A stretch of DNA of 64,000 nucleotides, from assembly GCF_900167465.1 (NCBI RefSeq), contig NZ_FUWR01000002.1, positions 124,001 to 188,000 on the forward strand, read 5' to 3'. Position 1 is the first letter of the stretch. Each line of letters starts with the position of its first letter. The DNA is from Trichlorobacter thiogenes (lineage in GTDB: Bacteria > Desulfobacterota > Desulfuromonadia > Geobacterales > Pseudopelobacteraceae). Below, in pieces: positions 1-64,000 of this stretch. Both the position numbers and the translations under genes were made by a program. Below the pieces are notes generated by a model. It saw only the letters and a list, made by a program, of their open reading frames with translations, was not told the DNA's origin and did not search any database.

Positions 1-185
1 ACGTCTCCGGCTTCCGCCATGCAGAGGGTAATTCAGATGCCCATATCAAGGCCAGCCTGTTCGGCTCTTCGGTGCAGATAATTGTGCGTGGTGGTATACT
101 TTGGCTGGGAACCTGGCAAGGGATCTACTTCTGTGAGTTTGATGGACCGCGCAGTCGGAATGTGCAGCTGGCGTTTCAGGGATAG
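1..185 (+). CDS. yjbQ: YjbQ/UPF0047 family protein, 3' end only
   Basis: Only the C-terminal 60 residues are in the window; the start lies upstream of base 1. Reading from base 3, the frame gives the family's hallmark tail, including HAEGNSDAHIKASL, then LGTWQGIYFCEFDGPR, and stops with TAG at 183-185. In the YjbQ family the conserved His and Glu/Asp of the EGNSDAH segment and the GTWQGI segment form the active-site region. Family members have weak thiamine-phosphate-synthase-like activity, and the true role is uncertain. The downstream gene starts 9 bases after the stop, so the two may be co-transcribed. The family call is secure; the physiological role is not. Confidence 0.9.
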   Translation, partial: VSGFRHAEGNSDAHIKASLFGSSVQIIVRGGILWLGTWQGIYFCEFDGPRSRNVQLAFQG

Positions 186-194
186 GAGGAACCG

Positions 195-491
195 ATGAAA
201 ACAATCATACTGGCACTGTTACTGGTGATTCTAACAGCTCAGGCCTGGGCAGATGGTGATTATCGTGGAGATGAACGCTGCCCGAGGCCTACGGACTGGT
301 CAAACTATTCAGAACCGTATTACCCTCGGGAGCACCCCCATGAGTATCCCACCTTTTACAAGGCTGACCGGCCCGGCTGGTCTTGCTCATACCAGCGTGA
401 GGATGGCGTGGTTGTGCAGTATGGTGACAGCCGTACGCCGCAGGAACAGTGGTTAGCAATCTTTGGCGGTGGTAGCGGAGACCAGAATTAA
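195..491 (+). CDS. small secreted hypothetical protein
   Basis: This 98-residue protein starts at an ATG preceded by AGGAGGA at the right distance. Residues 1-19 form a clear Sec signal peptide (MKTIILALLLVILTAQAWA) with an AWA|D cleavage site, so the mature product of about 79 residues is predicted to be periplasmic or extracellular. The mature part is rich in Tyr, Pro and charged residues and holds only two Cys, which could form one disulfide. I recognise no domain. It follows the YjbQ-like gene by 9 bases, suggesting co-transcription, and converges on the porin gene 28 bases away. The signal peptide and ribosome-binding site support a real gene. Confidence 0.75.
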   Translation: MKTIILALLLVILTAQAWADGDYRGDERCPRPTDWSNYSEPYYPREHPHEYPTFYKADRPGWSCSYQREDGVVVQYGDSRTPQEQWLAIFGGGSGDQN

Positions 492-518
492 ATCTGGTTA
501 AAGCTGTTACAATAGCGA

Positions 519-1829
519 TCAGAATTTGACTCTGACCCCCAGTGTGCCGACGTTGATGTCGTAGACCGGCGTGCGATCCCCCATCTGAAGGGTATAGATC
601 CGGTACTGCAGGTATAGTTCTGTGGCTATCTTTTTAAACTCCTGCACCACCGCCGCACCGACTGAACTGCCCTTGTCCCCCGGTGCAGACCCGTTTTCTG
701 AACGGGACAGGTCAACACCAAAGGCGGTGCTGCCCTGGCTGGTCAGGTTGGCCAGCCAGCCCAGTTTTGCATAATAGCTGAAGGCATTCCGCTCGCCCTT
801 TTTCTCCAACATACCGCTGGAAAGGGTCAGGTTCAGTCCGCTTGCCGTATGGAGCAGCGAGAAGGAACCATCATACTGCAGACCGCTGCCCTCAAGCCGT
901 GGATTTGCCAGGCCAAAACTGGCCGCCCCTTCAAAACCATACCCTTCTCCCCCCCAAAACAACCCCAGATCTGAGCGCTGACCAGAGACGAGCGATCCGG
1001 CCAGATGAAAACCGTACAGGGTAGGGCTGTCATAGCGCAGCCTGGATTTGACATTCAGGCCGTCATAATCAGTAAAGACATCGGCCAGGCTGGTGCTGGT
1101 CAGTTGACCGTCTTTTTTACGAAACTTTAGACCGCCAGCGATGTCTGCCACTGAAGAGTAGAGCACAATATCGGTTTTGGAGAGGTCAGAACCGGCGGTG
1201 AAGTAGGAAGCGGTATAGCCCTTACCCAAAGAAAGTTTGCCATAGCGTTTGCTGGCCAGCGAAATATCAGCCCAGCGTGAGTTCAGGTAGGTGCCAGGCG
1301 CCTGGTTGTCCTGGGAAACCTTTGAGGATTCATCTGCCGTAAAGGCCATTTCCAGTCTGGTGCCCAGGGTCAGGTCCGGGCTGATCGCTGCAGTACCCAC
1401 CAGCCTGAAACGAGAGTTGGAGACATTGTTGTCAACATGGTAGATCGTGGTTCCGGCACCGTCTGACACAACGTTGATGGCCCGGTTGATCTGCCCGGAA
1501 AGGGCCAGCTTGATCTTGTCGTTGCCCGAGGCAATAACAGCAGGGAGAGGCTGTTGGAGAGCCAGCTCTGGTTTGAGGGGGGGCGACTGTACAGATGGTT
1601 GGGCAGCTGCTTTCTGCAACAGGGTGCTGACCTGCAGCTGCAGCTTTTGCAGCTGATCAGCCTGACTTTGAATCTGTACAGACTGCTGTTGCAGTAGCTG
1701 TTGTTGCTGATGGATGGTCTCCTGCAGCTGTCTGAGCAGCTGCGTATCTATCTCAGCGGCGTGAACGGTATTGGTGTTTGAACAGAAAACAAGTGCGGTT
1801 ACCAGGCAGGCGATCAGGGCGGTCCGCAT
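519..1829 (-). CDS. outer-membrane porin with N-terminal coiled coil
   Basis: The 436-residue protein has a signal peptide (about residues 1-25, ending VHAAE) and then a Gln-rich coiled coil (about 28-70, many QLQ and QQQ repeats). The rest is alternating short amphipathic beta strands with Gly and aromatic residues and ends VGVRVKF-type; a C-terminal Phe is the usual outer-membrane barrel signal. This layout matches trimeric DcaP-like or general porins, whose coiled coil projects into the periplasm. The ATG at 1829 sits 7 bases after AAGGAG and overlaps the stop of the upstream gene as TGATG, so translation is probably coupled. As the last gene of the signalling block, it may admit the same small solutes that the block senses. 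The substrate is unknown. Confidence 0.8.
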   Translation of the reverse strand: MRTALIACLVTALVFCSNTNTVHAAEIDTQLLRQLQETIHQQQQLLQQQSVQIQSQADQLQKLQLQVSTLLQKAAAQPSVQSPPLKPELALQQPLPAVIASGNDKIKLALSGQINRAINVVSDGAGTTIYHVDNNVSNSRFRLVGTAAISPDLTLGTRLEMAFTADESSKVSQDNQAPGTYLNSRWADISLASKRYGKLSLGKGYTASYFTAGSDLSKTDIVLYSSVADIAGGLKFRKKDGQLTSTSLADVFTDYDGLNVKSRLRYDSPTLYGFHLAGSLVSGQRSDLGLFWGGEGYGFEGAASFGLANPRLEGSGLQYDGSFSLLHTASGLNLTLSSGMLEKKGERNAFSYYAKLGWLANLTSQGSTAFGVDLSRSENGSAPGDKGSSVGAAVVQEFKKIATELYLQYRIYTLQMGDRTPVYDINVGTLGVRVKF

Positions 1830-4189
1830 CAATCGACTCCTTGTGTTGTGCTGCTATTGGAAGAACGGTCTGCCAGAAGTTTATAATATTTCCGGTCGGC
1901 CTCCAGCAGGTGTTCATGCACCACCCTGATTGCCAGGAAATCAACCAGTTCAGCTGTTGAGATATCCTTCTTTTCAGCAACCTGACGCAGGGCGATGATC
2001 TGTTCTTTAAGCTGTTTATGCTGGCGCGCATGCTCGTCCAGTTCGGCATAACCGATCCTGTGTAGCAGCGCTTCTTCGTGTTCAAAATGGCTGGTAATAT
2101 GTTGCAGCAGACCGTCCAGGGCTGTGTTGAAACGTATTGGATCGCCCTGTGGTGTGGCTATCAGCTCAAGCAGCTGATTGGCCATCCTGAGCAGCTCCTG
2201 GTGCTCAGCGTCGATACTTGGTTCACCGCTCAAATAGTCCGGTTTCCAGACCAGCCTGATGATTGAATGGCTGGCAACCGGTCCGGTTTGAGACAGATCC
2301 GGTTGACACAGCTCAACTGCGTTGCGTCCACCTTTCTTTGCGCGATACATCGCCTCGTCTGCGGCATGGAGCAGGTCCCGTTGCGTGTTGCCATTATCAG
2401 GGTAGAGGGCAACGCCGATACTGCAGGAAATAGTCAGCGTTACACCGGCTGGCGTGATAAAGGGGCGGTTGAGGGCTGTACGTATCTTTTCAGCCACATT
2501 ACGGGCATCCGGCCATGTGGTGATACTCTGCAGCAACACGGCAAACTCGTCACCGCCAATCCTGGCAACGGTGTCAGACTCCCGTACCGATTCTGTCATC
2601 CGTTGTGCAGCCACCTGCAGCACCCAGTCTCCAACATCATGGCCCAGCTCATCATTGATCGGTTTAAACTGGTCAAGGTCGACGAAAAAGAGCGCCAACT
2701 TGGAGCTGTGCCGCTGTGTTGATAATAAGGCCCGGTCAATACGGTCGCTAAAGAGTGCCCGGTTGGGAAGGTTGGTCAGGTTGTCGTAGCTGGCCAGATG
2801 CTGGATCTGGGCTTCAATCTGCTTCAGCTCGCTGATATCGACAATAATCCCTTCAAGGGCCTGAACCTGTCCATTGCTGTCAAAGATCGGTACCCCTTGC
2901 TCAAGTACCCATTTTTCTTTGTTGTCGGAGGTTGTGATCCGGTACTCAAGCCGCACCGGCTGGCGTGACTGTATCGCCTTCTGCCAGGAATTCCAGAGCT
3001 GCTCACGATATTCTGGGACAATCAGATCGTTGAAGGCCAGGCGCTTGTTCTGAACCAGATCATCGCTGTGGTAGCCGGTTAGCAGCAGACAACCGTCAGA
3101 GAGAAACTCCATGGTCCAGTCACGATCAAATCGGCAGCGGTAGGCCATGCCGGGCAGATTTGCCAACAACACCGATTTACTGCGCTCGCTTTCCTGCAAC
3201 GCGGCGTTGATCCTTTTGAGACGCAGGTTCCAGTAGAATGAGAGACCGATCAGGGCGGCCAGGGCTGCGGCAATCCGCAGGATAAAGCCATAGTCCATCG
3301 GCTTGACCACTGTGATGTTGACATGACGGTTGGTAATCTCTTCCCGCTCCTGGGGGGTAATGGTGGCGATCCCCTTGTTGAGGATATCCCGCAGCATCGG
3401 TTCTGACTTGATCACCCCGATCCGCAGGCGGTTGATATATTCATCAGGGGCCTGTCCGGCGATCTTGAGGGTGAACCATCCCCCCTTGCGGATAGTGTAG
3501 GCCGACACCGTTAAGGAACGCAGGGTCAGATCGGCACGGCGTTCAGCAACCGCCTTAAACACCTCGGCCTCTGAGTTGCCGGTGTTCAGGATCTTCAGGT
3601 TGGGATAGTCGCGGCGGACCTTTTCTTCAATGGAGGTGCCGCTGGGAACCGCAATGGTCTTGTCCTTCAACAGGGATGCGTTGGTGATAAAGGGGTGCTC
3701 TTCACGGGTGATGAAGACGTTGGGATCGCTGAACAGTGGCTCGGTAAAGGTAAGCCATTGGTCGCGCTTTGGTGTCTGGTTCAGAAAGGGGAGCAGCAGC
3801 ACCTTGCCTGCCTGGGAAAGGGCAACCGCCTGATCCCAATCCTTAACCTGCACATAGGTAAATTTGATCCCCAGCCGTTGGGAAATAAGGTTTAAAAGAT
3901 CGGCTGCGATGCCGGTGAAGTTGCCATGGGCATCCATCTGTTCATAGGGGAGCCAGTCTGGATCAGGACAGACCGTAATCGGACCGAGCTGTGCAAGATA
4001 CTGTTTTTCTGCAGAGCTGAGTGGGATGCTGACTGAGGATGGTGCTGGTGTGGCTGGTGGTTGGTTTGTTGAACTGCTGGATATCCCGGCTCCAGCGATG
4101 GTCAAGAACAAGCAGGCAGCGATGATTGGCCGCAGACGTCGCCAGACTCGTTCTAGCAGATGGGTGGTTTCGGGGGACGCAGATGGCAT
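1829..4189 (-). CDS. solute-binding / PAS / GGDEF / hemerythrin membrane sensor (diguanylate cyclase)
   Basis: This 786-residue sensor has five parts in order: an N-terminal hydrophobic anchor or signal (about 19-40); a periplasmic SBP_bac_3 solute-binding domain (about 60-290, opening ITVCPDPDWLPYEQ); a membrane span (about 300-325); a PAS domain (about 335-460); and a GGDEF domain (about 465-630). The GGDEF signature is intact (ARIGGDEFAVLL) and is preceded at five residues by RESD, a canonical RxxD inhibitory site. It should therefore make c-di-GMP with product inhibition. The last 130 residues are a bacteriohemerythrin with IDAEHQEL, HFEHEE, HARQH and HEHLLEADRKYY, which is the full set of seven diiron ligands. 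That suggests oxygen or redox control of the cyclase. It lies 80 bases downstream of the sigma-54 activator gene, on the same strand. Confidence 0.9.
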   Translation of the reverse strand: MPSASPETTHLLERVWRRLRPIIAACLFLTIAGAGISSSSTNQPPATPAPSSVSIPLSSAEKQYLAQLGPITVCPDPDWLPYEQMDAHGNFTGIAADLLNLISQRLGIKFTYVQVKDWDQAVALSQAGKVLLLPFLNQTPKRDQWLTFTEPLFSDPNVFITREEHPFITNASLLKDKTIAVPSGTSIEEKVRRDYPNLKILNTGNSEAEVFKAVAERRADLTLRSLTVSAYTIRKGGWFTLKIAGQAPDEYINRLRIGVIKSEPMLRDILNKGIATITPQEREEITNRHVNITVVKPMDYGFILRIAAALAALIGLSFYWNLRLKRINAALQESERSKSVLLANLPGMAYRCRFDRDWTMEFLSDGCLLLTGYHSDDLVQNKRLAFNDLIVPEYREQLWNSWQKAIQSRQPVRLEYRITTSDNKEKWVLEQGVPIFDSNGQVQALEGIIVDISELKQIEAQIQHLASYDNLTNLPNRALFSDRIDRALLSTQRHSSKLALFFVDLDQFKPINDELGHDVGDWVLQVAAQRMTESVRESDTVARIGGDEFAVLLQSITTWPDARNVAEKIRTALNRPFITPAGVTLTISCSIGVALYPDNGNTQRDLLHAADEAMYRAKKGGRNAVELCQPDLSQTGPVASHSIIRLVWKPDYLSGEPSIDAEHQELLRMANQLLELIATPQGDPIRFNTALDGLLQHITSHFEHEEALLHRIGYAELDEHARQHKQLKEQIIALRQVAEKKDISTAELVDFLAIRVVHEHLLEADRKYYKLLADRSSNSSTTQGVD

Positions 4190-4269
4190 TAAGTACTGCC
4201 TTTTTGTTAATGGGATCTTTTTTGTCTTGTATCTGTTTTTTGTTTGAACCGCAACTAAAACCTGCAGGA

Positions 4270-5673
4270 TCAGTCAGCGTACTCTTCCTTCCTCAGTCCA
4301 TATCGCTTGATCTTGCGGTACAGCGTTGCCACGTTCATACCGGCTTCTTTGGCGGCGCTATCCACGGCACCGCCATGTTTGCGTAGCAGGTCACGTAGCA
4401 GATCCCGTTCAAACCGTTCCAGCGCCTCGGTAAAGGGCATGTCATCGGACAGGACCGGCCCGGCCTGGACCGTTGCCGGTATGATCCGGCCTTCCGGCAG
4501 ATCAATTACCTGTCCCAGGGTATCCAGGCTGATATAGTCGCTGGCTTCCATGGCCATGCAGGCCTCAATCACGTTACGCAACTGGCGGATGTTGCCGGGC
4601 CATTCAAAGGTGCAGAGGATCTGCATCGCATCCCGCTCAAACGCCTTGACTGCGGTGCCGAATTTCTGGTTTTGCAGGTGGATGAAGTGGGCAGCCAGCA
4701 GCGGAATATCCTCAATCCTTTCCCGTAGCGGCGGCAGGTGCAGGTTGACGACATTCAGGCGGTAGTAGAGATCTTCCCGGAATGTGCCGGTTCTGACCCC
4801 TTCCTTCAGGTCGGCGTTGGTGGCGGAGATGATCCGCACATCCACCCTGGTGGAGTTGGTGTCACCCACCCGACGAAACTCTTTTTCCTGCAGAAAACGA
4901 AGCAGGGTTTTCTGGACGTTCATCGGCAGGTTGCCCACCTCGTCCAGAAACAGAGTGCCGCCGTCGGCCGCCTCCAACAGGCCCTGCCGGTTTTCCATGG
5001 CACCGGTAAAGGCCCCTTTGCGATAGCCGAACAGTTCGCTTTCCAGGATGCTCTCCGGCAGACCGCCGCAGTTAACTGCCATAAATTTACTGTCTTTGCG
5101 GTTGGAGTGGGTATGCACTGCCTGGGCGATCAGCTCTTTGCCGGTGCCTGATTCACCGGTAATCAGGATTGAGGTGTCCCGTCCTGCCACCTTGGCAACC
5201 TTGTCCAGCACATTCCGTAAGGCCCCTGATGAGCCGATGATGTTGTCAAACTGCAGCTTCTCTTCAATCTCCCGCCGCAGTTCACGATTTTCTTCAGTCA
5301 GCTGGGCCTGCTGCAGGGCGTTTTTGACCCGGAAGACCAGTTCATCAGGCTCAAACGGCTTGGTCAGCATGTCATAGGCACCTTTGCGCAGGGCCTGAAT
5401 CGACATCTCCACCGTGGCATAGGCGGTGATGATGATCACCGGAATATCGCGGCACTTTTCCTTAACCCGCTGTAGGACCTCAAGTCCGGTCATACCGGGC
5501 ATCTTGATATCGGTAATCACCAGATCCCAGGCGCCGGGCGAAAATTCCTCCACCGCCTTGACCGGGTTGGTGTAGGCGCGTACCAGATAGCCGCTGTCAA
5601 GTAGCACCTGCTCCATCATCCGGCACAGTCCCTCTTCATTATCGATCAGCAGAATACGCTGTTTGTCAGTCAT
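4270..5673 (-). CDS. NtrC-family sigma-54-dependent response regulator
   Basis: This 467-residue response regulator has three parts. The receiver domain (1-120) has the phospho-acceptor Asp55 in DIKMPG and the conserved Lys105 in TKPFEP. The AAA+ sigma-54 interaction domain (about 143-370) has Walker A GESGTGKE (173-180) and an intact GAFTGA loop (220-225). A Fis-type helix-turn-helix closes the protein (NVATLYRKIKRYGL). With GAFTGA present it is competent to activate sigma-54 RNA polymerase. Its start overlaps the stop of the histidine kinase gene by four bases (ATGA), so the two form a cognate pair. The likely target is the divergent transporter gene at 8757, which carries a -24/-12 promoter and paired palindromes; that link is inference. 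Confidence 0.95.
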   Translation of the reverse strand: MTDKQRILLIDNEEGLCRMMEQVLLDSGYLVRAYTNPVKAVEEFSPGAWDLVITDIKMPGMTGLEVLQRVKEKCRDIPVIIITAYATVEMSIQALRKGAYDMLTKPFEPDELVFRVKNALQQAQLTEENRELRREIEEKLQFDNIIGSSGALRNVLDKVAKVAGRDTSILITGESGTGKELIAQAVHTHSNRKDSKFMAVNCGGLPESILESELFGYRKGAFTGAMENRQGLLEAADGGTLFLDEVGNLPMNVQKTLLRFLQEKEFRRVGDTNSTRVDVRIISATNADLKEGVRTGTFREDLYYRLNVVNLHLPPLRERIEDIPLLAAHFIHLQNQKFGTAVKAFERDAMQILCTFEWPGNIRQLRNVIEACMAMEASDYISLDTLGQVIDLPEGRIIPATVQAGPVLSDDMPFTEALERFERDLLRDLLRKHGGAVDSAAKEAGMNVATLYRKIKRYGLRKEEYAD

Positions 5674-7202
5674 ACCAGTTCCTCATGGTCTATGGGTAAA
5701 ATCACGGTTACGGTGGTTCCTTTACCGGCTTCACTTGTAATGGTGATATCGCCGTGGTGCATCTCTACAATCTGGCGGGTGATGGCCAGCCCCAGGCCGG
5801 TACCGCGGGCCTTGGTGGTGTAGAACGGCTCAAAGATCTTTTCCAGGCTTTCCTGGGGGATACCGCAGCCAGTGTCCTGGAAGCTGATGGTAATGGTCCG
5901 ATCCGGTCCTGCTTCGGTTCTGACCTGCAGAGTCCCCCCCTCCGGCATGGCTCCCCCGGCGTTCAGAATCAGGTTGATGGCCACCTGACGCAGTTGATCG
6001 CCATCCAAAAGAACTCTGGGCAGGTTGGCCTCAAAGCTGGACTGGATGGTGACCCCCCGCATGTCGGTGTGGTTGGCGGCAAACTCAACTATCTCTTTCA
6101 GGAGTTCGTTCAGGTCGGTCATCTCCAGCGTGGGGCGCGGGGTGCGGGCATAGGAAAGCAGATCCTGTACAATCTTCTTGCAGCGTTTGCTTTCACGCTT
6201 GATTTCGTGGATGTATTTGTAATGGGGGTCTTCAGGGGAAAGTTTTCCCTCCAGATAGGCGGCATAGCCCAGGATTACCCCCAGCGGGTTGTTGATCTCG
6301 TGGGCAACACCCGACGAAAGAACCCCCAGCGAGGCCATCTTGCCCTGTTGCGCCAGGGCGCTTTCCATCTCTTGATTGCGCTGGATAATGTTGGTCATAT
6401 GGTTGAAGGCGGTGGCCATCTCAGCCAGTTCATCGCTGCCAACCACCTCCATCCGCGCCTGCATATCGCCCCTTTTTACCTTGCGGATGGTCTCAATCAT
6501 GTGGGTGATCGGGTTGGTTGCAATGGATGAGGCGTAGAAAACCAGCAGCGTTGCTAAAAAGCCGACAATGCTGATCAGAATCAGCGTGCTCACAAAAATA
6601 TGGTGCTTTATGGAGTTTGCTTCTTTGTAGAATTCATCTTCATAGGAACCGACCGCCACTATCCAGTCCCAGGTTGGAAAATACTCATAGCGCACGATTT
6701 TCATCCGTGGCTTCTGATCCCCCACATTTTTCCAAGGGTAACGTATCCAGCCGCTTTTGTTTTCGACCATCTCTCGGATAAACGGGTTACCGTTGGAATC
6801 CTTGGCATCAATGATGTTGCGCCCTTCAGCCTCCGGGTGGATCTTCAGGGTGCCGCTGCGGTCAATACAGTAGATGTAGCCGGTTTTGCCGACCCGCTTG
6901 TTTTTTATTTTTTCCTTCAGGGCTGCAAAGGCCTGGGAAGCCAGTTCGTTTTCCAGGCTGCCGGAGATCTGTTCACGATAATCCTGATACTGTTTGTCGT
7001 AGGAACGCAGCAGGTCAATGGTGAACTCTGCCATATGCTGCAGGTCATCCTTACTGGTCTGGGTAATGCCCAGATAGGCCTTCTGGTTGGCAATAAAACC
7101 GGTTACCAGCGCCACCACAATAATCGGCGTGATTACCAGCGGCAGTACCAGCAGCAGTAGTTTGCTGCGTAACTTCATATGATGTAGTGCCTTTGTCAGC
7201 AT
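5670..7202 (-). CDS. Cache-HAMP sensor histidine kinase
   Basis: The 510-residue kinase has a membrane span at about 14-36, then a periplasmic single-Cache domain (about 40-195) with the sCache_2 signature GKTGYIYCIDRSGTLKIHP. A second span (about 202-224) leads to HAMP (about 225-280), HisKA with phospho-acceptor His301 in VAHEINNPLG, and HATPase with DTGCGIP and GTGLGL boxes. The N box reads NLILNAGGAM, slightly off the usual form. sCache_2 domains commonly bind small organic acids, which fits control of the nearby oxalate/formate-type transporter. The ATG at 7202 has an AGG-type ribosome-binding site; an in-frame ATG at 7178 lacks one. It is the first gene of the kinase-regulator pair. Confidence 0.93.
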   Translation of the reverse strand: MLTKALHHMKLRSKLLLLVLPLVITPIIVVALVTGFIANQKAYLGITQTSKDDLQHMAEFTIDLLRSYDKQYQDYREQISGSLENELASQAFAALKEKIKNKRVGKTGYIYCIDRSGTLKIHPEAEGRNIIDAKDSNGNPFIREMVENKSGWIRYPWKNVGDQKPRMKIVRYEYFPTWDWIVAVGSYEDEFYKEANSIKHHIFVSTLILISIVGFLATLLVFYASSIATNPITHMIETIRKVKRGDMQARMEVVGSDELAEMATAFNHMTNIIQRNQEMESALAQQGKMASLGVLSSGVAHEINNPLGVILGYAAYLEGKLSPEDPHYKYIHEIKRESKRCKKIVQDLLSYARTPRPTLEMTDLNELLKEIVEFAANHTDMRGVTIQSSFEANLPRVLLDGDQLRQVAINLILNAGGAMPEGGTLQVRTEAGPDRTITISFQDTGCGIPQESLEKIFEPFYTTKARGTGLGLAITRQIVEMHHGDITITSEAGKGTTVTVILPIDHEELV

Positions 7203-7244
7203 AGCTACCTGTCTTACCCGGTTTGTGATGACCGGGCTGGGGCG

Positions 7245-7934
7245 TTAGTGTGGTTGTAACGGTTCAAGCAGGCGGATGATCTGTGCCTGTTGTGATTCGG
7301 AAAGCGTCGTGAAGTTGACGCCGATACCGGGGATATGATGTCTACCCGTTCCCCAAAGGCGTAACCAGCAGATGGTGGCGGTAATCGGGGTTGTGTCGTT
7401 AAGGCCGATAAACTGAATGCTCACCTGTTGTTCAAGCTGCAGCTCTGTGTTGCTTGTAAACAGAAAACAGCCTTTGGGTGAGATGTTCAGGGTGACGGTC
7501 CGTTCCGGGCTATCCTGTTCAGGAACTGTTGTTAACAGCGCCTGCAGATGCAATGGATAGCGATCCTTGGGGCGGACCAGGCGCGGAGTAAACCCCTTGC
7601 ACAGTTCCGCAAACTCATCAATAGATTTGGCAATCCCTTGGGTGGCGTCGGCAGTCAGCAGTTTGATGCTATCGGTCGCTGGAGCAATATTCAGGTAAGC
7701 ACTGGGGAGTGCCTTCAGAATGTCCTCTGTGGCTGTTTTGTCTGCGGGGGAGGCTTTGATCAACACCGGCATATCCAGCAGAACGCCACTCAGCGGGGTG
7801 CCTGATGCCAGGATTGCCACCTCTTTCAGCTCTGCAATCGCCAGACATGAGATACCACGTGCGTCGAGCGCTTCCCGGTACACCTGGGTACGGCTTGCGC
7901 TGCGGGATACCAGCAGAACAAGTGGGCTGCTCAT
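7245..7934 (-). CDS. PilZ-domain protein
   Basis: The 229-residue protein has an N-terminal part (about 1-115) resembling a degenerate receiver-like or regulatory fold, then a PilZ-type beta barrel (about 120-225) with conserved pieces such as NISPKGCFLF and a C-terminal GIGVNF. PilZ domains usually bind c-di-GMP through RxxxR and [DN]xSxxG. Here NISPKG matches the second motif, and RPKDRYPLHL may supply the first less perfectly, so ligand binding is likely but not certain. The start chosen is the ATG at 7934, which overlaps the upstream stop as ATGA. A longer in-frame extension would run deep into the upstream gene and encodes no conserved sequence. A c-di-GMP reader next to a GGDEF sensor is a sensible pairing. 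Confidence 0.82.
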   Translation of the reverse strand: MSSPLVLLVSRSASRTQVYREALDARGISCLAIAELKEVAILASGTPLSGVLLDMPVLIKASPADKTATEDILKALPSAYLNIAPATDSIKLLTADATQGIAKSIDEFAELCKGFTPRLVRPKDRYPLHLQALLTTVPEQDSPERTVTLNISPKGCFLFTSNTELQLEQQVSIQFIGLNDTTPITATICWLRLWGTGRHHIPGIGVNFTTLSESQQAQIIRLLEPLQPH

Positions 7935-8425
7935 GGGTGGAATCCTTCCTGTGGTGGCAGAGCGGCCGTTGCCGCCTGAACTATATCCTGATGGTGCAGC
8001 CATGCCAGGGCTGCTTCCCGGCGCCCCCAGGGGGTCTCACACTCAAAACAGCTGTCCGGTACCAGCTCCCTGCACATGCGGGGGCGGGAGTCAAAGGCGA
8101 GGCTGCAGCCGGTTGGTGTCAGGTAGATGCAGTCATCAGCGCGGGATTGATCGTAATCATCTGTTTTCTGTTCACGAACGGTCGCTGGCCTGGGGTACTG
8201 GATGATCCGGCCTGGATCAGGCGCGGTAACGCCCGGGGTGTAGGGCACACCATAATGTGTCTCTAAAACCCATTCGCGCCGTATAAGCAGTTCGGCCAGG
8301 GCTGCTGCGGGATCCGATTGTGCCAGGAAGCGATCCGGGGCCTCAATACCTGGTCTGGTGCGGCAGCACTGGCCACCACAGCGGGCACAGATGCTGCGGT
8401 GCTCATTGTTTTGAAGTACGTTCAT
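7931..8425 (-). CDS. YkgJ-family cysteine-cluster protein
   Basis: This protein of about 164 residues begins with a Cys cluster (CARCGGQCCR), with further Cys at CIYLTPTGC, RPRMC and CFEC. That is the pattern of the YkgJ/UPF0153 family, predicted to bind zinc or iron (possibly an Fe-S centre) with unknown function. I chose the ATG at 8425, which has AGGA about 11 bases upstream; an ATG at 8437 has no properly spaced ribosome-binding site but cannot be excluded. The stop overlaps the PilZ start by ATGA, so the two are translationally coupled. A second YkgJ-type gene lies at 11971-12672 in a different context. Confidence 0.78.
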   Translation of the reverse strand: MNVLQNNEHRSICARCGGQCCRTRPGIEAPDRFLAQSDPAAALAELLIRREWVLETHYGVPYTPGVTAPDPGRIIQYPRPATVREQKTDDYDQSRADDCIYLTPTGCSLAFDSRPRMCRELVPDSCFECETPWGRREAALAWLHHQDIVQAATAALPPQEGFHP

Positions 8426-8514
8426 CCGGTGTCGCATCCTGTCAGTGTATACATGACGTTTGATATTTTTGTTTGTTGCATAAATGCGATATCAATGTAA
8501 AGCAAAAACAGGCT

Positions 8515-8530
8515 TTTGCAAAATGGCAAA
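8515..8530. promoter_or_regulatory. palindrome, candidate activator site 1
   Basis: TTTGC-N6-GCAAA lies about 165 bases upstream of the -24 element of the transporter promoter. The same arms and spacing recur at 8577-8592. NtrC-type activators bind such dyads as upstream enhancers. Binding by the neighbouring regulator is inferred. Confidence 0.55.
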
Positions 8531-8576
8531 TGTAATGTCTCCAGGTGGTTATCTGTCTATCTTGTTTGAAACGCTG

Positions 8577-8592
8577 TTTGCATTGCTGCAAA
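8577..8592. promoter_or_regulatory. palindrome, candidate activator site 2
   Basis: This second TTTGC-N6-GCAAA dyad lies 62 bases centre-to-centre from the first (about six helical turns) and about 95 bases upstream of the sigma-54 promoter. Paired, helically phased dyads are the usual layout of an NtrC-family enhancer. Confidence 0.55.
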
Positions 8593-8686
8593 GCCTATTT
8601 TTGTCATGGAGACGCTATGTTTGGATGTTTTGTTTTAAGTTGCTGAAAATAAACGTAAAAAATCATTTTTATGAGATGTGTCGGTT

Positions 8687-8701
8687 TGGCACGTCAGTTG
8701 C
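8687..8701 (+). promoter_or_regulatory. sigma-54 (-24/-12) promoter of the transporter gene
   Basis: TGGCAC-N5-TTGC (TGGCACGTCAGTTGC) matches the sigma-54 consensus with both invariant GG and GC doublets and exact spacing. It lies 55 bases upstream of the ATG at 8757, and the sequence before it is AT-rich. The 319-base gap 8438-8756 also holds the two dyads described above and no convincing gene. Confidence 0.85.
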
Positions 8702-8756
8702 GTTACCCAAGCAACGAGTTTTCCTGCAACTATATTCATCCACGAGGAGGGTGTTC

Positions 8757-10154
8757 ATGTCTGATCAGAATCCACACAAGAGCAAGGGCTGGCAGGTGGT
8801 TATTGCAGGTACCGGTATTAACCTGGCCCTGGGCGTGCTGTACGCCTGGAGTATCTTTAAGGAAGCCATTGTCAGCTCTATCAAAGCTGGTGGTCCCGGT
8901 GCCTTTCAATGGGAAATGACCTCGGTTGGTACCCCCTATGCGGTTTGTTGTCTCACATTCTCCTTTGCCATGATTATCGCTGGTAAGGCCCAGGATAAGA
9001 TCGGTCCGGCCAAGACCGCCCTGATTGGTGGTCTACTGGTGGGGGCCGGATTTGTGTTGCTTGGTTTTACCACCAGCTTTGCTGGTTGGGTGCTGGGTTT
9101 CGGCGTTCTGGCTGGTGCCGGTTTCGGATTTGGCTATTCTGCAGCAACGCCTCCGGCGGTTAAGTGGTTTTCATCAGCCAAGACAGGTCTGGTGGCTGGT
9201 ATCGTGGTGGCCGGTTTTGGTCTGGCCCCGGTCTATATTGCGCCGCTGGCCAAGACCCTGCTGCATGCCTATGGCATCCAGAACTCCATGCTGATTTTGG
9301 GCATCGGCTTCCTGGTGGTTGTCTGCGGTCTTTCCTTCCTGCTGGTAAACCCGCCCAAAGGCTATGTACCCCGTGAAGTGCTGCGCGGCTACTATCCTGC
9401 GCTGGATGCCGAGAAGAAGAAAAAGGAAGAGGCCAACGCCACCGTCAGCGAGGTGCTGCGTTCACCTAAATTCTATGTGCTCTGGATCTGTTTCTTTATC
9501 GGTGCCGGTGCTGGTCTGATGGTGATCGGCAGTGTGGCTGGTATGGCCAAGAAAAGTATGGGCGAGATGGCCTTTGTGGCAGTTGCAGTGGCTGCCCTGG
9601 GTAACGCCGCTGGTCGGATCGTTGCCGGGGTGCTGTCAGACCGGATCGGCCGTCGTGCCACCCTGTTTATCATGCTGGCTTTCCAGGCATGTCTGATGTT
9701 TGCTGCCATTCCTATTACCGCAAAACCCAACCCTGTTACGCTGGTGTTGCTTGCCACCTTTATGGCCTTTAACTATGGTTCAAACCTGGCCCTGTTCCCT
9801 TCATTTGCCAAGGATTACTGGGGGCTTAAAAACTACGGCCTCAACTACGGCGCCCTGTTTACTGCCTGGGGTCTTGGCGGGTTTGTGCTGGTGCAGGCTG
9901 CTGACAAGATCAAGGCGATGCCGAACGGCAATACGAATGCCTTTATCGCTGCCGGTGTATTGCTGCTCTGCGGTGCTGCTCTGAGTGTCTTCCTGGCTGA
10001 CAAGAAGAAAGTTGCTGCTGGAGAAGCAGAACCTTCCCGCTGGCAAGAGTTCTGGGCAGAGTTTTCACTGGGCTTCAAGGTGTTCCTCGGTTTTGAGGCA
10101 CCTCAGGTTCGCGCTCCCCGTAACTGGGATGCCATTGAAAAGGGTCGCGCCTAA
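8757..10154 (+). CDS. OFA-family (oxalate/formate antiporter-like) MFS transporter
   Basis: The 465-residue, 12-span major facilitator protein sits in the inner membrane. It resembles OxlT-type OFA members in its opening GWQVVIAGTGINLALGVLYAW, the loop AGKAQDKIGP between spans 2 and 3, and the repeated DRIGRR loop in the second half. OFA members exchange or import small carboxylates; the substrate here is not evident. The start is the ATG preceded by GAGGAGG. An upstream in-frame extension of 91 codons runs through the sigma-54 promoter and is not plausible. It is transcribed alone, divergently from the kinase-regulator block, and ends at a strong hairpin terminator. Confidence 0.9.
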   Translation: MSDQNPHKSKGWQVVIAGTGINLALGVLYAWSIFKEAIVSSIKAGGPGAFQWEMTSVGTPYAVCCLTFSFAMIIAGKAQDKIGPAKTALIGGLLVGAGFVLLGFTTSFAGWVLGFGVLAGAGFGFGYSAATPPAVKWFSSAKTGLVAGIVVAGFGLAPVYIAPLAKTLLHAYGIQNSMLILGIGFLVVVCGLSFLLVNPPKGYVPREVLRGYYPALDAEKKKKEEANATVSEVLRSPKFYVLWICFFIGAGAGLMVIGSVAGMAKKSMGEMAFVAVAVAALGNAAGRIVAGVLSDRIGRRATLFIMLAFQACLMFAAIPITAKPNPVTLVLLATFMAFNYGSNLALFPSFAKDYWGLKNYGLNYGALFTAWGLGGFVLVQAADKIKAMPNGNTNAFIAAGVLLLCGAALSVFLADKKKVAAGEAEPSRWQEFWAEFSLGFKVFLGFEAPQVRAPRNWDAIEKGRA

Positions 10155-10172
10155 CAGATGCTGTAGATAGTC

Positions 10173-10209
10173 ACAAAAGAAGCCCCGCTCTGTTCGGGGC
10201 TTCTTTTGT
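10173..10209 (+). terminator. rho-independent terminator after the MFS gene
   Basis: A 15-bp perfect stem (ACAAAAGAAGCCCCG with its complement) around a 7-base loop ends in TTTTGTTT, 18 bases after the stop codon. The flanking A-run makes it potentially bidirectional. Confidence 0.9.
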
Positions 10210-10433
10210 TTGACTGCCACTTTTTCAGGTGTAGAGTTAATTTTGAAAACGGCAGTTACTCACGCGGGGCCGCGAGCTCGCGGATAAAATCAAGTAGGTG
10301 CCTAAAATAAGGAACAACCCTACAGGTGAAACAATAACATGGCGTAGCCAAATGACTTTACTCTTCGCGTCTCCGTGCCTCCGCGTGCAACTGCTTTTTA
10401 TGGGTTAAAGTCTCTACACACAAGGAGAATGCT
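10210..10433. other. intergenic region with GC palindrome and degenerate repeat
   Basis: No gene is seen. The region contains a 14-base perfect palindrome CCGCGAGCTCGCGG (10270-10283), preceded by a GC-rich run. At about 10363-10388 there is a degenerate tandem-like stretch (TTCGCG.CTCCGTG.CTCCGCGTG), of a kind often dispersed in intergenic DNA of environmental bacteria. An AAGGAG ribosome-binding site ends the region. No clear promoter was identified. Confidence 0.4.
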
Positions 10434-11999
10434 ATGGATCGTCCCATGATTGATCAACTGCTGAATCCAGGCATTTACCCTGACCCCACCACCGCAGTGC
10501 AGCATCTGCAGACCCATATCTCTCACCTTTTTCTGACTGACCGGTATGTCTACAAGATCAAGAAACCGGTTGATTTTGGTTTTCTTGATTTTACCTCCCT
10601 TGAGAAGCGCCGCTTTTATTGCCATGAAGAGTTGCGTCTGAACCGGCGGCTCTCTCCTGATATCTACCTCGATCTGGTTGCGCTGTATCTGGATGCTGAT
10701 GGCATGCTGAGTTTTCAGGCTGATGGGCCGGTAGTGGAGTATGCGGTCAAGATGCTCAGGATGCCCCAGGAACGGATGATGTCCTGCCTGCTGGAGCAGG
10801 GTGGGGTAACAGAAGCGGATATTGATGCCATAGCAAAGAAGGTGGCCCGCTTTCATGCAGAGTCTGAGCGGAGTAACGGCATTGCCCTGTTTGGCACGGT
10901 GGAGGCGATCAGGAGCAACTGGCTGGAAAACCTGCGGCAGGCTGCGCCCTATTGTGGCCGAACCTTGTCGGAGCAGGACCATGCCATGATTGCGGAACTG
11001 GCATTGCGGCGTTTGGAACAGGACTCATCACTGTTTCAACGGCGCCTGCAGCAAGGGTATATCCGCGAATGCGATGGTGATCTGCATACTGAGAATATCT
11101 GTTTGGATGGTCAGGTACATATCTTTGACTGTATTGAGTTTAATGAAAAGTTTCGTTACAGCGATACTGCCGCTGATGTGGCGTTTCTGGCAATGGATCT
11201 GGAGAATCATGGCCGCCGTGATCTGGCGGAGCGATTTGTTGAGCGTTACCGGTTTTACAGCGGGGATACTGGTCTGCGGCAGGTTCTACCGCTGTATCTG
11301 GCTAACCGGGCCTTTGTGCGGGGCAAGGTGGAGAGCTTTCGTCTAGATGACCCGCTGATTGCACAGGAACAGAAAACAGCTGCTGCTGTCCGGGCGCAGC
11401 GGTTCTTCCGGCTTGCCAGAGGCTATCTGTTGCGTGAACAGCTACCCAAAATCCTGTTTCTTACCTGTGGGCCAACCGGTTGCGGCAAGACCGCCCTGGC
11501 CGATGAGCTGGCTTTTCAGCTGGGGATGGCGCATTTTTCTTCGGATCTGGAACGGAAGTGGTTGGCCGGTGTGGCGGCTACCGAGCGGAATGCTGACATC
11601 TATACCCCAGCCTGGAATCAGGCGACCTATGACCGCCTGTTTGAACTGGCCAGACAGTGTCTGGCAGCACAGGCCAGTGTTATTCTGGATGCCACGTTTC
11701 TCCAGCGACGTGGCCGGGAGCGTTTTGTCCGGTTGGCTGCGGAGTCCGGTGCCAGGGTGGTTATTCTCCAACTGTCCTGTCCTGATGAGCTGGTCAGGCA
11801 GCGTCTGGAACAACGGCAGGCCAGGGGGGACTCGGCTTCCGACGGTACCTGGCAGGTCTTTCTGCAGCAGATGAAGTCTGCTGAGCCGCCAACTGCAGAT
11901 GAAGGGCTGCTAATCGTCCTGGATGCAACTGAAGAGCCGTTTACCATGGTTGAGGCAATCCTCAATCAGCTTAGCCAAGCACAATCAGAAACGGGTTAG
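10434..11999 (+). CDS. aminoglycoside-phosphotransferase-like kinase fused to P-loop ATPase/kinase
   Basis: The 521-residue protein has two halves. Residues about 20-330 resemble the APH/choline-kinase fold, with the catalytic loop CDGDLHTENI (His-x-Asp type, Asn after) and the metal-binding Asp in IFDCIEFNE. Residues about 340-515 are a P-loop kinase-like domain with Walker A GPTGCGKT and a downstream SVILDATFLQRRGRERF segment typical of small-molecule or polynucleotide-type kinases. The architecture is known as a bifunctional phosphotransferase/ATP-binding protein of unknown substrate; drug resistance should not be assumed from the name. ATG 10434 follows AAGGAG. Its last 29 bases overlap the end of the convergent YkgJ gene. 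Confidence 0.8.
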   Translation: MDRPMIDQLLNPGIYPDPTTAVQHLQTHISHLFLTDRYVYKIKKPVDFGFLDFTSLEKRRFYCHEELRLNRRLSPDIYLDLVALYLDADGMLSFQADGPVVEYAVKMLRMPQERMMSCLLEQGGVTEADIDAIAKKVARFHAESERSNGIALFGTVEAIRSNWLENLRQAAPYCGRTLSEQDHAMIAELALRRLEQDSSLFQRRLQQGYIRECDGDLHTENICLDGQVHIFDCIEFNEKFRYSDTAADVAFLAMDLENHGRRDLAERFVERYRFYSGDTGLRQVLPLYLANRAFVRGKVESFRLDDPLIAQEQKTAAAVRAQRFFRLARGYLLREQLPKILFLTCGPTGCGKTALADELAFQLGMAHFSSDLERKWLAGVAATERNADIYTPAWNQATYDRLFELARQCLAAQASVILDATFLQRRGRERFVRLAAESGARVVILQLSCPDELVRQRLEQRQARGDSASDGTWQVFLQQMKSAEPPTADEGLLIVLDATEEPFTMVEAILNQLSQAQSETG

Positions 12000-12672
12000 C
12001 CAACCCTTCTGCTGTCAGATACTCCTGCACTGCATCAGGTCCATCAGCCAAACGTCTGCTCAGCTGATGTTCAAGCTCAAGCCAGACCAACCAGGGCAAT
12101 GACCCTAGTAATGAAAATACGTAAACTGTTTCCATCTGCTTCAGGGTGGCTTCCTCAAGCTCCTGTCCGATCTCCTGCGGTGTTGCCGCATAATGGGTTG
12201 GAAAAGCCACTGCGGATCGATCCAGTGATTCCATAAAGGCCTGCTTCTCATTGCTGTCAAGGCTGGCGAAATCGGTTACGCACCACGCAGGTTCTTTGGT
12301 GGCAAGCAGCGAACGGCAGGAAAGGGGGCGTGAGGCATAGACGCCGCAGGCACCGGTCTGATCAAGGAAGGGGCAGGGGCCAGCCTTGAAACGGTAGGCG
12401 TGCAGCCATTCCTTGAGACTGGCAGAGCTGTCGGCAGCATGCTTTATCCCTGCGATCTGTGCTTTCAACCGTTCGTGCTGTTCCTTATCAAGCGCAGCTG
12501 CCACCAGCAGCGCCTCAGGGAAGGTGCAGTTAACCACCAGTGAACAGCAGCCGCTGCAGCCTTTGCCGCAGTGGATACTGCCGCCACGCTGGCGGTATTC
12601 GGAGCTCCAGGCAGTGATCAGGTGGTCGAAACAATCCTGGCGTTCCTGTACTGAATCAAGCAGTTCTTTCAT
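11971..12672 (-). CDS. YkgJ-family cysteine-cluster protein
   Basis: This protein of about 233 residues has the YkgJ metal-binding pattern: HCGKGCSGCCS near residues 35-45, then CPFLDQTGACGVYASRPLSCR. It is predicted to bind zinc, iron or an Fe-S centre; the function is unknown. The ATG at 12672 is placed 7 bases after GGAG. A longer in-frame extension to 12879 overlaps the nitroreductase gene and looks non-native. The gene follows the ferredoxin-nitroreductase by 25 bases on the same strand, so they probably form an operon. It converges with a 29-base overlap on the kinase fusion. Confidence 0.8.
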   Translation of the reverse strand: MKELLDSVQERQDCFDHLITAWSSEYRQRGGSIHCGKGCSGCCSLVVNCTFPEALLVAAALDKEQHERLKAQIAGIKHAADSSASLKEWLHAYRFKAGPCPFLDQTGACGVYASRPLSCRSLLATKEPAWCVTDFASLDSNEKQAFMESLDRSAVAFPTHYAATPQEIGQELEEATLKQMETVYVFSLLGSLPWLVWLELEHQLSRRLADGPDAVQEYLTAEGLANPFLIVLG

Positions 12673-12697
12673 GGGATGACTCTCCATCTTTAACCTG

Positions 12698-13519
12698 TCA
12701 ACGCCAGACGACGTTGCCAAAATTCCGCTTGGGAGGTCGCTGGTAGCGAACCGCCGGTTTGCCCAGCAGCATGGCATAGCTCGGTTGGTGCCCTTCCGGC
12801 AGCGCCAGGGCATCCCGTAACGGTTGCCAGCTTTCGCAGGCATACTGGAAGTAACCGGCCCAGCAGGTTCCAATCCCATAGGCAGGGGCCGCCAGGTCCA
12901 GATAGGACAGGGCGATCAAGCCATCTACCGTGCCTATGGAAAAATCCTTATGGGTATGGGTCAGCACCAGATGCGGCGCCTTACGACTGATCGGGTCATT
13001 GCCTTTGTCCCATGACTTGATCATCCCCTCAAAATTGACGTTAAGCCCCGCAGGAGATATCTGACTTGCCAGGTGCCGCATCCAGTCCACCACTAATCCT
13101 GACAGACGACGCAGTTCATCCGTATCGTAGATTACCAGCCATTGCAGTTCCTGGCAGTTCATGCCGGTGGGGGCGTAGCGCATCAGGTCCAACAGTTCCT
13201 GCAGCGTTTCCCGTTCAACCGGTTCAGGGCTGAAGCGTCTGATGGAACGTCGCATCCGCAGGTGGTGGGCAAATTGCTTCTTGGGGATAGGGGCATGCAG
13301 GGCAGGGTAGGTTGTTGGATCAAGCCGTGGGTCCTCTACGGTTATGGCTGCAGTGGGGCAGACCGCTTCGCAGTGGCCGCAGATGATGCAGCGCTCAGCC
13401 CCATCATCGCAAAAACGGGGAAAACTGCCGTCCGGCAGACGGATGATCCGTAGCGGGCAGGTGGCGGCGCATTCGCCGCAACAGGTGCAGTCGGCATGGT
13501 TTACCTTCAGAGTTGGCAT
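12698..13519 (-). CDS. nitroreductase with N-terminal 2[4Fe-4S] ferredoxin domain
   Basis: Residues 1-60 of this 273-residue protein hold two ferredoxin clusters: CTCCGECAATCP and CIICGHCEAVCP, each CxxCxxCxxxCP. Residues about 85-273 are an FMN-binding nitroreductase domain opening MRRSIRRFSPEPVERETL, where the RRSIRRF Arg residues contact FMN phosphate. Such fusions are common in anaerobes and probably pass electrons from ferredoxin-level donors to flavin; the substrate is unknown. The gene is divergent from the pyrophosphatase gene (88-base gap) and lies upstream of a YkgJ gene on the same strand. Confidence 0.92.
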   Translation of the reverse strand: MPTLKVNHADCTCCGECAATCPLRIIRLPDGSFPRFCDDGAERCIICGHCEAVCPTAAITVEDPRLDPTTYPALHAPIPKKQFAHHLRMRRSIRRFSPEPVERETLQELLDLMRYAPTGMNCQELQWLVIYDTDELRRLSGLVVDWMRHLASQISPAGLNVNFEGMIKSWDKGNDPISRKAPHLVLTHTHKDFSIGTVDGLIALSYLDLAAPAYGIGTCWAGYFQYACESWQPLRDALALPEGHQPSYAMLLGKPAVRYQRPPKRNFGNVVWR

Positions 13520-13607
13520 AACAACCTCGCTTGAAGCTGATTTCCTGATGCACAGAATTGCATTCTGTCATATCATGCGGTTTGACACAACCTTGGGAGA
13601 ATCAGCT

Positions 13608-15254
13608 ATGCATGAAAAAATCTACGTTATCGGCCACCGTAACCCGGATACCGACTCCATCGCCTCTGCCATCGCCTACGCCGCCTTTCGGCGCAGTCTC
13701 GGACACAACAATGTTGTTGCCGCCATGGCCGGGCAACCCAACCCGCAGACCAGCTATATCCTGAAACGGCTGGGGATTGATCCACCCACCTCTCTGGCTG
13801 ATGTCCACCCCAAGGTGCGGGATGTGATCAGCCGCAGCCCGGTGACTGCCCCTACTGACCTGCCACTGAAGGATGCCCTTGAGCTGTTCCACCGCCATGC
13901 CATCCGGGTGCTGCCGGTGGTTGATCAGGAGCGCAAGCCCCAAGGGGTGGTTTCCCTGCTCAAGCTGTCTGAAAAATATCTGGTGGCCGGTACTGACCGG
14001 CGGCGGGGGGTGGATAGCAGTCTGGCAGCCCTGGCACGTTGTCTGGAGGCCACGGTACTGTGCGGTGCGCCTGCTGATCAGATGGAGCACCTGCACCTGT
14101 TTATCGGCGCCATGACGGAAGAGTCGTTCAGCAAACGGATTGAAGGCTACGACCCGGCCAGCCTGCTGATCATGACCGGCGACCGTCCCTCGATCCAGCA
14201 ATCGGCCATTGAATCCGGTGTGCGGCTGCTGGTGATCACCGGCGGCCTGCCGGTGCGTGATGACCTGTTGCTTGTGGCAAAAGAACGTGGCGTTACCGTC
14301 TTCTCAACCCCCCATGATACCGCCACAGCAGCCTCGCTGGCCCGGCTCTCCACACCACTGGCCTGTTTTGTGGATCAGAAGTTTGAGCGGATCGGGGTGA
14401 TGGAGTCGGTGGAGCATCTGCGCCTGAAGCTGCTGCATTCCGGCGAACCGGCCGTGGTTGCGGTGGAAGAGGATGGCAGCATCGCTGGGGTGGCCACCAA
14501 ATCATCCCTGTTGACTCCGCTGCCCTATGCCCTGATCCTGGTGGACCATAATGAACTGACCCAGGCGGTGCCCGGTGCAGAATCGGTGGAGATCCTGGCG
14601 GTAATTGACCACCACAAACTGGGTAACCCTCCCACTAATCAGCCGATCACCTTTATGGCAGCCCCGGTGGGCAGTACCTGCTCAATTGTGGCCTCACTCT
14701 ACCGTGAACGGGGGATGGAGCCGGAACAGCCGATCGCAGCCCTGCTGCTGGCAGGGATCATGTCTGATACGGTTATCCTTAAATCTCCCACCACCACGTC
14801 TCGCGATCGTGAACTGGTGGCCTGGCTGGAGCCGATTGCCGGGCTTGAGCATGCTGCCTTTGGCAAGGATATCTTTGCCTCCTGCAGTGGCTTTTCTGCC
14901 CATGCCACCCTTGAAAAAGCGGTGCGGGCCGACTTTAAAGAGTTTACTGCCGGTGATACCCTGTTCGGAGTCGGTCAGGTTGAGGTGGTCGGCTTTGATG
15001 AATTTTATGAATTGAAGGATCAGCTTTGGGACGTATTACGTCAGGTAAAACAGGCTGACAAGCTTGATTTGGCTGGTTTGATGGTAACTGACATCTATAG
15101 CGAAACTACCCTGTTTCTGGCAGAGGGCAAGAACGAGCTGGCCCACCTGATGGGCTACCCCCAGGTTGAACCACACCTGTATGAACTGAAAGGGGTCATG
15201 TCCCGCAAGAAGCAGATGGTACCGCACCTGCTGAAGGTGCTGGGGGCGTTGTAG
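13608..15254 (+). CDS. ppaC: manganese-dependent inorganic pyrophosphatase with CBS and DRTGG regulatory insert
   Basis: The 548-residue enzyme is a DHH-family pyrophosphatase, PPi to two Pi, in the cytoplasm. Residues 1-65 carry the metal site GHRNPDTDSI; later motifs are VDHNE and the DHH motif VIDHHKLGN. Between about 70 and 305 sit a CBS motif, a DRTGG domain and a second CBS motif. This is the layout of the nucleotide-regulated pyrophosphatases (adenine nucleotides and diadenosine polyphosphates bind the insert in characterised members). Plain family II enzymes are about 310 residues, so the extra length is the regulatory insert. The ATG at 13608 follows GGGAGA; the open frame upstream reaches into the divergent gene and is not used. 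Confidence 0.93.
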   Translation: MHEKIYVIGHRNPDTDSIASAIAYAAFRRSLGHNNVVAAMAGQPNPQTSYILKRLGIDPPTSLADVHPKVRDVISRSPVTAPTDLPLKDALELFHRHAIRVLPVVDQERKPQGVVSLLKLSEKYLVAGTDRRRGVDSSLAALARCLEATVLCGAPADQMEHLHLFIGAMTEESFSKRIEGYDPASLLIMTGDRPSIQQSAIESGVRLLVITGGLPVRDDLLLVAKERGVTVFSTPHDTATAASLARLSTPLACFVDQKFERIGVMESVEHLRLKLLHSGEPAVVAVEEDGSIAGVATKSSLLTPLPYALILVDHNELTQAVPGAESVEILAVIDHHKLGNPPTNQPITFMAAPVGSTCSIVASLYRERGMEPEQPIAALLLAGIMSDTVILKSPTTTSRDRELVAWLEPIAGLEHAAFGKDIFASCSGFSAHATLEKAVRADFKEFTAGDTLFGVGQVEVVGFDEFYELKDQLWDVLRQVKQADKLDLAGLMVTDIYSETTLFLAEGKNELAHLMGYPQVEPHLYELKGVMSRKKQMVPHLLKVLGAL

Positions 15255-15262
15255 GCAGCGGT

Positions 15263-16204
15263 TTATCGTTCAGCAACCAGATACTCGCTGGTAATAACCT
15301 CATAATGGTTGCAATGGGTGCGCATCTTCCAGGCATGTGTACCAGTCTGGGCAATGGTCCAGGCTGGTACAAGAATCCCGTCTTTCCCCTCCAGCAATCC
15401 GCGCACATTATCTTTCCCTCTTCCTTTGTAAGGTCCGGTTGTGGTGCCGCCCAGCCAGCGTTCTTCAGCTGCCGCAGTTGTGGACCATGAAAACGGGTCT
15501 GCAAACAGGAATGAGGCGTTTTGGGGCGCTGCTACCCGGTTCATCTCAAACAGATGGGCAAGTGGATAGCTGACACGGTCCAGCAGGTTCAGTGAGGCGA
15601 TCTGATCAAAGCAGTTGGCGCTAAACGGCAGCCGCAACGCATCAGCAATTACAAACTCAACATTGTCAGTGCGCCATGATTCAGGCAGAGACAGGTGGAA
15701 TGTCTCAGTCAGATTTCCTTCCAGGGGCAGAGTGAAATCCAACTTCCGCTTTAATGCAAGAGTACGGGCGGTCTTGATAAAACCGTGGGAAAGGTCACAT
15801 CCCACGGCCAGATTGCAGCGGCTGGCCATCTCAAAGGTAATCCTGCCCACTGAACAGCCTGCATCAAAGCCTGCTGCAGCAGCCTTGGACAGGCAGTCTG
15901 CCCACGGGATAGCAAGCCCTTCATGTACGGTATCCCCCAGCAGATCACCATAGTGACTCCAGAGGTAGCGGTCAGTCATCCCCTTTTCTTCATAACGCCA
16001 TTGTGCGCCAGCAGGGCTGCTGTCAGGATCAGGCAGCAGGTGGGCAATTCCTTCCTTGATGGGGAAACGTCGCTTGCACGTTGTACAGGTCAGGGTGCCG
16101 CTGATGATATCTCCATCTGCTTCACGATCTGTTTTCAGGTTTAGCGGATATTCTTTGGGCAGACAGGCAGGGCAGATCAGGTGTGGGAGCAGGAATCGTT
16201 TCAT
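15263..16204 (-). CDS. SAM-dependent methyltransferase with N-terminal zinc-ribbon (Trm112-like)
   Basis: In this 313-residue protein, residues 1-60 hold CPAC and CTTC pairs, a Trm112-like zinc ribbon usually fused to or paired with methyltransferases. The class I methyltransferase fold follows, with motif I at about residue 115 (FDAGCSVGRITFEMA) and the acidic residue at the end of strand 2 (VGCDLSHG). The later segment VEFVIADALRLPFSANCFDQI is the typical Methyltransf_11 motif. The substrate is unknown. It converges on the pyrophosphatase gene 8 bases away, with no separate terminator visible. Confidence 0.85.
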   Translation of the reverse strand: MKRFLLPHLICPACLPKEYPLNLKTDREADGDIISGTLTCTTCKRRFPIKEGIAHLLPDPDSSPAGAQWRYEEKGMTDRYLWSHYGDLLGDTVHEGLAIPWADCLSKAAAAGFDAGCSVGRITFEMASRCNLAVGCDLSHGFIKTARTLALKRKLDFTLPLEGNLTETFHLSLPESWRTDNVEFVIADALRLPFSANCFDQIASLNLLDRVSYPLAHLFEMNRVAAPQNASFLFADPFSWSTTAAAEERWLGGTTTGPYKGRGKDNVRGLLEGKDGILVPAWTIAQTGTHAWKMRTHCNHYEVITSEYLVAER

Positions 16205-16320
16205 GGTGAGTGGTCTGGTGATCCTTGAACAAGAATAGTGGGTGAGCGGATGTTTGGCAAAGTATACTGCAGGCTTCTTCCGTAAGGCAACAAAGGATGC
16301 TGCTGTAACCGGCTTTCTGT

Positions 16321-16350
16321 TTGACAGCCTACCTGTCTAACTGGTACTCT
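16321..16350 (+). promoter_or_regulatory. candidate sigma-70 promoter of the helicase gene
   Basis: TTGACA at 16321-16326 with TACTCT 18 bases downstream. The -35 is perfect and the -10 weak. Transcription from here would pass through the hairpin at 16402-16430 before the helicase start. Confidence 0.4.
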
Positions 16351-16401
16351 CTCTACCATTACAAACTGTTTCAGGAAGATCACGAGTTTCATAGCACTTG
16401 T

Positions 16402-16430
16402 AGCCCCGGACAATTTCGGGGCTTTTTTCT
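16402..16430 (+). terminator. terminator-like hairpin in the helicase leader
   Basis: AGCCCCG and CGGGGCT (7-bp stem, 8-base loop) followed by TTTTTCTT, ending only 26 bases before the helicase ATG. No plus-strand gene lies directly upstream, so it may act as an attenuator rather than as the end of a transcript. Confidence 0.65.
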
Positions 16431-16456
16431 TGAGCACCACAGAAAGAAGGACGTTC

Positions 16457-17779
16457 ATGCCGTTTCAACAGTTTAGTTTTCACCCCAAGGTGGTTGCAGG
16501 AATCACCGCCCTTGGCTACACCACCCCCACACCTATTCAAGCTCAGGCAATACCAAAGATCATGGCAGGCCATGACCTGATGGGGTTGGCCCAGACCGGC
16601 ACCGGCAAAACCGCTGCCTTTGCCCTGCCGATCCTGCACCGTCTGATGCAGGGGCCGCGCAAGCAGGTACGCGCCCTGGTGATCGCCCCTACCCGCGAGC
16701 TGGCAGAGCAGATCAATGACGCCATATTGGAACTTGGCCAGCAGACCCGCCTGAAAAGCATCACTGTCTACGGTGGCGTCAACGTTAATCCGCAGATTGA
16801 GAAGCTCAAAAACGGGGTGGAGATTGTGGTGGCCTGCCCTGGCCGTCTGCTGGATCATATTAACCAGGGCACGATAGACCTGACTAACCTGGAGCTGCTG
16901 GTGCTGGATGAGGCAGACCAGATGTTTGATATGGGTTTTCTGCCCGATATCCGCCGCATTTTGAAGCATCTGCCATCACAGCGTCAAACCATGTTGTTCT
17001 CAGCCACCATGCCGACCGAGATTCGCGGCCTGGCCCGTGAGATCCTGCGCGATCCGGCCACAGTGCAGGTGGATCATGTTGCTCCGGCAGCCACGGTCAG
17101 TCACGCGTTGTATCCCGTGGCCCAGCACCTAAAGACAGGGCTGCTGATGCAGTTGCTGAAGCATACCGATACCAATTCAGTGCTGATCTTTACCCGCACC
17201 AAGCACCGCGCCAAGCGGGTAGGGGAGCAGCTGGAAAAGGCAGGCTACACCGCAGCCTCACTGCAGGGTAACCTTTCACAAAACCGGCGTCAGGCGGCCA
17301 TGGACGGCTTCCGTAACGGCACCTACCAGATCCTGGTGGCAACCGACATCGCTGCCCGGGGGATTGATGTGTCACAGGTGTCCCACGTGATCAACTATGA
17401 TATCCCGGACACCAGCGAGGCCTATATCCACCGGATCGGCCGCACCGGCCGGGCCGCCAGAAACGGTGATGCCTTTACCATGATAACCGATGAGGATACT
17501 GCCATGGTCAAGGCGATTGAGCGCACCCTGGGGGCTGCCATTGAACGCCGCACTGTGGAGGGGTTTGATTACGCCGTACCTGCCCCCCGCAAGGATGACG
17601 AGTTTGCCCGGCCACCGCGTCCGCCACGGAACCAGCCCAAGGCAAAGAAACCAGCGCCCAAGCCGGCAGCAGGGCAGGGTACAGCACCAGCCGCTGCAGG
17701 GCATAAACCAGCCGGGTCAAAGCCTGCTGCGCCAGCAGGTGGAGTACGGCATCCGCAGCGGTCATCACGTCCACGTTAA
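16457..17779 (+). CDS. rhlE: DEAD-box ATP-dependent RNA helicase (RhlE-like)
   Basis: The 440-residue helicase has all core motifs: Q motif around FSFHPKVVAGITALGY, motif I AQTGTGKT, Ia PTRELAEQ, II VLDEADQMFDMGF, III SAT, and VI HRIGRTGRA. The last 70 residues are a basic Pro/Ala/Lys-rich tail typical of RhlE-type helicases, which helps bind RNA. It likely remodels rRNA or mRNA, for example in ribosome assembly or at low temperature. ATG 16457 follows GAAGG; an upstream in-frame start would add nine residues. The ABC-F gene starts 21 bases after the stop. A terminator-like hairpin in the leader suggests regulated expression. Confidence 0.9.
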   Translation: MPFQQFSFHPKVVAGITALGYTTPTPIQAQAIPKIMAGHDLMGLAQTGTGKTAAFALPILHRLMQGPRKQVRALVIAPTRELAEQINDAILELGQQTRLKSITVYGGVNVNPQIEKLKNGVEIVVACPGRLLDHINQGTIDLTNLELLVLDEADQMFDMGFLPDIRRILKHLPSQRQTMLFSATMPTEIRGLAREILRDPATVQVDHVAPAATVSHALYPVAQHLKTGLLMQLLKHTDTNSVLIFTRTKHRAKRVGEQLEKAGYTAASLQGNLSQNRRQAAMDGFRNGTYQILVATDIAARGIDVSQVSHVINYDIPDTSEAYIHRIGRTGRAARNGDAFTMITDEDTAMVKAIERTLGAAIERRTVEGFDYAVPAPRKDDEFARPPRPPRNQPKAKKPAPKPAAGQGTAPAAAGHKPAGSKPAAPAGGVRHPQRSSRPR

Positions 17780-17800
17780 TCTTCTATTGGAGTTTGCTAA

Positions 17801-19429
17801 ATGGTTCACCTGTCAAACATCACCAAACAGCATGGCTCGCAGGTCCTGTTCCGCGATGCCTCATTCCAGATCCTGCCCGGTTCCCGTACCGGTCTGGTCG
17901 GCCCCAATGGCGCTGGCAAGACCACTATCTTCCGGATTATTACCGGTGAAGAAGAGGCTGATAGCGGCGATATGACCTGCGCCAAGCGGACCACCATCGG
18001 CTATTTTTCCCAGGATGTGGGGGATATGTCCGGCAGAAGCGCGCTGGAAGAGGTGATGGCCGGATCAGCCGAGACCATGCGTCTGGCTGGTGAGCTGAAG
18101 GAGATGGAGGCAGCCATGTGTGAGCCCCAGTCTGATGATGAGTTGGCCTCCCTGCTGGATCGTTACGGTGTGGCACAGGAAGAGTTTGAACACCGTGGTG
18201 GCTATGATCTGGACACCCGCGCCCAGACCGTGCTGACCGGCTTAGGCGTCGGGCCGGACCGTTTCAATCATCCGGTGGAGTCCTTCTCCGGTGGTTGGAA
18301 GATGCGGATCGCCCTGGCCAAGATCCTGACTTTGAAGCCGGATGTGCTGCTGCTGGACGAGCCCACCAACCACCTGGATGTGGAGTCGATCGTCTGGCTG
18401 GAGGAATGGCTGGCTGACACCTTTGATGGTGCCCTGCTGATGACCAGCCACGATCGGGACTTTATGAACCGGATCGTGACCCGCATCGTAGAGGTGGCCA
18501 ACAAGACCGTCACCACCTATGGCGGCAATTATGATTTCTACGAGAAAGAGCGTGAGATCAGGCATGAACAGCTGCTGGCCAGCCACAAGCGGCAACAGGA
18601 TATGCTGGCCAAGGAAGAGGAGTTCATAGCCCGCTTTGCAGCCCGGGCCTCCCACGCAGCCCAGGTGCAGTCACGGGTCAAGAAGATTGATAAGATCGAG
18701 CGGATCGAGATTCCTGCTGAAGAACGGACTGTCCGTTTTGATTTTGCCGAACCGCCCCGCAGCGGCGATGATGTGGTGGTGATGGACAATCTGGCAAAAG
18801 AATGGCCTCTGCCCGATGGCGGTGTTAAGCCGGTCTTTTCCGGGGTCAGCGGTATTATCAAGCGCCAGAGCAAGATTGCGGTGGTGGGGGTGAACGGCGC
18901 CGGTAAATCCACCTTCCTGAAGGTGCTGGCCGGTCAGACTGAGCCCACGGGTGGTACGGTAGCTTTGGGTGCCAATGTGGAGCTGGGCTATTTCAGTCAG
19001 CATGCCATGGAGGTTCTTGACCCGAAAAAGAGCATCTTTGAGACGGTGCAGGATACGCTCCCGCTGGCCAACCGTGGGGTAATCATGAACCTGCTGGGGG
19101 CCTTCCTGTTCTCCGGCGATGCCGTTGATAAAAAGATTGAAAACCTCTCCGGTGGTGAGAAGAGCCGGGTGGTGCTGGCAACCCTGCTGGCTAGGCCGAT
19201 CAACTTTCTGATCCTTGACGAACCGACCAACCACCTGGATATCCGCTCACGGGAGATGCTGCTGAATGCCCTGCAGAACTTTACCGGCACCGTGATGCTG
19301 GTCAGCCACGACCGCCACTTCCTGCGCTGTCTGGTGGATCGGGTGATTGAGGTGGATCACGGCGAGATGCGGCCCTATGAAGGGAATTACGAATACTACC
19401 TGGAGAAGTCACACCACTTTGCCCATTAA
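17801..19429 (+). CDS. ABC-F family ATPase (ribosome-associated type)
   Basis: The 542-residue protein has two ABC ATPase domains in one chain and no membrane spans. Walker A is GPNGAGKTT in the first and GVNGAGKST in the second; the signature segments are SFSGGWKMRIALAK and LSGGEKSRV; Walker B with LLLDEPTNHLD occurs in both. The linker between the domains (about 240-320) is charged and helical, as in ABC-F proteins that enter the ribosomal E site. Uup/YbiT-like translation factors are the closest type; the exact subgroup is not assigned. It follows the helicase by 21 bases, so both RNA- or ribosome-acting proteins may be co-expressed. Confidence 0.9.
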   Translation: MVHLSNITKQHGSQVLFRDASFQILPGSRTGLVGPNGAGKTTIFRIITGEEEADSGDMTCAKRTTIGYFSQDVGDMSGRSALEEVMAGSAETMRLAGELKEMEAAMCEPQSDDELASLLDRYGVAQEEFEHRGGYDLDTRAQTVLTGLGVGPDRFNHPVESFSGGWKMRIALAKILTLKPDVLLLDEPTNHLDVESIVWLEEWLADTFDGALLMTSHDRDFMNRIVTRIVEVANKTVTTYGGNYDFYEKEREIRHEQLLASHKRQQDMLAKEEEFIARFAARASHAAQVQSRVKKIDKIERIEIPAEERTVRFDFAEPPRSGDDVVVMDNLAKEWPLPDGGVKPVFSGVSGIIKRQSKIAVVGVNGAGKSTFLKVLAGQTEPTGGTVALGANVELGYFSQHAMEVLDPKKSIFETVQDTLPLANRGVIMNLLGAFLFSGDAVDKKIENLSGGEKSRVVLATLLARPINFLILDEPTNHLDIRSREMLLNALQNFTGTVMLVSHDRHFLRCLVDRVIEVDHGEMRPYEGNYEYYLEKSHHFAH

Positions 19430-19433
19430 CGAT

Positions 19434-19459
19434 AAAGCCCGCTTTCGCGGGCTTTTCTG
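19434..19459. terminator. bidirectional terminator between convergent genes
   Basis: AAAGCCCGC, loop TTTC, GCGGGCTTT then TTCT. It sits 4 bases after the ABC-F stop and just past the end of the convergent DUF815 gene, with an A-run on the other side for minus-strand use. Confidence 0.85.
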
Positions 19460-19463
19460 TTTC

Positions 19464-20354
19464 TCAGGCAGGCAGCAGGAATTTACCCACGTAGTTCTTG
19501 GAAAACTGATAGGCGGTGCGTCCGCAGCGTTTGCTCTTTTCTTGTGACCACTGGATCGCCTCCCGCTCCAGTTCCTTGGTCCAGGGGATCTCTACCTTGC
19601 GGTCACGGGCCTCGCGGCTGATGCTGAGCCGGACTGCATCAATGTAGCGATCCTGTGAAAAGGCGTAGAAAGCGACCCAGAGGCCAAAGCGGTCAGACAG
19701 GGAGACCTTTTCCTCCATCGCCTCGCTCTGCTGCAGCTCGCCACGTACAAACTTACCGCCAATATGATCAGACTCATACTCAGGCAGCAGGTGGCGACGG
19801 TTGGAGGTGACGTAGATCAGCACGTTTTCCGGCGGTGAGTAGACCGAGCCATCCAGGGCGCTCTTGAGCATCTTGTAGCTGAGTTCCCCCACCTCAAAGG
19901 TCAGGTCATCGCAGAGCAGGATGAAGCGGTAGGGCTGATTTTCTACGGCGCTGAAGATCTCGGACAGATAGATCAGATCTTCTTTTTCAATCTGAATGAC
20001 CCGCAACCCTTCCGGGGCAAATTTGTTCATCAGCGCCTTGACCAGTGATGATTTGCCGGTACCCCGCGAACCCCACAACAGGGCGTTGTTGGCAGGCAGT
20101 CCCAGCAGGAACTGGCGGGTATTGTGCATCATGGTTGCTTTCTGCTCATCCACCCCCAGCAGTTCTTCCATGGTGGTGGTGTCGGTCACCCGCACCGCCT
20201 CCAGGTAGCCTGAAAAGGAGTGGCGGCGCCAGTTGGCAGCGTAGCAGGTAGACCAGTCAATCGGCGCAACAGCGCGGGGCAGCAGCATCTCAACGGAACT
20301 CAAGACCCGCTCCAGGCGGGCAACTACTTCAGGTTTCAGGTTAAACATAATCAT
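19464..20354 (-). CDS. DUF815 family AAA-type ATPase
   Basis: This 296-residue P-loop protein of the DUF815 family has Walker A GSRGTGKSS (about residue 95) and Walker B-like FILLCDDLTFE. It also has the family-typical IYVTSNRRHLLPE segment (sensor-1 Asn) and the Arg-rich SLSDRFGLWV. The family is predicted to be an AAA+ ATPase of unknown target. The start ATG lies 17 bases from the hairpin that ends the fumarase transcript, so this gene needs its own promoter or read-through. No regulatory site was identified. Confidence 0.85.
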   Translation of the reverse strand: MIMFNLKPEVVARLERVLSSVEMLLPRAVAPIDWSTCYAANWRRHSFSGYLEAVRVTDTTTMEELLGVDEQKATMMHNTRQFLLGLPANNALLWGSRGTGKSSLVKALMNKFAPEGLRVIQIEKEDLIYLSEIFSAVENQPYRFILLCDDLTFEVGELSYKMLKSALDGSVYSPPENVLIYVTSNRRHLLPEYESDHIGGKFVRGELQQSEAMEEKVSLSDRFGLWVAFYAFSQDRYIDAVRLSISREARDRKVEIPWTKELEREAIQWSQEKSKRCGRTAYQFSKNYVGKFLLPA

Positions 20355-20372
20355 CTCACTTTTGATTGATAT

Positions 20373-20403
20373 AAAAGAGCCCCCGGTTCATCACCGGGGG
20401 CTC
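20373..20403 (-). terminator. rho-independent terminator of the fumarase gene
   Basis: An 11-bp perfect stem (GAGCCCCCGGT and its complement) with a 5-base loop, followed on the minus strand by TTTTAT. It lies 25 bases after the fumarase stop. Confidence 0.9.
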
Positions 20404-20428
20404 GGTGTTACCTATATACAACTTGATC

Positions 20429-22057
20429 CTACAGGCCTAACTGCTTGAAGAAGTCATTCCCTTTATCATCAACCAGAATAAAGGCAGGGAAGTTCTCCAC
20501 TTCAATCTTCCAGACCGCTTCCATCCCCAGTTCAGGGAAGTCAATGCACTCAACCTTCTTGATGTTTTCGTCAGCCAGGATGGCCGCCGGGCCGCCGATG
20601 GAGCCCAGGTAGAAGCCGCCGTGCTTCTGACAGGCGTCGGTGACCTGCTGGCTACGGTTACCTTTGGCGATCATGATCATGGAGCCGCCGTTGGCCTGCA
20701 GCAGGTCAACGTAGGAGTCCATCCGACCGGCAGTGGTGGGGCCGAAGGAGCCAGAGGGCTTGCCTGCCGGGGTCTTGGCCGGGCCAGCGTAGTAGATCGG
20801 GTAGTTTTTGAGGTAGTCAGGCAGCGGCTTGCCGGAGTCCAGGATCTCTTTGAACTTGGCGTGGGCGATGTCACGACCAACCACGATGGTGCCGTTCAGC
20901 AGCAGTGCATCACCAACCTTAAGGCCGGATAGCTCCTTCAGGGTCTCAGCCAGAGGCTTGGACAGGTCAATCTTATGGCCATGCTCATGCTTGGCCATCC
21001 GGTACTGCTCTGGCAGCAGACGACCTGGATCGCGGTCCAGCTGCTCAATGAACAGGCCGTCCTTGGTGATTTTTGCCTTCAGGTTACGGTCTGCGGAGCA
21101 GGAAACAGCCATGCCAACCGGGCAGGAAGCACCGTGGCGGGGCAGGCGGATTACGCGGACATCATGGGCAAAGTACTTGCCGCCGAACTGTGCGCCGATC
21201 CCCAGCTTCTGGGCAGCGGTCAGCAGTTTTGCTTCCAGTTCTACGTCGCGGAAGGCCTGGCCGTGGGCATTGCCTTCGGTGGGCAGTCCATCAATATCAC
21301 GGGCAGTGGCCAGCTTGACGGTCTTCATGCAGGCATCAGCAGAGGTGCCGCCGATCACAAAGGCGATATGGTAGGGAGGGCAGGCAGCGGTGCCCAGGTA
21401 TTTCATCTTCTCAATCAGGTACTTCTCCAGCTTGTCAGGGGTCAAGAGCGCCTTGGTCTCCTGATACAGCATGGTCTTGTTGGCAGAACCGCCACCTTTG
21501 GCCATGAACAGGAACTTGTAATAATCACCGCTGGTGGCCATGATATCGATCTGGGCTGGCAGGTTGGTGCCGGTGTTGACTTCGTCATACATATTCAGGG
21601 CAACGGTCTGGGAGTAGCGTAGGTTCTCTTCGGTATAGGTCTTGTAGACCCCTTTGGAGATAAACTCTTCGTCATTGCCACCGGTCCAGATCTGCTGGCC
21701 TTTCTTGGCAACCACGGTTGCGGTGCCGGTATCCTGGCAGAGGGGCAGTTCAAACTTGGCAGAAACCATGGCGTTACGCAGGAAGGCCAGCGCAACCCCT
21801 TTATCGTTCTGGGATGCCTCAGGATCAGCCAGAATCTTGGCAACCTGCTCATTGTGGCTGGGGCGTAGCAGGAAGGAGAGGTCCTTCATGGCCTGGTTAG
21901 CCAGCACGGTCAGTGCCTCAGGATCAACCTTGACCACCGGCTTGCCGTCAAATTCTGCAACGGAGACATACTTCTCCGAACCCTCAATCTTGTAGTAGTT
22001 GGTCTCATCCTTGCCAAGTGGGAACGGCTCCTGATACACGAACGGTTTGGTTGACAT
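20429..22057 (-). CDS. fum: fumarate hydratase, class I (iron-sulfur)
   Basis: The 542-residue enzyme is a class I [4Fe-4S] fumarase (fumarate plus water to L-malate, TCA cycle). N-terminal and C-terminal Fe-S hydro-lyase domains are joined in one chain, as in FumA/FumB. Visible family segments include [12 protein letters not shown], with a cluster Cys, [16 protein letters not shown], and the C-terminal [14 protein letters not shown]. The start is the ATG at 22057, preceded by AAAGGAG. An upstream in-frame ATG adds 25 residues unlike the family and covers the likely promoter. It is monocistronic, between its own promoter and a strong terminator. Confidence 0.93.
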
Positions 22058-22102
22058 GCGTAAAACTCCTTTCGATAGAAGGTTCGGAACAATGTCCGAT
22101 AG

Positions 22103-22132
22103 TGTATACAAAATCTTCGGCATAGTATGCAA
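22103..22132 (-). promoter_or_regulatory. candidate sigma-70 promoter of the fumarase gene
   Basis: On the minus strand TTGCAT, an 18-base spacer and TATACA lie about 45 bases upstream of the chosen start. No strong competing hexamers were seen. Confidence 0.5.
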
Positions 22133-22169
22133 AACAGCGGTTTTTGTCGAGTGCTAAGTTGTCAGTATC

Positions 22170-22194
22170 AAAGTTGACTCAAATAGTCCTGTAT
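22170..22194. promoter_or_regulatory. IscR/Rrf2-like palindrome over the cysE promoter
   Basis: GACT-N5-AGTC with flanks that agree with about 21 of 25 positions of the E. coli IscR type 1 consensus recalled from the literature (ATASYYGACTRWWWYAGTCRRSTAT). It overlaps the TTGACT -35 element (22174-22179). An Rrf2-family regulator bound here would block cysE transcription. The regulator gene is not in the window. Confidence 0.5.
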
Positions 22195-22202
22195 GGTAGC
22201 CT
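22174..22202 (+). promoter_or_regulatory. candidate promoter of cysE
   Basis: TTGACT, a 17-base spacer and a weak -10 TAGCCT, 33 bases upstream of the cysE ATG. A weak -10 under a palindromic operator is typical of a regulated promoter. Confidence 0.45.
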
Positions 22203-22235
22203 GAAAACTGTACCTGTGCCGAATAAGGGGGTTTT

Positions 22236-22925
22236 ATGTTCAATCAGATGCGTGATGACATCAACTCGGTCTTTGACCGCGATCCGGCAGCCCGTAGTAC
22301 CCTTGAGGTGCTGGTCTGCTATCCTGGTCTGCATGCGGTCTGGCTGCACCGGATTGCCCACTGGTTCTGGAGGCAGGAACTGTTTTTTCTGGGACGTTTT
22401 GTCTCCCAGTTTTCCCGCTTTGTGACCGGGATTGAGATTCACCCCGGCGCAAAGATCGGCAAACGGTTTTTCATTGACCACGGCATGGGGGTGGTAATCG
22501 GCGAGACAGCCGAGATCGGTGATGATGTCACGATCTATCATGGGGTGACGCTGGGTGGCGTTACCTGGGATAAGGTCAAGCGCCACCCGACCCTGGAAGA
22601 TAAGGTAGTGATCGGTTCCGGGGCCAAGGTGCTGGGGCCGTTTACGGTGGGGCGGGGTGCCAGGATCGGTTCTAATTCGGTGGTGGTAAAAGAGGTGCCC
22701 CCCAACGCAACGGTGGTGGGGATTCCCGGCAAAATCGTCCTGGCGCCTGAAGCGGCAAAGGAAGGACGACCTGATCTTGAGCATGGCAAGATGCCTGACC
22801 CATCAGCCACGGCCATCGCCTGTCTGTTTGATCAGCTAAAGGGGCTGGAACAGAAGTACGACAGTCTGCAGAAAGAACATGAAGCGCTGAGAAAACAGCT
22901 GGTTGACGCAACCCCTAAATCATGA
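22236..22925 (+). CDS. cysE: serine O-acetyltransferase
   Basis: The 229-residue enzyme transfers acetyl from acetyl-CoA to L-serine, the committed step of cysteine synthesis. The N-terminal helical part (about 1-65) is followed by left-handed beta-helix hexapeptide repeats with family motifs [27 protein letters not shown] and [11 protein letters not shown]; the catalytic Asp-His pair lies in IDHGMG. The C-terminal 35 residues form a coiled-coil-like tail. It is slightly shorter than the E. coli enzyme and resembles the EpsC type. ATG 22236 follows AAGGGGG. The lpxC gene begins 12 bases after the stop, likely as one transcript. A palindrome over the promoter suggests control by iron-sulfur or sulfur status. 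Confidence 0.93.
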
Positions 22926-22937
22926 GATAACCCAGCC

Positions 22938-23765
22938 ATGATCAAACGACAGACCACCATCAACCGTATCTTCAAGCTTTCCGGCATCGGCCTGCATTCT
23001 GGCCATCCGGTCAATCTGGAATTCCTGCCCCGCCGCGAACAGGGGATTGTCTTTGTGTTGAACGGCGTGCAGATTCCGGCCCGCTTTGATCAGGTTGCCG
23101 ATACCCGCCTTTCAACCCTGATCGCCAGGGATGGTGCTGCTGTTTCCACCATTGAGCACCTGATGGCAGCCTTTTACTACGCCGGTGTTACCAATTGTCT
23201 GGTCTATATTGATGGGCCGGAAGTGCCGATTCTGGATGGTTCTGCCTGGGAGTTCTATCAGGGGATGTGGAAGGCCGGGGTCTATGAATTTCCTGAAGAG
23301 CAGATCTATCTGAAGGTGCTTAAAAATGTGGAAGCAAGTCACGGCGATGCCTGGGTGCGGATCAAGCCGCTGAATACCCTGGATATCACCATGACGATTG
23401 AATTCCGCCAACCGGTGGGCCTGCAGCGCCGCCGGGTTTCAGATGTGGAAAACGCCTTTTCGATTCTCAACTCCCGCACCTTTACCATGTTGGAAGAGAT
23501 TGAGGCGATCAAGAAAATGGGGCTGGCCAAGGGTGGTTCACTGGATAATGCGGTGGTGGTGGGTGAGGATGAGGTGCTGAATCCGCAAGGGCTGCGGTAT
23601 CGTAAAGAGCTGGTCAACCACAAGATTCTGGATCTGATCGGTGATCTCTATACCAGTGGTTACCGGATTCTGGGTAAGGTGGAGGCCCACAAGACCGGCC
23701 ATCACCTGAATAACCTGCTTTTGAAACAACTCTTCTCTGATCCTGCCAACTATCAGATTTACTGA
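22938..23765 (+). CDS. lpxC: UDP-3-O-acyl-N-acetylglucosamine deacetylase (LpxC)
   Basis: This 275-residue zinc deacetylase carries out the committed step of lipid A synthesis. The residues expected for LpxC are present: catalytic Glu and zinc His in TIEHLMAAFYYAG, the NAPEIPI-like segment DGPEVPILDGSA, SRTFTMLEEIEAI, the zinc pair His and Asp in NHKILDLIGDLY, and the last catalytic His in AHKTGHHLNN. It is about 30 residues shorter than the E. coli protein, mainly in loops, but no key residue is missing. It probably shares the cysE transcript. Its stop overlaps the end of the convergent AsmA-like gene by 7 bases. Confidence 0.92.
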   Translation: MIKRQTTINRIFKLSGIGLHSGHPVNLEFLPRREQGIVFVLNGVQIPARFDQVADTRLSTLIARDGAAVSTIEHLMAAFYYAGVTNCLVYIDGPEVPILDGSAWEFYQGMWKAGVYEFPEEQIYLKVLKNVEASHGDAWVRIKPLNTLDITMTIEFRQPVGLQRRRVSDVENAFSILNSRTFTMLEEIEAIKKMGLAKGGSLDNAVVVGEDEVLNPQGLRYRKELVNHKILDLIGDLYTSGYRILGKVEAHKTGHHLNNLLLKQLFSDPANYQIY

Positions 23766-26700
23766 TTTTGCACTTCTCCGGCCTTGGGCCGTTCTTTCTG
23801 ATTACCTAAAATAACCTCGCCACTGTCGGTGAAGAGTCGTACCGGCAGTTCAAAGACCCGTCTGAAGATATCCAGTGTGCCTTTTGCCATGGTCTTGACC
23901 GGGATGGCCGTAACCTCCGGGTTTTCCCAGCTCCCTTTGGCTTCAAAGTAAGTGGTGATCAGGCTGCCGTCGCCACCGCTTAATATCCAGCCCACCACCG
24001 GAATCCGGCTGACAATCCGGTCAACGGTCTGCAGCGGCTGTACCCCGATCAGCATATCCAGTGTCTCTTTGACAATGTCGATGGTGCCAACGGTGGTGAC
24101 ATGCATGACGTTGCTGTCGATGAAAAAGTCCTGGGTGGTCAGGATGCCATTTTTGATGCCGATGCTGGCGGTGATCTGGTTAAACGGCATGCCATCGCGG
24201 GCCATGTCAGGCAGGCTGAAACTGAGCAGTTGCGAGACATTCAGGATTGAGATTACCTTGGAAAGGGAGTTGAAGCGTTTCAAGGTGCCACGTTCCACCT
24301 TCAGGGTGATAGCTCCACTGGCAGTTTTTTTGATCTCATCAAGCTGGTCGCCGTTGGCACTCAGTCGCCCTTTTACGGTTGTCAACCCCCGTACTTCCTT
24401 GCCGATACCAAGGATTTGCAGCAGTTCTCCGGCCTTGGCCTGTTCAAGCAGGAACGAGAGATCCCATTTGGGGGCCTGCCCTTCTGTCCGTGCCAGTTGT
24501 CCGTTTAGTGAGATTTTGCCTCCGAAAATACCGGCGCTTAATCCCTGTAGTTTTAACAGTCCATCTTCATTTTTAAGGAAAGCAGATAGTTTGCTGAAAC
24601 TGCTGGAACGGTAGTTGCCAGCCTCGGCGGTCAGGTGCGCCTGTAGTTTGAACGGTGTTGCTGTTTTCTGTTGTGCCCCCGGCTGAGCAGTACGAGCCGG
24701 TGCTATCAGTGGAATCACCTCTTCCAGATCCAGATAGGTGGCAGCAATCCGAAGGTTTGCATCAGGTACACCTGTTGTCCGAATAGTACCTGATGCACTG
24801 AAGATGGTTTTGGGAAGTTTTCCGGTGATATTGCGGATTGTCAGTAGTCCGTCACGGAGCGCCAGGTGGGTGCTGAACTGTCTGATTTTTTGCGGCTTTT
24901 CAGAGGCTGGTAGTCCAAAATCAACCGGGTTCAGTTCTGGTGATGAGGCAAACAGTTCTGCCTCGGGATTTTTCAGACTGACAATCCTGCCTTTGATATG
25001 AAGAGGCGTGCTGCCGTAGCGGATGGCCATATGCGAGGTCTCAAGGGAGTTGCCCTTGAAGGTGATCTGGGTGGAGACGTCACTAACCGGGGCGTATTTG
25101 GGGTGAGGCTTGAGTGAAAAAGCAGTCAGTTTAACCGTGCCTGAAAACAGCATGGAGCTGATACTGCGTGGGTCTCCTGCACCGCCCAGATGTGCCTGGA
25201 CACCCCCTTTTAGCTGATACTGCGGCCAGTCAGTCAGTATCGGCAGATGCTGATCCAGTTGGAATTGGTTGGTTTCAATGGCAAAAGAAAGGTTCGGAAC
25301 AGTGCCGCTGTAACGTAACAGACCGTTGCCGGATAGTTTTAGCGGCGATAGCAGGTAGGAAAAAGAGGTGAATCTGGTTGCGTCTTTGCCCAGTACAGCA
25401 CTGAAGGTAAGTGAGTTTGCCATGCCGGCCGGTTTTTTGACCAGTGCCGGGTACTGGTATGCAGCACTGGACAGAAGCCATTCGCCAGCCAGGCGATAGG
25501 CCGTGCTGGGGCCGTCCCCCTGTAACTTCATGGTGGTGTTATTCCCCTCAAAATGCAAGAGCTCGGCACCGGCATGTGCTGCCAGCCAGGCAACTTCCGC
25601 AGGCTTAGGGGTGATCGCCATGGTAAAGGGGTAAAAGGAGGGGACTCCTTCGGTTGCATATTCCGTGATCGTGCCATCCAGCGTAAAAGGGGAACCACCA
25701 AAACTGCCACTCATACCGATCAGGTTGAAGTTGCGCCCCTTCATCTCAAGGGTGCCCTTGATCTGTTTAAAGGTTGGTGTCTTTTCGCCATACTGAATAG
25801 AGGCTTTATCTGCAGTGCCACTGATATAGAGTGTATTGGCATTATCACCAATACCAAACCGGGCCAGTTGCGAGATCCGTCCGTTCAGGGTCCCGGTGGT
25901 CAGTTTAAAGATACCACCTCTGATCTTGTGTTCAATAAAGTCGGCTGTGTCATCGGCAATGATCCCAAACGGGATGTAACTTTTGACACGGGTATAGTCA
26001 AAGGATTCTGAAGCTGCCTTCACGGTGATGAGAGGATCATTGCCGTTCAAATCGCTAAGTTTTACCACGCCCTTGATATCAAAACCATCCACGCTGAGCT
26101 GAACCGCTGACATATCAAGCAGGGTTGGTGTCCACTTCATATCAACCGAAAGTTGCAGCTGTTTGGGAGCGACGTTGCCATGAAATATCTTGGGCCAGTT
26201 CACGACAGGATTACGGGCCTTCAGCAACCCTTTGGCCTGCAGGTTTTGCCAACGCCCTTTTAACGTAAGGTTCAGGCTAAGTGTGCCACCGGGGGAAGGA
26301 AACGGTACATACTCCCCGACATACGGCCAGAAACGTCCGTATTCAAGCTGGTTCAGCTCGATTTTGGCATTAACATCTGACTGATGGAGCAGCTCTCCTG
26401 TCTTGGGCAGCTTGACAGAGCCAGAGGTCTGTATGGTGCCGGGGCTGCTGCCTTCAAGGGTGGCCCCCAGCTTGAAACTGCATTTTCTGCCACGGATCAG
26501 TTTATCCAGGCTCAGGTTGATGCCGGAGATCGTCAGGTTGGTACAGGTTTCATCCGTTGCCTGATCATGCCAGAACAGGGTGCCGTTACGCACCCGTACA
26601 CCTCGGGCCCTTAGGTCGTAGCTGTCTGCTGATGGTTTGAGCAGGTCATCAATATTCAGGGTGCCCTGTTCGTCGCGGCTAAGGGTCAGTCGGGCGCCAT

Positions 26701-27043
26701 CTATGACAATCTCACGTAGTTCAATTTTCTTTTGGAGCAGTGGCAGCAGGGCCAGACGGAAGGTAATCCGGTTGGCAGAGAGGAACTCTTGAGTGCTGTT
26801 CCGCTCTTGAACATAGAGGTCTTTGAAAGCAAATTCAGGTCCAAACATCCAGGAAAACTGGCTGTCTCCCAGGCGGACCTGACGGTTTAACTGCTTTTGT
26901 AACAGGGATATCAGCTGGGTTTGATAGTTGTTCAGATCAAGCAGGCGGGGCAGCAGGATCGACAGCCCCAGTGAAAAGGTGCCGGCGAGTATCAGCAACA
27001 GGATCAGCAGTTTGATGAATTTTGGTCGGGGCATGATCTGCAT
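23759..27043 (-). CDS. AsmA-family large periplasmic/inner-membrane protein
   Basis: This 1094-residue protein has one N-terminal membrane span (about 8-30) followed by a long beta-rich periplasmic region. Repeated short segments such as [17 protein letters not shown] near the start and [36 protein letters not shown] near the end are typical of AsmA/YhdP-type proteins. These form hydrophobic grooves that are thought to carry phospholipid to the outer membrane or affect its assembly. The start at 27043 or the ATG at 27034 are both possible. The gene lies 15 bases downstream of the CNNM-type gene, so they are probably co-transcribed. Confidence 0.85.
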
Positions 27044-27058
27044 AGAGATGCGTACGGC

Positions 27059-28396
27059 TTACGCTTCGTCTGTTCCCGCTTGCGGGAGAGAGCTATCAGG
27101 CTGGGGCACAATAATCCGCACCTGCAGGACAGCGGTGCGGGTTACCTGTTCGCAGATCAGCCTGAAGCCGTTCCATTCCAGGCTTTCCCCCTGGATTGGC
27201 AGGTGTCCCAGTTCGTTCAGGACCAGACCGGCAACGGTTTCATACAGCGGCGCTTCTTCCAGCTTAATGCCCAAAGGTTCCTGCAGGTCAAAGATGGAGG
27301 CCAGTCCATCTGCCAGCCAGCTGCCGTCAGCCTGTTGTACCAGTTTGGCAGGCTCACCGGCGTCGTGTTCATCCTCTATTTCCCCCACCAGTTCTTCCAG
27401 CAGGTCTTCTGTGGTAACCAGGCCTGAGATACCGCCATATTCATCGACCACCAGCGCCATATGGTTGCGGGTACGCTGCATCTCTTTCAGAAGTTCGTTT
27501 ACCTTTTTACCTTCCGGCACAAAGACCGGTTGGCGCATAACCTGTTCAAGGTGGAGGTCTTCGCCTTTGACCAGTGCCCCCATGATGTCTTTATCGTGCA
27601 GTACACCAACAATCTCTTCAATGTCATTATGATAAACCGGATAGCGTGAGTATTGGGCTTCGAGAATGATCTTGACCAGCTCCTCCCTGCTCATTTGCAG
27701 CTCAAGGGCCACCATCCGGGTGCGGGGGACCATTACTTCACGAACGTAGGTATGGGTAAATTCAAAGACATTGCGAATATACTCATGCTCTGTTTCGCTG
27801 AAGACGCCGGTTTCATGTCCTTCTGAAACCATATGCTGTACCTCTTCGCGGGTAATGAATGCGTCCTGTTCACCCTTCAGTCCGATCAGATGCTGTACTG
27901 CCTTGCTCGATGAGGTGAGTATCAGGACGACTGGGGCGGTTAATCTGGCAATGATCTGCATCGGTCGTGCAAGGCTCAGGGCAACTTTGTCGGCGTACTG
28001 CAGGCCGATCGCTTTTGGCACCAGCTCTCCAATAATCAAGGAGACGTATGAAACGATGATGACGACAGTTAATGCAGCCAAAGGTTCGGCAACTTTTTGC
28101 AGTACCGGCCATGGTTGCAGCAACAGGGCTGGGCGTAGGTGTTCAATGGCAACAATACCGCCAACGGTTGACGCGGCTGATCCGGCAACGGTAACGCCGA
28201 TCTGGATAACTGCCAGCAAGGGGTGTGGGTCTTTTTGAAACTGCTCGACGATTTCTGCCCGTTCGTCGCCATCAGCAACCAACTGAGCAATCCTGCCTTT
28301 GCGGATTGAGATAATGGCAAATTCCGCCATGGAGAAAAAACCGTTCAGGCCAATCAATAAGAGGATGACAATTAGTTCAAGGGTTACAGTATCCAT
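27059..28396 (-). CDS. CNNM/CorC-HlyC family membrane protein (DUF21-CBS-CorC_HlyC)
   Basis: The 445-residue protein has an N-terminal DUF21 membrane domain (about 1-190, with spans around 5-25, 60-80, 100-125 and 135-155). A CBS pair follows (about 215-340, opening [12 protein letters not shown] and including [25 protein letters not shown]). A C-terminal CorC_HlyC domain (about 355-435) completes it. This is the TlyC/YfjD-type architecture, linked to magnesium or sodium-coupled transport; the older hemolysin annotation should not be taken literally. It reads into the AsmA-like gene. The strong terminator at 28463-28493 separates it from the ribosomal operon upstream. Confidence 0.9.
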
Positions 28397-28462
28397 AGCG
28401 CAGCTATTCTCCTCTGGAATAGCGTGAATGTCAACCGACTGAGGGGCTGTTTGTCGGCTTGT

Positions 28463-28493
28463 AACAAAAAAAGCCCGCCAATGGGCGGGCTTT
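28463..28493 (-). terminator. rho-independent terminator of the rpsF-rplI operon
   Basis: A 10-bp perfect stem AAAGCCCGCC/GGCGGGCTTT with a 4-base loop; the minus-strand transcript continues TTTTGTT. It lies 28 bases after the rplI stop. Confidence 0.92.
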
Positions 28494-28520
28494 GGGGGGC
28501 ATTTCTACGGTAAAACGCTA

Positions 28521-28967
28521 TTAAGCGACAGCAGAAACCTTTACCTTCAGGGTTGCAGCGATTTCAGGGTGGATCTTGACCGGTACGGTGTATTCGCCCA
28601 GCTGCTTGATCGGCTCAGCCAGTACGATCTTCTTGCGGTCGATATCAAACCCGTTCTCTTTCAGGAAAGCAGCGATTTCCATGTTGGTAACGGAACCAAA
28701 CAGCTTGCCTTCTTCGCCAGCCTGGTGGGTCAGTTCGATGGTCAGAGCCTCAATCTTGGCCACCAGATTCTTGGCAGCCTCAAGAGCCTTATTCTTCTTA
28801 TAAGCCAGCTGACGCTTGGCGTGGTCAAGTGCCTTGGCATTCTTTTCGGTGGCCTCAATGGCAAGACCTTTAGGCAGCAGGTAGTTGCGGCCATAGCCGG
28901 GGGCAACCTTGACGATGTCGCCGATCTGGCCCAGATGCTCAATGTTTTCTTGCAGAATTAGTTTCAT
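28521..28967 (-). CDS. rplI: 50S ribosomal protein L9 (bL9)
   Basis: The 148-residue protein matches bL9 throughout: the N-terminal 23S-rRNA-binding domain begins MKLILQENIEHLGQIGDIV with the family signature GYGRNYLLPKGLA. A long connecting helix (about 42-75) leads to a C-terminal domain. Length is normal (about 148-150). It is the last gene of the rpsF-rpsR-DUF2232-rplI operon, separated by 25 bases from the DUF2232 gene, and is followed by a strong terminator. The ATG follows GAAGGAG. Confidence 0.98.
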   Translation of the reverse strand: MKLILQENIEHLGQIGDIVKVAPGYGRNYLLPKGLAIEATEKNAKALDHAKRQLAYKKNKALEAAKNLVAKIEALTIELTHQAGEEGKLFGSVTNMEIAAFLKENGFDIDRKKIVLAEPIKQLGEYTVPVKIHPEIAATLKVKVSAVA

Positions 28968-28992
28968 GTTTCCTTCTCCTTTCGAGCCTGTT

Positions 28993-29961
28993 TTACAGGT
29001 TTTCTTCCTGGGTTATACGCGGGGTGCGGAAGTCACCCCAATAATCAAAGATACCAAGTACGGTTACCACAACAACCAGGTACGGCTGGGTCAAGAGGAT
29101 AATGCCAAGCAGCACTTTCAAGGTGTTTGCAAAACTGGACCGCTCGCTGATGGTAATCAGCACGGCCAGTCCCTGCATAAAGTACAGTATCCCCAGCACG
29201 CTCAGAATGTTCAAGGCTGGTGTGGTAAGCAGTGGCGATGGTGCCAGCATGGCAAAGCCTGCCACAATCAGTAGCCAGATCAGTGGCTCAGGAGTTTTGA
29301 ACTCCTTGAAGGGAGAGCCGTTAACTGCTACGGCACGTTTGGTCGCCGTACGCATAAACAGCAGCAGAGTGATTGCACTGATCAATCCCAGGTTGATGGT
29401 GGTCAGGGCAGGGTAGGTCCGGGACATGATCTGTCCTACGGTTTGCATACCCTGTTTGAGAACCTCAAGATCCTGAGCAGGCAAGCCTGAGTGCTGCTCG
29501 TAGAGCTTGGTTGCCTGATTGATACCATCGGAAATTTCTTTTTGTATAAAGAGCTGAAGATTTATGCCGTTGCTGATGACAAACGCTGCAACAATCAGCG
29601 CTGTCAGGGTTAGACCGGCAGCTGTTGTCCAGATGATGGTGCGTGATGGCCTGAAACCTTTTAGTGCCAATTCCGGGACCAGTAGTCCGATCAAGCCACA
29701 TTGGACCACATACCATGCACCAATCGGTGGGGAAAACAGTATTGCCAGCAACAAAGTGGCCAGTAGCGCACTAAAACCGGCAACTGCACTGCCACCCTTG
29801 ATACGGGCAAGCCCCAGCGGAGCCGGGGCAAGAAAAGCCGAAACAAAACCTATGACGGGTACCGCAAGGCTGGCGCTGAAGAGCAGGCCTGAGCCCAGGG
29901 TGCCGATCAAGACGGCGGCCAGCTTTTGGCCGCCGTTTGATTGAGATTCAAGCTGCTCCAC
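28993..29961 (-). CDS. DUF2232 (YybS-like) membrane protein
   Basis: This 322-residue integral membrane protein has about eight spans. The N-terminal half carries GFVSAFLAPAPLGLARIKGG, a loop typical of DUF2232. A soluble helical segment (about 135-185) precedes the last spans. The family commonly sits between rpsR and rplI in several phyla; its function is unknown. The gene starts 11 bases after the rpsR stop and ends 25 bases before rplI, so it is embedded in the ribosomal operon. The N-terminal MEQLESQSNGG is hydrophilic, with no cleavable signal. Confidence 0.85.
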   Translation of the reverse strand: MEQLESQSNGGQKLAAVLIGTLGSGLLFSASLAVPVIGFVSAFLAPAPLGLARIKGGSAVAGFSALLATLLLAILFSPPIGAWYVVQCGLIGLLVPELALKGFRPSRTIIWTTAAGLTLTALIVAAFVISNGINLQLFIQKEISDGINQATKLYEQHSGLPAQDLEVLKQGMQTVGQIMSRTYPALTTINLGLISAITLLLFMRTATKRAVAVNGSPFKEFKTPEPLIWLLIVAGFAMLAPSPLLTTPALNILSVLGILYFMQGLAVLITISERSSFANTLKVLLGIILLTQPYLVVVVTVLGIFDYWGDFRTPRITQEENL

Positions 29962-29972
29962 AAATTGCCGGA

Positions 29973-30308
29973 CTACGGAAGTGCGTGGCCGGCTGCAAGT
30001 GGCAGAAGTGCCAGGTTGCGTGCCCGCTTGATCGCCTCGGTAATCTCGCGCTGATGCTTGGAGCAGTTGCCGGAGATACGACGGGGTACGATCTTGCCAC
30101 GCTCAGTGATGAAGTAGCGCAGGGTGCGTGGATCTTTGTAATCAATGGTGGTGTCTTTTTCAGCACAGAAACGGCATACCTTGCGGCGCTGAAAAGGACG
30201 CTTCTTGCGTGGGCCACCGGGGCCACTGGGACGTCCACCGGGACCACTTGGGCGACCGCCGGGGCGTGGGGTGTAGGTGCTAGGTGTCGATGTTGTTGCT
30301 TCGCTCAT
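29973..30308 (-). CDS. rpsR: 30S ribosomal protein S18 (bS18)
   Basis: In this 111-residue protein the C-terminal 75 residues are a standard bS18 ([57 protein letters not shown]). The Cys pattern CRFC plus Cys in GNCSKHQ suggests the zinc-binding variant. The extra N-terminal 35 residues are low-complexity Pro/Gly/Arg repeats ([14 protein letters not shown]), an extension also seen in other deltaproteobacterial S18 proteins. It pairs with S6 on the platform of the small subunit. It is 20 bases downstream of rpsF. Confidence 0.97.
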
Positions 30309-30328
30309 TGGTGTTGTCCTCCGGAACG

Positions 30329-30697
30329 TTATTCAGCCGCAGCTTCAGCAGCTTCAGGGGCTTCAGCAGCTTCGGTAACCGGCTTGCGCTCAGCTACCTT
30401 CTTCTCGGGCTCGTCAGTGATGTTAACGCTTAAGTAGCGCAACACTTTCTCGTCAAGCCGGAGACGACGCTCCAGTTCAGCCACCAGTTGTGCTCCGCCG
30501 TCAAAACGCAGGTAGTAGTAACGCCCGCGGGGGAACTTCCGGATTGCATAGGCCAGTTTGCGTGTTCCCCAGTCGTCCAGCCGGTGGAAATCACCCTTTA
30601 GGGATGCAACCACGTCTTGAACCTTGTCAGTAACTGACTTGATGTCGTCCTCTGAAAGGTCCGGCTGGAGGATGAAGATGGTTTCGTACTTCCTCAT
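30329..30697 (-). CDS. rpsF: 30S ribosomal protein S6 (bS6)
   Basis: The 122-residue bS6 begins [17 protein letters not shown]. The usual conserved segments follow: [23 protein letters not shown] (W and RYYYL contact S18 and rRNA) and [12 protein letters not shown]. The last 25 residues are a Glu/Ala-rich tail with repeated EAAEA units. It is the first gene of the operon, with a ribosome-binding site GAGGAGG. The leader holds two hairpins that could serve autoregulation by the S6:S18 complex, as known in other bacteria; this is inferred. Confidence 0.97.
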
Positions 30698-30723
30698 GTG
30701 TAATCCTCCTCATGGATTAGGTA

Positions 30724-30766
30724 GCCCCGGTCTGGCCGGAGCAAGGAGTAGCGAACATGTGTCCGC
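30724..30766 (-). promoter_or_regulatory. rpsF leader hairpins (candidate S6:S18 autoregulatory region)
   Basis: On the minus strand two stems precede rpsF: GCGGAC-ACAT-GTTCGC (30751-30766) and GCTCCGG-CCAGA-CCGGGGC (30724-30742). rpsF leaders in many bacteria bind S6:S18. I cannot confirm that these match that RNA family. Confidence 0.3.
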
Positions 30767-30778
30767 CTTAAAGGAGTA

Positions 30779-30808
30779 TGCCTTTACTATAGTTATGTCC
30801 TAAAGGCA
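30779..30808. promoter_or_regulatory. inverted repeat around the rpsF -10 region
   Basis: TGCCTTTA and TAAAGGCA are perfect 8-base arms 14 bases apart. The spacer contains, on the minus strand, TATAGT (30786-30791 partly within the arm), a likely -10 for rpsF. It could be an operator or a hairpin at the transcript start. Confidence 0.35.
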
Positions 30809-30843
30809 AGCAGAAATATATTTTGTGTATATGAACGAAAAAC

Positions 30844-30873
30844 TTGACAATAAAAAGATTGGATGCTTTTAAT
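30844..30873 (+). promoter_or_regulatory. promoter of the NifX-like gene cluster
   Basis: A perfect TTGACA (30844-30849), an 18-base spacer and TTTAAT (30868-30873), 37 bases before the ATG at 30911. Confidence 0.6.
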
Positions 30874-30910
30874 GTGTGCATATGCAAATAACGCTGTGAA
30901 GGAGTACCTT

Positions 30911-31300
30911 ATGAAACTTTGTTTTCCGGTAGTACAGGATCAGGGCCTGGATAGTGAGGTTTACGGACATTTTGGTTCTGCCCCCCGCTTTATCGTTGTT
31001 GATGCTGCAACCGGCCAGACCAGTCTGGTGGACAACAGTGACAAGGTGCATGAGCATGGCGCCTGCAATCCCGCCAAGGCTGTCGCAGGTCTGGATATTG
31101 ACGGTATTGTCGTGGGCGGGATCGGGCGTGGTGCGCTGATCTCTCTGAACCGAGCCGGCTACAGGGTCTTTCAGGCGCAGGGGGCTTCAATCCGCGAAAA
31201 TATTGCCGCTCTTGCTGGTGCCGGGCTTCAGGAGTTTGCGCCAGGCAGTGTCTGTGGCGGCCATAGCCACGCCACTGATGGAGGAGGGTGCTGCCATTGA
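30911..31300 (+). CDS. NifX/NifB-type dinitrogenase Fe-Mo cofactor domain protein
   Basis: The 129-residue protein has the single alpha/beta domain of the NifX/NafY/MTH1175 superfamily (MKLCFPVVQDQGLDSEVYGHFGSAPRF; later VGGIGRGALISLNRAGY). The tail is rich in Cys and His (CGGHSHATDGGGCCH), suggesting binding of a metal or a cluster. Stand-alone members are common in organisms without nitrogenase, and no nif structural gene is in the window, so a nitrogenase role should not be assumed. ATG 30911 follows GAAGGAG; an open frame from 30863 would cover the -10. It overlaps the IscU-like gene. Confidence 0.85.
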   Translation: MKLCFPVVQDQGLDSEVYGHFGSAPRFIVVDAATGQTSLVDNSDKVHEHGACNPAKAVAGLDIDGIVVGGIGRGALISLNRAGYRVFQAQGASIRENIAALAGAGLQEFAPGSVCGGHSHATDGGGCCH

Positions 31301-31758
31301 GCGACGGCTATAACCAATATACCGAGACGGTTCTGGACCATGCCCGGAATCCCCGTAATGTTGGAGGCATGGATGATGCCAACGTCGTGGTGCAGGTGGG
31401 GGACCCGGATTGTGGCGATACACTACTCTTATTTATGCGGATTGATGATGGCTGTGTGGCCAAGGTCAGTTTTCTGATCAAGGGTTGCGGTGCAGCGATT
31501 GCCACAGCCTCAATGGGAAGTGAGCTGGTTAAGGGCAAAAGCCTGAATGAGGCGTTGCTGGTAACTGATGCCACTGTGACAGCCGCTCTGGGGGGGCTGC
31601 CCGATGATAAGGAACATTGCTCCAACCTGATCGCCTCGGCAGTGCATGCTGCCATTGCCCAGTATACCAGCACCATTACCGGTGAGGCACCGCCGATTGA
31701 TTTTGAAGTGGATATGACAGGCAGAGACCCGAAACCTGCTGAAGGAGAACAACTATGA
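31297..31758 (+). CDS. IscU/NifU-N-like iron-sulfur cluster scaffold
   Basis: This protein of about 153 residues contains the IscU fold with three cluster ligand positions: Cys in DPDCGDTLLLF (with the following conserved Asp), Cys in IKGCGAAIATAS, and Cys in DKEHCSNL. The N-terminal YTETVLDHARNPRNVG is family-typical. I place the start at TTG 31297, 8 bases after GGAGGAGGG, overlapping the upstream stop as TTGA; a GTG at 31288 is inside that Shine-Dalgarno and less likely. It may assemble Fe-S clusters for the neighbouring NifX-like and Cys-rich proteins. The stop overlaps the next start by ATGA. Confidence 0.85.
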   Translation: MSDGYNQYTETVLDHARNPRNVGGMDDANVVVQVGDPDCGDTLLLFMRIDDGCVAKVSFLIKGCGAAIATASMGSELVKGKSLNEALLVTDATVTAALGGLPDDKEHCSNLIASAVHAAIAQYTSTITGEAPPIDFEVDMTGRDPKPAEGEQL

Positions 31759-32168
31759 GTAATTGGGCGCAGTTGTATCGAGGTGAGTCAATCAAGCCGG
31801 TCTGGCAATTTGTTGCAGATCTTAAAGAGGCTGGTTTGCGGTCAGGTTTTTTGATCCACAATGAAGATAAGATGGAGATGTCCCACACCTTTGGTTCCCA
31901 CGGGGTGCAGGTTGGTGAGGGGTTTGATCTGCATATGATCCAGATCTGCAAGCCGGAAAAGGCTGCCGGCAGTCTACAGAAGAACCCGGAACGGGCTGCC
32001 TTGATGCCCAAATTTGTCACGGTATTCAGCTCTGAAGGCCGTACTCAGGTACGGTTTCTGCGCTTTAACCAGCAGATGATTGAGGCGTTGGTGCAGGATG
32101 CCGAGTTTGCAAGCTCGGTTGGCAGTACCTATGATGAGATTGAGCAGGCGATTCAGGCTTCGCTGTAA
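31755..32168 (+). CDS. DUF302-like small protein
   Basis: The 137-residue cytoplasmic protein's central part (HMIQICKPEKAAGSLQKNPE, then LMPKFVTVFSSEGRTQVRFLR) resembles the DUF302 pattern: a Lys/Pro-rich turn, then an aliphatic strand, then a VxF strand. The family function is unknown. It has one Cys and no signal peptide or membrane span. It overlaps the IscU-like stop by four bases (ATGA), so it is translated with it and belongs to the same operon. The family assignment is moderate; the reality of the gene is strong. Confidence 0.7.
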   Translation: MSNWAQLYRGESIKPVWQFVADLKEAGLRSGFLIHNEDKMEMSHTFGSHGVQVGEGFDLHMIQICKPEKAAGSLQKNPERAALMPKFVTVFSSEGRTQVRFLRFNQQMIEALVQDAEFASSVGSTYDEIEQAIQASL

Positions 32169-32200
32169 CATTAACACCGTAAGGTCAGGGAGTTTATATA

Positions 32201-33178
32201 ATGGAAACCACAACACCAGCCGCTCATGGGCGTCTTGAATATTTTCCGATCTCATTTTTTTCAGTAGTCATGGGTCTGGCTGGTCTCACTATTGCCTATA
32301 AAAAAGTTGAACAGGTCTGGCACTGGCAAACATTGGTAAGTCCGGTGCTGTGTGCCTTTGCGGCAGCAGTTTACCTGGTTATTGCTTTTACGTATCTAAC
32401 CAAGTTGACGCGTCATTCGCACCATGTGGTTGATGAGTTTAGGCATCCAATCCGGCTTAGCTTCTTTCCAACCATTTCTATTGGTTTGCTATTGCTCGTC
32501 ATAGCTGCCGAAGGTCTTGTGCCGCATGTTATGCTGCAATCTTTATGGTTTTTGGGTAGCTCTGTGCAGCTTATATTTACCCTGATTGTTTTGTCAGCAT
32601 GGATCCACCATGAAAAATTTCAGATACATCATAGCAATCCGGCCTGGTTCATTCCGATTGTTGGTAACATTCTGGTGCCTGTCGCAGGTGTCCCGCTTGG
32701 CTACATGGAAATATCCTGGTTCTTTTTCAGCATAGGAATCCTGTTTTGGATTGTCCTGCTGAGCATCCTTATGAACCGCTTCTTCTTTCATAACCCTGTG
32801 CCAACAAAGTTGTTGCCTACCTTATTTATTTTAATAGCTCCCCCTGCTGTCGGTTTCGTTGCATGGATGCGGCTTCATAAAGGCGTCCTGGATGATCCGG
32901 GCAGAATTTTGTACTATGCTGCTCTTTTTACGACGCTGTTGTTGTTTTTTCAGTGGAAGCAGTTTGTAAAGGTTAAATTTGCGCTTCCCTGGTGGGCCTA
33001 TTCATTTCCAACTGCTGCAATTACTATCGCTTCAACCATCATGCTTGAAAAAATTGGCGGTGTCTTTTTTGCCACCCTGGTTACATTCCTGTTGGTCTTT
33101 TTGACATCTCTTGTGGTGCTTCTGATTGTTAAAACCATTCAGGCAATAGCTAAAGGCGAAATCTGCGAACCAGAATAA
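32201..33178 (+). CDS. TDT/SLAC1-family membrane channel or transporter
   Basis: This 325-residue protein has about ten hydrophobic spans starting near residue 15 (PISFFSVVMGLAGLTIAYKK). This opening, the Phe-rich LSFFPTISIGLLLL segment and the repeated two-span units match the tellurite-resistance/dicarboxylate (TehA, SLAC1) family of anion channels and sulfite/nitrite or C4-acid transporters. The substrate is not evident. Codon and base use is more AT-rich than the flanking genes, suggesting separate ancestry. It lies 32 bases after the DUF302-like gene and 25 bases before the DUF134 gene, so it probably belongs to the same transcript. Confidence 0.8.
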   Translation: METTTPAAHGRLEYFPISFFSVVMGLAGLTIAYKKVEQVWHWQTLVSPVLCAFAAAVYLVIAFTYLTKLTRHSHHVVDEFRHPIRLSFFPTISIGLLLLVIAAEGLVPHVMLQSLWFLGSSVQLIFTLIVLSAWIHHEKFQIHHSNPAWFIPIVGNILVPVAGVPLGYMEISWFFFSIGILFWIVLLSILMNRFFFHNPVPTKLLPTLFILIAPPAVGFVAWMRLHKGVLDDPGRILYYAALFTTLLLFFQWKQFVKVKFALPWWAYSFPTAAITIASTIMLEKIGGVFFATLVTFLLVFLTSLVVLLIVKTIQAIAKGEICEPE

Positions 33179-33203
33179 ATTAGTACTCTTAAGGTTACAC
33201 TCT

Positions 33204-33518
33204 ATGCCTAGACCACGTAAACCCTACACCTGTAGCTGCCCGGACCGCCTTGCCCTCAAGGCGGTCTACAAACCTGCCGGAACCCCGCTGGGGCAGCTTG
33301 AATGCATTACCCTGTTCCATGATGAACTGGAGACGTTGCATCTCTGTGATGGCCAGGGGATGACCCAGGCCGAGGCTGGTGATTGCATGGGGGTTTCCCG
33401 TGGCACCGTGCAGCGTCTGCTTTCCGAGGCCCGGCGTAAGGTTGCGGAGGCATTGGTGAAACAGGCTGCATTGGCGGTCTCCGGTCGCGACAAACCGATT
33501 GCTGAACCTGCCCCGTAG
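33204..33518 (+). CDS. DUF134 (UPF0251) helix-turn-helix protein
   Basis: The 104-residue protein has the DUF134 pattern: an N-terminal MPRPRKPYTCSCPDRL with Cys pair, the family-typical LECITLFHDELETLHLCD, and a sigma-70-region-4-like helix-turn-helix (MTQAEAGDCMGVSRGTVQRLLSEARRKV). It is a likely DNA-binding regulator, perhaps metal-responsive because of the Cys residues. The family is often next to NifX/MTH1175-type genes, as here, so it may control this cluster; that is inference. It is 25 bases downstream of the TDT gene. Confidence 0.85.
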   Translation: MPRPRKPYTCSCPDRLALKAVYKPAGTPLGQLECITLFHDELETLHLCDGQGMTQAEAGDCMGVSRGTVQRLLSEARRKVAEALVKQAALAVSGRDKPIAEPAP

Positions 33519-33599
33519 TTAGCTGCCCCTTGCGTTTGCCCCCATTCCCGGTATACTGTCCCACCTGTATCTAAACTCAACATCCAAGGAGGAGTTGCC

Positions 33600-34220
33600 A
33601 TGCCTCTCGTACCTCTCTTTAGGTCAAGCTACCTGACCGTCATGTTGCTGCTGGTGGCACTGCTTGCCGGTTGTGCCACATCAGATCTGCAACTGAAGCC
33701 CAGCTATCAGCCGGTTGGTGCCGCCAAAGGCCCTGGTGGCTCGCTGGTGCTTGCTTCGTCATTGGAAGGAACCGTTCCCGGTGTGGGTGAGCGGATTCAG
33801 TGGATTCTGGGTGAGGTCAAGGATACTGACGGCAAGGTAAAGGGGAACGTCACCAGCCCCACCGCTCCAACGGCACTGCTTCGCGATGCGCTCCAGCAGG
33901 AGCTGTTGCGGGCAGGCTATACGGTGCAGGTCGCTAAGACAGTGCCGAAAGATGCTGAATATGGTCTGGTCCTGGCAGCCAGTGCGCTGCAGCTTGATGA
34001 AACCCGCTCGCTGATCAAGGTTGAAGCTGATTGTCGGGTCAGTTTTTCCGTTGAAATCTGGGTCAAGGGGGCCAAGACAAATACCCTGAGCTTTGAATCC
34101 CGTTTCTCAGATTTTGCAGTCAAGGATCGAGAAAAACTACATCAGGATGTCCTGCAGAAGGCCTTTGCCTCGGCCTTTAAGCGGGCCTTGCCTGCAATCG
34201 TAGAACAACTGAAAAAATAA
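33600..34220 (+). CDS. predicted outer-membrane lipoprotein (YajG-like)
   Basis: The 206-residue protein has a lipoprotein signal peptide with lipobox LLAGC (Cys at about residue 25), so the mature protein is lipid-anchored; residue +2 is Ala, consistent with outer-membrane sorting. The mature part (ALLRDALQQELLRAGYTV, then ADCRVSFSVEIW) resembles YajG-type lipoproteins; function unknown. The ATG at 33600 has AAGGAGGAG upstream. The aminotransferase gene starts 25 bases downstream with its own GGAG, so the two may be co-transcribed. Confidence 0.75.
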   Translation: MPLVPLFRSSYLTVMLLLVALLAGCATSDLQLKPSYQPVGAAKGPGGSLVLASSLEGTVPGVGERIQWILGEVKDTDGKVKGNVTSPTAPTALLRDALQQELLRAGYTVQVAKTVPKDAEYGLVLAASALQLDETRSLIKVEADCRVSFSVEIWVKGAKTNTLSFESRFSDFAVKDREKLHQDVLQKAFASAFKRALPAIVEQLKK

Positions 34221-34245
34221 TCTGAGTGTTGGAGAAATAACTGAT

Positions 34246-35439
34246 ATGGCCATAGCAAACAAGATTGCCGGATATATTTCCCGTTCATCCTGGATCCGTA
34301 AGATGTTTGAAGAAGGTGAGCGTTTGCGTCAGGAGTTCGGAGCAGAGCATGTCTATGACTTTACCCTGGGCAACCCGGATGTTGAACCACCAGAGGCATT
34401 TCACGCAGCCCTGAAGCAGCTGGCAGACAATCCGTTGCCTGGCATGCACCGCTATATGAATAATGCCGGTTATCCTGAGACCCGTGCCGCTGTGGCAGCC
34501 AAGCTGGCTACAGACTCCGGTCTGGCGGTGACTGCAGAGCATGTCATCATGACCTGTGGTGCCGGTGGTGCCTTGAACGTGGTGCTGAAGACCATTCTGA
34601 ATCCCGGCGAAGAGGTCATCATCCTGGCTCCCTACTTTGTGGAGTATAAATTCTACATCGATAACCACGGCGGGGTGCCGGTGGAGGTCTGGACCAACCG
34701 GGATACCTTCCGGCTTGATCTGGCCGCCATTGAGGCCGCGATCACCACCAAGACTCGTGCCATTATTGTTAACTCTCCCAACAACCCTACCGGGGTGATC
34801 TACACGGCTGAAGAGCTTGCAGCACTGGGTGCGCTGGTAAAAAATGCCCAGAGCCGCACCGGTCATCAGGTCTACGTGATCTCCGACGAACCCTATGCCC
34901 GTCTGTCCTATGACGGTGTGAAGGTTCCCAACATCTTTCCGCTGATCGAATCCAGCGTGATGGTGACCTCCCACAGTAAAGACCTGGCCTTGCCGGGTGA
35001 GCGGATCGGGTATCTGGCGGTCAATCCCCGTATGGCAACGGCTCTGCAGTTTATGGAAGGAGCGGTTTTCTGTAACCGTACTCTGGGATTTGTGAATGCA
35101 CCGGCCTTGATGCAGCGTCTGGTGGCCGGGTTACAGGATGCGTCGGTGGATAGCGGGGCCTATCAGGCAAAGCGTGATCTATTCTACACCAGCCTGACCG
35201 GTCTGGGTTTCAGCATGGTCAAGCCTGATGGCGCCTTTTATCTGTTCCCCAAATCACCCCTTGCTGATGACGTGGAGTTCGTCAAGCTGGCTCAGAAACA
35301 TCATATTCTGCTGGTGCCTGGATCTGGTTTTGGTGCGCCCGGTTATTTCAGGATCGCCTATTGTGTTGATGCAGGAATGATTGAACGCAGTCTGCCAGCC
35401 TGGGAGCGGCTTGCTGCCGAGGTAGGGTTGAAGAAATAG
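34246..35439 (+). CDS. class I/II pyridoxal-phosphate aminotransferase
   Basis: The 397-residue fold-type I aminotransferase has FTLGNPDVEPP near the start, the cofactor-stacking YFVEYKFYIDNHGG, NSPNNPTGVIY, and SDEPYARL with the Asp and Tyr that contact the cofactor. The Schiff-base Lys lies in SHSKDLALPGERIGY. Arg in the C-terminal GYFRIAYC-type segment should bind the substrate carboxylate. It is of the aspartate/alanine/aromatic group; the specific substrate cannot be set from sequence. It is the last gene before a long bidirectional terminator. Confidence 0.88.
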   Translation: MAIANKIAGYISRSSWIRKMFEEGERLRQEFGAEHVYDFTLGNPDVEPPEAFHAALKQLADNPLPGMHRYMNNAGYPETRAAVAAKLATDSGLAVTAEHVIMTCGAGGALNVVLKTILNPGEEVIILAPYFVEYKFYIDNHGGVPVEVWTNRDTFRLDLAAIEAAITTKTRAIIVNSPNNPTGVIYTAEELAALGALVKNAQSRTGHQVYVISDEPYARLSYDGVKVPNIFPLIESSVMVTSHSKDLALPGERIGYLAVNPRMATALQFMEGAVFCNRTLGFVNAPALMQRLVAGLQDASVDSGAYQAKRDLFYTSLTGLGFSMVKPDGAFYLFPKSPLADDVEFVKLAQKHHILLVPGSGFGAPGYFRIAYCVDAGMIERSLPAWERLAAEVGLKK

Positions 35440-35450
35440 CACCAGAATCT

Positions 35451-35499
35451 GCTAACGCAAAAGGGCCGCCTGTGTATCAGGTGGCCCTTTTGCGTTAGC
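35451..35499. terminator. long bidirectional terminator between convergent genes
   Basis: A 22-bp stem (GCTAACGCAAAAGGGCC...) interrupted by a single G-T pair, with a 5-base loop. T- and A-rich segments lie within both arms. It serves the aminotransferase (plus) and the Hpt gene (minus). Confidence 0.85.
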
Positions 35500-35514
35500 A
35501 GGTAACAAGCAGAG

Positions 35515-35904
35515 TCAGAATTGGTCCAGATCATCATCTGCGCCAGTGCCCAGACGTACAAGTTCCGTAGTAATGGCGGTATCTGTCTGGGCTATTAGCT
35601 CGCGTAGCGCACGTACCTGCTGTGAAACCTCGGCAATCTGGCTAACAGGTGCAGACTCTTCAAGGTGATGGGCTAGCTGTGCCAGGGCCGCAGCACCGAC
35701 TGAACCGGCTGCCCCTTTCAGGGTATGGGCCTCCTGAGCCACCTCATGCAGGTTGCCCTGCATAAGGTGCTGTTCAATCGTTTCAAGATGGAGGGTCGCC
35801 TGATCACGGAACAGTTCCAGAATTTCAGGCAGCAGATAGCTGAACCCGGCCTGATGGTAGTTCTCTCTCAGATAGTGGTGATCAAGAAGTGCAACCGTTT
35901 CCAT
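35515..35904 (-). CDS. Hpt (histidine phosphotransfer) domain protein
   Basis: This 129-residue single-domain phosphotransfer protein has four predicted helices with the phospho-acceptor His60 in AHTLKGAAGSVGA, the canonical HTLKGAA signature. There is no kinase or receiver domain, so it should relay phosphate between a separate hybrid kinase and a response regulator; neither partner is adjacent. It lies 9 bases downstream of aguB with an AGGAG overlapping the aguB stop, which suggests co-transcription with the agmatine genes. Whether the link is functional is unknown. Confidence 0.88.
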   Translation of the reverse strand: METVALLDHHYLRENYHQAGFSYLLPEILELFRDQATLHLETIEQHLMQGNLHEVAQEAHTLKGAAGSVGAAALAQLAHHLEESAPVSQIAEVSQQVRALRELIAQTDTAITTELVRLGTGADDDLDQF

Positions 35905-35913
35905 CCGCTGCTC

Positions 35914-36798
35914 CTAGTCCCGGAAACGCCGGGTCAGGTCTCCGTAGGCATCAATGCGGCGGTCCCGTAGGAAAGGCCAGATGCGGCGTACTGTTTCACT
36001 ACGTTCAAGATCCAGTTCCAGCGTAATGATCTCTTCTGTATCAGTGCTAGCTTTGGCAAGCAGCTCCCCTTGCGGTCCGGCAATAAAGCTGGTGCCCCAG
36101 AATCTGATGCCTGCTGCCTGGGGATCAGGTGATGTTTCAAAGCCGACCCGATTAACCGAGAGAACCGGCAGACCGTTGGCAACCGCATGGCCGCGCTGGA
36201 TTGTTACCCAGGCATCCTGCTGGCGTCCCTGCTCTTCCGGGGTGTCAGTCGGGTCCCAGCCAATGGCAGTGGGGTAGATCAACAGATCAGCACCAGCCAG
36301 GGCCATCAGGCGGGCAGCCTCTGGGTACCATTGATCCCAGCAGACCAAGACCCCCAGGGTGCCAACCGAGGTGCAAATTGGGGTAAACCCCAGATCTCCA
36401 GGGGTAAAGTAAAATTTTTCATAAAAACCGGGGTCATCTGGGATATGCATCTTGCGATAGGTACCGGCAATGGAGCCATCCTGCTCAAATACCACCGCAG
36501 TATTGTGATACAGTCCAGGGGCACGACGTTCAAATAGCGAGGTGACCAGCACGATCTCCAGCTCTTTTGCCAGTGCGCCAAGCCGTTCTGTGGCTGGGCC
36601 GGGAATCGGCTCAGCCCGGTCAAACTGTTCAGTTGCCTCGGTCTGACAAAAGTAGCTGCCGTTGTGAAGCTCCTGCAGTACCACCAGCTTTGCGCCGCCT
36701 GCAGCTGCTTGGCGGACCATGTCTCCGTTTTTTGCAAAGGTCTCGGTCTGGTTGTCAGAACAGCTTTGCTGAATCAGGGCCACCTTCAACTGTTTCAT
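35914..36798 (-). CDS. aguB: N-carbamoylputrescine amidase
   Basis: The 294-residue nitrilase-superfamily enzyme converts N-carbamoylputrescine to putrescine, CO2 and ammonia in the cytoplasm. The Glu-Lys-Cys triad is visible: Glu43 in LQELHNGSYF, Lys in PGFYEKFYFTPGD, and Cys in GVLVCWDQWYPEAARL. DDPGFYEKFYFTPGD and YPTAIGW are typical of AguB. It overlaps the aguA stop by ATGA (start 36798), giving a coupled two-gene pathway from agmatine to putrescine. The Hpt gene follows. Confidence 0.94.
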   Translation of the reverse strand: MKQLKVALIQQSCSDNQTETFAKNGDMVRQAAAGGAKLVVLQELHNGSYFCQTEATEQFDRAEPIPGPATERLGALAKELEIVLVTSLFERRAPGLYHNTAVVFEQDGSIAGTYRKMHIPDDPGFYEKFYFTPGDLGFTPICTSVGTLGVLVCWDQWYPEAARLMALAGADLLIYPTAIGWDPTDTPEEQGRQQDAWVTIQRGHAVANGLPVLSVNRVGFETSPDPQAAGIRFWGTSFIAGPQGELLAKASTDTEEIITLELDLERSETVRRIWPFLRDRRIDAYGDLTRRFRD

Positions 36799-37817
36799 GT
36801 CAATACCCCTTGTGGCAGTTGCATGGTGACGCAGTGCAGGGAACCATGCTGTTCAATCAGTGGAAGGCAGTCAATACCGATGATCTCACGGCCGGGGAAG
36901 GCCAGGGCGATCATGGCCAGGGCACCGTTATCCACCGGATCGCGGTAGGTGGGGACCAGCACAGCATCGTTAATCACCAGATAGTTGGCATAGCTGGCTG
37001 GTAACCGGTTGCCGTCAGTATCATACTTGGCTTCTGGCCAGGGTAGGGCCAGTAACCGATAGGGGGAACCAGCCGGGGTGGTCAGCTGCTTCAGTTCCTG
37101 CTCCATTTTCTGCAAGGCATCATAGTGACTGTCAGCTGGATTATCACAGGCCACATAGACGATGGTATCATTGGGGCAGAGCCGGGCCAGGGTATCAATA
37201 TGGGCGTCAGTGTCATCCCCTTCCAGATGGCCATGCTCAAGCCAGAGCACCTGCTGTGCACCGAACAGGGATTGCATCGCTCCTTCCAGCTCCTGGCGGG
37301 TCAGTTGCGGGTTGCGGTTGGGGGAGAGCAGGCATTGGCTGGTGGTCATGACCGTGCCACAGCCGTTGCTCTCAATACTGCCACCTTCAAACACCAGGCC
37401 GATGATATTGGCCCGGGGCAGCAGTGTTCCCTGCTGCTTCAGTTGTTGGGTGACCTGATTATCAAGGTTGGCGGCAAACTTCAGCCCCCAGCCGTTGAAG
37501 CCAAAATCAAGCAGGGTCGGCTGGTCATTCACCTCCACCGTAATCGGACCAAAATCTCTGGTCCAGGTGTCGTTGGTGGCAATCGGGCAGATAGTAATGC
37601 GGGTCAGATCAACCCCGGCTTCGGAAAGATGCTTGAGTACCGCTTCAGGGTCCGGTGCAACCAGCAGGACCTTCTCAAAACGGACAATCTGGCGGATCAG
37701 CTCGGTATAGGTGTTGCAGACCTCTGGTAACCGGTCTGCCCAATCAGTGTCAGGGTGGGGCCATGCCAGCAGGACGCCGTCCTGTGGTTCCCATTCAGCA
37801 GGTAATCGAATCTTCAT
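36795..37817 (-). CDS. aguA: agmatine deiminase
   Basis: This 340-residue enzyme of the guanidino-group-modifying superfamily converts agmatine to N-carbamoylputrescine plus ammonia. Conserved segments: RLPAEWEPQDGVLLAWPH at the start, WTRDFGPI, the EGGSIESNG segment with the Glu, the His in LEHGHLEGDDTDAHID, and a C-terminal Cys in IIGIDCLPL-GSLHCVTMQ that should be the nucleophile. The ATG at 37817 is chosen because it starts the family sequence and has AAGGAAG upstream; an in-frame extension of 13 residues is not conserved. It starts the aguA-aguB-Hpt run and is divergent from ispE. Confidence 0.94.
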   Translation of the reverse strand: MKIRLPAEWEPQDGVLLAWPHPDTDWADRLPEVCNTYTELIRQIVRFEKVLLVAPDPEAVLKHLSEAGVDLTRITICPIATNDTWTRDFGPITVEVNDQPTLLDFGFNGWGLKFAANLDNQVTQQLKQQGTLLPRANIIGLVFEGGSIESNGCGTVMTTSQCLLSPNRNPQLTRQELEGAMQSLFGAQQVLWLEHGHLEGDDTDAHIDTLARLCPNDTIVYVACDNPADSHYDALQKMEQELKQLTTPAGSPYRLLALPWPEAKYDTDGNRLPASYANYLVINDAVLVPTYRDPVDNGALAMIALAFPGREIIGIDCLPLIEQHGSLHCVTMQLPQGVLT

Positions 37818-37992
37818 GGAGCAGCAGCTTCCTTTCGTTCTTTCATATGTTGCCAATTATGTCCTGGCAGATGAACGGCGAGTATAACGGTGAACAGCGT
37901 GGCCTGCAAGTTTCTTTGCCCTTGCCTTGCTGTCCGGTTTGGTTTAGAAAAATTATCTTCTCACCTATTATTTTACCCGGATGGAGTTTTTT

Positions 37993-38838
37993 ATGCTTCA
38001 GAGTATTGTCCTGCAGGCGCCAGCCAAGGTTAACTATCGTCTAGATGTAATCGTACGGCGCCCTGACGGGTACCATGAACTGCGTATGATCATGCAGCGG
38101 ATCAATCTGTGTGATGAGGTGACGATCTCGTTGAGCAGTGAGCCGGGTATCAGGGTCAGGTGCGGGCGGGAAGGAGTGCCGGATGGCGAGGGCAATATCG
38201 CCTGGAAGGCAGCCAAGGCCTTGCTGGATCTGGCAGGCCAACCGTCCGGTGTAGAGATCGCCATTCAGAAAAATATTCCGGTGGCTGCCGGTCTGGGGGG
38301 GGGCAGCAGTGATTGTGCGGCGGTACTGTTGGGGCTGAATGAACTGCTGGGGCTGGGGCTTTCCCGTGAGCAATTAATGGAGATTGGTGTCAAGCTGGGG
38401 GCTGATGTGCCTTTTTTTGTTTTTCAACAGACATCCCTTGCTGAGGGGATTGGTGAGAAGCTAAGCCCGCTGAACGGGCTTCCTCCTGCCTGGGTGGTGC
38501 TGGTTAATCCCAACCTGCCGGTCTCAACCGCATGGGTCTATAAAAATTTGCAGTTGACACAACGGGAGCGTCTGGCTACAATTCCCGACTCGTTTGAGGA
38601 CGTTGCAGCAATCTGTGGTGTCCTGGCAAATGATCTTGAAGCGGTAACTATCCCAGCATTTCCGGTTATTTCCGAGATAAAACGTGAGCTGATAGCCCAG
38701 GGGGCATGCTGCTCGTTAATGTCCGGTAGCGGCCCGACCGTGTTTGGTTTGTTTGATAGTGAGGCGACAGCCCGCAAGGCTGGTGACGCATTGCGTACCA
38801 ATCGTGACTGGTTTGTTGCCGTGGTTGAAACGGTTTAG
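37993..38838 (+). CDS. ispE: 4-diphosphocytidyl-2-C-methyl-D-erythritol kinase
   Basis: The 281-residue GHMP kinase catalyses an ATP-dependent step of the MEP isoprenoid pathway. It has the N-terminal [22 protein letters not shown] (Lys and Asp substrate contacts), the ATP loop [20 protein letters not shown], and the C-terminal [11 protein letters not shown]. The start is ATG 37993, preceded by GGAG that itself lies in an earlier in-frame ATG at 37981; the later one has the correct spacing. It heads the conserved run ispE-prs-rplY-pth-ychF. Confidence 0.95.
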
Positions 38839-38874
38839 GCTGTATTCTTCTGTCTGAAAGGTAGAGCGCGTTCC

Positions 38875-39819
38875 ATGTACGACAAGATCAGAGTGTTCTC
38901 AGGCAATTCCAATCTTCATCTGGCTCAGAAAATCTGTGATGCGCTTGGTGTCCCGTTGGGGAATGCCGGGGTTAAGACCTTTTCTGATGGCGAGGTCATG
39001 GTTGAGATCGGTGAGAACGTCCGTGGTCGTGACGTCTATGTGGTACAGTCAACCTGTGCGCCTACCAACAATAATCTGATGGAGCTGCTGGTAATGACCG
39101 ATGCCCTGAAGCGGGCCTCAGCTGCTACCATTACAGCAGTAATTCCCTACTACGGTTATGCCCGTCAGGACCGTAAGGCTGCCCCCCGCACCCCTATCTC
39201 TGCCAAGCTGGTGGCTGATCTGGTGACCACCGCAGGGGTTGACCGCGTGGTCACCATTGATCTGCATGCCGCCCAGATTCAGGGCTTCTTCAATATCCCG
39301 GTGGATAACCTGTACGCTGCGCCGGTTATTCTGAATCACCTGAAGGAACGTTTTGCCGGTCAGGATATTGTTATGGTAACCCCTGATGCGGGTGGTACTG
39401 AGCGTGCGCGCGGCTTTGCAAAGCGCCTTGAATGTCCGATGGCACTGATTGACAAGCGTCGTACCGGACCCAACGTGGCCGAGGTGATGCACCTGATCGG
39501 TGATGTCAAGGGCAAGATCGCCATTATTCTGGATGACATGATCGACACTGCCGGTACCCTGACCCAGGCTGCCGGTGCTTTGAAGCAGAATGGTGCTGCC
39601 ATGATTTATGCTGCAGCGAGCCACGGCGTCCTGTCCGGTCCGGCCATTGACCGTATCAACGGTTCGGTGATTGAAGAGGTGTTGTTGACTGATACTATCC
39701 CATTGGGAGAAAGGGCAGATCGTACCTCCAAGATCAAGGTGCTGTCAGTTGCCCCGCTGTTAGCTGAAGCGATCCGTCGTATTCACGAAGATGAGTCAGT
39801 AAGTTCACTATTTACATAA
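38875..39819 (+). CDS. prs: ribose-phosphate pyrophosphokinase
   Basis: The 314-residue PRPP synthase converts ribose 5-phosphate and ATP to PRPP for nucleotide, His and Trp synthesis. Standard motifs are present: the N-terminal [13 protein letters not shown] and [10 protein letters not shown], the ATP-binding [12 protein letters not shown], metal-binding [11 protein letters not shown], and the PRPP loop [11 protein letters not shown]. Length is normal. The gene is 36 bases after ispE; no tRNA gene is in that gap. rplY follows 52 bases downstream. Confidence 0.97.
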
Positions 39820-39871
39820 GCAGGAAAAAATTTGCGGTCAGACAGGCCGCTTTTAGGTTCGGAGGAAGACC

Positions 39872-40456
39872 ATGCAACAGACCCAAATGAAGATTGAAAC
39901 CCGTACAAGTACCGGCAAAGGTATCAGCCGCAGGCTGCGTGCTGCCGGACGTATTCCCGGTATTGTGTATGGCCGTGGTGTAGAGCCGGTGGCTGTCAGC
40001 CTTGAGCCCAAGGCTCTGAACGCTGCCATTGCTGGTGAAGGTGGCCTTAACAACCTGATCACCCTTGAAGGTGGCGGTGATCTGGATAAGGTTGTCGTCA
40101 TTGTGGCTGAGATTCAGCGTGATGTTCTCAAGCGGACTCCTGAGCATGTAGACCTGCACCGGGTTAACATGAATGAGAAAGTACGGATCATCGTGCCGGT
40201 TAGCCTGGTTGGCACTGCAACTGGTGTCAAAGAAGGCGGTATGCTGGATTTTGCCCACCATACCCTGCATATTGAGTGTCTGCCTGCTCAAATTCCTGAG
40301 CATATTGAGATCAACATCGCTGACCTCAAGATCGGCCATGCCATCCACGTCAGTGAGATCAGCTTTCCTGCCGGCGTAAAGTGCGTTGACAATCCTAAGA
40401 CACCGGTTGTTGGTGTGCTGGGCAAGGTTAAGGAAGAGGCTGCAGCAGAGGCCTGA
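39872..40456 (+). CDS. rplY: 50S ribosomal protein L25 (bL25, Ctc form)
   Basis: The 194-residue protein is the long Ctc form of bL25: an N-terminal 5S-rRNA-binding domain (about 1-95; [26 protein letters not shown] and HVDLHRVN) followed by a beta-rich C-terminal domain (about 96-180), and an acidic Ala/Glu tail. It binds 5S rRNA in the large subunit. ATG 39872 has GGAGGAAG upstream. It is followed by a 15-bp hairpin that may end the ispE-prs-rplY transcript ahead of pth. Confidence 0.95.
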
Positions 40457-40467
40457 TACGACCTGTG

Positions 40468-40510
40468 AACAGGCCGTGGAGATGTTCCTCTCTACGGCCT
40501 GTTTCTGTCT
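40468..40510 (+). terminator. hairpin between rplY and pth
   Basis: A 15-bp stem with one G-T pair (40468-40482 with 40489-40503) and a 6-base loop, followed by TCTGTCTC. The T-run is poor, so termination may be partial and let pth be read through. Confidence 0.6.
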
Positions 40511-40516
40511 CATACT

Positions 40517-41098
40517 ATGGATACGATCGTTATTGCAGGGCTGGGGAATCCCGGCTCAAAGTATCAATGGACCCGCCACAATGCGGGTTTTCTGTTTCTG
40601 GACAGGATTGCCCAGCTTGAAGGGCTGTCGATAGTCCGTAAACAGTTTGGTGGACTGACTGCTGAATGGGAACGCAAAGGAAAACGGCTGGTGTTACTCA
40701 AGCCGCAAACCTTTATGAACCTTTCCGGTCAGTCGGTTATGCCTGCCCTGCAGTTCTATAAACTTAAAGCCGAACAGTTAATCGTTGTGCATGATGAAAT
40801 TGATCTGCCGTTGGGGACTGCCCGTTTGAAACATGGGGGCGGCCACGGTGGCCAAAACGGTCTGCGCTCCATTATGCAACAGCTGGGTAAGGGTGATTTT
40901 ACCCGTCTACGCCTCGGCATCGGGCGACCACTGCATGGCGAGGTGACCAACCATGTCCTGGGTATTTTCACCCCCACTGAGATGGATGTTTTCGCACGAG
41001 TGCTGGACGGCGCTCTGGATATGCTGGAAACAGCCCTTGATGAAGGGGTTCCCAAGGCGATGAGTCTTTTTAATAATAAGTCATACCTGGAAGGATAA
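40517..41098 (+). CDS. pth: peptidyl-tRNA hydrolase
   Basis: The 193-residue enzyme recycles tRNA from stalled peptidyl-tRNA. Family residues are present: [18 protein letters not shown] with the catalytic His, [43 protein letters not shown] with the Asp that activates the His, and [11 protein letters not shown]. Normal length. It begins just after the hairpin at 40468-40510 and is 5 bases upstream of ychF, a common pairing. Confidence 0.96.
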
Positions 41099-41103
41099 CG
41101 GTT

Positions 41104-42198
41104 ATGGGTTTCAATTGTGGTATTGTCGGTCTGCCTAACGTGGGTAAGTCCACTATCTTCAACGCCATCACTTCAGCCGGTGCTGAATCGGCTAACTATC
41201 CCTTCTGCACCATTGATCCCAATGTCGGCATTGTCCAGGTTCCTGATCCCCGGATTGACCAGCTTTCTGTGATTGTCAAACCACAGAAATGTCAGTTCAC
41301 CACCATTGAATTTGTCGATATTGCAGGACTGGTTAAAGGGGCAAGTGCTGGCGAAGGATTGGGCAACCAGTTTCTGGGACATATCCGTTCCGTTGATGCG
41401 GTTGTCCATGTGGTGCGCTGTTTTGATGATGACAATGTGGTGCATGTGGCCGGCAAGGTCTCGCCTGCTGACGATATTGAGATCATTAACACTGAACTGG
41501 CGCTTTCAGACCTGGATACCCTTGAAAAGAAGCTCCTGCGTTCTGAAAAGCTGGCCCGCAGTGGTGATAAAAAGGCCAAGGAAGAGGTTGCCCTGTATGA
41601 GCGGATCAGAGGGCTGCTGGAACAGTGCAAGAAAATCAAGGACTGTGCTGAAAACGAGGATGAGCGGATCTGGTTGCGGGATCTGCACCTGCTGACTGCC
41701 AAGCCGGTACTGTATGTGGCTAACGTGGCTGAAGACGATCTGGAGGGGAAGCATCCCTTTGTGGCTCAGGTGCGTGAGATAGCTGCTGCAGAAGGTGCCG
41801 GCGTGGTGGTGATCTGCGGCAAGATTGAGGCTGAAATCTCTGAGCTGGATGGTGATGAAAAGCAGGCATTTCTTGAGGAGATGGGGCTGCAGGAATCCGG
41901 CCTGGATCGTCTGATCCGTGCCGGTTATGACCTGCTGGGACTGATCACCTATTTTACCGCCGGGGTAAAAGAGGTACGGGCCTGGACCATTACGAAAGGC
42001 ACGAAAGCTCCCCAGGCGGCCGGGGTGATCCATACCGATTTTGAGAAGGGCTTTATCCGGGCAGAGGTAATCGGCTATGACGATTATATCGCCTGCAACG
42101 GCGAATCAGGTGCAAAGGAAAAGGGCTTGATGCGGTTGGAAGGCAAGGAGTATGTCGTTAAGGACGGAGACGTCATGCACTTCCGCTTCAACGTGTAA
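41104..42198 (+). CDS. ychF: redox-regulated ATPase YchF (Obg family)
   Basis: This 364-residue TRAFAC P-loop NTPase has G1 [10 protein letters not shown]3 [10 protein letters not shown], and an altered G4 (NVAED region) that gives ATP rather than GTP preference in YchF proteins. A helical insert sits at about 130-190 and a C-terminal TGS domain at about 280-364 (TWTIT-type segment and [10 protein letters not shown]-like end). It binds ribosomes and affects translation and oxidative-stress responses. It is 5 bases after pth. Confidence 0.96.
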
Positions 42199-42211
42199 AA
42201 ACTGCTGCGGA

Positions 42212-42304
42212 GGCAATCTCCTGCGTTGCGCGGTACTCACTTCCTCGCCTACCTCTTCTGGTATGTCTCGGTTGTTGCGTTCCGTGCGCCTTGGATCTTG
42301 CCTT
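42212..42304. repeat. candidate dispersed palindromic repeat element
   Basis: The ends form imperfect inverted arms: GGCAATCTCCTGCGTTGCGC on the left and GCGCCTTGGATCTTGCC on the right, which read GGCAAtcTCC.../GGCAAgaTCC... when aligned. The roughly 90-base segment lies between ychF and dfx and has no gene. Its style is that of intergenic repeats common in this bacterial group. Copy number in the genome is unknown. Confidence 0.4.
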
Positions 42305-42331
42305 CCTCATTACGTTTTTCGTTTTGACTGC

Positions 42332-42360
42332 AAAGGGGGAGGACGACGCTCCCCTTTTTT
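42332..42360 (+). terminator. rho-independent terminator after the ychF operon
   Basis: GGGGAG and CTCCCC flank a short loop (GACGACG) and are followed by TTTTTT. It ends the transcript upstream of the dfx promoter. Confidence 0.75.
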
Positions 42361-42396
42361 CATATCCAGATAAAGGACTAAAATTATCTTTTTGTC

Positions 42397-42424
42397 TTGC
42401 AATCAAAAAAAAATGCGGTAGTAT
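42397..42424 (+). promoter_or_regulatory. candidate promoter of dfx
   Basis: TTGCAA, a 16-base A-rich spacer and TAGTAT, 52 bases before the ATG. The region is AT-rich. No clear metal- or peroxide-regulator palindrome was seen. Confidence 0.5.
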
Positions 42425-42476
42425 TGCATCAACAAACAAGGCTCACAGCCTGACTACCCATGAGGAGGAAATTCCA

Positions 42477-42851
42477 ATGCCTAAGCGTCTTGAAGTTTAC
42501 AAGTGTCAACATTGTGGGAACATTATTGAAGTTATGCACGGTGGCGGTGCCAACATTGTCTGCTGTGGTGAAAATATGCAGCTGCAGACTGAAAATACGG
42601 TGGATGCTGCCAAAGAAAAGCATGTGCCAGTGATTGAAAAAGGGGATGGCACCATTACCGTCAAGGTTGGCGCTGTTGCTCACCCGATGGATGAAAAGCA
42701 CTACATTGAATGGATTGAGCTGATTGCTGACGGCAAAGTCTATCGTCAGTTCCTAGAGCCGGGTCAGGCACCCGAGGCTACTTTCTGCGTAACTGCAGAA
42801 AATGTCACCGCTCGTGAATACTGTACCTTGCACGGCCACTGGGCTGCATAA
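42477..42851 (+). CDS. dfx: desulfoferrodoxin (two-iron superoxide reductase)
   Basis: In this 124-residue protein, residues 1-36 form the desulforedoxin-type rubredoxin-like iron site ([12 protein letters not shown], then VCCGEN). Residues 37-124 are the superoxide reductase domain with the His4-Cys iron site: [23 protein letters not shown] and YCTLHGHW. Both centres are intact, so it should reduce superoxide to peroxide without oxygen release, the usual defence in anaerobes. ATG 42477 follows GAGGAGGAA; an upstream in-frame extension would contain the terminator and the promoter. It is monocistronic with its own terminator. Confidence 0.96.
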
Positions 42852-42880
42852 ACAGTCGTTCTTTTTTAGCTGATGTAACG

Positions 42881-42909
42881 AAACGGGGGCCTTTGGGTCC
42901 CCGTTTTCT
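42881..42909 (+). terminator. rho-independent terminator of dfx
   Basis: AAACGGGGGCC, loop TTTG, GGTCCCCGTTT then TCTTT. It is nested inside an outer inverted repeat TGATGTAACG (42871-42880) / CGTTACATCA (42920-42929). Confidence 0.85.
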
Positions 42910-42945
42910 TTACACCCACCGTTACATCATGTATCATCCCACCCC

Positions 42946-44085
42946 ATGAAACACGGCATTATAAACCGCTACCTGATGCGCGAAATCACCGGCATCTTCT
43001 TCCTTGGTCTGACTATCTTTACGCTGGTACTGCTGATGGGGCGGATGGTCAAGCTGATGGAGATGGTGGTGGCCAATGGTGTCCCCCTTGCAGAAGTCCT
43101 GCGCCTGATTATCCTGCTGCTGCCATCATTCCTTGTTTTGACCATCCCCATGGCCTTCCTGCTGGCAGTACTGCTGGCCTTCGGCCGTCTTTCCAGTGAT
43201 AACGAAATTACGGTCTTGAAGGCCAGCGGCTTAAGTCTTGGTGCCTTGCTGCCGCCGGTGCTGCTGACCGCCACTGCTGCTGCGCTCTTGACCCTTTTTA
43301 TCAGTGCATGGGGCGTACCCTGGGGTAATACCGGTTTCAAGCAGATGACCATGGATGTGGCCCGTAAATATGCAGCCTCTGCCATCCGTGAGCGGATCTT
43401 CAGGGATGATCTGCCCGGTATAGTCTTGTACGTGGATCAGTACGATGAGGCCCAGCGTACCATGCAGCGGGTCATGATCCAGGATAGCCGTGATCAAGAG
43501 CGCCCCTTGACCATCTTTGCCAAAAGCGGCCTGATCTCCTCTGATGATGGCACTGGCGTACTGCGGATACTGCTTAAAAACGGCACTATTCATACCCAAC
43601 AAAAAGAGGATTACCGTCTGATCTCCTTTGGCGAGTACCTGCTGACCGCTGAATCAGGGCGAAGCACGCCGCTGGTCAGGACAGAAATGGATCTGGGGAT
43701 AGGTGAATTGCGTAATGGCATCGGCTCTTTAAAAGTGTCCCCCCAGGCTCGCCTGAAGATGGCCACTGAACTGCACAGCCGCTTTGCTTTTCCCTTTGCT
43801 ACCTTTGTATTTGCCATTCTGGCGCTGCCGCTGGGGCTTTCCAATCGTCGCACAGGTAAAGGCTCCGGTTTTACCATCAGCATCCTGATTCTGTTGGTCT
43901 ACTATGTCCTGCTCTCATTTCTGCGTACCCTGGCTGAAAAAGGGGGGATTTCACCGGTTCTTGCGGTCTGGCTGCCCAACCTGATCTTCCTGTCCATCGG
44001 ATTGTTCCTGCTGCGTCTGGCCTCTCAGGAAATGACGATCAGATCAGCCCTGGGGCGACTCTTCCGATTCGGGAGGACCGCCTGA
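42946..44085 (+). CDS. lptF: LPS export ABC transporter permease LptF
   Basis: The 379-residue inner-membrane permease has the LptF/LptG (YjgP/YjgQ) layout: three N-terminal spans (opening GIINRYLMREITGIFFLGLTIF), a periplasmic beta-jellyroll domain (about 125-265), and three C-terminal spans (FAFPFATFVFAILALPLGLS onwards). With LptG, LptB and LptC it extracts LPS from the inner membrane; only F and G are here. The lptG start overlaps the stop by one base (TGATG). Which of the two is F and which is G follows gene order and is less certain than the family. Confidence 0.92.
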   Translation: MKHGIINRYLMREITGIFFLGLTIFTLVLLMGRMVKLMEMVVANGVPLAEVLRLIILLLPSFLVLTIPMAFLLAVLLAFGRLSSDNEITVLKASGLSLGALLPPVLLTATAAALLTLFISAWGVPWGNTGFKQMTMDVARKYAASAIRERIFRDDLPGIVLYVDQYDEAQRTMQRVMIQDSRDQERPLTIFAKSGLISSDDGTGVLRILLKNGTIHTQQKEDYRLISFGEYLLTAESGRSTPLVRTEMDLGIGELRNGIGSLKVSPQARLKMATELHSRFAFPFATFVFAILALPLGLSNRRTGKGSGFTISILILLVYYVLLSFLRTLAEKGGISPVLAVWLPNLIFLSIGLFLLRLASQEMTIRSALGRLFRFGRTA

Positions 44086-45164
44086 TGTTTGGTATTGTGG
44101 GACGCTATCTGGCAGCAACCTGGCTGCGTCTGTTCCTGCTTTGTCAGGGAGGATTTCTTGCGGTCTATCTGATCCTTGATTTTATGGAGAAACTGGGTCG
44201 CTTCAGCAAAGCCGGGGCCTCGCTAAGTGCCATCCTGCAGTTCTTTTTGTTCAAGATCCCTGAGATGCTGGGACAGACCATGCCGTTTGCGGTCTTGATG
44301 GCAACCCTGCTGGCACTGGGCATGCTCTCTCGCAGCAGCGAACTGACCGCCTTACGCAGCTGTGGCCTCAGTATTCCCCGTATCGTTCTACCGATTCTGG
44401 CTCTTGGCCTGCTCTGCAGCCTGATTCTGTTGGTCAACTCAGAATTTATAGTGCCCAAAAGTTACCAGCAGATGGAGCATATTGAAAAAGTGGTGATCAG
44501 GAAACAGAGTGTCAACACCTTCTTCCGGCTCAATAATATCTGGTTCCGCTCCAATAACCTGATCCTGCAGGCCAAGGTGTTTGATCCAAAAACACAGACC
44601 TTGCAAGGGGTAACGGTCTGGGACCTTTCTCCCGACATGCAGCCGATCAGACGTATGGATGCTGAACAGGCGGTACATGGTGCTGCCGGGTGGGAGCTAC
44701 TCAAAGTACGAACACGCAGCTTTGCCGGGCGGGGTGGGGTGGTGGCAGCGCCTCGGTTGGCGGTGCCGTTAACCCTGAAAGTGGATGATCTGCGGATTCT
44801 GGATAATAATGCTGATAACTTCAGCTTCCGTAAACTGCGGGAATATGCGATCAGCCTTGAGCGGGGCGGTTACCCTGCCGGGCGCTATCGCACCATGATG
44901 CATGCCAAACTGGCCCTGCCGTTCGGCGCCTTTGTGATGGTGGTGCTGGGGATTCCCTTTGCCCTCAAGACCGGTCGTACCAGCGGGGTTGCCATGGGGG
45001 TCGGGACCGGTGTTGCAATTGGTTTTGCCTACTTCATCATCAACGCCGCTGTCCAGTCCTATGGCCGTAGCGGGGTATTGCCCCCCTTTGTTGCTGCCTG
45101 GGGGGCCAATCTGATCTTTGTCCTAACCGGCATCTGGCTTTCCATGACGGTCAAGCAACAGTAA
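44085..45164 (+). CDS. lptG: LPS export ABC transporter permease LptG
   Basis: The 359-residue partner of LptF has the same three-spans / jellyroll / three-spans arrangement (opening GIVGRYLAATWLRLFLLCQGGF; C-terminal LALPFGAFVMVVLGIPFALK). It starts within the lptF stop (TGATG), indicating coupled translation and 1:1 assembly. Its last 42 bases overlap the end of the convergent RND exporter gene, a fairly long 3' overlap with no room for a separate terminator. Confidence 0.92.
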   Translation: MFGIVGRYLAATWLRLFLLCQGGFLAVYLILDFMEKLGRFSKAGASLSAILQFFLFKIPEMLGQTMPFAVLMATLLALGMLSRSSELTALRSCGLSIPRIVLPILALGLLCSLILLVNSEFIVPKSYQQMEHIEKVVIRKQSVNTFFRLNNIWFRSNNLILQAKVFDPKTQTLQGVTVWDLSPDMQPIRRMDAEQAVHGAAGWELLKVRTRSFAGRGGVVAAPRLAVPLTLKVDDLRILDNNADNFSFRKLREYAISLERGGYPAGRYRTMMHAKLALPFGAFVMVVLGIPFALKTGRTSGVAMGVGTGVAIGFAYFIINAAVQSYGRSGVLPPFVAAWGANLIFVLTGIWLSMTVKQQ

Positions 45165-47780
45165 CAGCGCTGGTAAAAACACCAGAAACGCCAGCACAAT
45201 GGCGGTCATCCCCAGCGACATGACCGCGCCGATGCTGAAGACTCCCTGGTGACGGGCCACCATTAAGGCACCGAAGCTGAACAGGATGGTCAGGGCGTTC
45301 AGGAAGACCCCCTTGCCGGCGCTGCTGGTGGCCACCTCCACTGGGGATTCCTCCCCCTTCAGGTGGCGGCTGATGATGTAGATGGCCGAGTCGATCCCCA
45401 CCCCCAGCAAGAGCGGCATGACAATGATGTTGGCCACATTGAACTTCAGGCCGAACAACCACATCCCCCCCACCATCAGCAGTAGTCCGGCTGCCAGCGG
45501 CGTTACCCCCAGCAGGGTGGAACGCAGGCTGCGGAAGGCGATTAGCAGGATCAGCACCACCCCCCCCAGGGCATACAGGAATGCCTCCAGGTAGGAGAGC
45601 TTGAGGATCTTGAATGATTCATAGACGCTGACCGGTTCGCCGGTGGCGTGGGGATCAACGGTCTTGATCTGGGTAACAAACTCCGCCAGCGGCTGTTCGT
45701 TGAAGATCTCTTTTTTCGGGGCGATCTGCAGCAATAGACGGCCATCCTTGCCTACAAAACGTTGCTTCAGCGCCTGGGGAACATCGGCCTCGGTCACGGC
45801 ACGGGCCTGCAGGCTTTCCTTCAGCAGCTTCAGCTTCTCCGGCAGCGGCGCAAACATGGCTTCCTGCATCTCCCGCAGCATGGTCAGGGCATTGCCGTCC
45901 TTTTCCTTTTCCAGTCCGGCAAAGAATTTATCCAGTGTCTTCAGGAAGGCGGCTATCGGTTGTGCCTCAGGCAGCTTCTGTGCCTCAAGGCTGTTCTTCA
46001 GTTTTTCAACCCGCTCACGAAAGCCCTCAAAAATGGCCGGCAGTTCCATTACCCGCAGATTTTCTTCATAGGCCACCGGCTGCACCTTTGCCATAATCTG
46101 CTTGATCCGTTCCAGCTCAGCCAGTTTTTCCGGTTGCTGATCCGGCACCAGGGCAGGCAGGGATACCACATGGTCCACACTGGGCAGCGCCTCAAAGCGC
46201 TTGGTCAGTCTGATCGCCTCGTCACGGTCTTTAGCCATGGAGACCCCAAAGTAGCCGGAGTTTTCCTTGCTCTTCATCAGCTTGTAGGCGTAGGTGACCG
46301 ATTCCAGCCCCTTGGCCTGCAGGTTCAGCATATTAAAATCAAACGGCACGCGGGTCAGGGCTGCTGTGCCGGTCAGGGCCAGCAGGGCGGTTGCCGCCAC
46401 AATCAGGCCGGGTCGGGCAAACAGGCGTTGCAGGGGCGGCGTTGTATTGTGCGGGATCGGCTTGGGCCGTTCAGTGGCTGACTTCTTGTGTAGCAGGACC
46501 AGTACGGCAGGCAGTACGGTAAAGGTGGCTGCAAAGCAGACAAAGACCCCCATGGCTGCAATCAGGCCCAGCTCGGCAATGCCGCGGAAGTCGGTCAGCA
46601 GGAAGGTCAGGAAGGCCAGGGCGGTGGTGGCAAAGGCCAGCAGGACCGGGCGCAGGTTGGAGCTGAGGCTCTCCTGCAGTGCTGTTTCAAAGCTGTCATG
46701 CAGCAGCAGTTCCTGGTGACGCAGCACTACCTGAATGCTGTATTCCACCCCCAGCCCCAGCAGCATCACGGCAAAGGCCATGGAAAGGATGTTCAAGTGG
46801 CCGACAAAGAGGGTAGCCAGGCCAAAGGCGATGCTGATGGCGATTAAGAGCGCAACCATGGCGGCAACCGTGTTTTTCACGCCCCGGAAGGCAAACAGCA
46901 GCAGAATAACAGTCAGCAGCAACGACAGCACCGAGGCGATGGTCATATCATCCATGCTGGTGGCCATCTCTTCGTACTCCAGCACCGGCACACCGGTGAT
47001 CCCGGCGGTAATACCCTTGAATTCAGGTTTCTGACGCAGGATGTTCAGCTCTTCCCGCACCTTCTTGATCGCCTTTTCAGCCGGTACAAAGCTATCGGTT
47101 TCCTTCAGGGGACGGATGGCCAGTACCTGCTGTCTGCCTGCGTTTTCCAAGGCGGATGGTTTGCCATCAGCGCCGCCGGACAGGAAGGAATCCATGGACA
47201 GGGCGCTCTTTTTACCGTCAAACCCGGCAAAACCTTTGTCCAGGGTGCCCAGCATGAAGGTCAGGCGTTGCAGTTTATCGGGAGATGGTGCTTTCAGGTA
47301 GTCGTCAATCTGACTTGTCAGAGAGCTGAACAGGGTCTGGATCGAAGGGGCTGCTGCCAGATCCTTCAGCACCGGTCCGGCCATTTCAAGGGTGCCAGCC
47401 ATCGCCTTCAGTTCATCAAGTGACATGAACAGCAGGCCGTTCTGGCGGAAGTAGGGCATGCCGCCGGGGTACAGTACCTCCAGAAACAGGCGTTTTTCCT
47501 GGGACAGTCGTGCGTAGAGGGCGTCGCTGAAGCGGCTGACCAGGGCTGGATCAGTACCTTCGATCACCACGGCGATTTCTTCCTGATCACCAAAGGCAGC
47601 GCGGTAGGCCTGATAATCTTTTTGAAACGCCGCATGGCGGGGCATCAGATCATCACGCCCGGTCAGGAACTCCAGCTTCAGGGAGGTGTACACAATTGAC
47701 AAGGCGGCCAGCAGCAGGGCAACGGCCAGCACTAGGCGAGGATGGCGGGTGATAGCGCCAAAGAGACGGGATGCGGACAT
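45123..47780 (-). CDS. RND/MMPL-family exporter (HpnN-like)
   Basis: The 885-residue protein has two repeats, each with a first span, a large periplasmic loop and a five-span bundle. The first bundle contains LGLGVEYSIQVVLRH and the second LLGVGIDSAIYIISRHLK, the typical MMPL/SSD pair. The periplasmic loops (about 50-250 and 440-660) are charged and helical. The architecture matches hopanoid-associated HpnN-like exporters, which move lipids to the outer membrane; no hopanoid gene is in the window, so the cargo is open. The start is the ATG at 47780, 7 bases after GGAG; a longer frame from 47840 overlaps the small upstream gene. Confidence 0.87.
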   Translation of the reverse strand: MSASRLFGAITRHPRLVLAVALLLAALSIVYTSLKLEFLTGRDDLMPRHAAFQKDYQAYRAAFGDQEEIAVVIEGTDPALVSRFSDALYARLSQEKRLFLEVLYPGGMPYFRQNGLLFMSLDELKAMAGTLEMAGPVLKDLAAAPSIQTLFSSLTSQIDDYLKAPSPDKLQRLTFMLGTLDKGFAGFDGKKSALSMDSFLSGGADGKPSALENAGRQQVLAIRPLKETDSFVPAEKAIKKVREELNILRQKPEFKGITAGITGVPVLEYEEMATSMDDMTIASVLSLLLTVILLLFAFRGVKNTVAAMVALLIAISIAFGLATLFVGHLNILSMAFAVMLLGLGVEYSIQVVLRHQELLLHDSFETALQESLSSNLRPVLLAFATTALAFLTFLLTDFRGIAELGLIAAMGVFVCFAATFTVLPAVLVLLHKKSATERPKPIPHNTTPPLQRLFARPGLIVAATALLALTGTAALTRVPFDFNMLNLQAKGLESVTYAYKLMKSKENSGYFGVSMAKDRDEAIRLTKRFEALPSVDHVVSLPALVPDQQPEKLAELERIKQIMAKVQPVAYEENLRVMELPAIFEGFRERVEKLKNSLEAQKLPEAQPIAAFLKTLDKFFAGLEKEKDGNALTMLREMQEAMFAPLPEKLKLLKESLQARAVTEADVPQALKQRFVGKDGRLLLQIAPKKEIFNEQPLAEFVTQIKTVDPHATGEPVSVYESFKILKLSYLEAFLYALGGVVLILLIAFRSLRSTLLGVTPLAAGLLLMVGGMWLFGLKFNVANIIVMPLLLGVGIDSAIYIISRHLKGEESPVEVATSSAGKGVFLNALTILFSFGALMVARHQGVFSIGAVMSLGMTAIVLAFLVFLPALLLLLDRHGKPDAG

Positions 47781-47793
47781 CGGATACTCCGGG

Positions 47794-47973
47794 TCAGGGT
47801 TGTTGGCTGCGCGGTGTCTGTTTTTTCCAGGGGGCGACAAACAGGTAGAGGATTACCAGAAAGGGCAGGGCGGAAAAGGCTGCCTCAAACCTGCCAAGAA
47901 ACAGTTGCCAGGTGGAAAACCCCAGGATGGCAATAATAAAACAGATTAACAGGACAGCGGCTGATTTGCTCAT
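47794..47973 (-). CDS. small two-span membrane protein
   Basis: A 59-residue open frame runs from ATG 47973 to TGA 47794 directly upstream of the RND exporter (13-base gap). The translation has two hydrophobic stretches, AAVLLICFIIAILGF (about 5-19) and ALPFLVILYLFVAPW (about 35-49), and a polar tail KKQTPRSQQP. There is no strong ribosome-binding site, which lowers confidence. Position and hydrophobicity suggest a small accessory subunit of the exporter, but it matches no family I know. Confidence 0.5.
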   Translation of the reverse strand: MSKSAAVLLICFIIAILGFSTWQLFLGRFEAAFSALPFLVILYLFVAPWKKQTPRSQQP

Positions 47974-48019
47974 GGTCGGCAGTGTACTATCATCCGGCTG
48001 AAAAGTGAAGCATTGGTGG

Positions 48020-48025
48020 TATACT
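48020..48025 (+). promoter_or_regulatory. -10 element just upstream of the P-type ATPase start
   Basis: TATACT lies 7 bases before the ATG at 48033, with no Shine-Dalgarno between them and no clear -35. A start site at the normal distance would coincide with the start codon. Confidence 0.4.
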
Positions 48026-48032
48026 GTCAGCT

Positions 48033-50714
48033 ATGAACAGAGAACCCGAAACTGTATGGCATACCCTTACCGTTGATCAGGCGCTTGAACTGCTGCAGAC
48101 ATCGCCTGATACCGGTCTGAACTCAGACGACGCTACCCGTCGTCTGCAGCAGAATGGGCCGAATGAGCTGACCGAGCAGGCCGGGCGGACCCCCTGGCAG
48201 ATCCTCTGGGAACAGTTTACCTCTACCATGGCCCTGATCCTGACCGCTGCTGCCGTGGTTTCCGGTCTGGTGGGATCATTCAAGGATGCAGCTACCATCT
48301 TTGCCATTGTGATCCTGTTTGCGCTGCTTGGGTTTGCCCAGGATTTCCGTGCTGAGCGGGCCATTGCAGCCCTGAAACGGATGGCGGTGCCGCTGGTACG
48401 GGTGCGGCGGGATATGACAGTACAGGAGCTGCCTTCACTGCAGTTGGTGCCCGGTGATATCGTGCTTCTGGAGGCGGGCAGTGTGGTTCCGGCTGATTGC
48501 CGCCTGTTGGAGGCCCATGGCCTGCGGGTGCAGGAGTCGCTGTTGACCGGTGAATCAGAGGCGGTGGAAAAACAGACTGACCTGATTGCAGCCGTTGAGT
48601 TACCGCTGGGTGACCGCCGCAACCTGCTGTTTATGGGCACTCTGGTGTCGGCTGGCCGGGCTGTGGCAGTGGTGGTCGCCACCGGTATGCAGACTGAACT
48701 GGGAAAAATCGCCACCCTGCTGCAACAGGTGGGGCAGGAGTGGACTCCGCTGCAGAAACGGCTGGATCGGCTGGGCAAGGTGCTGGCAGCGGCCTCGGTG
48801 GCGGTGGCAGGGCTGATCTTTGTGGTGGGGATGTTGCGGGGGGAGGCTCTGAAAGAGATGCTGCTGCTGGCGGTCAGTGTGGCGGTGGCAGCCATCCCGG
48901 AAGGGCTGCCGGCAGTGGTGACCATCACCCTGGCCCTGGGGGCCCAGCGGATGCTGAAACGCCATGCCCTGATCCGGCGACTGCCCGCTGTTGAGACGCT
49001 TGGATCGGTTACGGTGATCTGCAGTGACAAGACCGGTACCCTGACCCAGAACCGGATGACCGTTACCGGGCTGATGAACACGGATGCTATTGTTGGCGTG
49101 GCAGGAGATACCTCATCCGATAGGTTGCTGCTAATGATCGGCAGCCTCTGTAATGATGCGGTGTTGAAGGTTGCTGATGGTGAAGAGTCCGTACTGGGTG
49201 ACCCCACTGAAGGCGCCCTGGTCTCTGCAGCCGCAGCAGCTGGTGTTTTTCGGGATGAGCAGGAACAGGCCCTGCCTCGGATTGCCGAGATTCCCTTTGA
49301 TTCTGTCACCAAGCGGATGATTACGGTGCATCAGATTACCGCGCTGGTTCCCAGCCTTTTGCCGCTTCCTCCGTTGCCAGCAGGGGGTAAGCTGCTGGCA
49401 GTCAAAGGTGCGTTGGATAGTGTGCTGGGGCTTTGCAGCACAATTTTACTGAACAACAAGGTCGTAGCGTTGACGGATGATCATAAAAAGGCACTACAGG
49501 CAGCTGCAGACCGGCTTTCCGCTGAGGGGCAGCGGGTGCTGGCCCTGGCACTGCGGGTTCTGCAGCCGGATGCTGATGATCGCCTGGAGGCGTTGGCGCA
49601 GGAGTTTGTCTGCATCGGTCTGGTGGCCCTGACTGATCCCCCCCGTGAAGAGGCAAAGCAGGCGGTGCAGCGCTGTCTGACCGCAGGTATCAGGCCGGTC
49701 ATGATCACCGGTGACCATCCTCTGACTGCACGTGCCATTGCCCGTCAGGTGGGGATTGATGATTCAGGCGGCGCCTTAACCGGAGTTGAGCTTGATCGAC
49801 TGACCCCGGAGCAGTTTGATGCTGCGGTGGCAACGGTCTCGATCTATGCCCGGGTGGCGCCGGAGCATAAGCTGCGGATTGTGGACGCGATCCAGCGCAG
49901 CGGTGGTGTGGCTGCCATGACCGGTGACGGGGTCAATGATGCCCCGGCCCTGAAAAAGGCTGATGTGGGGGTGGCCATGGGCAAGGTCGGCACTGATGTG
50001 GCCCGGGAGGCCTCGGATATGGTGCTGCTGGATGACAATTTTGCCACCATTGTGGCTGCGGTGGAGGAAGGCCGCACCATTTATGACAACATCCGCAAGT
50101 TTGTGGTCTTTTCTGTGGCCGGTAACACCGGCAAGATCCTGGCCGTGTTGGTCCTACCGTTTCTGGGCATGGGGATGCCGCTGACACCGCTGCAACTGTT
50201 GTGGCTCAACCTGCTGACCGATGGTCTGCTGGGGCTGGGTATGGGGCTGGAACGGCCTGAACCGGATGTGATGAAGCGCCCGCCCATTGCACCGGACAGC
50301 CAGATCTTTGATAGCCGCACCATCCGCTATGTCCTGCTGACCGGTAGCCTGATCGGCGGTTCCTGTATGCTGGTCACCTGGCTGACCTGGCAGTCTGGTG
50401 GTCCCTGGCAGACCGTGTTGTTTGCCTCCCTGGCCCTGGCCCAGATCGCCCAGGCCATGGCATTGCGCTCCTTCCGCAGCTCGTTCCTGCAGATGGGGCT
50501 GTTCAGTAATCCGTCTCTGCTGGTCATGGCTGCCAGTGTGCTGCTGCTGCAGGGGCTGGCCATCTGGCTGCCGCAGTTGCAGGGCTTTTTCCGCACCACC
50601 GCACTTACGCTTGATCAGCTCTGGTTGGTACTGTTACCGGCAGTGGCGGTGTTTCTGCTGTTGGAAGGAGAAAAGTGGGTCGGTCGATTGGGCAGGACTT
50701 CGAGAGGTAATTAA
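48033..50714 (+). CDS. calcium-type (P2) cation-transporting P-type ATPase
   Basis: The 893-residue inner-membrane pump has an N-terminal cation-ATPase domain (about 8-75), the actuator motif LLTGESEAV, the span-4 ion site VAAIPEGLPAVVT (PEGL as in SERCA/PMCA-type pumps), and the phosphorylation site CSDKTGTLTQNRM. The hinge segment GDGVNDAPALKKADVGVAMG and four C-terminal spans follow. It probably exports Ca2+ (or Mn2+). No N-terminal metal-binding CxxC domain is present, so it is not a copper/zinc type. Translation may start on a leaderless mRNA. Confidence 0.9.
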   Translation: MNREPETVWHTLTVDQALELLQTSPDTGLNSDDATRRLQQNGPNELTEQAGRTPWQILWEQFTSTMALILTAAAVVSGLVGSFKDAATIFAIVILFALLGFAQDFRAERAIAALKRMAVPLVRVRRDMTVQELPSLQLVPGDIVLLEAGSVVPADCRLLEAHGLRVQESLLTGESEAVEKQTDLIAAVELPLGDRRNLLFMGTLVSAGRAVAVVVATGMQTELGKIATLLQQVGQEWTPLQKRLDRLGKVLAAASVAVAGLIFVVGMLRGEALKEMLLLAVSVAVAAIPEGLPAVVTITLALGAQRMLKRHALIRRLPAVETLGSVTVICSDKTGTLTQNRMTVTGLMNTDAIVGVAGDTSSDRLLLMIGSLCNDAVLKVADGEESVLGDPTEGALVSAAAAAGVFRDEQEQALPRIAEIPFDSVTKRMITVHQITALVPSLLPLPPLPAGGKLLAVKGALDSVLGLCSTILLNNKVVALTDDHKKALQAAADRLSAEGQRVLALALRVLQPDADDRLEALAQEFVCIGLVALTDPPREEAKQAVQRCLTAGIRPVMITGDHPLTARAIARQVGIDDSGGALTGVELDRLTPEQFDAAVATVSIYARVAPEHKLRIVDAIQRSGGVAAMTGDGVNDAPALKKADVGVAMGKVGTDVAREASDMVLLDDNFATIVAAVEEGRTIYDNIRKFVVFSVAGNTGKILAVLVLPFLGMGMPLTPLQLLWLNLLTDGLLGLGMGLERPEPDVMKRPPIAPDSQIFDSRTIRYVLLTGSLIGGSCMLVTWLTWQSGGPWQTVLFASLALAQIAQAMALRSFRSSFLQMGLFSNPSLLVMAASVLLLQGLAIWLPQLQGFFRTTALTLDQLWLVLLPAVAVFLLLEGEKWVGRLGRTSRGN

Positions 50715-50873
50715 TGCGGTAAAGGGAGAGACATCCAGTCAGGCATGTACACGATTCAGTTCAACAGGCACGTTGTGCTTTGGCTGTTGGGAGGCTCTTT
50801 GCCGCGATTCTTCCTCTTGTGCAGCTATCTCATGAGCGCGTTATGGCGTTTCGGCAGTTTCAAAAAACACTCC

Positions 50874-51377
50874 CTATAATGAACTGACCAATGCAAGCAT
50901 CTCTTTATCTGCCCAGAGCCATGCACCCCTTGCTGTCAGCGGTCGATGATTGAACCATTTGGCTGCAATCAGAGGATCAACCTCAAGTATGTTCGTGTAA
51001 TCATCAAGAAAAAAATCAAATTCAAAGCGTGATTGATTCAGTGTTCCAAGCACTGACCGGTCAGTTGCCGTGTCAAACAGAGCAGGCCCCATAGCGAGTT
51101 CAACCCGCTTGAGAGTTGCTTCCGGCACACCCATAGCAATCAATGCTGCCAGATACAGTTCTTTATGAAACTTCCCAAGATTTTGGAACTGTTCTTTTTT
51201 CAGGCCTGCTTCGAAAAGCACAAAGCGGGTTGTATCGTGGCAGAACATGATGCATTGTCGCCGGTCAATAACATGCAGATGGGCATGCCAGCTACCGAGA
51301 GGATTTGCATCGGTTAGTGGCGTTGGCGACACTGAGGGCAGTTTGGCGGCAAGCGCCTTTGTGCAGTGGAATATCAT
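50874..51377 (-). CDS. DUF6933-like hypothetical protein
   Basis: The 167-residue cytoplasmic protein opens MIFHCTKALAAKL with a WHAHLHVIDRRQCIMFCHD segment, the pattern I associate with DUF6933-type proteins (a strand containing RRxCxxF and a later FxFDFF-like segment). Function unknown; some relatives are annotated as plasmid or accessory proteins. The start overlaps the HU gene stop as ATGA, so the two are translationally coupled. The 159-base gap on its 3' side toward the P-type ATPase gene has no feature I recognise. Confidence 0.6.
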   Translation of the reverse strand: MIFHCTKALAAKLPSVSPTPLTDANPLGSWHAHLHVIDRRQCIMFCHDTTRFVLFEAGLKKEQFQNLGKFHKELYLAALIAMGVPEATLKRVELAMGPALFDTATDRSVLGTLNQSRFEFDFFLDDYTNILEVDPLIAAKWFNHRPLTARGAWLWADKEMLALVSSL

Positions 51378-51649
51378 TTGTTGATAGCGTCCTTAAGAAC
51401 ATTACTGGGCTTGAAGGTTATCACCTTGCGGGCCTCAATGGTAATAGCCTCGCCGGTCTGGGGGTTGCGACCTCTGCGGGCGTTTTTCTGTTTCGGCTCA
51501 AACACGCCAAAACCGGAAATCTTGATGGTCTCACCTGCCTCAAGTGATTCCTTCATAATGGCAAATACCGATTCCATCAGTGCAGCGGAATCTTTTTTGG
51601 ACAGGCCGGTGGTGGTCTGGATCTTTTCTGCGATATCTGCTTTGGTCAT
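51374..51649 (-). CDS. HU/IHF-family DNA-binding protein
   Basis: The 91-residue histone-like protein has N-terminal dimerisation helices (MTKADIAEKIQTTTGLSKKDSAALMESVF), the turn ISGFGVFEPKQKNARRGRNPQTGE with the DNA-intercalating Pro in RNPQTGE, and a C-terminal helix. Length and the GRNPQTGE motif are typical of HU and IHF-alpha-like proteins; which of the two is not decidable here. Its stop overlaps the next gene start by four bases. It lies 34 bases downstream of the 454-residue hypothetical gene on the same strand. Confidence 0.92.
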   Translation of the reverse strand: MTKADIAEKIQTTTGLSKKDSAALMESVFAIMKESLEAGETIKISGFGVFEPKQKNARRGRNPQTGEAITIEARKVITFKPSNVLKDAINK

Positions 51650-51683
51650 TGTGATTGTATTCCCCTTCTTATTTCAGTTTCCA

Positions 51684-53048
51684 TCACCAAGGAATTCCTG
51701 TGACGGCCAAAGAGCGGTGTCCTGCGGTAGAATGATACCCCTGCCGGATCCGGGGGGGGCACTGCTGCCACTGATGCAAGGTAGCGCAAATAGTTGCGAA
51801 ATAGCCCGGTTCCCGCACAACCTCCTGATATCCCGGAACGGCTCCCACCCACTTGCCCAGTCGGCCGTTGCGTTCCTGGGTGAGATAAAGGGTCGGCAAT
51901 CCCATAAGTGCCGGTCCGTCCATACCGGCGGTGGTCACGCCAATCTGGCCCACCAGGCCGTGATGCCATCTCAACTCTTCAAACAGGTGAAGCTGTGCTC
52001 GGCGCATGTCCGGTCCCTGGAAGAGCGGTTCTTTCCAGCACAGGGTCAGGTTGACTGCCCCTGGCGGAACAAGCTCTCGCGGAACATTATCGCCGAAAAA
52101 GATGGGTGATAACCCGGCATTCACTACCAGTTCAGAAAGCTGACGCAACTCATCGAAACAGGTATTGCGCTGGACATGGTGATCACCCGTTCGGACCCAC
52201 AGCAGCACCTTCTGTTCCGGCGTCCCTCCCACTTTGGCATCGACCCATGCCCGTAAGGGAGCCGACGGCGATTCGTCACCCAGAAAAGCGGAGCGCAGGG
52301 TACCCTGTGCTTGTTGCGCGTCAGCTCGAAAAGCCTCGGCAATGATATGTGTCAGATGCTTGGGACTCGCTGGTCGAGACCGATAGGGGCGAAGGGCTCC
52401 GTCCAACCCGGCATCGAAAAGGAATCGTCTGGCCTGCAATTCGTGGGCAGCACCGGGTCTGATCTGGATGGAAAGGTCGGCAAACAGTGCCGCCGCAGCC
52501 AGGTACCAGCCTTCGCCAAACGAAAAGCCGGGATCGGCATGGAACGTATAGGCGAGGTTGCGTTCCTGGACGGTTTTTCTGGCAGACTTTGCGGCGACTT
52601 CAGCTCTGAGGGCCATCGCTCTCGCTTTGTCCGTATTCAGTCGTTGGGCAAAACCTGCGGCCGCCAGTGCAGCCTCTTCGGCAGTACTGGCAATCTGCTC
52701 TACTCGCTGCCAGCCGTCGTTGCAATCCTCCAGCGTGGGCGCCCGCTGAGCACCGCGAGAAAGCTGCCCGGCGCCGTAGCGCGCATCCTCTGCCCGAGCC
52801 GCGCAAGCCTGCACCAGCACCCAGTGCAGCAGCGCCGCCTCGCGGCTTTCCACCGCGTTGCCCAGCGCCTGTCCGGCCAGCAGCACAACCTGCTCCAGCC
52901 GAGAGCGATACGCATCGCGCACGCCGGGCAGATGCAGCGTTCCCTGCACTGCGCCGGCCTCGGCCAAAAGCGTGACGGCCTTTTGGGTAAGCTCCCCGCT
53001 CTCGTTTTCGTTATTAAGCAGCCTTGTCACAGTATCTTCTTTGTTCAT
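51684..53048 (-). CDS. unassigned 454-residue protein (GT-B-like C-terminal half)
   Basis: I do not recognise this protein. Residues about 1-180 are Ala/Glu/Gln-rich and probably helical. The C-terminal half has alternating strand-helix segments, VLLWVRTGDHH, LSPIFFGDNVP and GVTTAGMDGPALMGLPTLYLT; the last resembles the donor-binding end of GT-B glycosyltransferases (Gly-rich turn then MGxPTLxL). No signal peptide or membrane span. Its base composition is visibly more GC-rich than the AT-rich operon upstream, so it probably has a different origin. The ribosome-binding site is weak. A role in the adjacent GTPase system is possible but unsupported. Confidence 0.6.
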   Translation of the reverse strand: MNKEDTVTRLLNNENESGELTQKAVTLLAEAGAVQGTLHLPGVRDAYRSRLEQVVLLAGQALGNAVESREAALLHWVLVQACAARAEDARYGAGQLSRGAQRAPTLEDCNDGWQRVEQIASTAEEAALAAAGFAQRLNTDKARAMALRAEVAAKSARKTVQERNLAYTFHADPGFSFGEGWYLAAAALFADLSIQIRPGAAHELQARRFLFDAGLDGALRPYRSRPASPKHLTHIIAEAFRADAQQAQGTLRSAFLGDESPSAPLRAWVDAKVGGTPEQKVLLWVRTGDHHVQRNTCFDELRQLSELVVNAGLSPIFFGDNVPRELVPPGAVNLTLCWKEPLFQGPDMRRAQLHLFEELRWHHGLVGQIGVTTAGMDGPALMGLPTLYLTQERNGRLGKWVGAVPGYQEVVREPGYFATICATLHQWQQCPPRIRQGYHSTAGHRSLAVTGIPW

Positions 53049-53352
53049 GATTTCGCTGCGAGTGGTCCCGCAACACCGTAGTATACGGTCACATGACCTG
53101 GATTATAAATCAACATATCAGTGAGAATTGGTTATCAAGGGAGGAAATGACAGCATACTTTCGCGCAAAAACCGGGAAGTGTCCGTAGTTTTTTTCCTGT
53201 TTTTTTTTTTTTTACCCGCGCAATCATGCCGATGGAGTCAGCAAGAGGCATTCATTTCATCCTTCATAATTCATCCTTCAACCTTGCCTTTCAGGGGCGC
53301 GGGAGAGTGAGGAGAAGAGTTTAAGAAAGGGGGTTAGGTTGGTCATCGTTCT
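53049..53352. other. intergenic region with poly-T tract and short direct repeat
   Basis: No gene is seen in these 304 bases. There is a run of 14 T (53200-53213) preceded by a run of 7, and a direct repeat TTCATCCTTCATAATTCATCC-type (two TTCATCCTTCA units, about 53255-53280). It separates the end of the GTPase operon from the GC-richer 454-residue gene and may mark an island boundary. Confidence 0.4.
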
Positions 53353-55800
53353 CTATCTACGACTTTTAAATCTGCCCAACACTTCCTCAATTTCTCGTAA
53401 TTGTGGGTTGCGTGGATAGTCATTTCTTAAAACTCGAATCAAATCTGCAAGACTGCATTTTCCCCCGTTGGCTGCAACTCTCGCTGCATTGTGCCAACGA
53501 GAAAAGGCGGTACCCTTGCTTTCAAGTTCCTTTCTTTTCCCTCCAGCCCTCTCCCATACTTCATCAAGGGACTCAGGGGCCAGCTCACTGCCAATATCGG
53601 CTACCCCATCGATTAGCGCAGACTTGTAATCTGAGAAGCTGCCTTCCGTGTTCTGAGGAGAAGAGAGTATTTGAAGCAATCGGTCCCAAATCGGCAGCAA
53701 TTCTTTGCAAACTTCCAATGACGGTGTTGCCTCCGGGTTTCTTTGTTTGATCTCTATTAGTTTCTTCGCTGCATTTCTCCAATTATGCCTTAGGATTACC
53801 TGTCCGATTTTGACTGCATTTTCTAGCCAATCAAGGCGAGAAAAATAATACATCCAATCAATCAATTCCTGTTCTCTAACGGGGACATTCCATGTAATGA
53901 GAGCCAATATTTCCTTTGTGGATGGCCTGCTAGATCGTAAAAGTTCGACAATCTTGTTTAGCAATGCAGGTTCAGGCTGAGCAATTGATTGACCGGACTT
54001 GATACGACTGATCAACTGGTTTGCTACAAGTGGAAGTAACTTGTTAGATTCATTTACAGTCAAATTAGTCCACAATTCTTTTCGCCGTGGGTGCTCTACT
54101 ACTGCCTGTATCAAATAGGGTCCAACAGCTTCGATTAAGTTGTATGAATCATCTCCACTGATTACGACCTCAAGAAGTTTGTTGCCATGAATTTCAGGTT
54201 GTAAAGATTCAGGCCAGGCTTCTCCACAAAGTTGGATATGTGTTGCCCAGAGTAACCGACTAGAGGCTTTCGACACATCAATTAAACTCAGCAAGGTTGG
54301 CTTCTGCACGGTAAGCTGCGCTGCTAACCTACACAGGTCTGCGTCTTGCCCTGCAACGATAGTTTTCACCACAGCATCAGAAGGGAGGTTGTGAATCAAG
54401 TACTCAAAACCAGGGGATGCATCACCAATAAAGCCCTGCTGCTTTACGAAGGTGTCGGCAACAGAAAGCTTCGAGAAAACCAAACACCATGCATGTAGAA
54501 CTGACCATTTCCGCTTTTGTGCCTGCTTGCGTATTTGGTTGAGTTGAGCCGGACTCCATTGTTCTCTATTGGCTATATTGATTAACGATCTTTCTATATC
54601 TTTATCGCTTTTGACAAAATCATTAATAATTACTTCTATATCAGGAATTGCCAACCACCTGATAGCAGCACACGACCATGTTTCATCAAGCGAATCCAAA
54701 CCGCGCTGGATAACAGATTTAATGTTCGTCTGCCACCAAATTTGAGCTTTTCCAGGCTGTAACTTGGCAAGAAAGGTAATTGACTTCTCTGTTGACAACA
54801 CTGGGACAATATCAACCAGTCGGCTGCGGAAGGCCTCTTCCAGAATTTTTGAATCCGGTACAGCTGACAAATCGATGTTGGCAAGCAATTCGACCTGATC
54901 GGAAGACAGCGATGGCAGATACGTTAACAGCTTTGAACAGGCAAATTTCTTGAATTTAACACCCACAGTATTGGTGGGCGCCATAACAATTAGGGTTCTT
55001 AACAAAGCAAGAGCATCGTTGAAATCATCTGCAATATTGAGCCGTTCAAGATTGTCAGCAACGCGAGCAGCTTGCTTGAGATGGGCCAAATTAGAATCGT
55101 TAGGTGGAATTTCCTTAAGAACTTCGGAAAGGATCAGGTCATGTTGGCCAGCCAGGAACTTTGCCGCTCGATTTAACTGGGCAGTCGCATAAGGGTTTGC
55201 CAATTCAATTCGCTCAAAAGGCTGTTGCCATTGTTGAGCCCGGCAAGCAGGTGTGCCAAAAATCCAGGGCAGATTGTTTGGTTCGCTACTTTGAGGCGGG
55301 TTTAACGCTAGACGAGCAGAAAAGTGCATTCTAGCAGTAGGCCAAAGCCGCCGCCAAACATCCGCAATAATTTGTGGCCAAATTTCGAGAGCATTACAGA
55401 TGATCACAGCATGACCTTGAGCGGACAATATCGCTTCAGCCACTGCTATAAGATGTTCTTGCGGAGCGGGTGCCATTGTCTGCCCGCCAGCGATTTCAGT
55501 TAGGGCAGGGCTCAAATCTTCAACAGCTCCGATGTGTTCACGTCGCCACAAAGCTACTTCACTTCGAACCATGCCCGCTCGAGTTGCCGTCAAGTCTGGT
55601 ATGGTCCACCAAATACACCACCATTCACCAACAGGACCACATCCGACCGAAGGCCACCAGATATCTCCAGGCGAGATGTCTCCAGGGGGGCGGTCTGTTA
55701 ATCCTTCAAGTTCGCGAGGTAGGTTTACTTGAGGATCATTACATTTCAGTAGTCTATGGGAATTATCTTGTGCACCGTATGTGGCAAGGACATGCTTCAT
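53353..55800 (-). CDS. GTPase-associated protein 1 (GAP1)-like protein with C-terminal EAD1-like domain
   Basis: This protein of about 815 residues starts at ATG 55800, which overlaps the upstream GTPase stop as TAATG; an earlier in-frame start would run into that gene. Residues about 1-240 (opening MKHVLATYGAQDNSHRLL, with many Trp around PGDIWWPSVGCGPVGEWWC) resemble the GAP1 N-terminal domain of GTPase-linked conflict systems. The middle (about 250-690) is a long helical array with no catalytic motif visible. The last 85 residues contain LDEVWERAGGKRKELE and NDYPRNPQL, matching an EAD1 effector-association domain, also found on the phosphorylase of this operon. It is probably the scaffold that brings effector and GTPases together. 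Confidence 0.75.
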   Translation of the reverse strand: MKHVLATYGAQDNSHRLLKCNDPQVNLPRELEGLTDRPPGDISPGDIWWPSVGCGPVGEWWCIWWTIPDLTATRAGMVRSEVALWRREHIGAVEDLSPALTEIAGGQTMAPAPQEHLIAVAEAILSAQGHAVIICNALEIWPQIIADVWRRLWPTARMHFSARLALNPPQSSEPNNLPWIFGTPACRAQQWQQPFERIELANPYATAQLNRAAKFLAGQHDLILSEVLKEIPPNDSNLAHLKQAARVADNLERLNIADDFNDALALLRTLIVMAPTNTVGVKFKKFACSKLLTYLPSLSSDQVELLANIDLSAVPDSKILEEAFRSRLVDIVPVLSTEKSITFLAKLQPGKAQIWWQTNIKSVIQRGLDSLDETWSCAAIRWLAIPDIEVIINDFVKSDKDIERSLINIANREQWSPAQLNQIRKQAQKRKWSVLHAWCLVFSKLSVADTFVKQQGFIGDASPGFEYLIHNLPSDAVVKTIVAGQDADLCRLAAQLTVQKPTLLSLIDVSKASSRLLWATHIQLCGEAWPESLQPEIHGNKLLEVVISGDDSYNLIEAVGPYLIQAVVEHPRRKELWTNLTVNESNKLLPLVANQLISRIKSGQSIAQPEPALLNKIVELLRSSRPSTKEILALITWNVPVREQELIDWMYYFSRLDWLENAVKIGQVILRHNWRNAAKKLIEIKQRNPEATPSLEVCKELLPIWDRLLQILSSPQNTEGSFSDYKSALIDGVADIGSELAPESLDEVWERAGGKRKELESKGTAFSRWHNAARVAANGGKCSLADLIRVLRNDYPRNPQLREIEEVLGRFKSRR

Positions 55801-56642
55801 TATGCAATTCCATCTAACAGCCATTTGAGAGGTAAGCTTAGATCCTGGGTCCTATCCCCACCATGAGGCATGACTACCCAACCTTGATGTTCAGGGCCTT
55901 CGTCAATAAATACCTCTACACCACTGTTGTCAGTTAGTTCTTGCCCAAGGGAAGAAAGTCCCCAAATACTAACCTCATCTTTGTGCCAGTTGCTCCGAAT
56001 GAAAGACGCGACCAATGGAAGCTTTCGTGCAAGCTCTTCGGCAGGTGTAGCTGTCGATTCACCCAACTCATCATAGCATGAGAGCAGAATTGCTAAACGG
56101 GGTCTTTCCAGAGGCTTCACAATTCCCAGCTTGGCTACATGAAGAAGTATCTGAAGTTTTTCTACCCAATAGGCGTTAGCATCCCATGTGCTGACTCTGC
56201 TAACAGAAGGCTCGCCGCAATGAGGGTGCTCGGCAAGCTTTTCCAAAGCATCTGGAAAAGTCACTTCTGCTTTCAAGCGAATCAGCAGAAGCCATCCTTT
56301 CGCTTTACATAGTCTTGCTTGCCAGGCCAAGTCGACAGAACGAGTCGAAATAACCTGCTTTAATTGTTCACCCCCGTAATCTGGCCAGCTTAAATCCATG
56401 GCTCTGCCGTTCTCATCTTGCAACGGCAAACAGACCTCCGACCAAGTGCCATGTGGTGTATGTGAGGCCGCATTGCCATTCTCAAGACATCTCAATACTT
56501 CCTGAAACGCCGAAAGATCAGCAGGTGCCCCACGTAAACGCAGTGTCCCAGGATTTCTTTGCAACCGACCATAAAGCTGCCCGGTATAGTGTGTTTTTCC
56601 GCTATTGGGACCACCGAGAAGTACGATCTCTGGTGTCAGCAT
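55800..56642 (-). CDS. GTPase of a paired-GTPase conflict system (DO-GTPase1-like)
   Basis: The 280-residue P-loop protein has G1 GGPNSGKTHY (10-19), a G3 of DYGGE type (WPDYGGE, Asp88-Gly91), and ILLSCYDE (188-192) in the G4 position, where Asp190-191 would recognise guanine although the usual NKxD is replaced. No membrane anchor. It overlaps the upstream GTPase gene by 7 bases and the downstream GAP1-like gene by one. Two different GTPases in tandem next to GAP1 and a helical protein is the layout predicted for GTPase-associated systems. GTP specificity is inferred from motifs only. Confidence 0.75.
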   Translation of the reverse strand: MLTPEIVLLGGPNSGKTHYTGQLYGRLQRNPGTLRLRGAPADLSAFQEVLRCLENGNAASHTPHGTWSEVCLPLQDENGRAMDLSWPDYGGEQLKQVISTRSVDLAWQARLCKAKGWLLLIRLKAEVTFPDALEKLAEHPHCGEPSVSRVSTWDANAYWVEKLQILLHVAKLGIVKPLERPRLAILLSCYDELGESTATPAEELARKLPLVASFIRSNWHKDEVSIWGLSSLGQELTDNSGVEVFIDEGPEHQGWVVMPHGGDRTQDLSLPLKWLLDGIA

Positions 56643-57610
56643 TTTACACCTCTGAATGCCGAAAATGGCTGATGATGTAATACAGGTTCAAGAATTGGAT
56701 TGCATCGTTTCTGCTCCCATACGCTATTTACAGCGCAGGAGAGTACTTCGGTTAACGACTCGGGATGACTAACTGTTGTTGTCAATTCTGTCGCGTGGGG
56801 AATTGCCTCTCTGAGAGCCCTTTGTATCGAATCCCTAATGCCAGGCGTTAACTCCGCTAACGGTTTTTTGTCGGTCTTCGTCCAAACAAGAACGACGGGC
56901 CGTGTCCCTACATACCCACCCAGCCTTTCAAGCAACTGGCGAAGATCAGTACGGGCCGATCCTCGCTCTGGTCCACTTAATCGATCACAATCAGCAATAA
57001 CCAAAAAAGTGTCGGCATGTTCGACTGTCCATCGTGCACCTTCTGCCTCTGGCGCATTTTCGTTGATGGCCCATCGCGTAAACCATTCTCCTGGGGCATC
57101 GCTCAACAAAACATCGCGAAGGGATTGATCCTTGCGACGAAGTACAAGATGCAAAAGTCCAGGTGCTCTACTGGTGCCCCGAGGTGTATGCGGCGGAAAA
57201 TGTGGCTTTCGTGCTGCATCATCAAAGCGTGACCAAGCTGCTAAAGCTTCCCATGCTCCAAGGGTCCAGGAACCACAAAACTCACCTTCAGCAATGGCAC
57301 TACCACGTAGGCAGTTTAAATAGTTCCCCAACAACAGAGTGGTTTTTCCTGCATCATGAGCACCCAACACACCTACAAGGATTGAACGCCCACGAGGTAA
57401 CAAGGTAATCAAGTCCGCCAAGCCCAAGGTAGAACCAGACCATGGAACACGCGCAGCCGATTCAATAGGTGTGGTTTGGCCTTCTTTTGTTTTTTTGTCA
57501 GCAACTCCAAAGCGGTAATGTTCGCACTCAGTCAAGTAGTCCAAATGACCATCAACACAACTCTCACCATCGTGGACGTAACAATTTGGATTCGAGCATC
57601 GCTTTGTCAT
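56636..57610 (-). CDS. second GTPase with N-terminal Cys/His cluster (DO-GTPase2-like)
   Basis: Residues 1-33 of this 324-residue protein carry Cys5, Cys10, Cys18 and Cys29 with several His (CSNPNCYVHDGESCVDG, TECEHYRF), a likely zinc-binding module. The GTPase domain follows with G1 GAHDAGKT (83-90), G3 DAPGEWF (171-177) and a normal G4 TKTD (244-247). The rest is helical. Start and stop overlap neighbours (4 and 7 bases), so all genes are translated together. The zinc-like module and different G4 distinguish it from the first GTPase; such pairs may act as a heterodimeric switch. Function inferred from family context. Confidence 0.78.
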   Translation of the reverse strand: MTKRCSNPNCYVHDGESCVDGHLDYLTECEHYRFGVADKKTKEGQTTPIESAARVPWSGSTLGLADLITLLPRGRSILVGVLGAHDAGKTTLLLGNYLNCLRGSAIAEGEFCGSWTLGAWEALAAWSRFDDAARKPHFPPHTPRGTSRAPGLLHLVLRRKDQSLRDVLLSDAPGEWFTRWAINENAPEAEGARWTVEHADTFLVIADCDRLSGPERGSARTDLRQLLERLGGYVGTRPVVLVWTKTDKKPLAELTPGIRDSIQRALREAIPHATELTTTVSHPESLTEVLSCAVNSVWEQKRCNPILEPVLHHQPFSAFRGVKC

Positions 57611-58926
57611 TGCCCGGCTCCAGCCAACCTGACAGCTTGTTCCTGACGATAGATTGCCTGAGCAAGGCGTGGGAGGCTAATTGACACGCCTGGTTCCAGA
57701 TTGGATCGCTGCAAAAGCTTTTTAGTATCCTTTTCTCCTTGTAGAACAGCTACTATTATATCTCGTATGCTTAAACGTCCTTCTTTTGGCGGCGATTCTA
57801 ATGATTTTGCCCACGCTTCCGGCAATTCTGAAATTTTTCCAAGAATCGTATTGAGCAGTTCGCGAATCTTGTATGAATTTACAAACTCGGCTTCTGGCAA
57901 TTTGGCGACAGCTTCAGAGAGGGCGTAAGTCACGCTAGCAGGTGTTGGTGCTTGAACCTCGTTCAGAAGATCGAAAGGCATGACCGCCCCTGCGAGGACA
58001 GGCGGTAGTTCTCGATAACTGCACAACAAGGAAGAGGAATATAGCGCTTCACACCACCAAAGTGTGTTTAGTCTCAAATGGTCAGCTTTCCTTTGTTCCT
58101 CGCTTTGCTTGACGGCATCTTGCAACCAGCTGCGTTGAGCACTTAAAAGCTCTTTGGCAGACTCAAGCTGGTGTGTTTCGTGTTGTTCTAGTTGTTTTAT
58201 TAATCCATTTTGGCTCTTAGCAATTTCAGCCCTAACAAGATCTAAATGGTCAGCGAGCAATGCCGTCATTCGATCAGTAAATTCCCAAGACCAATGTTGC
58301 TGCTGATTTGACCAATAAGGGTTATTATTTTCAACAGTATTACCCTTGTAATTTTGGCCTGAAGCAGCCGCAACTCTATTCAAAAGCGTATCACGGTTTA
58401 CCTTGGCAACTTTTGTTTCTTCATATTCAAGTTGTTGAATTTTCTTTGTTGCCGGAGCGCGTTTTGCCTCTGTGACATTAGGAACTATCAGTGAAACTGA
58501 CTCCGAAATTTTTGACCACTCTGCCAGCATGCCTCTAACGACAGGTTCCTCTCGCCCCAAGCGTACCAAAGAAAGTGTATCCGTAGCGGTGTAAGACAGC
58601 ACGATAGCGCTTAAACCGTCTGCGACCTGATTGCAGGCATCAAGTAAAATTGCGCGATAGATAAACATAGGCGGATCAGTATGGACAGAGAGCACTGAAG
58701 TCCAGACCTCGGCCAATGCGTCGGCAGCCATAATTATTGCCGGGTCGTCGGAGGGGATGTCAGGATCAAGACCTGCCAGCACGGCACGAATCATAAGCGG
58801 CGGCGACTCTTTAAGCTTTTGAGCAACGTTTTTCGCTGCTGATTCGATCTTTGCAAAACGCTCGTCATTGCCATCCAACTTTTCAATAAGACCTGCCTTG
58901 TTGAGACTTTTCAGTAGTTCTGACAT
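57607..58926 (-). CDS. GTPase-associated helical protein (GASH-like)
   Basis: The 439-residue protein is predicted to be mostly alpha-helical. There is a coiled-coil-like centre at about 220-285 (MTALLADHLDLVRAEIAKSQ onward, rich in Gln/Glu/Lys) and a C-terminal helical bundle. No catalytic motif is visible. I chose ATG 58926, 6 bases after GGAGG; a TTG at 58947 upstream is in frame but has no suitable site. Its stop overlaps the GTPase gene by ATGA. Position and helical build fit the helical-domain subunit of GTPase-associated systems. The family assignment is moderate. Confidence 0.68.
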   Translation of the reverse strand: MSELLKSLNKAGLIEKLDGNDERFAKIESAAKNVAQKLKESPPLMIRAVLAGLDPDIPSDDPAIIMAADALAEVWTSVLSVHTDPPMFIYRAILLDACNQVADGLSAIVLSYTATDTLSLVRLGREEPVVRGMLAEWSKISESVSLIVPNVTEAKRAPATKKIQQLEYEETKVAKVNRDTLLNRVAAASGQNYKGNTVENNNPYWSNQQQHWSWEFTDRMTALLADHLDLVRAEIAKSQNGLIKQLEQHETHQLESAKELLSAQRSWLQDAVKQSEEQRKADHLRLNTLWWCEALYSSSLLCSYRELPPVLAGAVMPFDLLNEVQAPTPASVTYALSEAVAKLPEAEFVNSYKIRELLNTILGKISELPEAWAKSLESPPKEGRLSIRDIIVAVLQGEKDTKKLLQRSNLEPGVSISLPRLAQAIYRQEQAVRLAGAGQ

Positions 58927-58949
58927 CAATGACCTCCATTCCTTCAATA

Positions 58950-60725
58950 TTATTGAGCATGTACCTGTATATATTTTTGGATGATTTTATTGTTCGGAAA
59001 ATCAGCAAGTACTGACTGCAATAGCGCAAATGGAGTTACAATCGCGCCCTGGTCGCATCGTATCCATATCCTCTGCCACAAATCAACTGGTCTCGGATTG
59101 TTTTCAACATCTCGCCGCCTACCCCCTGCACGCTCCCAAAGAGCACGGGCATCTGCAGTGTCTGGATAGTTGTCTGCAAGCAGTTCAATCAGATCCATTG
59201 GCAGTGTTTGCCCACCTGAAGAGTAAACCGGCCCCTTCGTAGCATGCATAGCGAGAACAGGTATTTCATGCTGAGATGGCAATAAATGATTTGAGTTGCG
59301 CAGGAGTAAGATCAATGCTTCTGCAGAAGCACGTGCGGCAAATTTACGATACCGATCATCCTTGAATTTATCGCCAAAATCTGAAACTCCTTTTGCAATA
59401 ATTGCCGGAATTTTATGTGCTTCGGCAAGCGCTGCCAAGCCGCTAGCCTCCATTTCTACCCCTAATACCTTCCTCATCGACACAGAAAGCTTTGGAAAAA
59501 GTTGATCGTCCACCTTTACTGCGGCTCCAGTTGCTATCGGAGCTACATGGATTTGGAAATTAGCCGGTTGCGGTAGTTGTGTCGGAAACCGACTACACAA
59601 ATCTTCAATATAGGATTTTCCTTGATCAGTTAGAGTTAGCGGCTCCGTAATCCATTTTTTTTGCGTGAGGTGCTCCAGAACCTTTGACCAATTCGGGCAT
59701 TGACTTTCGAAATCCGCTTGCGCCTTAGGATCAATGCAATTCAGTAAACATTTCAATACCCAGTTTTCTTGGCATTCATACGTAAGTCGTGGGCGTTCCT
59801 CCATCCAAGAGGGCGTACCCGCAAACTTCACAGCTTGCATCTGCTGAACCCACACTTCTGAAGGTCGATACTGGAGCATGTCATATTCAAAAGTTTCATG
59901 CCCCGATTCCACTCTCGATTTACCGGAATCATACGACCATAACCGCTCTCCGAAAATGACATCTCCCAACGCAACCTCTCCACGACGCCCAGCGCATATA
60001 CCACTCATTGCAAGGCACTTCACCGAAGAACTACAGATTATACTACTAGCAACAGCTTGCGTTTGTTCCCGCCCCATATAGCCAGCGTAGGTGGCACGTA
60101 TGCTTATCGGAACTCCACTGTTTGTAGCAAACTGAGCATCGGCAACGATTCGCCCTGAGAGATCGGGGGCCATCCTCCACCCAGGAGCAATAATCCCATC
60201 ACGAACAGAAAGAACCTCATCAAATTCATCTTTTAATGCACACAACAGTAGAATATCAATTGGCTGAGATTGCGATGAATGACTTTTGGATTGATCTATA
60301 GAACTCGAAACAATTAGTTTAGCAGGTATTGTAGAAGCAGGTAAATCATCAACTAATCTCCGTGATTCTGCTGCAACTCCATCAATCGTAATTCTTGCCT
60401 TTACAACTTGTTCTGAAGTCCAATTCATAGGGTCACTCCAATACTCTGCTTTCATTCGTAGTCGTCGAGCAAGATCGTCATCTATTGTTGAAATTGCTAA
60501 TGAAGCATCGGACCATAGAGCCACCAATTTCGGATTTGGTCGATTGAGTTTTGTATCTTCTCCCCGAGCAGATGCGAGATACATCCTTGTTTCATCAACT
60601 GCCTGCCAGACTTTTCTAATTGCTTCAGGCTGTGTAGGTTCTTGAGGCATCCCAGCAATTGGCAGTGCTTGCAATAGCTTCATAATTTCAGGCAAGACTT
60701 GATCGATTGACGAAATAAATTCCAT
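58950..60725 (-). CDS. nucleoside phosphorylase-superfamily effector with EAD1-like C-terminus
   Basis: This 591-residue protein is the first gene of the operon. Residues 1-150 are a helical domain I do not recognise. Residues 155-475 are a phosphorylase/nucleosidase fold (MTAN/PNP type): IDILLLCALKDEFDEV, SGICAGRRGEVALGDVIFGE (241-260), the substrate-binding GVEMEASGLAALA (422-434), and the catalytic-Asp region KGVSDFGDKF (446-455). Between them, about 290-390 is an insert that includes a winged-helix-like WSKVLEHLTQKKWITEPLTLT. Residues 508-591 hold the EAD1-like domain with WERAGGRRRD (530-539). Likely a nucleosidase-type toxin or alarm enzyme; the substrate is unknown. The ribosome-binding site GGAGG is 13 bases from the ATG. 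Confidence 0.8.
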   Translation of the reverse strand: MEFISSIDQVLPEIMKLLQALPIAGMPQEPTQPEAIRKVWQAVDETRMYLASARGEDTKLNRPNPKLVALWSDASLAISTIDDDLARRLRMKAEYWSDPMNWTSEQVVKARITIDGVAAESRRLVDDLPASTIPAKLIVSSSIDQSKSHSSQSQPIDILLLCALKDEFDEVLSVRDGIIAPGWRMAPDLSGRIVADAQFATNSGVPISIRATYAGYMGREQTQAVASSIICSSSVKCLAMSGICAGRRGEVALGDVIFGERLWSYDSGKSRVESGHETFEYDMLQYRPSEVWVQQMQAVKFAGTPSWMEERPRLTYECQENWVLKCLLNCIDPKAQADFESQCPNWSKVLEHLTQKKWITEPLTLTDQGKSYIEDLCSRFPTQLPQPANFQIHVAPIATGAAVKVDDQLFPKLSVSMRKVLGVEMEASGLAALAEAHKIPAIIAKGVSDFGDKFKDDRYRKFAARASAEALILLLRNSNHLLPSQHEIPVLAMHATKGPVYSSGGQTLPMDLIELLADNYPDTADARALWERAGGRRRDVENNPRPVDLWQRIWIRCDQGAIVTPFALLQSVLADFPNNKIIQKYIQVHAQ

Positions 60726-61081
60726 GCTTAACTTACAACCTCCTATTTCCAGGTTCTTTATAAACTTTCGATTAATGGCAAGCTAAACTTCTATCTACCC
60801 CTTCTATTATCCTCAAGCATCTCCACCGACATCGCATACCTGAGCCGCCAAGCCATCTTGATCGGCCGCTCGCGCTCGTAGTTCATGCTATCCACCGGGC
60901 AAAAAAACAGAACACTCCCCGGTTTTCGTAGCATTTCCACCACGAATCAGGCTCATATCCCATGAGCGTTTAGCTTTGTCGAGATGGTCAGTCATCAAAT
61001 GATTTCCTGAAAATAAATACTCAACCCCTGTTAAACTCCTCCTTAAATCCCCTGACACCATCAAGAATCTGATCGAACGAA
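60726..61081. other. intergenic region between the GTPase operon and the KilA-N gene
   Basis: This AT-rich region of 356 bases should hold the operon promoter (minus strand), but I could not assign hexamers with confidence. It contains one copy of a 49-bp repeat (60908-60956). A short open frame at 60888-61085 (minus) overlaps that repeat and has no recognisable protein features, so it is not called. Confidence 0.4.
60908..60956. repeat. 49-bp repeat, copy 1
   Basis: CAG(A/G)ACACTCCC...TTTTCG(T/C)AGCATTTC...TCAT; 49 bases. It has same-length, same-direction copies at 61992-62040 and 62059-62107. Confidence 0.7.
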
Positions 61082-61915
61082 TCATCGATCCTGCTTCAGC
61101 TTTTTAGTCACATTCGTTGAAGTCAGCACCCGCATCTGGCGGATGGCGATTTCGTTCAGACGCCGAAGCCGTTCGCCCTGCGTCAGCCCCATGTGGATCA
61201 GTTCCGCATTCATACTCTCAATATTGGCCAGAACCAGAAGCTGTTCGACGGTCGCGTGGTCACGCATATTGCCCTCAGCCTGTGGATTGCCATCACGCCA
61301 CTCGCGGGCGGTTTCGCCGAACAGGGCGACATTCAGCAGATCGGCTTCATTGGCATAGGTGACAGCGGCCTGGGCGGCGGTAACTTCATCCGGGATAAGA
61401 TGCAGCTTGATGGCATCGGTGTGAATACGATAGTTGAGTTTGGAAAGGGTGCGGTTCAGATTCCAGGCCAGCGACAGCCGCCGGTTTTCATCGTCTTTGA
61501 GGCGCTGGAACTCCTTGATCAGATAAAGCTTGAACTCAACCGATATCCAGGAGGCAAATTCAAAGGCGATATCCTTGTGTGCGAAGGTACCGCCGTACCT
61601 CCCTGACCGGGAGACCATTCCTATGGCATTGGTTGCATCAATCCATTGGCGCGGCGTCAGGACGAAGCTGTTGAGCCCGGCTCTGTTTTTAAACCCCTCG
61701 AATTCGATGGGTTTAAAAACAGGATTATTCAATTGTTCCCATATGCCAAGAAATTCTACGGTATTGCGGTTTCTCATCCAGTTCTGAATGACGATATCCG
61801 ATCGATCCGGTTCTTTGTGTTTGGCGATGTCTGTCAGAGAAATATAGTCATCATCGGATCGATGCTGAACGGTAACGACCGTTCCCTGCACCTCAATCGT
61901 GTTTCGTTTTGCCAT
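61082..61915 (-). CDS. KilA-N domain DNA-binding protein
   Basis: The 277-residue protein has a KilA-N domain at about 5-140: YISLTDIAKHKEPDRSDIVIQNWMRNRNTVEFLGIWE, then RSGRYGGTFAHKDIAFEFASWISVEFKLYLIKEFQRLK. The C-terminal part (about 150-277) is helical with Arg-rich stretches. KilA-N proteins occur on phages and mobile islands and act as DNA-binding antirepressor-like factors; the role here is unknown. ATG 61915 follows AAGGAG; a GTG two codons upstream overlaps that site. It is flanked by copies of a 49-bp repeat on both sides, suggesting it moved as a cassette. Confidence 0.85.
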   Translation of the reverse strand: MAKRNTIEVQGTVVTVQHRSDDDYISLTDIAKHKEPDRSDIVIQNWMRNRNTVEFLGIWEQLNNPVFKPIEFEGFKNRAGLNSFVLTPRQWIDATNAIGMVSRSGRYGGTFAHKDIAFEFASWISVEFKLYLIKEFQRLKDDENRRLSLAWNLNRTLSKLNYRIHTDAIKLHLIPDEVTAAQAAVTYANEADLLNVALFGETAREWRDGNPQAEGNMRDHATVEQLLVLANIESMNAELIHMGLTQGERLRRLNEIAIRQMRVLTSTNVTKKLKQDR

Positions 61916-61991
61916 TGTCACTCCTTGTTGCCGACAATGTATATCAGGCAGAAAATTTCGTAATGTCGCCCGTCTAAGGAATTGGGAAAAT

Positions 61992-62040
61992 CAGGACACT
62001 CCCCGATTTTCGTAGCATTTCTACCACGGATCAGGTTCAT
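61992..62040. repeat. 49-bp repeat, copy 2
   Basis: Same orientation and length as copy 1, differing at about six positions; 18 bases separate it from copy 3. Confidence 0.7.
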
Positions 62041-62058
62041 GTTCCATCAGTAAAAAGA

Positions 62059-62107
62059 CAGGACACTCCCGGATTTTCGCAGCATTTCCACCACAAAACC
62101 GGCTCAT
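62059..62107. repeat. 49-bp repeat, copy 3
   Basis: Same orientation and length as copies 1 and 2, with changes near the 3' end (ACAAAACCGG for ACGAATCAGG). The region 61916-62515 has no gene; besides these repeats it holds the 182-bp palindrome and a terminator. Confidence 0.7.
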
Positions 62108-62186
62108 GGAATCTGTGGGGTCAGGCTTCAAGGTTGATACGTTGTAGTTTCAATCCTGGCACGTTGGAAGACCCCATTGCTACTTA

Positions 62187-62368
62187 AGGCACTCGGCAGT
62201 AAATAAACATATCATCTTGCATCTCATCTTCGTGCCATATTTCGCTGCGCCTCAATCACAAAATCCTCAACGTAGAACAACTACGTCTGCGGTTTTGCTC
62301 AATCGGCACAGCAAAATCTGACATAAATCTGAGCGCCATCTGGCACATTTATTTACTGCCGAGTGCCT
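62187..62368. mobile_element. MITE-like palindromic element
   Basis: 182 bases bounded by perfect 21-bp terminal inverted repeats (62187-62207 and 62348-62368; outer end AGGCACTCGGC). The interior is also imperfectly self-complementary around a central CAACGTAGAACAACTACGT. There is no open frame of note. Structure suggests a non-autonomous element or a long transcript hairpin; no transposase is in the window and no clear target duplication was seen. Confidence 0.6.
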
Positions 62369-62453
62369 AAAAGGCGCGGCTGGATAGTGCCGCCGTATGC
62401 AATAAGGGCTACAGCAGGGCCTGCAATTTTCAGTTTCAGGTAAGTAAATAAAG

Positions 62454-62490
62454 TGAAGCCTCACCAGACATTAGATCTGATGAGGCTTCA
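62454..62490 (-). terminator. terminator of the gap gene
   Basis: GAAGCCTCA and TGAGGCTTC arms with an extra inner pairing CAGA/TCTG around one mismatch; the minus-strand transcript continues with TTT-rich sequence. About 25 bases after the stop. Confidence 0.65.
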
Positions 62491-62515
62491 TTGCAGCGGG
62501 GGCCGGGAGGCTGGC

Positions 62516-63958
62516 TTAGTTAGGCAGCGACGGCAGCTCAATCCCCGCCATTTTCTGCACCATCCGCACTACCTGACAGCTGTAACCAAACTCATTATCG
62601 TACCAGACATACAGCACGCAGCGGTTACCCTGGACAATGGTGGCCAGGGAGTCAACCACGCCGGCATGGCGTGAGCCGACAAAGTCGCTGGAGACCACTT
62701 CCGGTGACACCACGTAATCAATCTGGTTCTGCAGCGGTGAGTTGAGGGCGGTATCCCGCAGGAAGCTGTTCAGCTCCTTGACGTTGGTTTCCTGTCCCAG
62801 CCCCAGATTCAGGATCGCCAGGGAGACGTTGGGGGTTGGCACCCGGATGGCATTGCCGGTCAGCTTGCCAGCCAGATCAGGGATGACTTTGGCAACGGCT
62901 TTGGCAGCGCCGGTCTCGGTAATAACCATGTTCAGCGGGGCACTGCGGCCACGGCGTGAACCTTTGTGGTAGTTGTCGATCAGGTTCTGGTCATTGGTGT
63001 AGGAGTGGCAGGTCTCCACATGGCCGTGCTGGATGGTGAAACGGTCATGGATCGCCTTCAGCACCGGCACAATGGCGTTGGTGGTACAGCTGGCAGCGGA
63101 GAAGATGGTTTCGTTCTCAACGATCAGTTCGTTGTTGACCCCGGCCACCACGTTGGGGATATCACCCTTGCCCGGTGCGGTCAGGATTACCTTGCTGATC
63201 CCCTTGGCTTGCAGGTGGCGGCCCAGTCCTTCGCGGTCGCGCCATTTGCCGGTGTTGTCGATCAGGATGGCGTTGTTGATGCCATAGGCGGTGTAGTCTA
63301 CATTTTCCGGGGCATCGGCGTAGATGATCCTGATCATGTTGCCGTTAGCGATGATGGCGTTTTCTTCCTCATCCACGGTGATGATGCCGCTGAACTGGCC
63401 GTGGATCGAGTCACGACGCAGTAGGCTGGCACGCTTGAGCAGGTCGTCGGCACTGCCTTTACGCACTACCGCTGCCCGCAGGCGCAGCTTCTCGCCGCTG
63501 CCTGATTTTTCAACCAGCAGTCGGGCCAGCAGACGGCCGATCCGACCAAAGCCGTACAGTACAATATCCTGTGGCTCATCCAGCAGGGTGTGGCGTCCGG
63601 TGTTGACCGTTGCCAGTTCGCCCCGGAGGTAGTCACTGACACTGGTGGTTGCCTGTTGGTTACCAAAACCAACGGCAAGCTTACCGATATCGATCCGGGC
63701 CGGGGCCAGATCAAGCTGGCAGATGGCCTCGACAATCGGCAGGGTTTTAAGTGCTGACAGCTCTTCATCAATGATCAGACGGGCAAAGCGGTGGGCCTTG
63801 AGAATATCGATGGTGGTGCTGTGTACCAGTGAACGGCCATAGACCGTGCAGACAATGTTCCGTTCGCGGTAGAGCTGGCCAACCAGGGGCAGCATCTGCT
63901 CTGCTGCCTCTTCCAGTCCTTGCCATTCCTTCAGGTGATCTTCCTGTTTGCTTTTCAT
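62516..63958 (-). CDS. gap: glyceraldehyde-3-phosphate dehydrogenase, long form
   Basis: The 480-residue enzyme has an N-terminal extension of about 125 residues (opening with EWQGLEEAAEQMLPLVGQLYRERNIV) before the NAD(P)-binding domain with GFGRIGRLLARLL. The catalytic Cys is in SAASCTTNAIVP, and HSYTNDQNLIDNYHKGSRRGRSAPLN follows. Typical GAPDH is about 335 residues; the long form occurs in gammaproteobacteria and related deltas, where a gluconeogenic or redox role has been suggested. ATG 63958 has GGGGAA upstream. It ends the window's minus-strand content; the promoter region is cut off by the window edge. Confidence 0.93.
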   Translation of the reverse strand: MKSKQEDHLKEWQGLEEAAEQMLPLVGQLYRERNIVCTVYGRSLVHSTTIDILKAHRFARLIIDEELSALKTLPIVEAICQLDLAPARIDIGKLAVGFGNQQATTSVSDYLRGELATVNTGRHTLLDEPQDIVLYGFGRIGRLLARLLVEKSGSGEKLRLRAAVVRKGSADDLLKRASLLRRDSIHGQFSGIITVDEEENAIIANGNMIRIIYADAPENVDYTAYGINNAILIDNTGKWRDREGLGRHLQAKGISKVILTAPGKGDIPNVVAGVNNELIVENETIFSAASCTTNAIVPVLKAIHDRFTIQHGHVETCHSYTNDQNLIDNYHKGSRRGRSAPLNMVITETGAAKAVAKVIPDLAGKLTGNAIRVPTPNVSLAILNLGLGQETNVKELNSFLRDTALNSPLQNQIDYVVSPEVVSSDFVGSRHAGVVDSLATIVQGNRCVLYVWYDNEFGYSCQVVRMVQKMAGIELPSLPN

Positions 63959-64000
63959 ACCGTTGTTCCCCTCGGATAAAATAAAAACTCGTAATCATCT

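Follow-up and report, generated by a model that had tools for sequence, protein, structure and literature searches.

Dyads conserved with an NtrC-type regulator suggest a sigma-54-dependent circuit that probably turns on small-acid uptake in the Geobacter order

In sediments, in bioremediation and on electrodes, Geobacter relatives feed on small acids, chiefly acetate. In Trichlorobacter thiogenes, a monocarboxylate transporter gene is preceded by palindromic dyads and a sigma-54-type element, an arrangement that raises the question of which regulator uses these dyads, which other genes it serves and what signal it answers. We analyzed the surrounding stretch of 64,000 nucleotides (contig NZ_FUWR01000002.1, positions 124,001–188,000, forward strand), named the window hereafter, and compared it with related genomes. 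The features around the promoter, in window coordinates, are as follows.

4270..5673, minus strand: NtrC-type response regulator, receiver - sigma-54 AAA+ (GAFTGA) - Fis-type HTH, 467 aa
5670..7202, minus strand: sensor histidine kinase, Cache-HAMP-HisKA-HATPase, 510 aa
7245..8003, minus strand: PilZ-domain protein, 252 aa (PF07238)
7931..8437, minus strand: cysteine-containing protein, 168 aa, with no Pfam or NCBIfam match
8475..8490, no strand: D0, tentative weak third dyad GTTGCATAAATGCGAT, 40 bases upstream of D1
8515..8530, no strand: D1, dyad TTTGCAAAATGGCAAA
8577..8592, no strand: D2, dyad TTTGCATTGCTGCAAA, with an exact TTTGCA-N4-TGCAAA core
8687..8701, plus strand: -24/-12 (sigma-54-type) element TGGCAC-N5-TTGC, 110 bases past the start of D2
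8757..10154, plus strand: MFS monocarboxylate transporter of the SfMCT type, 465 aa (NCBIfam NF049980)

The transporter passes the NCBIfam profile of the L-lactate MFS transporter SfMCT, NF049980, with 402.5 bits (cut-off 320), and the label of oxalate/formate antiporter is rejected (TIGR04259, 152.4 bits, cut-off 335). The regulator combines a receiver with a sigma-54 AAA+ domain, whose GAFTGA starts at residue 220, and an HTH, and adjoins a HisKA/HATPase kinase, which is the composition of an NtrC-type two-component system; it is single-copy in the genomes listed. It is not NtrC (NR(I)) itself, scoring 423.7 bits against a cut-off of 558.6 (TIGR01818). The initial annotation had placed the transporter divergent from the kinase/regulator pair: the two sides do lie on opposite strands, but the genes of the 168-aa protein and the PilZ protein stand in between. 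Directly 3' of the transporter, at 10180-10211, a likely terminator was recognized by eye, made up of a AAGCCCCG-N7-CGGGGCTT hairpin and a T-rich stretch.

D1 and D2 lie 62 bases apart, start to start, in agreement with the initial annotation, and are the sole matches to TTTGC-N6-GCAAA in the window. The pair is found in none of 100 dinucleotide shuffles of the whole window and, when the 319-base intergenic region is shuffled 20,000 times in the same way, at least one dyad appears in 0.485% of the shuffles and two in none; together, these controls rule out a pair formed by chance. D0 is weaker, with 3 of its 12 core bases mismatched. The TGGCAC-N5-TTGC element taken alone is unremarkable: it has at least one match in 29 of 100 window shuffles, which is chance level and makes the motif by itself uninformative as a promoter test. 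For the kinase-regulator side, a search of both strands with the exact motif revealed no leftward sigma-54 promoter.

Conservation was assessed by aligning and re-measuring ten orthologous promoters from the window's genus, the window included, where D1 or D2 was counted as kept with at most two mismatches to TTTGCA-N4-TGCAAA. D2 is kept in all ten and D1 in nine, being eroded in L040, while D0 is kept with two to three mismatches in 7/10. The -24/-12 element, already assigned to this position by the initial annotation, is conserved in 10/10. The transporter promoter thus carries, throughout the genus, repeated dyads upstream of a conserved -24/-12 element, as an NtrC-type circuit would have at its target.

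In the window's genome as a whole, TTTGC-N6-GCAAA alone is weakly specific, with five sites against three for the reversed motif. Of the other two sites, judged by reading the translations, one falls within a nuo-like frame and one on the downstream side of a pheT-like frame. The conserved core is in fact longer: at 116 TTTGC-N6-GCAAA sites before SP genes (described below), a set that includes loci fetched because of their dyads, the half-sites continue inwards with A in 99% and T in 96%, which defines the core as TTTGCA-N4-TGCAAA. The sites reported initially are real, and it is their motif that had been drawn too short. This longer core has two exact matches in the window's genome versus none for the reversed motif, and 16 versus 6 when one mismatch is allowed; 12 of these 16 lie away from targets, to be compared with the six of the reversed control. 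Only two promoters, that of the transporter and a second target, hold two sites of at most one mismatch close together. The second target is the SP gene on contig C8; its promoter region (about 1068-1121) holds one exact dyad and one with a single mismatch, at a distance of 38 bases. MP, its partner elsewhere, is located near the end of contig C10, so the SP-MP operon appears to be split by the assembly. The two proteins are encoded at the following positions.

L042:6346-6537 and orthologues; L122:678-875: SP, which opens the operon, 63–65 aa, of the PFYGKNDD-CDVGCGYI type
L042:6938-7984 and orthologues; G000:C10:22558-23592 in the window's genome: MP, 348 aa

SP is a cysteine-rich protein of 63 aa without a Pfam or NCBIfam match, and MP is a membrane protein of 348 aa without a match above cut-off in either collection; the predicted structure of MP (mean pLDDT 41) is of too low confidence for use. 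In other genera of the family, the operon consists of SP, small membrane frames, MP and, last, the transporter. The initial annotation took dyads to be expected upstream of orthologous transporters as well. Outside the genus these transporters usually have no dyads of their own, and it is the first gene of the operon that has them: typically two dyads about 33 bases apart before SP, with a third 123-139 bases further down. Neither this wider regulon nor D0, the longer core and the two intervening genes had been foreseen, and the overall picture of one circuit stands. Two peculiarities of these operons were also observed. In 27 of 41 SP-operon promoters (e.g., L042 and L062), the -12 element is followed by GTATAC, which might serve as a second operator or be a feature of the start site; it is absent at 8687-8720 of the window, in the transporter promoter. 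In L116 (G053:C1:2480124-2480264), MP is directly followed by what is left of a transporter gene, a short piece with two stops, and the upstream dyads are intact.

An unbiased count was obtained by scanning the genome collection with the MP alignment alone, which gave 79 loci among the matches listed. Seventy-three were countable, with SP present and at least 400 bases upstream; L149 and L169 (contig ends), L196, L201 and L211 were left out for having no SP, and L198 for its short upstream region (169 bases). The core occurs in the 400 bases before the operon in exact form in 64/73 loci, with at most one mismatch in 70/73 and with at most two in 71/73, and the reversed motif gives no match at any of these three levels in the same 73 loci. 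The transporter follows MP in 29 of the 79 loci, and 37 of the 79 contain the regulator. A row made up of regulator, dyads, SP and MP is seen in Geomonas, Citrifermentans bremense, Geotalea and Geomobilimonas, among others.

The spacings of the dyads are compatible with phasing on the helix. In the genus, D1 and D2 are 62–64 bases apart in six loci and 41 in three, a difference of about two helical turns, and the distance from D2 to the promoter is 108–113 bases in seven loci and 99–101 in three, a difference of about one turn; the operon spacings fall at 123–126 versus 135–139 bases. These steps support the phased arrangement proposed at the outset, and the formal test of periodicity is just modest: for 21 distinct spacings, a period of 10.5 gives R 0.41 with p ~0.03, and periods of 10 and 11 give nothing.

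Do these elements work with sigma-54? It is conceivable that the -24/-12 match is fortuitous and that the transporter is transcribed with another sigma factor, in line with the chance-level occurrence of the motif in the window. A further point in this direction is GSU2490, the annotated oxalate-formate antiporter of G. sulfurreducens, a possible orthologue of the window transporter, whose promoter is given as RpoD-type in the excerpted RpoN study (PMC2725144). Against this, the element is conserved in all ten genus orthologues; in 31 of 38 operon promoters the last exact dyad is followed by TTGGCA(C/T) at 88–101 bases (at 213–262 bases in the other seven); and the window regulator has GAFTGA. 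We regard transcription with another sigma factor as very unlikely, and sigma-54 dependence in the cell would be the natural reading of these promoters. The excerpts of the same study list dcuB among the RpoN targets of G. sulfurreducens, and no mention of the window's circuit was found in them (PMC2725144).

The distribution of the dyads follows that of the regulator. Across 76 genomes of the family, there are 160 exact cores versus 10 for the reversed control. With regulator presence called at E values up to 1e-150, the 54 regulator-bearing genomes contain 138 exact cores, with at least one in 49/54, and the 22 genomes without it contain 22, with at least one in 11/22. Close pairs are found in 38/76 genomes with 5–35 bases between dyads and in three of the 76, the window's included, with 36–66 bases between them; neither class has a counterpart among the reversed controls. 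The regulator is likewise accompanied by MP: among 53 family genomes with completeness of 90% or more and contamination of 5% or less, 44 have both, none the regulator only, two MP only and seven neither, and in 112 genomes of the order at least 90% complete the corresponding numbers are 83, 1, 6 and 22, counts that are not independent because relatives share ancestry. Thus 83 of the 84 regulator-bearing genomes have MP, and the lone exception, G034, has its MP cut by a contig end; MP itself is present in 89/112, with 72–95% identity in most relatives. Among the genomes with MP only, G064 carries part of a regulator on the contig of its transporter (L039), and G040 and G048 are fragmented and keep exact cores. 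The informative ones are G076, G077 and G079 (by contig position, loci L196, L201 and L211), which keep MP and gave hits neither for the regulator nor for SP; within 1.5 kb, they have no dyad even when two mismatches are allowed. Their congener G078 (L186) has the regulator, SP and dyads. Two further genomes, G057 and G075, have the regulator without an exact core and carry one- or two-mismatch dyads before SP.

By this comparison, regulator and dyads are linked both statistically and by position, recurring together near -24/-12 promoters of relatives and both missing in G076, G077 and G079, which makes the dyad a good candidate for the regulator's site, as initially predicted. The C-terminal HTH region of the regulator is near-constant in 12 aligned orthologues, as expected with a constant binding site. 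The dyads might instead be operators for some other DNA-binding protein whose gene lies elsewhere, either a repressor or a global regulator, with the kinase/regulator pair using other sites. Such a reading could account for G022 and G031, in which dyads are present with no regulator hit (G031 is 88% complete; G022 is 94% complete with 9% contamination), and for the separation of the regulator from the SP-MP operon, seen in the window's genus as well as in many genomes of the family. It agrees poorly with the adjacency of dyads, operon and regulator in several genera, with the concentration of exact cores in regulator-bearing genomes, with the joint absence of regulator and dyads in three genomes that keep MP, next to a congener that has both, and with the clustering of dyads some 90–110 bases before a -24/-12 element, as one would expect for an enhancer-binding protein. 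We consider it improbable. The window's regulator would then bind the dyads itself, and would do so as an activator rather than a repressor.

Acetate-uptake genes extend the set of targets in part of the family. Seven genes of the AceTr (GPR1/FUN34/YaaH) family are each preceded by three dyads of at most two mismatches and by a TGGTAT-N5-TTGC element 67–73 bases before the start. They were found among 18 acetate-uptake genes with at least 1.3 kb upstream, of which 700 bases were scanned; the other 11 have no dyads, and of these five come from genomes that lack the regulator and six from genomes where it was hit in full or in part. Universal control of acetate-uptake genes is thereby ruled out, and acetate uptake appears to belong to the regulon in only part of the family. 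A nineteenth gene, in G031, has the element, with 125 bases available upstream. The acetate-uptake promoters (L106, L108, L117 and others) share the TGGTAT variant at -24 and have dyads 21-22 and ~102 bases apart.

As to the signal, the periplasmic domain of the kinase is closest in sequence to 2qhk/4exo, 5g4y/5g4z and 4k08, and its AlphaFold model (mean pLDDT 70) has 5g4y, 4k08 and 4exo as best Foldseek hits. The chemoreceptor PscD (5g4y/5g4z) binds glycolate, acetate, propionate and pyruvate, the carboxylate being held by Tyr90, His103, Tyr143 and Lys156, according to the sections of the source used here (PMC5062169). These four hydrogen-bonding residues correspond to Y109, H122, Y155 and K168 of the window kinase and are invariant in 15/15 aligned kinase orthologues. 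Out of seven PscD pocket residues, five are identical in the window kinase, W157 included; the two differences are PscD Trp92, replaced by Tyr111, and Phe126, replaced by Ile142, positions occupied across the orthologues by Tyr/Phe and Ile/Val, respectively. In Adeh_3718 (4k08), as described in part of the report, acetate occupies the equivalent residues, and its authors allow for a crystallization artefact (PMC3831638). A kinase orthologue of 651 aa (L062:6768-8723) has an extra Cache-like repeat that is absent from the 510-aa kinase of the window.

Judged by these Cache pocket residues, small carboxylates, the class proposed initially, seem to be the right class of ligand, and C2–C3 monocarboxylates are the best common denominator of sensor and targets. 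For the transporter itself the preference may be narrower. The available portion of the SfMCT study reports uptake of L-lactate with competition by propionate and butyrate, significant competition requiring an aliphatic chain of at least three carbons (PMC6573034), so acetate may not be a substrate of the window transporter. It is possible, though less likely, that the circuit operates as outlined and that the kinase senses something other than a C2–C3 monocarboxylate: another small acid, or the state of the cell envelope or its redox state. The Trp92 and Phe126 positions do differ in kinases of the window type, the partner proteins SP and MP are without known function, and PscD and McpP differ in affinity with identical pockets, as stated in the excerpted source (PMC5062169). 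Weighing on the other side are the invariance of all four hydrogen-bonding residues in 15/15 orthologues, the fact that the nearest structures are carboxylate-binding Cache domains, and targets that include lactate-type and acetate transporters. A C2–C3 monocarboxylate would thus be the better candidate for the ligand.

Taken together, the comparison of sequences makes it likely that, in the Geobacter order, the kinase and regulator form a two-component uptake circuit dependent on sigma-54, in which the phosphorylated regulator acts at the dyads in response to a C2–C3 monocarboxylate. The periplasmic Cache domain would sense acetate, propionate, lactate or pyruvate, and the kinase would then phosphorylate the NtrC-type regulator. 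Once phosphorylated, the regulator would bind the TTTGCA-N4-TGCAAA dyads, spaced by near-whole helical turns, assemble as an AAA+ ATPase about 100 bases upstream of the promoter, loop to the sigma-54 RNA polymerase at -24/-12 and open the promoter, so that more of the lactate-type transporter is expressed. The regulator would also serve a second promoter in the window's genome, that of SP and MP, and, in some relatives, an acetate-uptake gene. The arrangement thus probably turns on the uptake of acetate, lactate and similar small organic acids. We can only tentatively suggest a broader role, which we hold to be rather unlikely as a whole: the pair could act as a master switch governing small-acid uptake throughout Geobacterales, and SP and MP could form a complex of a new kind that takes up or senses monocarboxylates; the lactate-type and acetate transporters would have joined it later as additional members of the regulon. 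Titles and abstract openings of open-licence papers describe neither this regulator nor its motif or regulon. The comparison provides the order with a regulator, a 12-base motif, a short list of targets and a candidate ligand class, and ties an uncharacterized membrane protein found in most of its genomes, MP, to small-acid uptake.

The kind of circuit is already known, and its mechanism is that of an ordinary sigma-54 circuit: NtrC-type activators proceed through sensing, phosphotransfer, binding to phased sites, looping and ATP-driven opening of the sigma-54 holoenzyme. In layout, the window circuit resembles DctB/DctD of rhizobia, where a sensor kinase and an NtrC-type regulator with tandem upstream sites act on a sigma-54 promoter of a divergent carboxylate transporter; DctB/DctD handles C4-dicarboxylates, with another transporter family than the window's. 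AtoS/AtoC and ZraS/ZraR have the same domain architecture as the window pair. The best NCBIfam hits of the pair are AtoC (446 bits) and AtoS (264.3 bits), scores far below the equivalog cut-offs of 714 and 646, respectively, so that regulator and kinase are not members of these families; AtoC, by its family name, acts in acetoacetate metabolism. The sensor domain finds its best sequence and fold matches in PscD and Adeh_3718, which share the four hydrogen-bonding residues but are chemoreceptors, unlike the window kinase, with ~22-24% identity in the fold alignment and, for PscD, two different hydrophobic pocket positions. The transporter is likened by profile score to SfMCT of Syntrophobacter fumaroxidans, whose NCBIfam equivalog it passes. 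The nearest functional parallel found, likened by function, is DVU3023 of Desulfovibrio vulgaris, a two-component sigma-54 regulator of lactate metabolism and transport: as far as the excerpted report goes, it shares with the window regulator the two-component design, GAFTGA, sigma-54 promoters and a lactate transport target, and differs in having the D. vulgaris lactate-metabolism operon and other genes as targets (PMC4641369).
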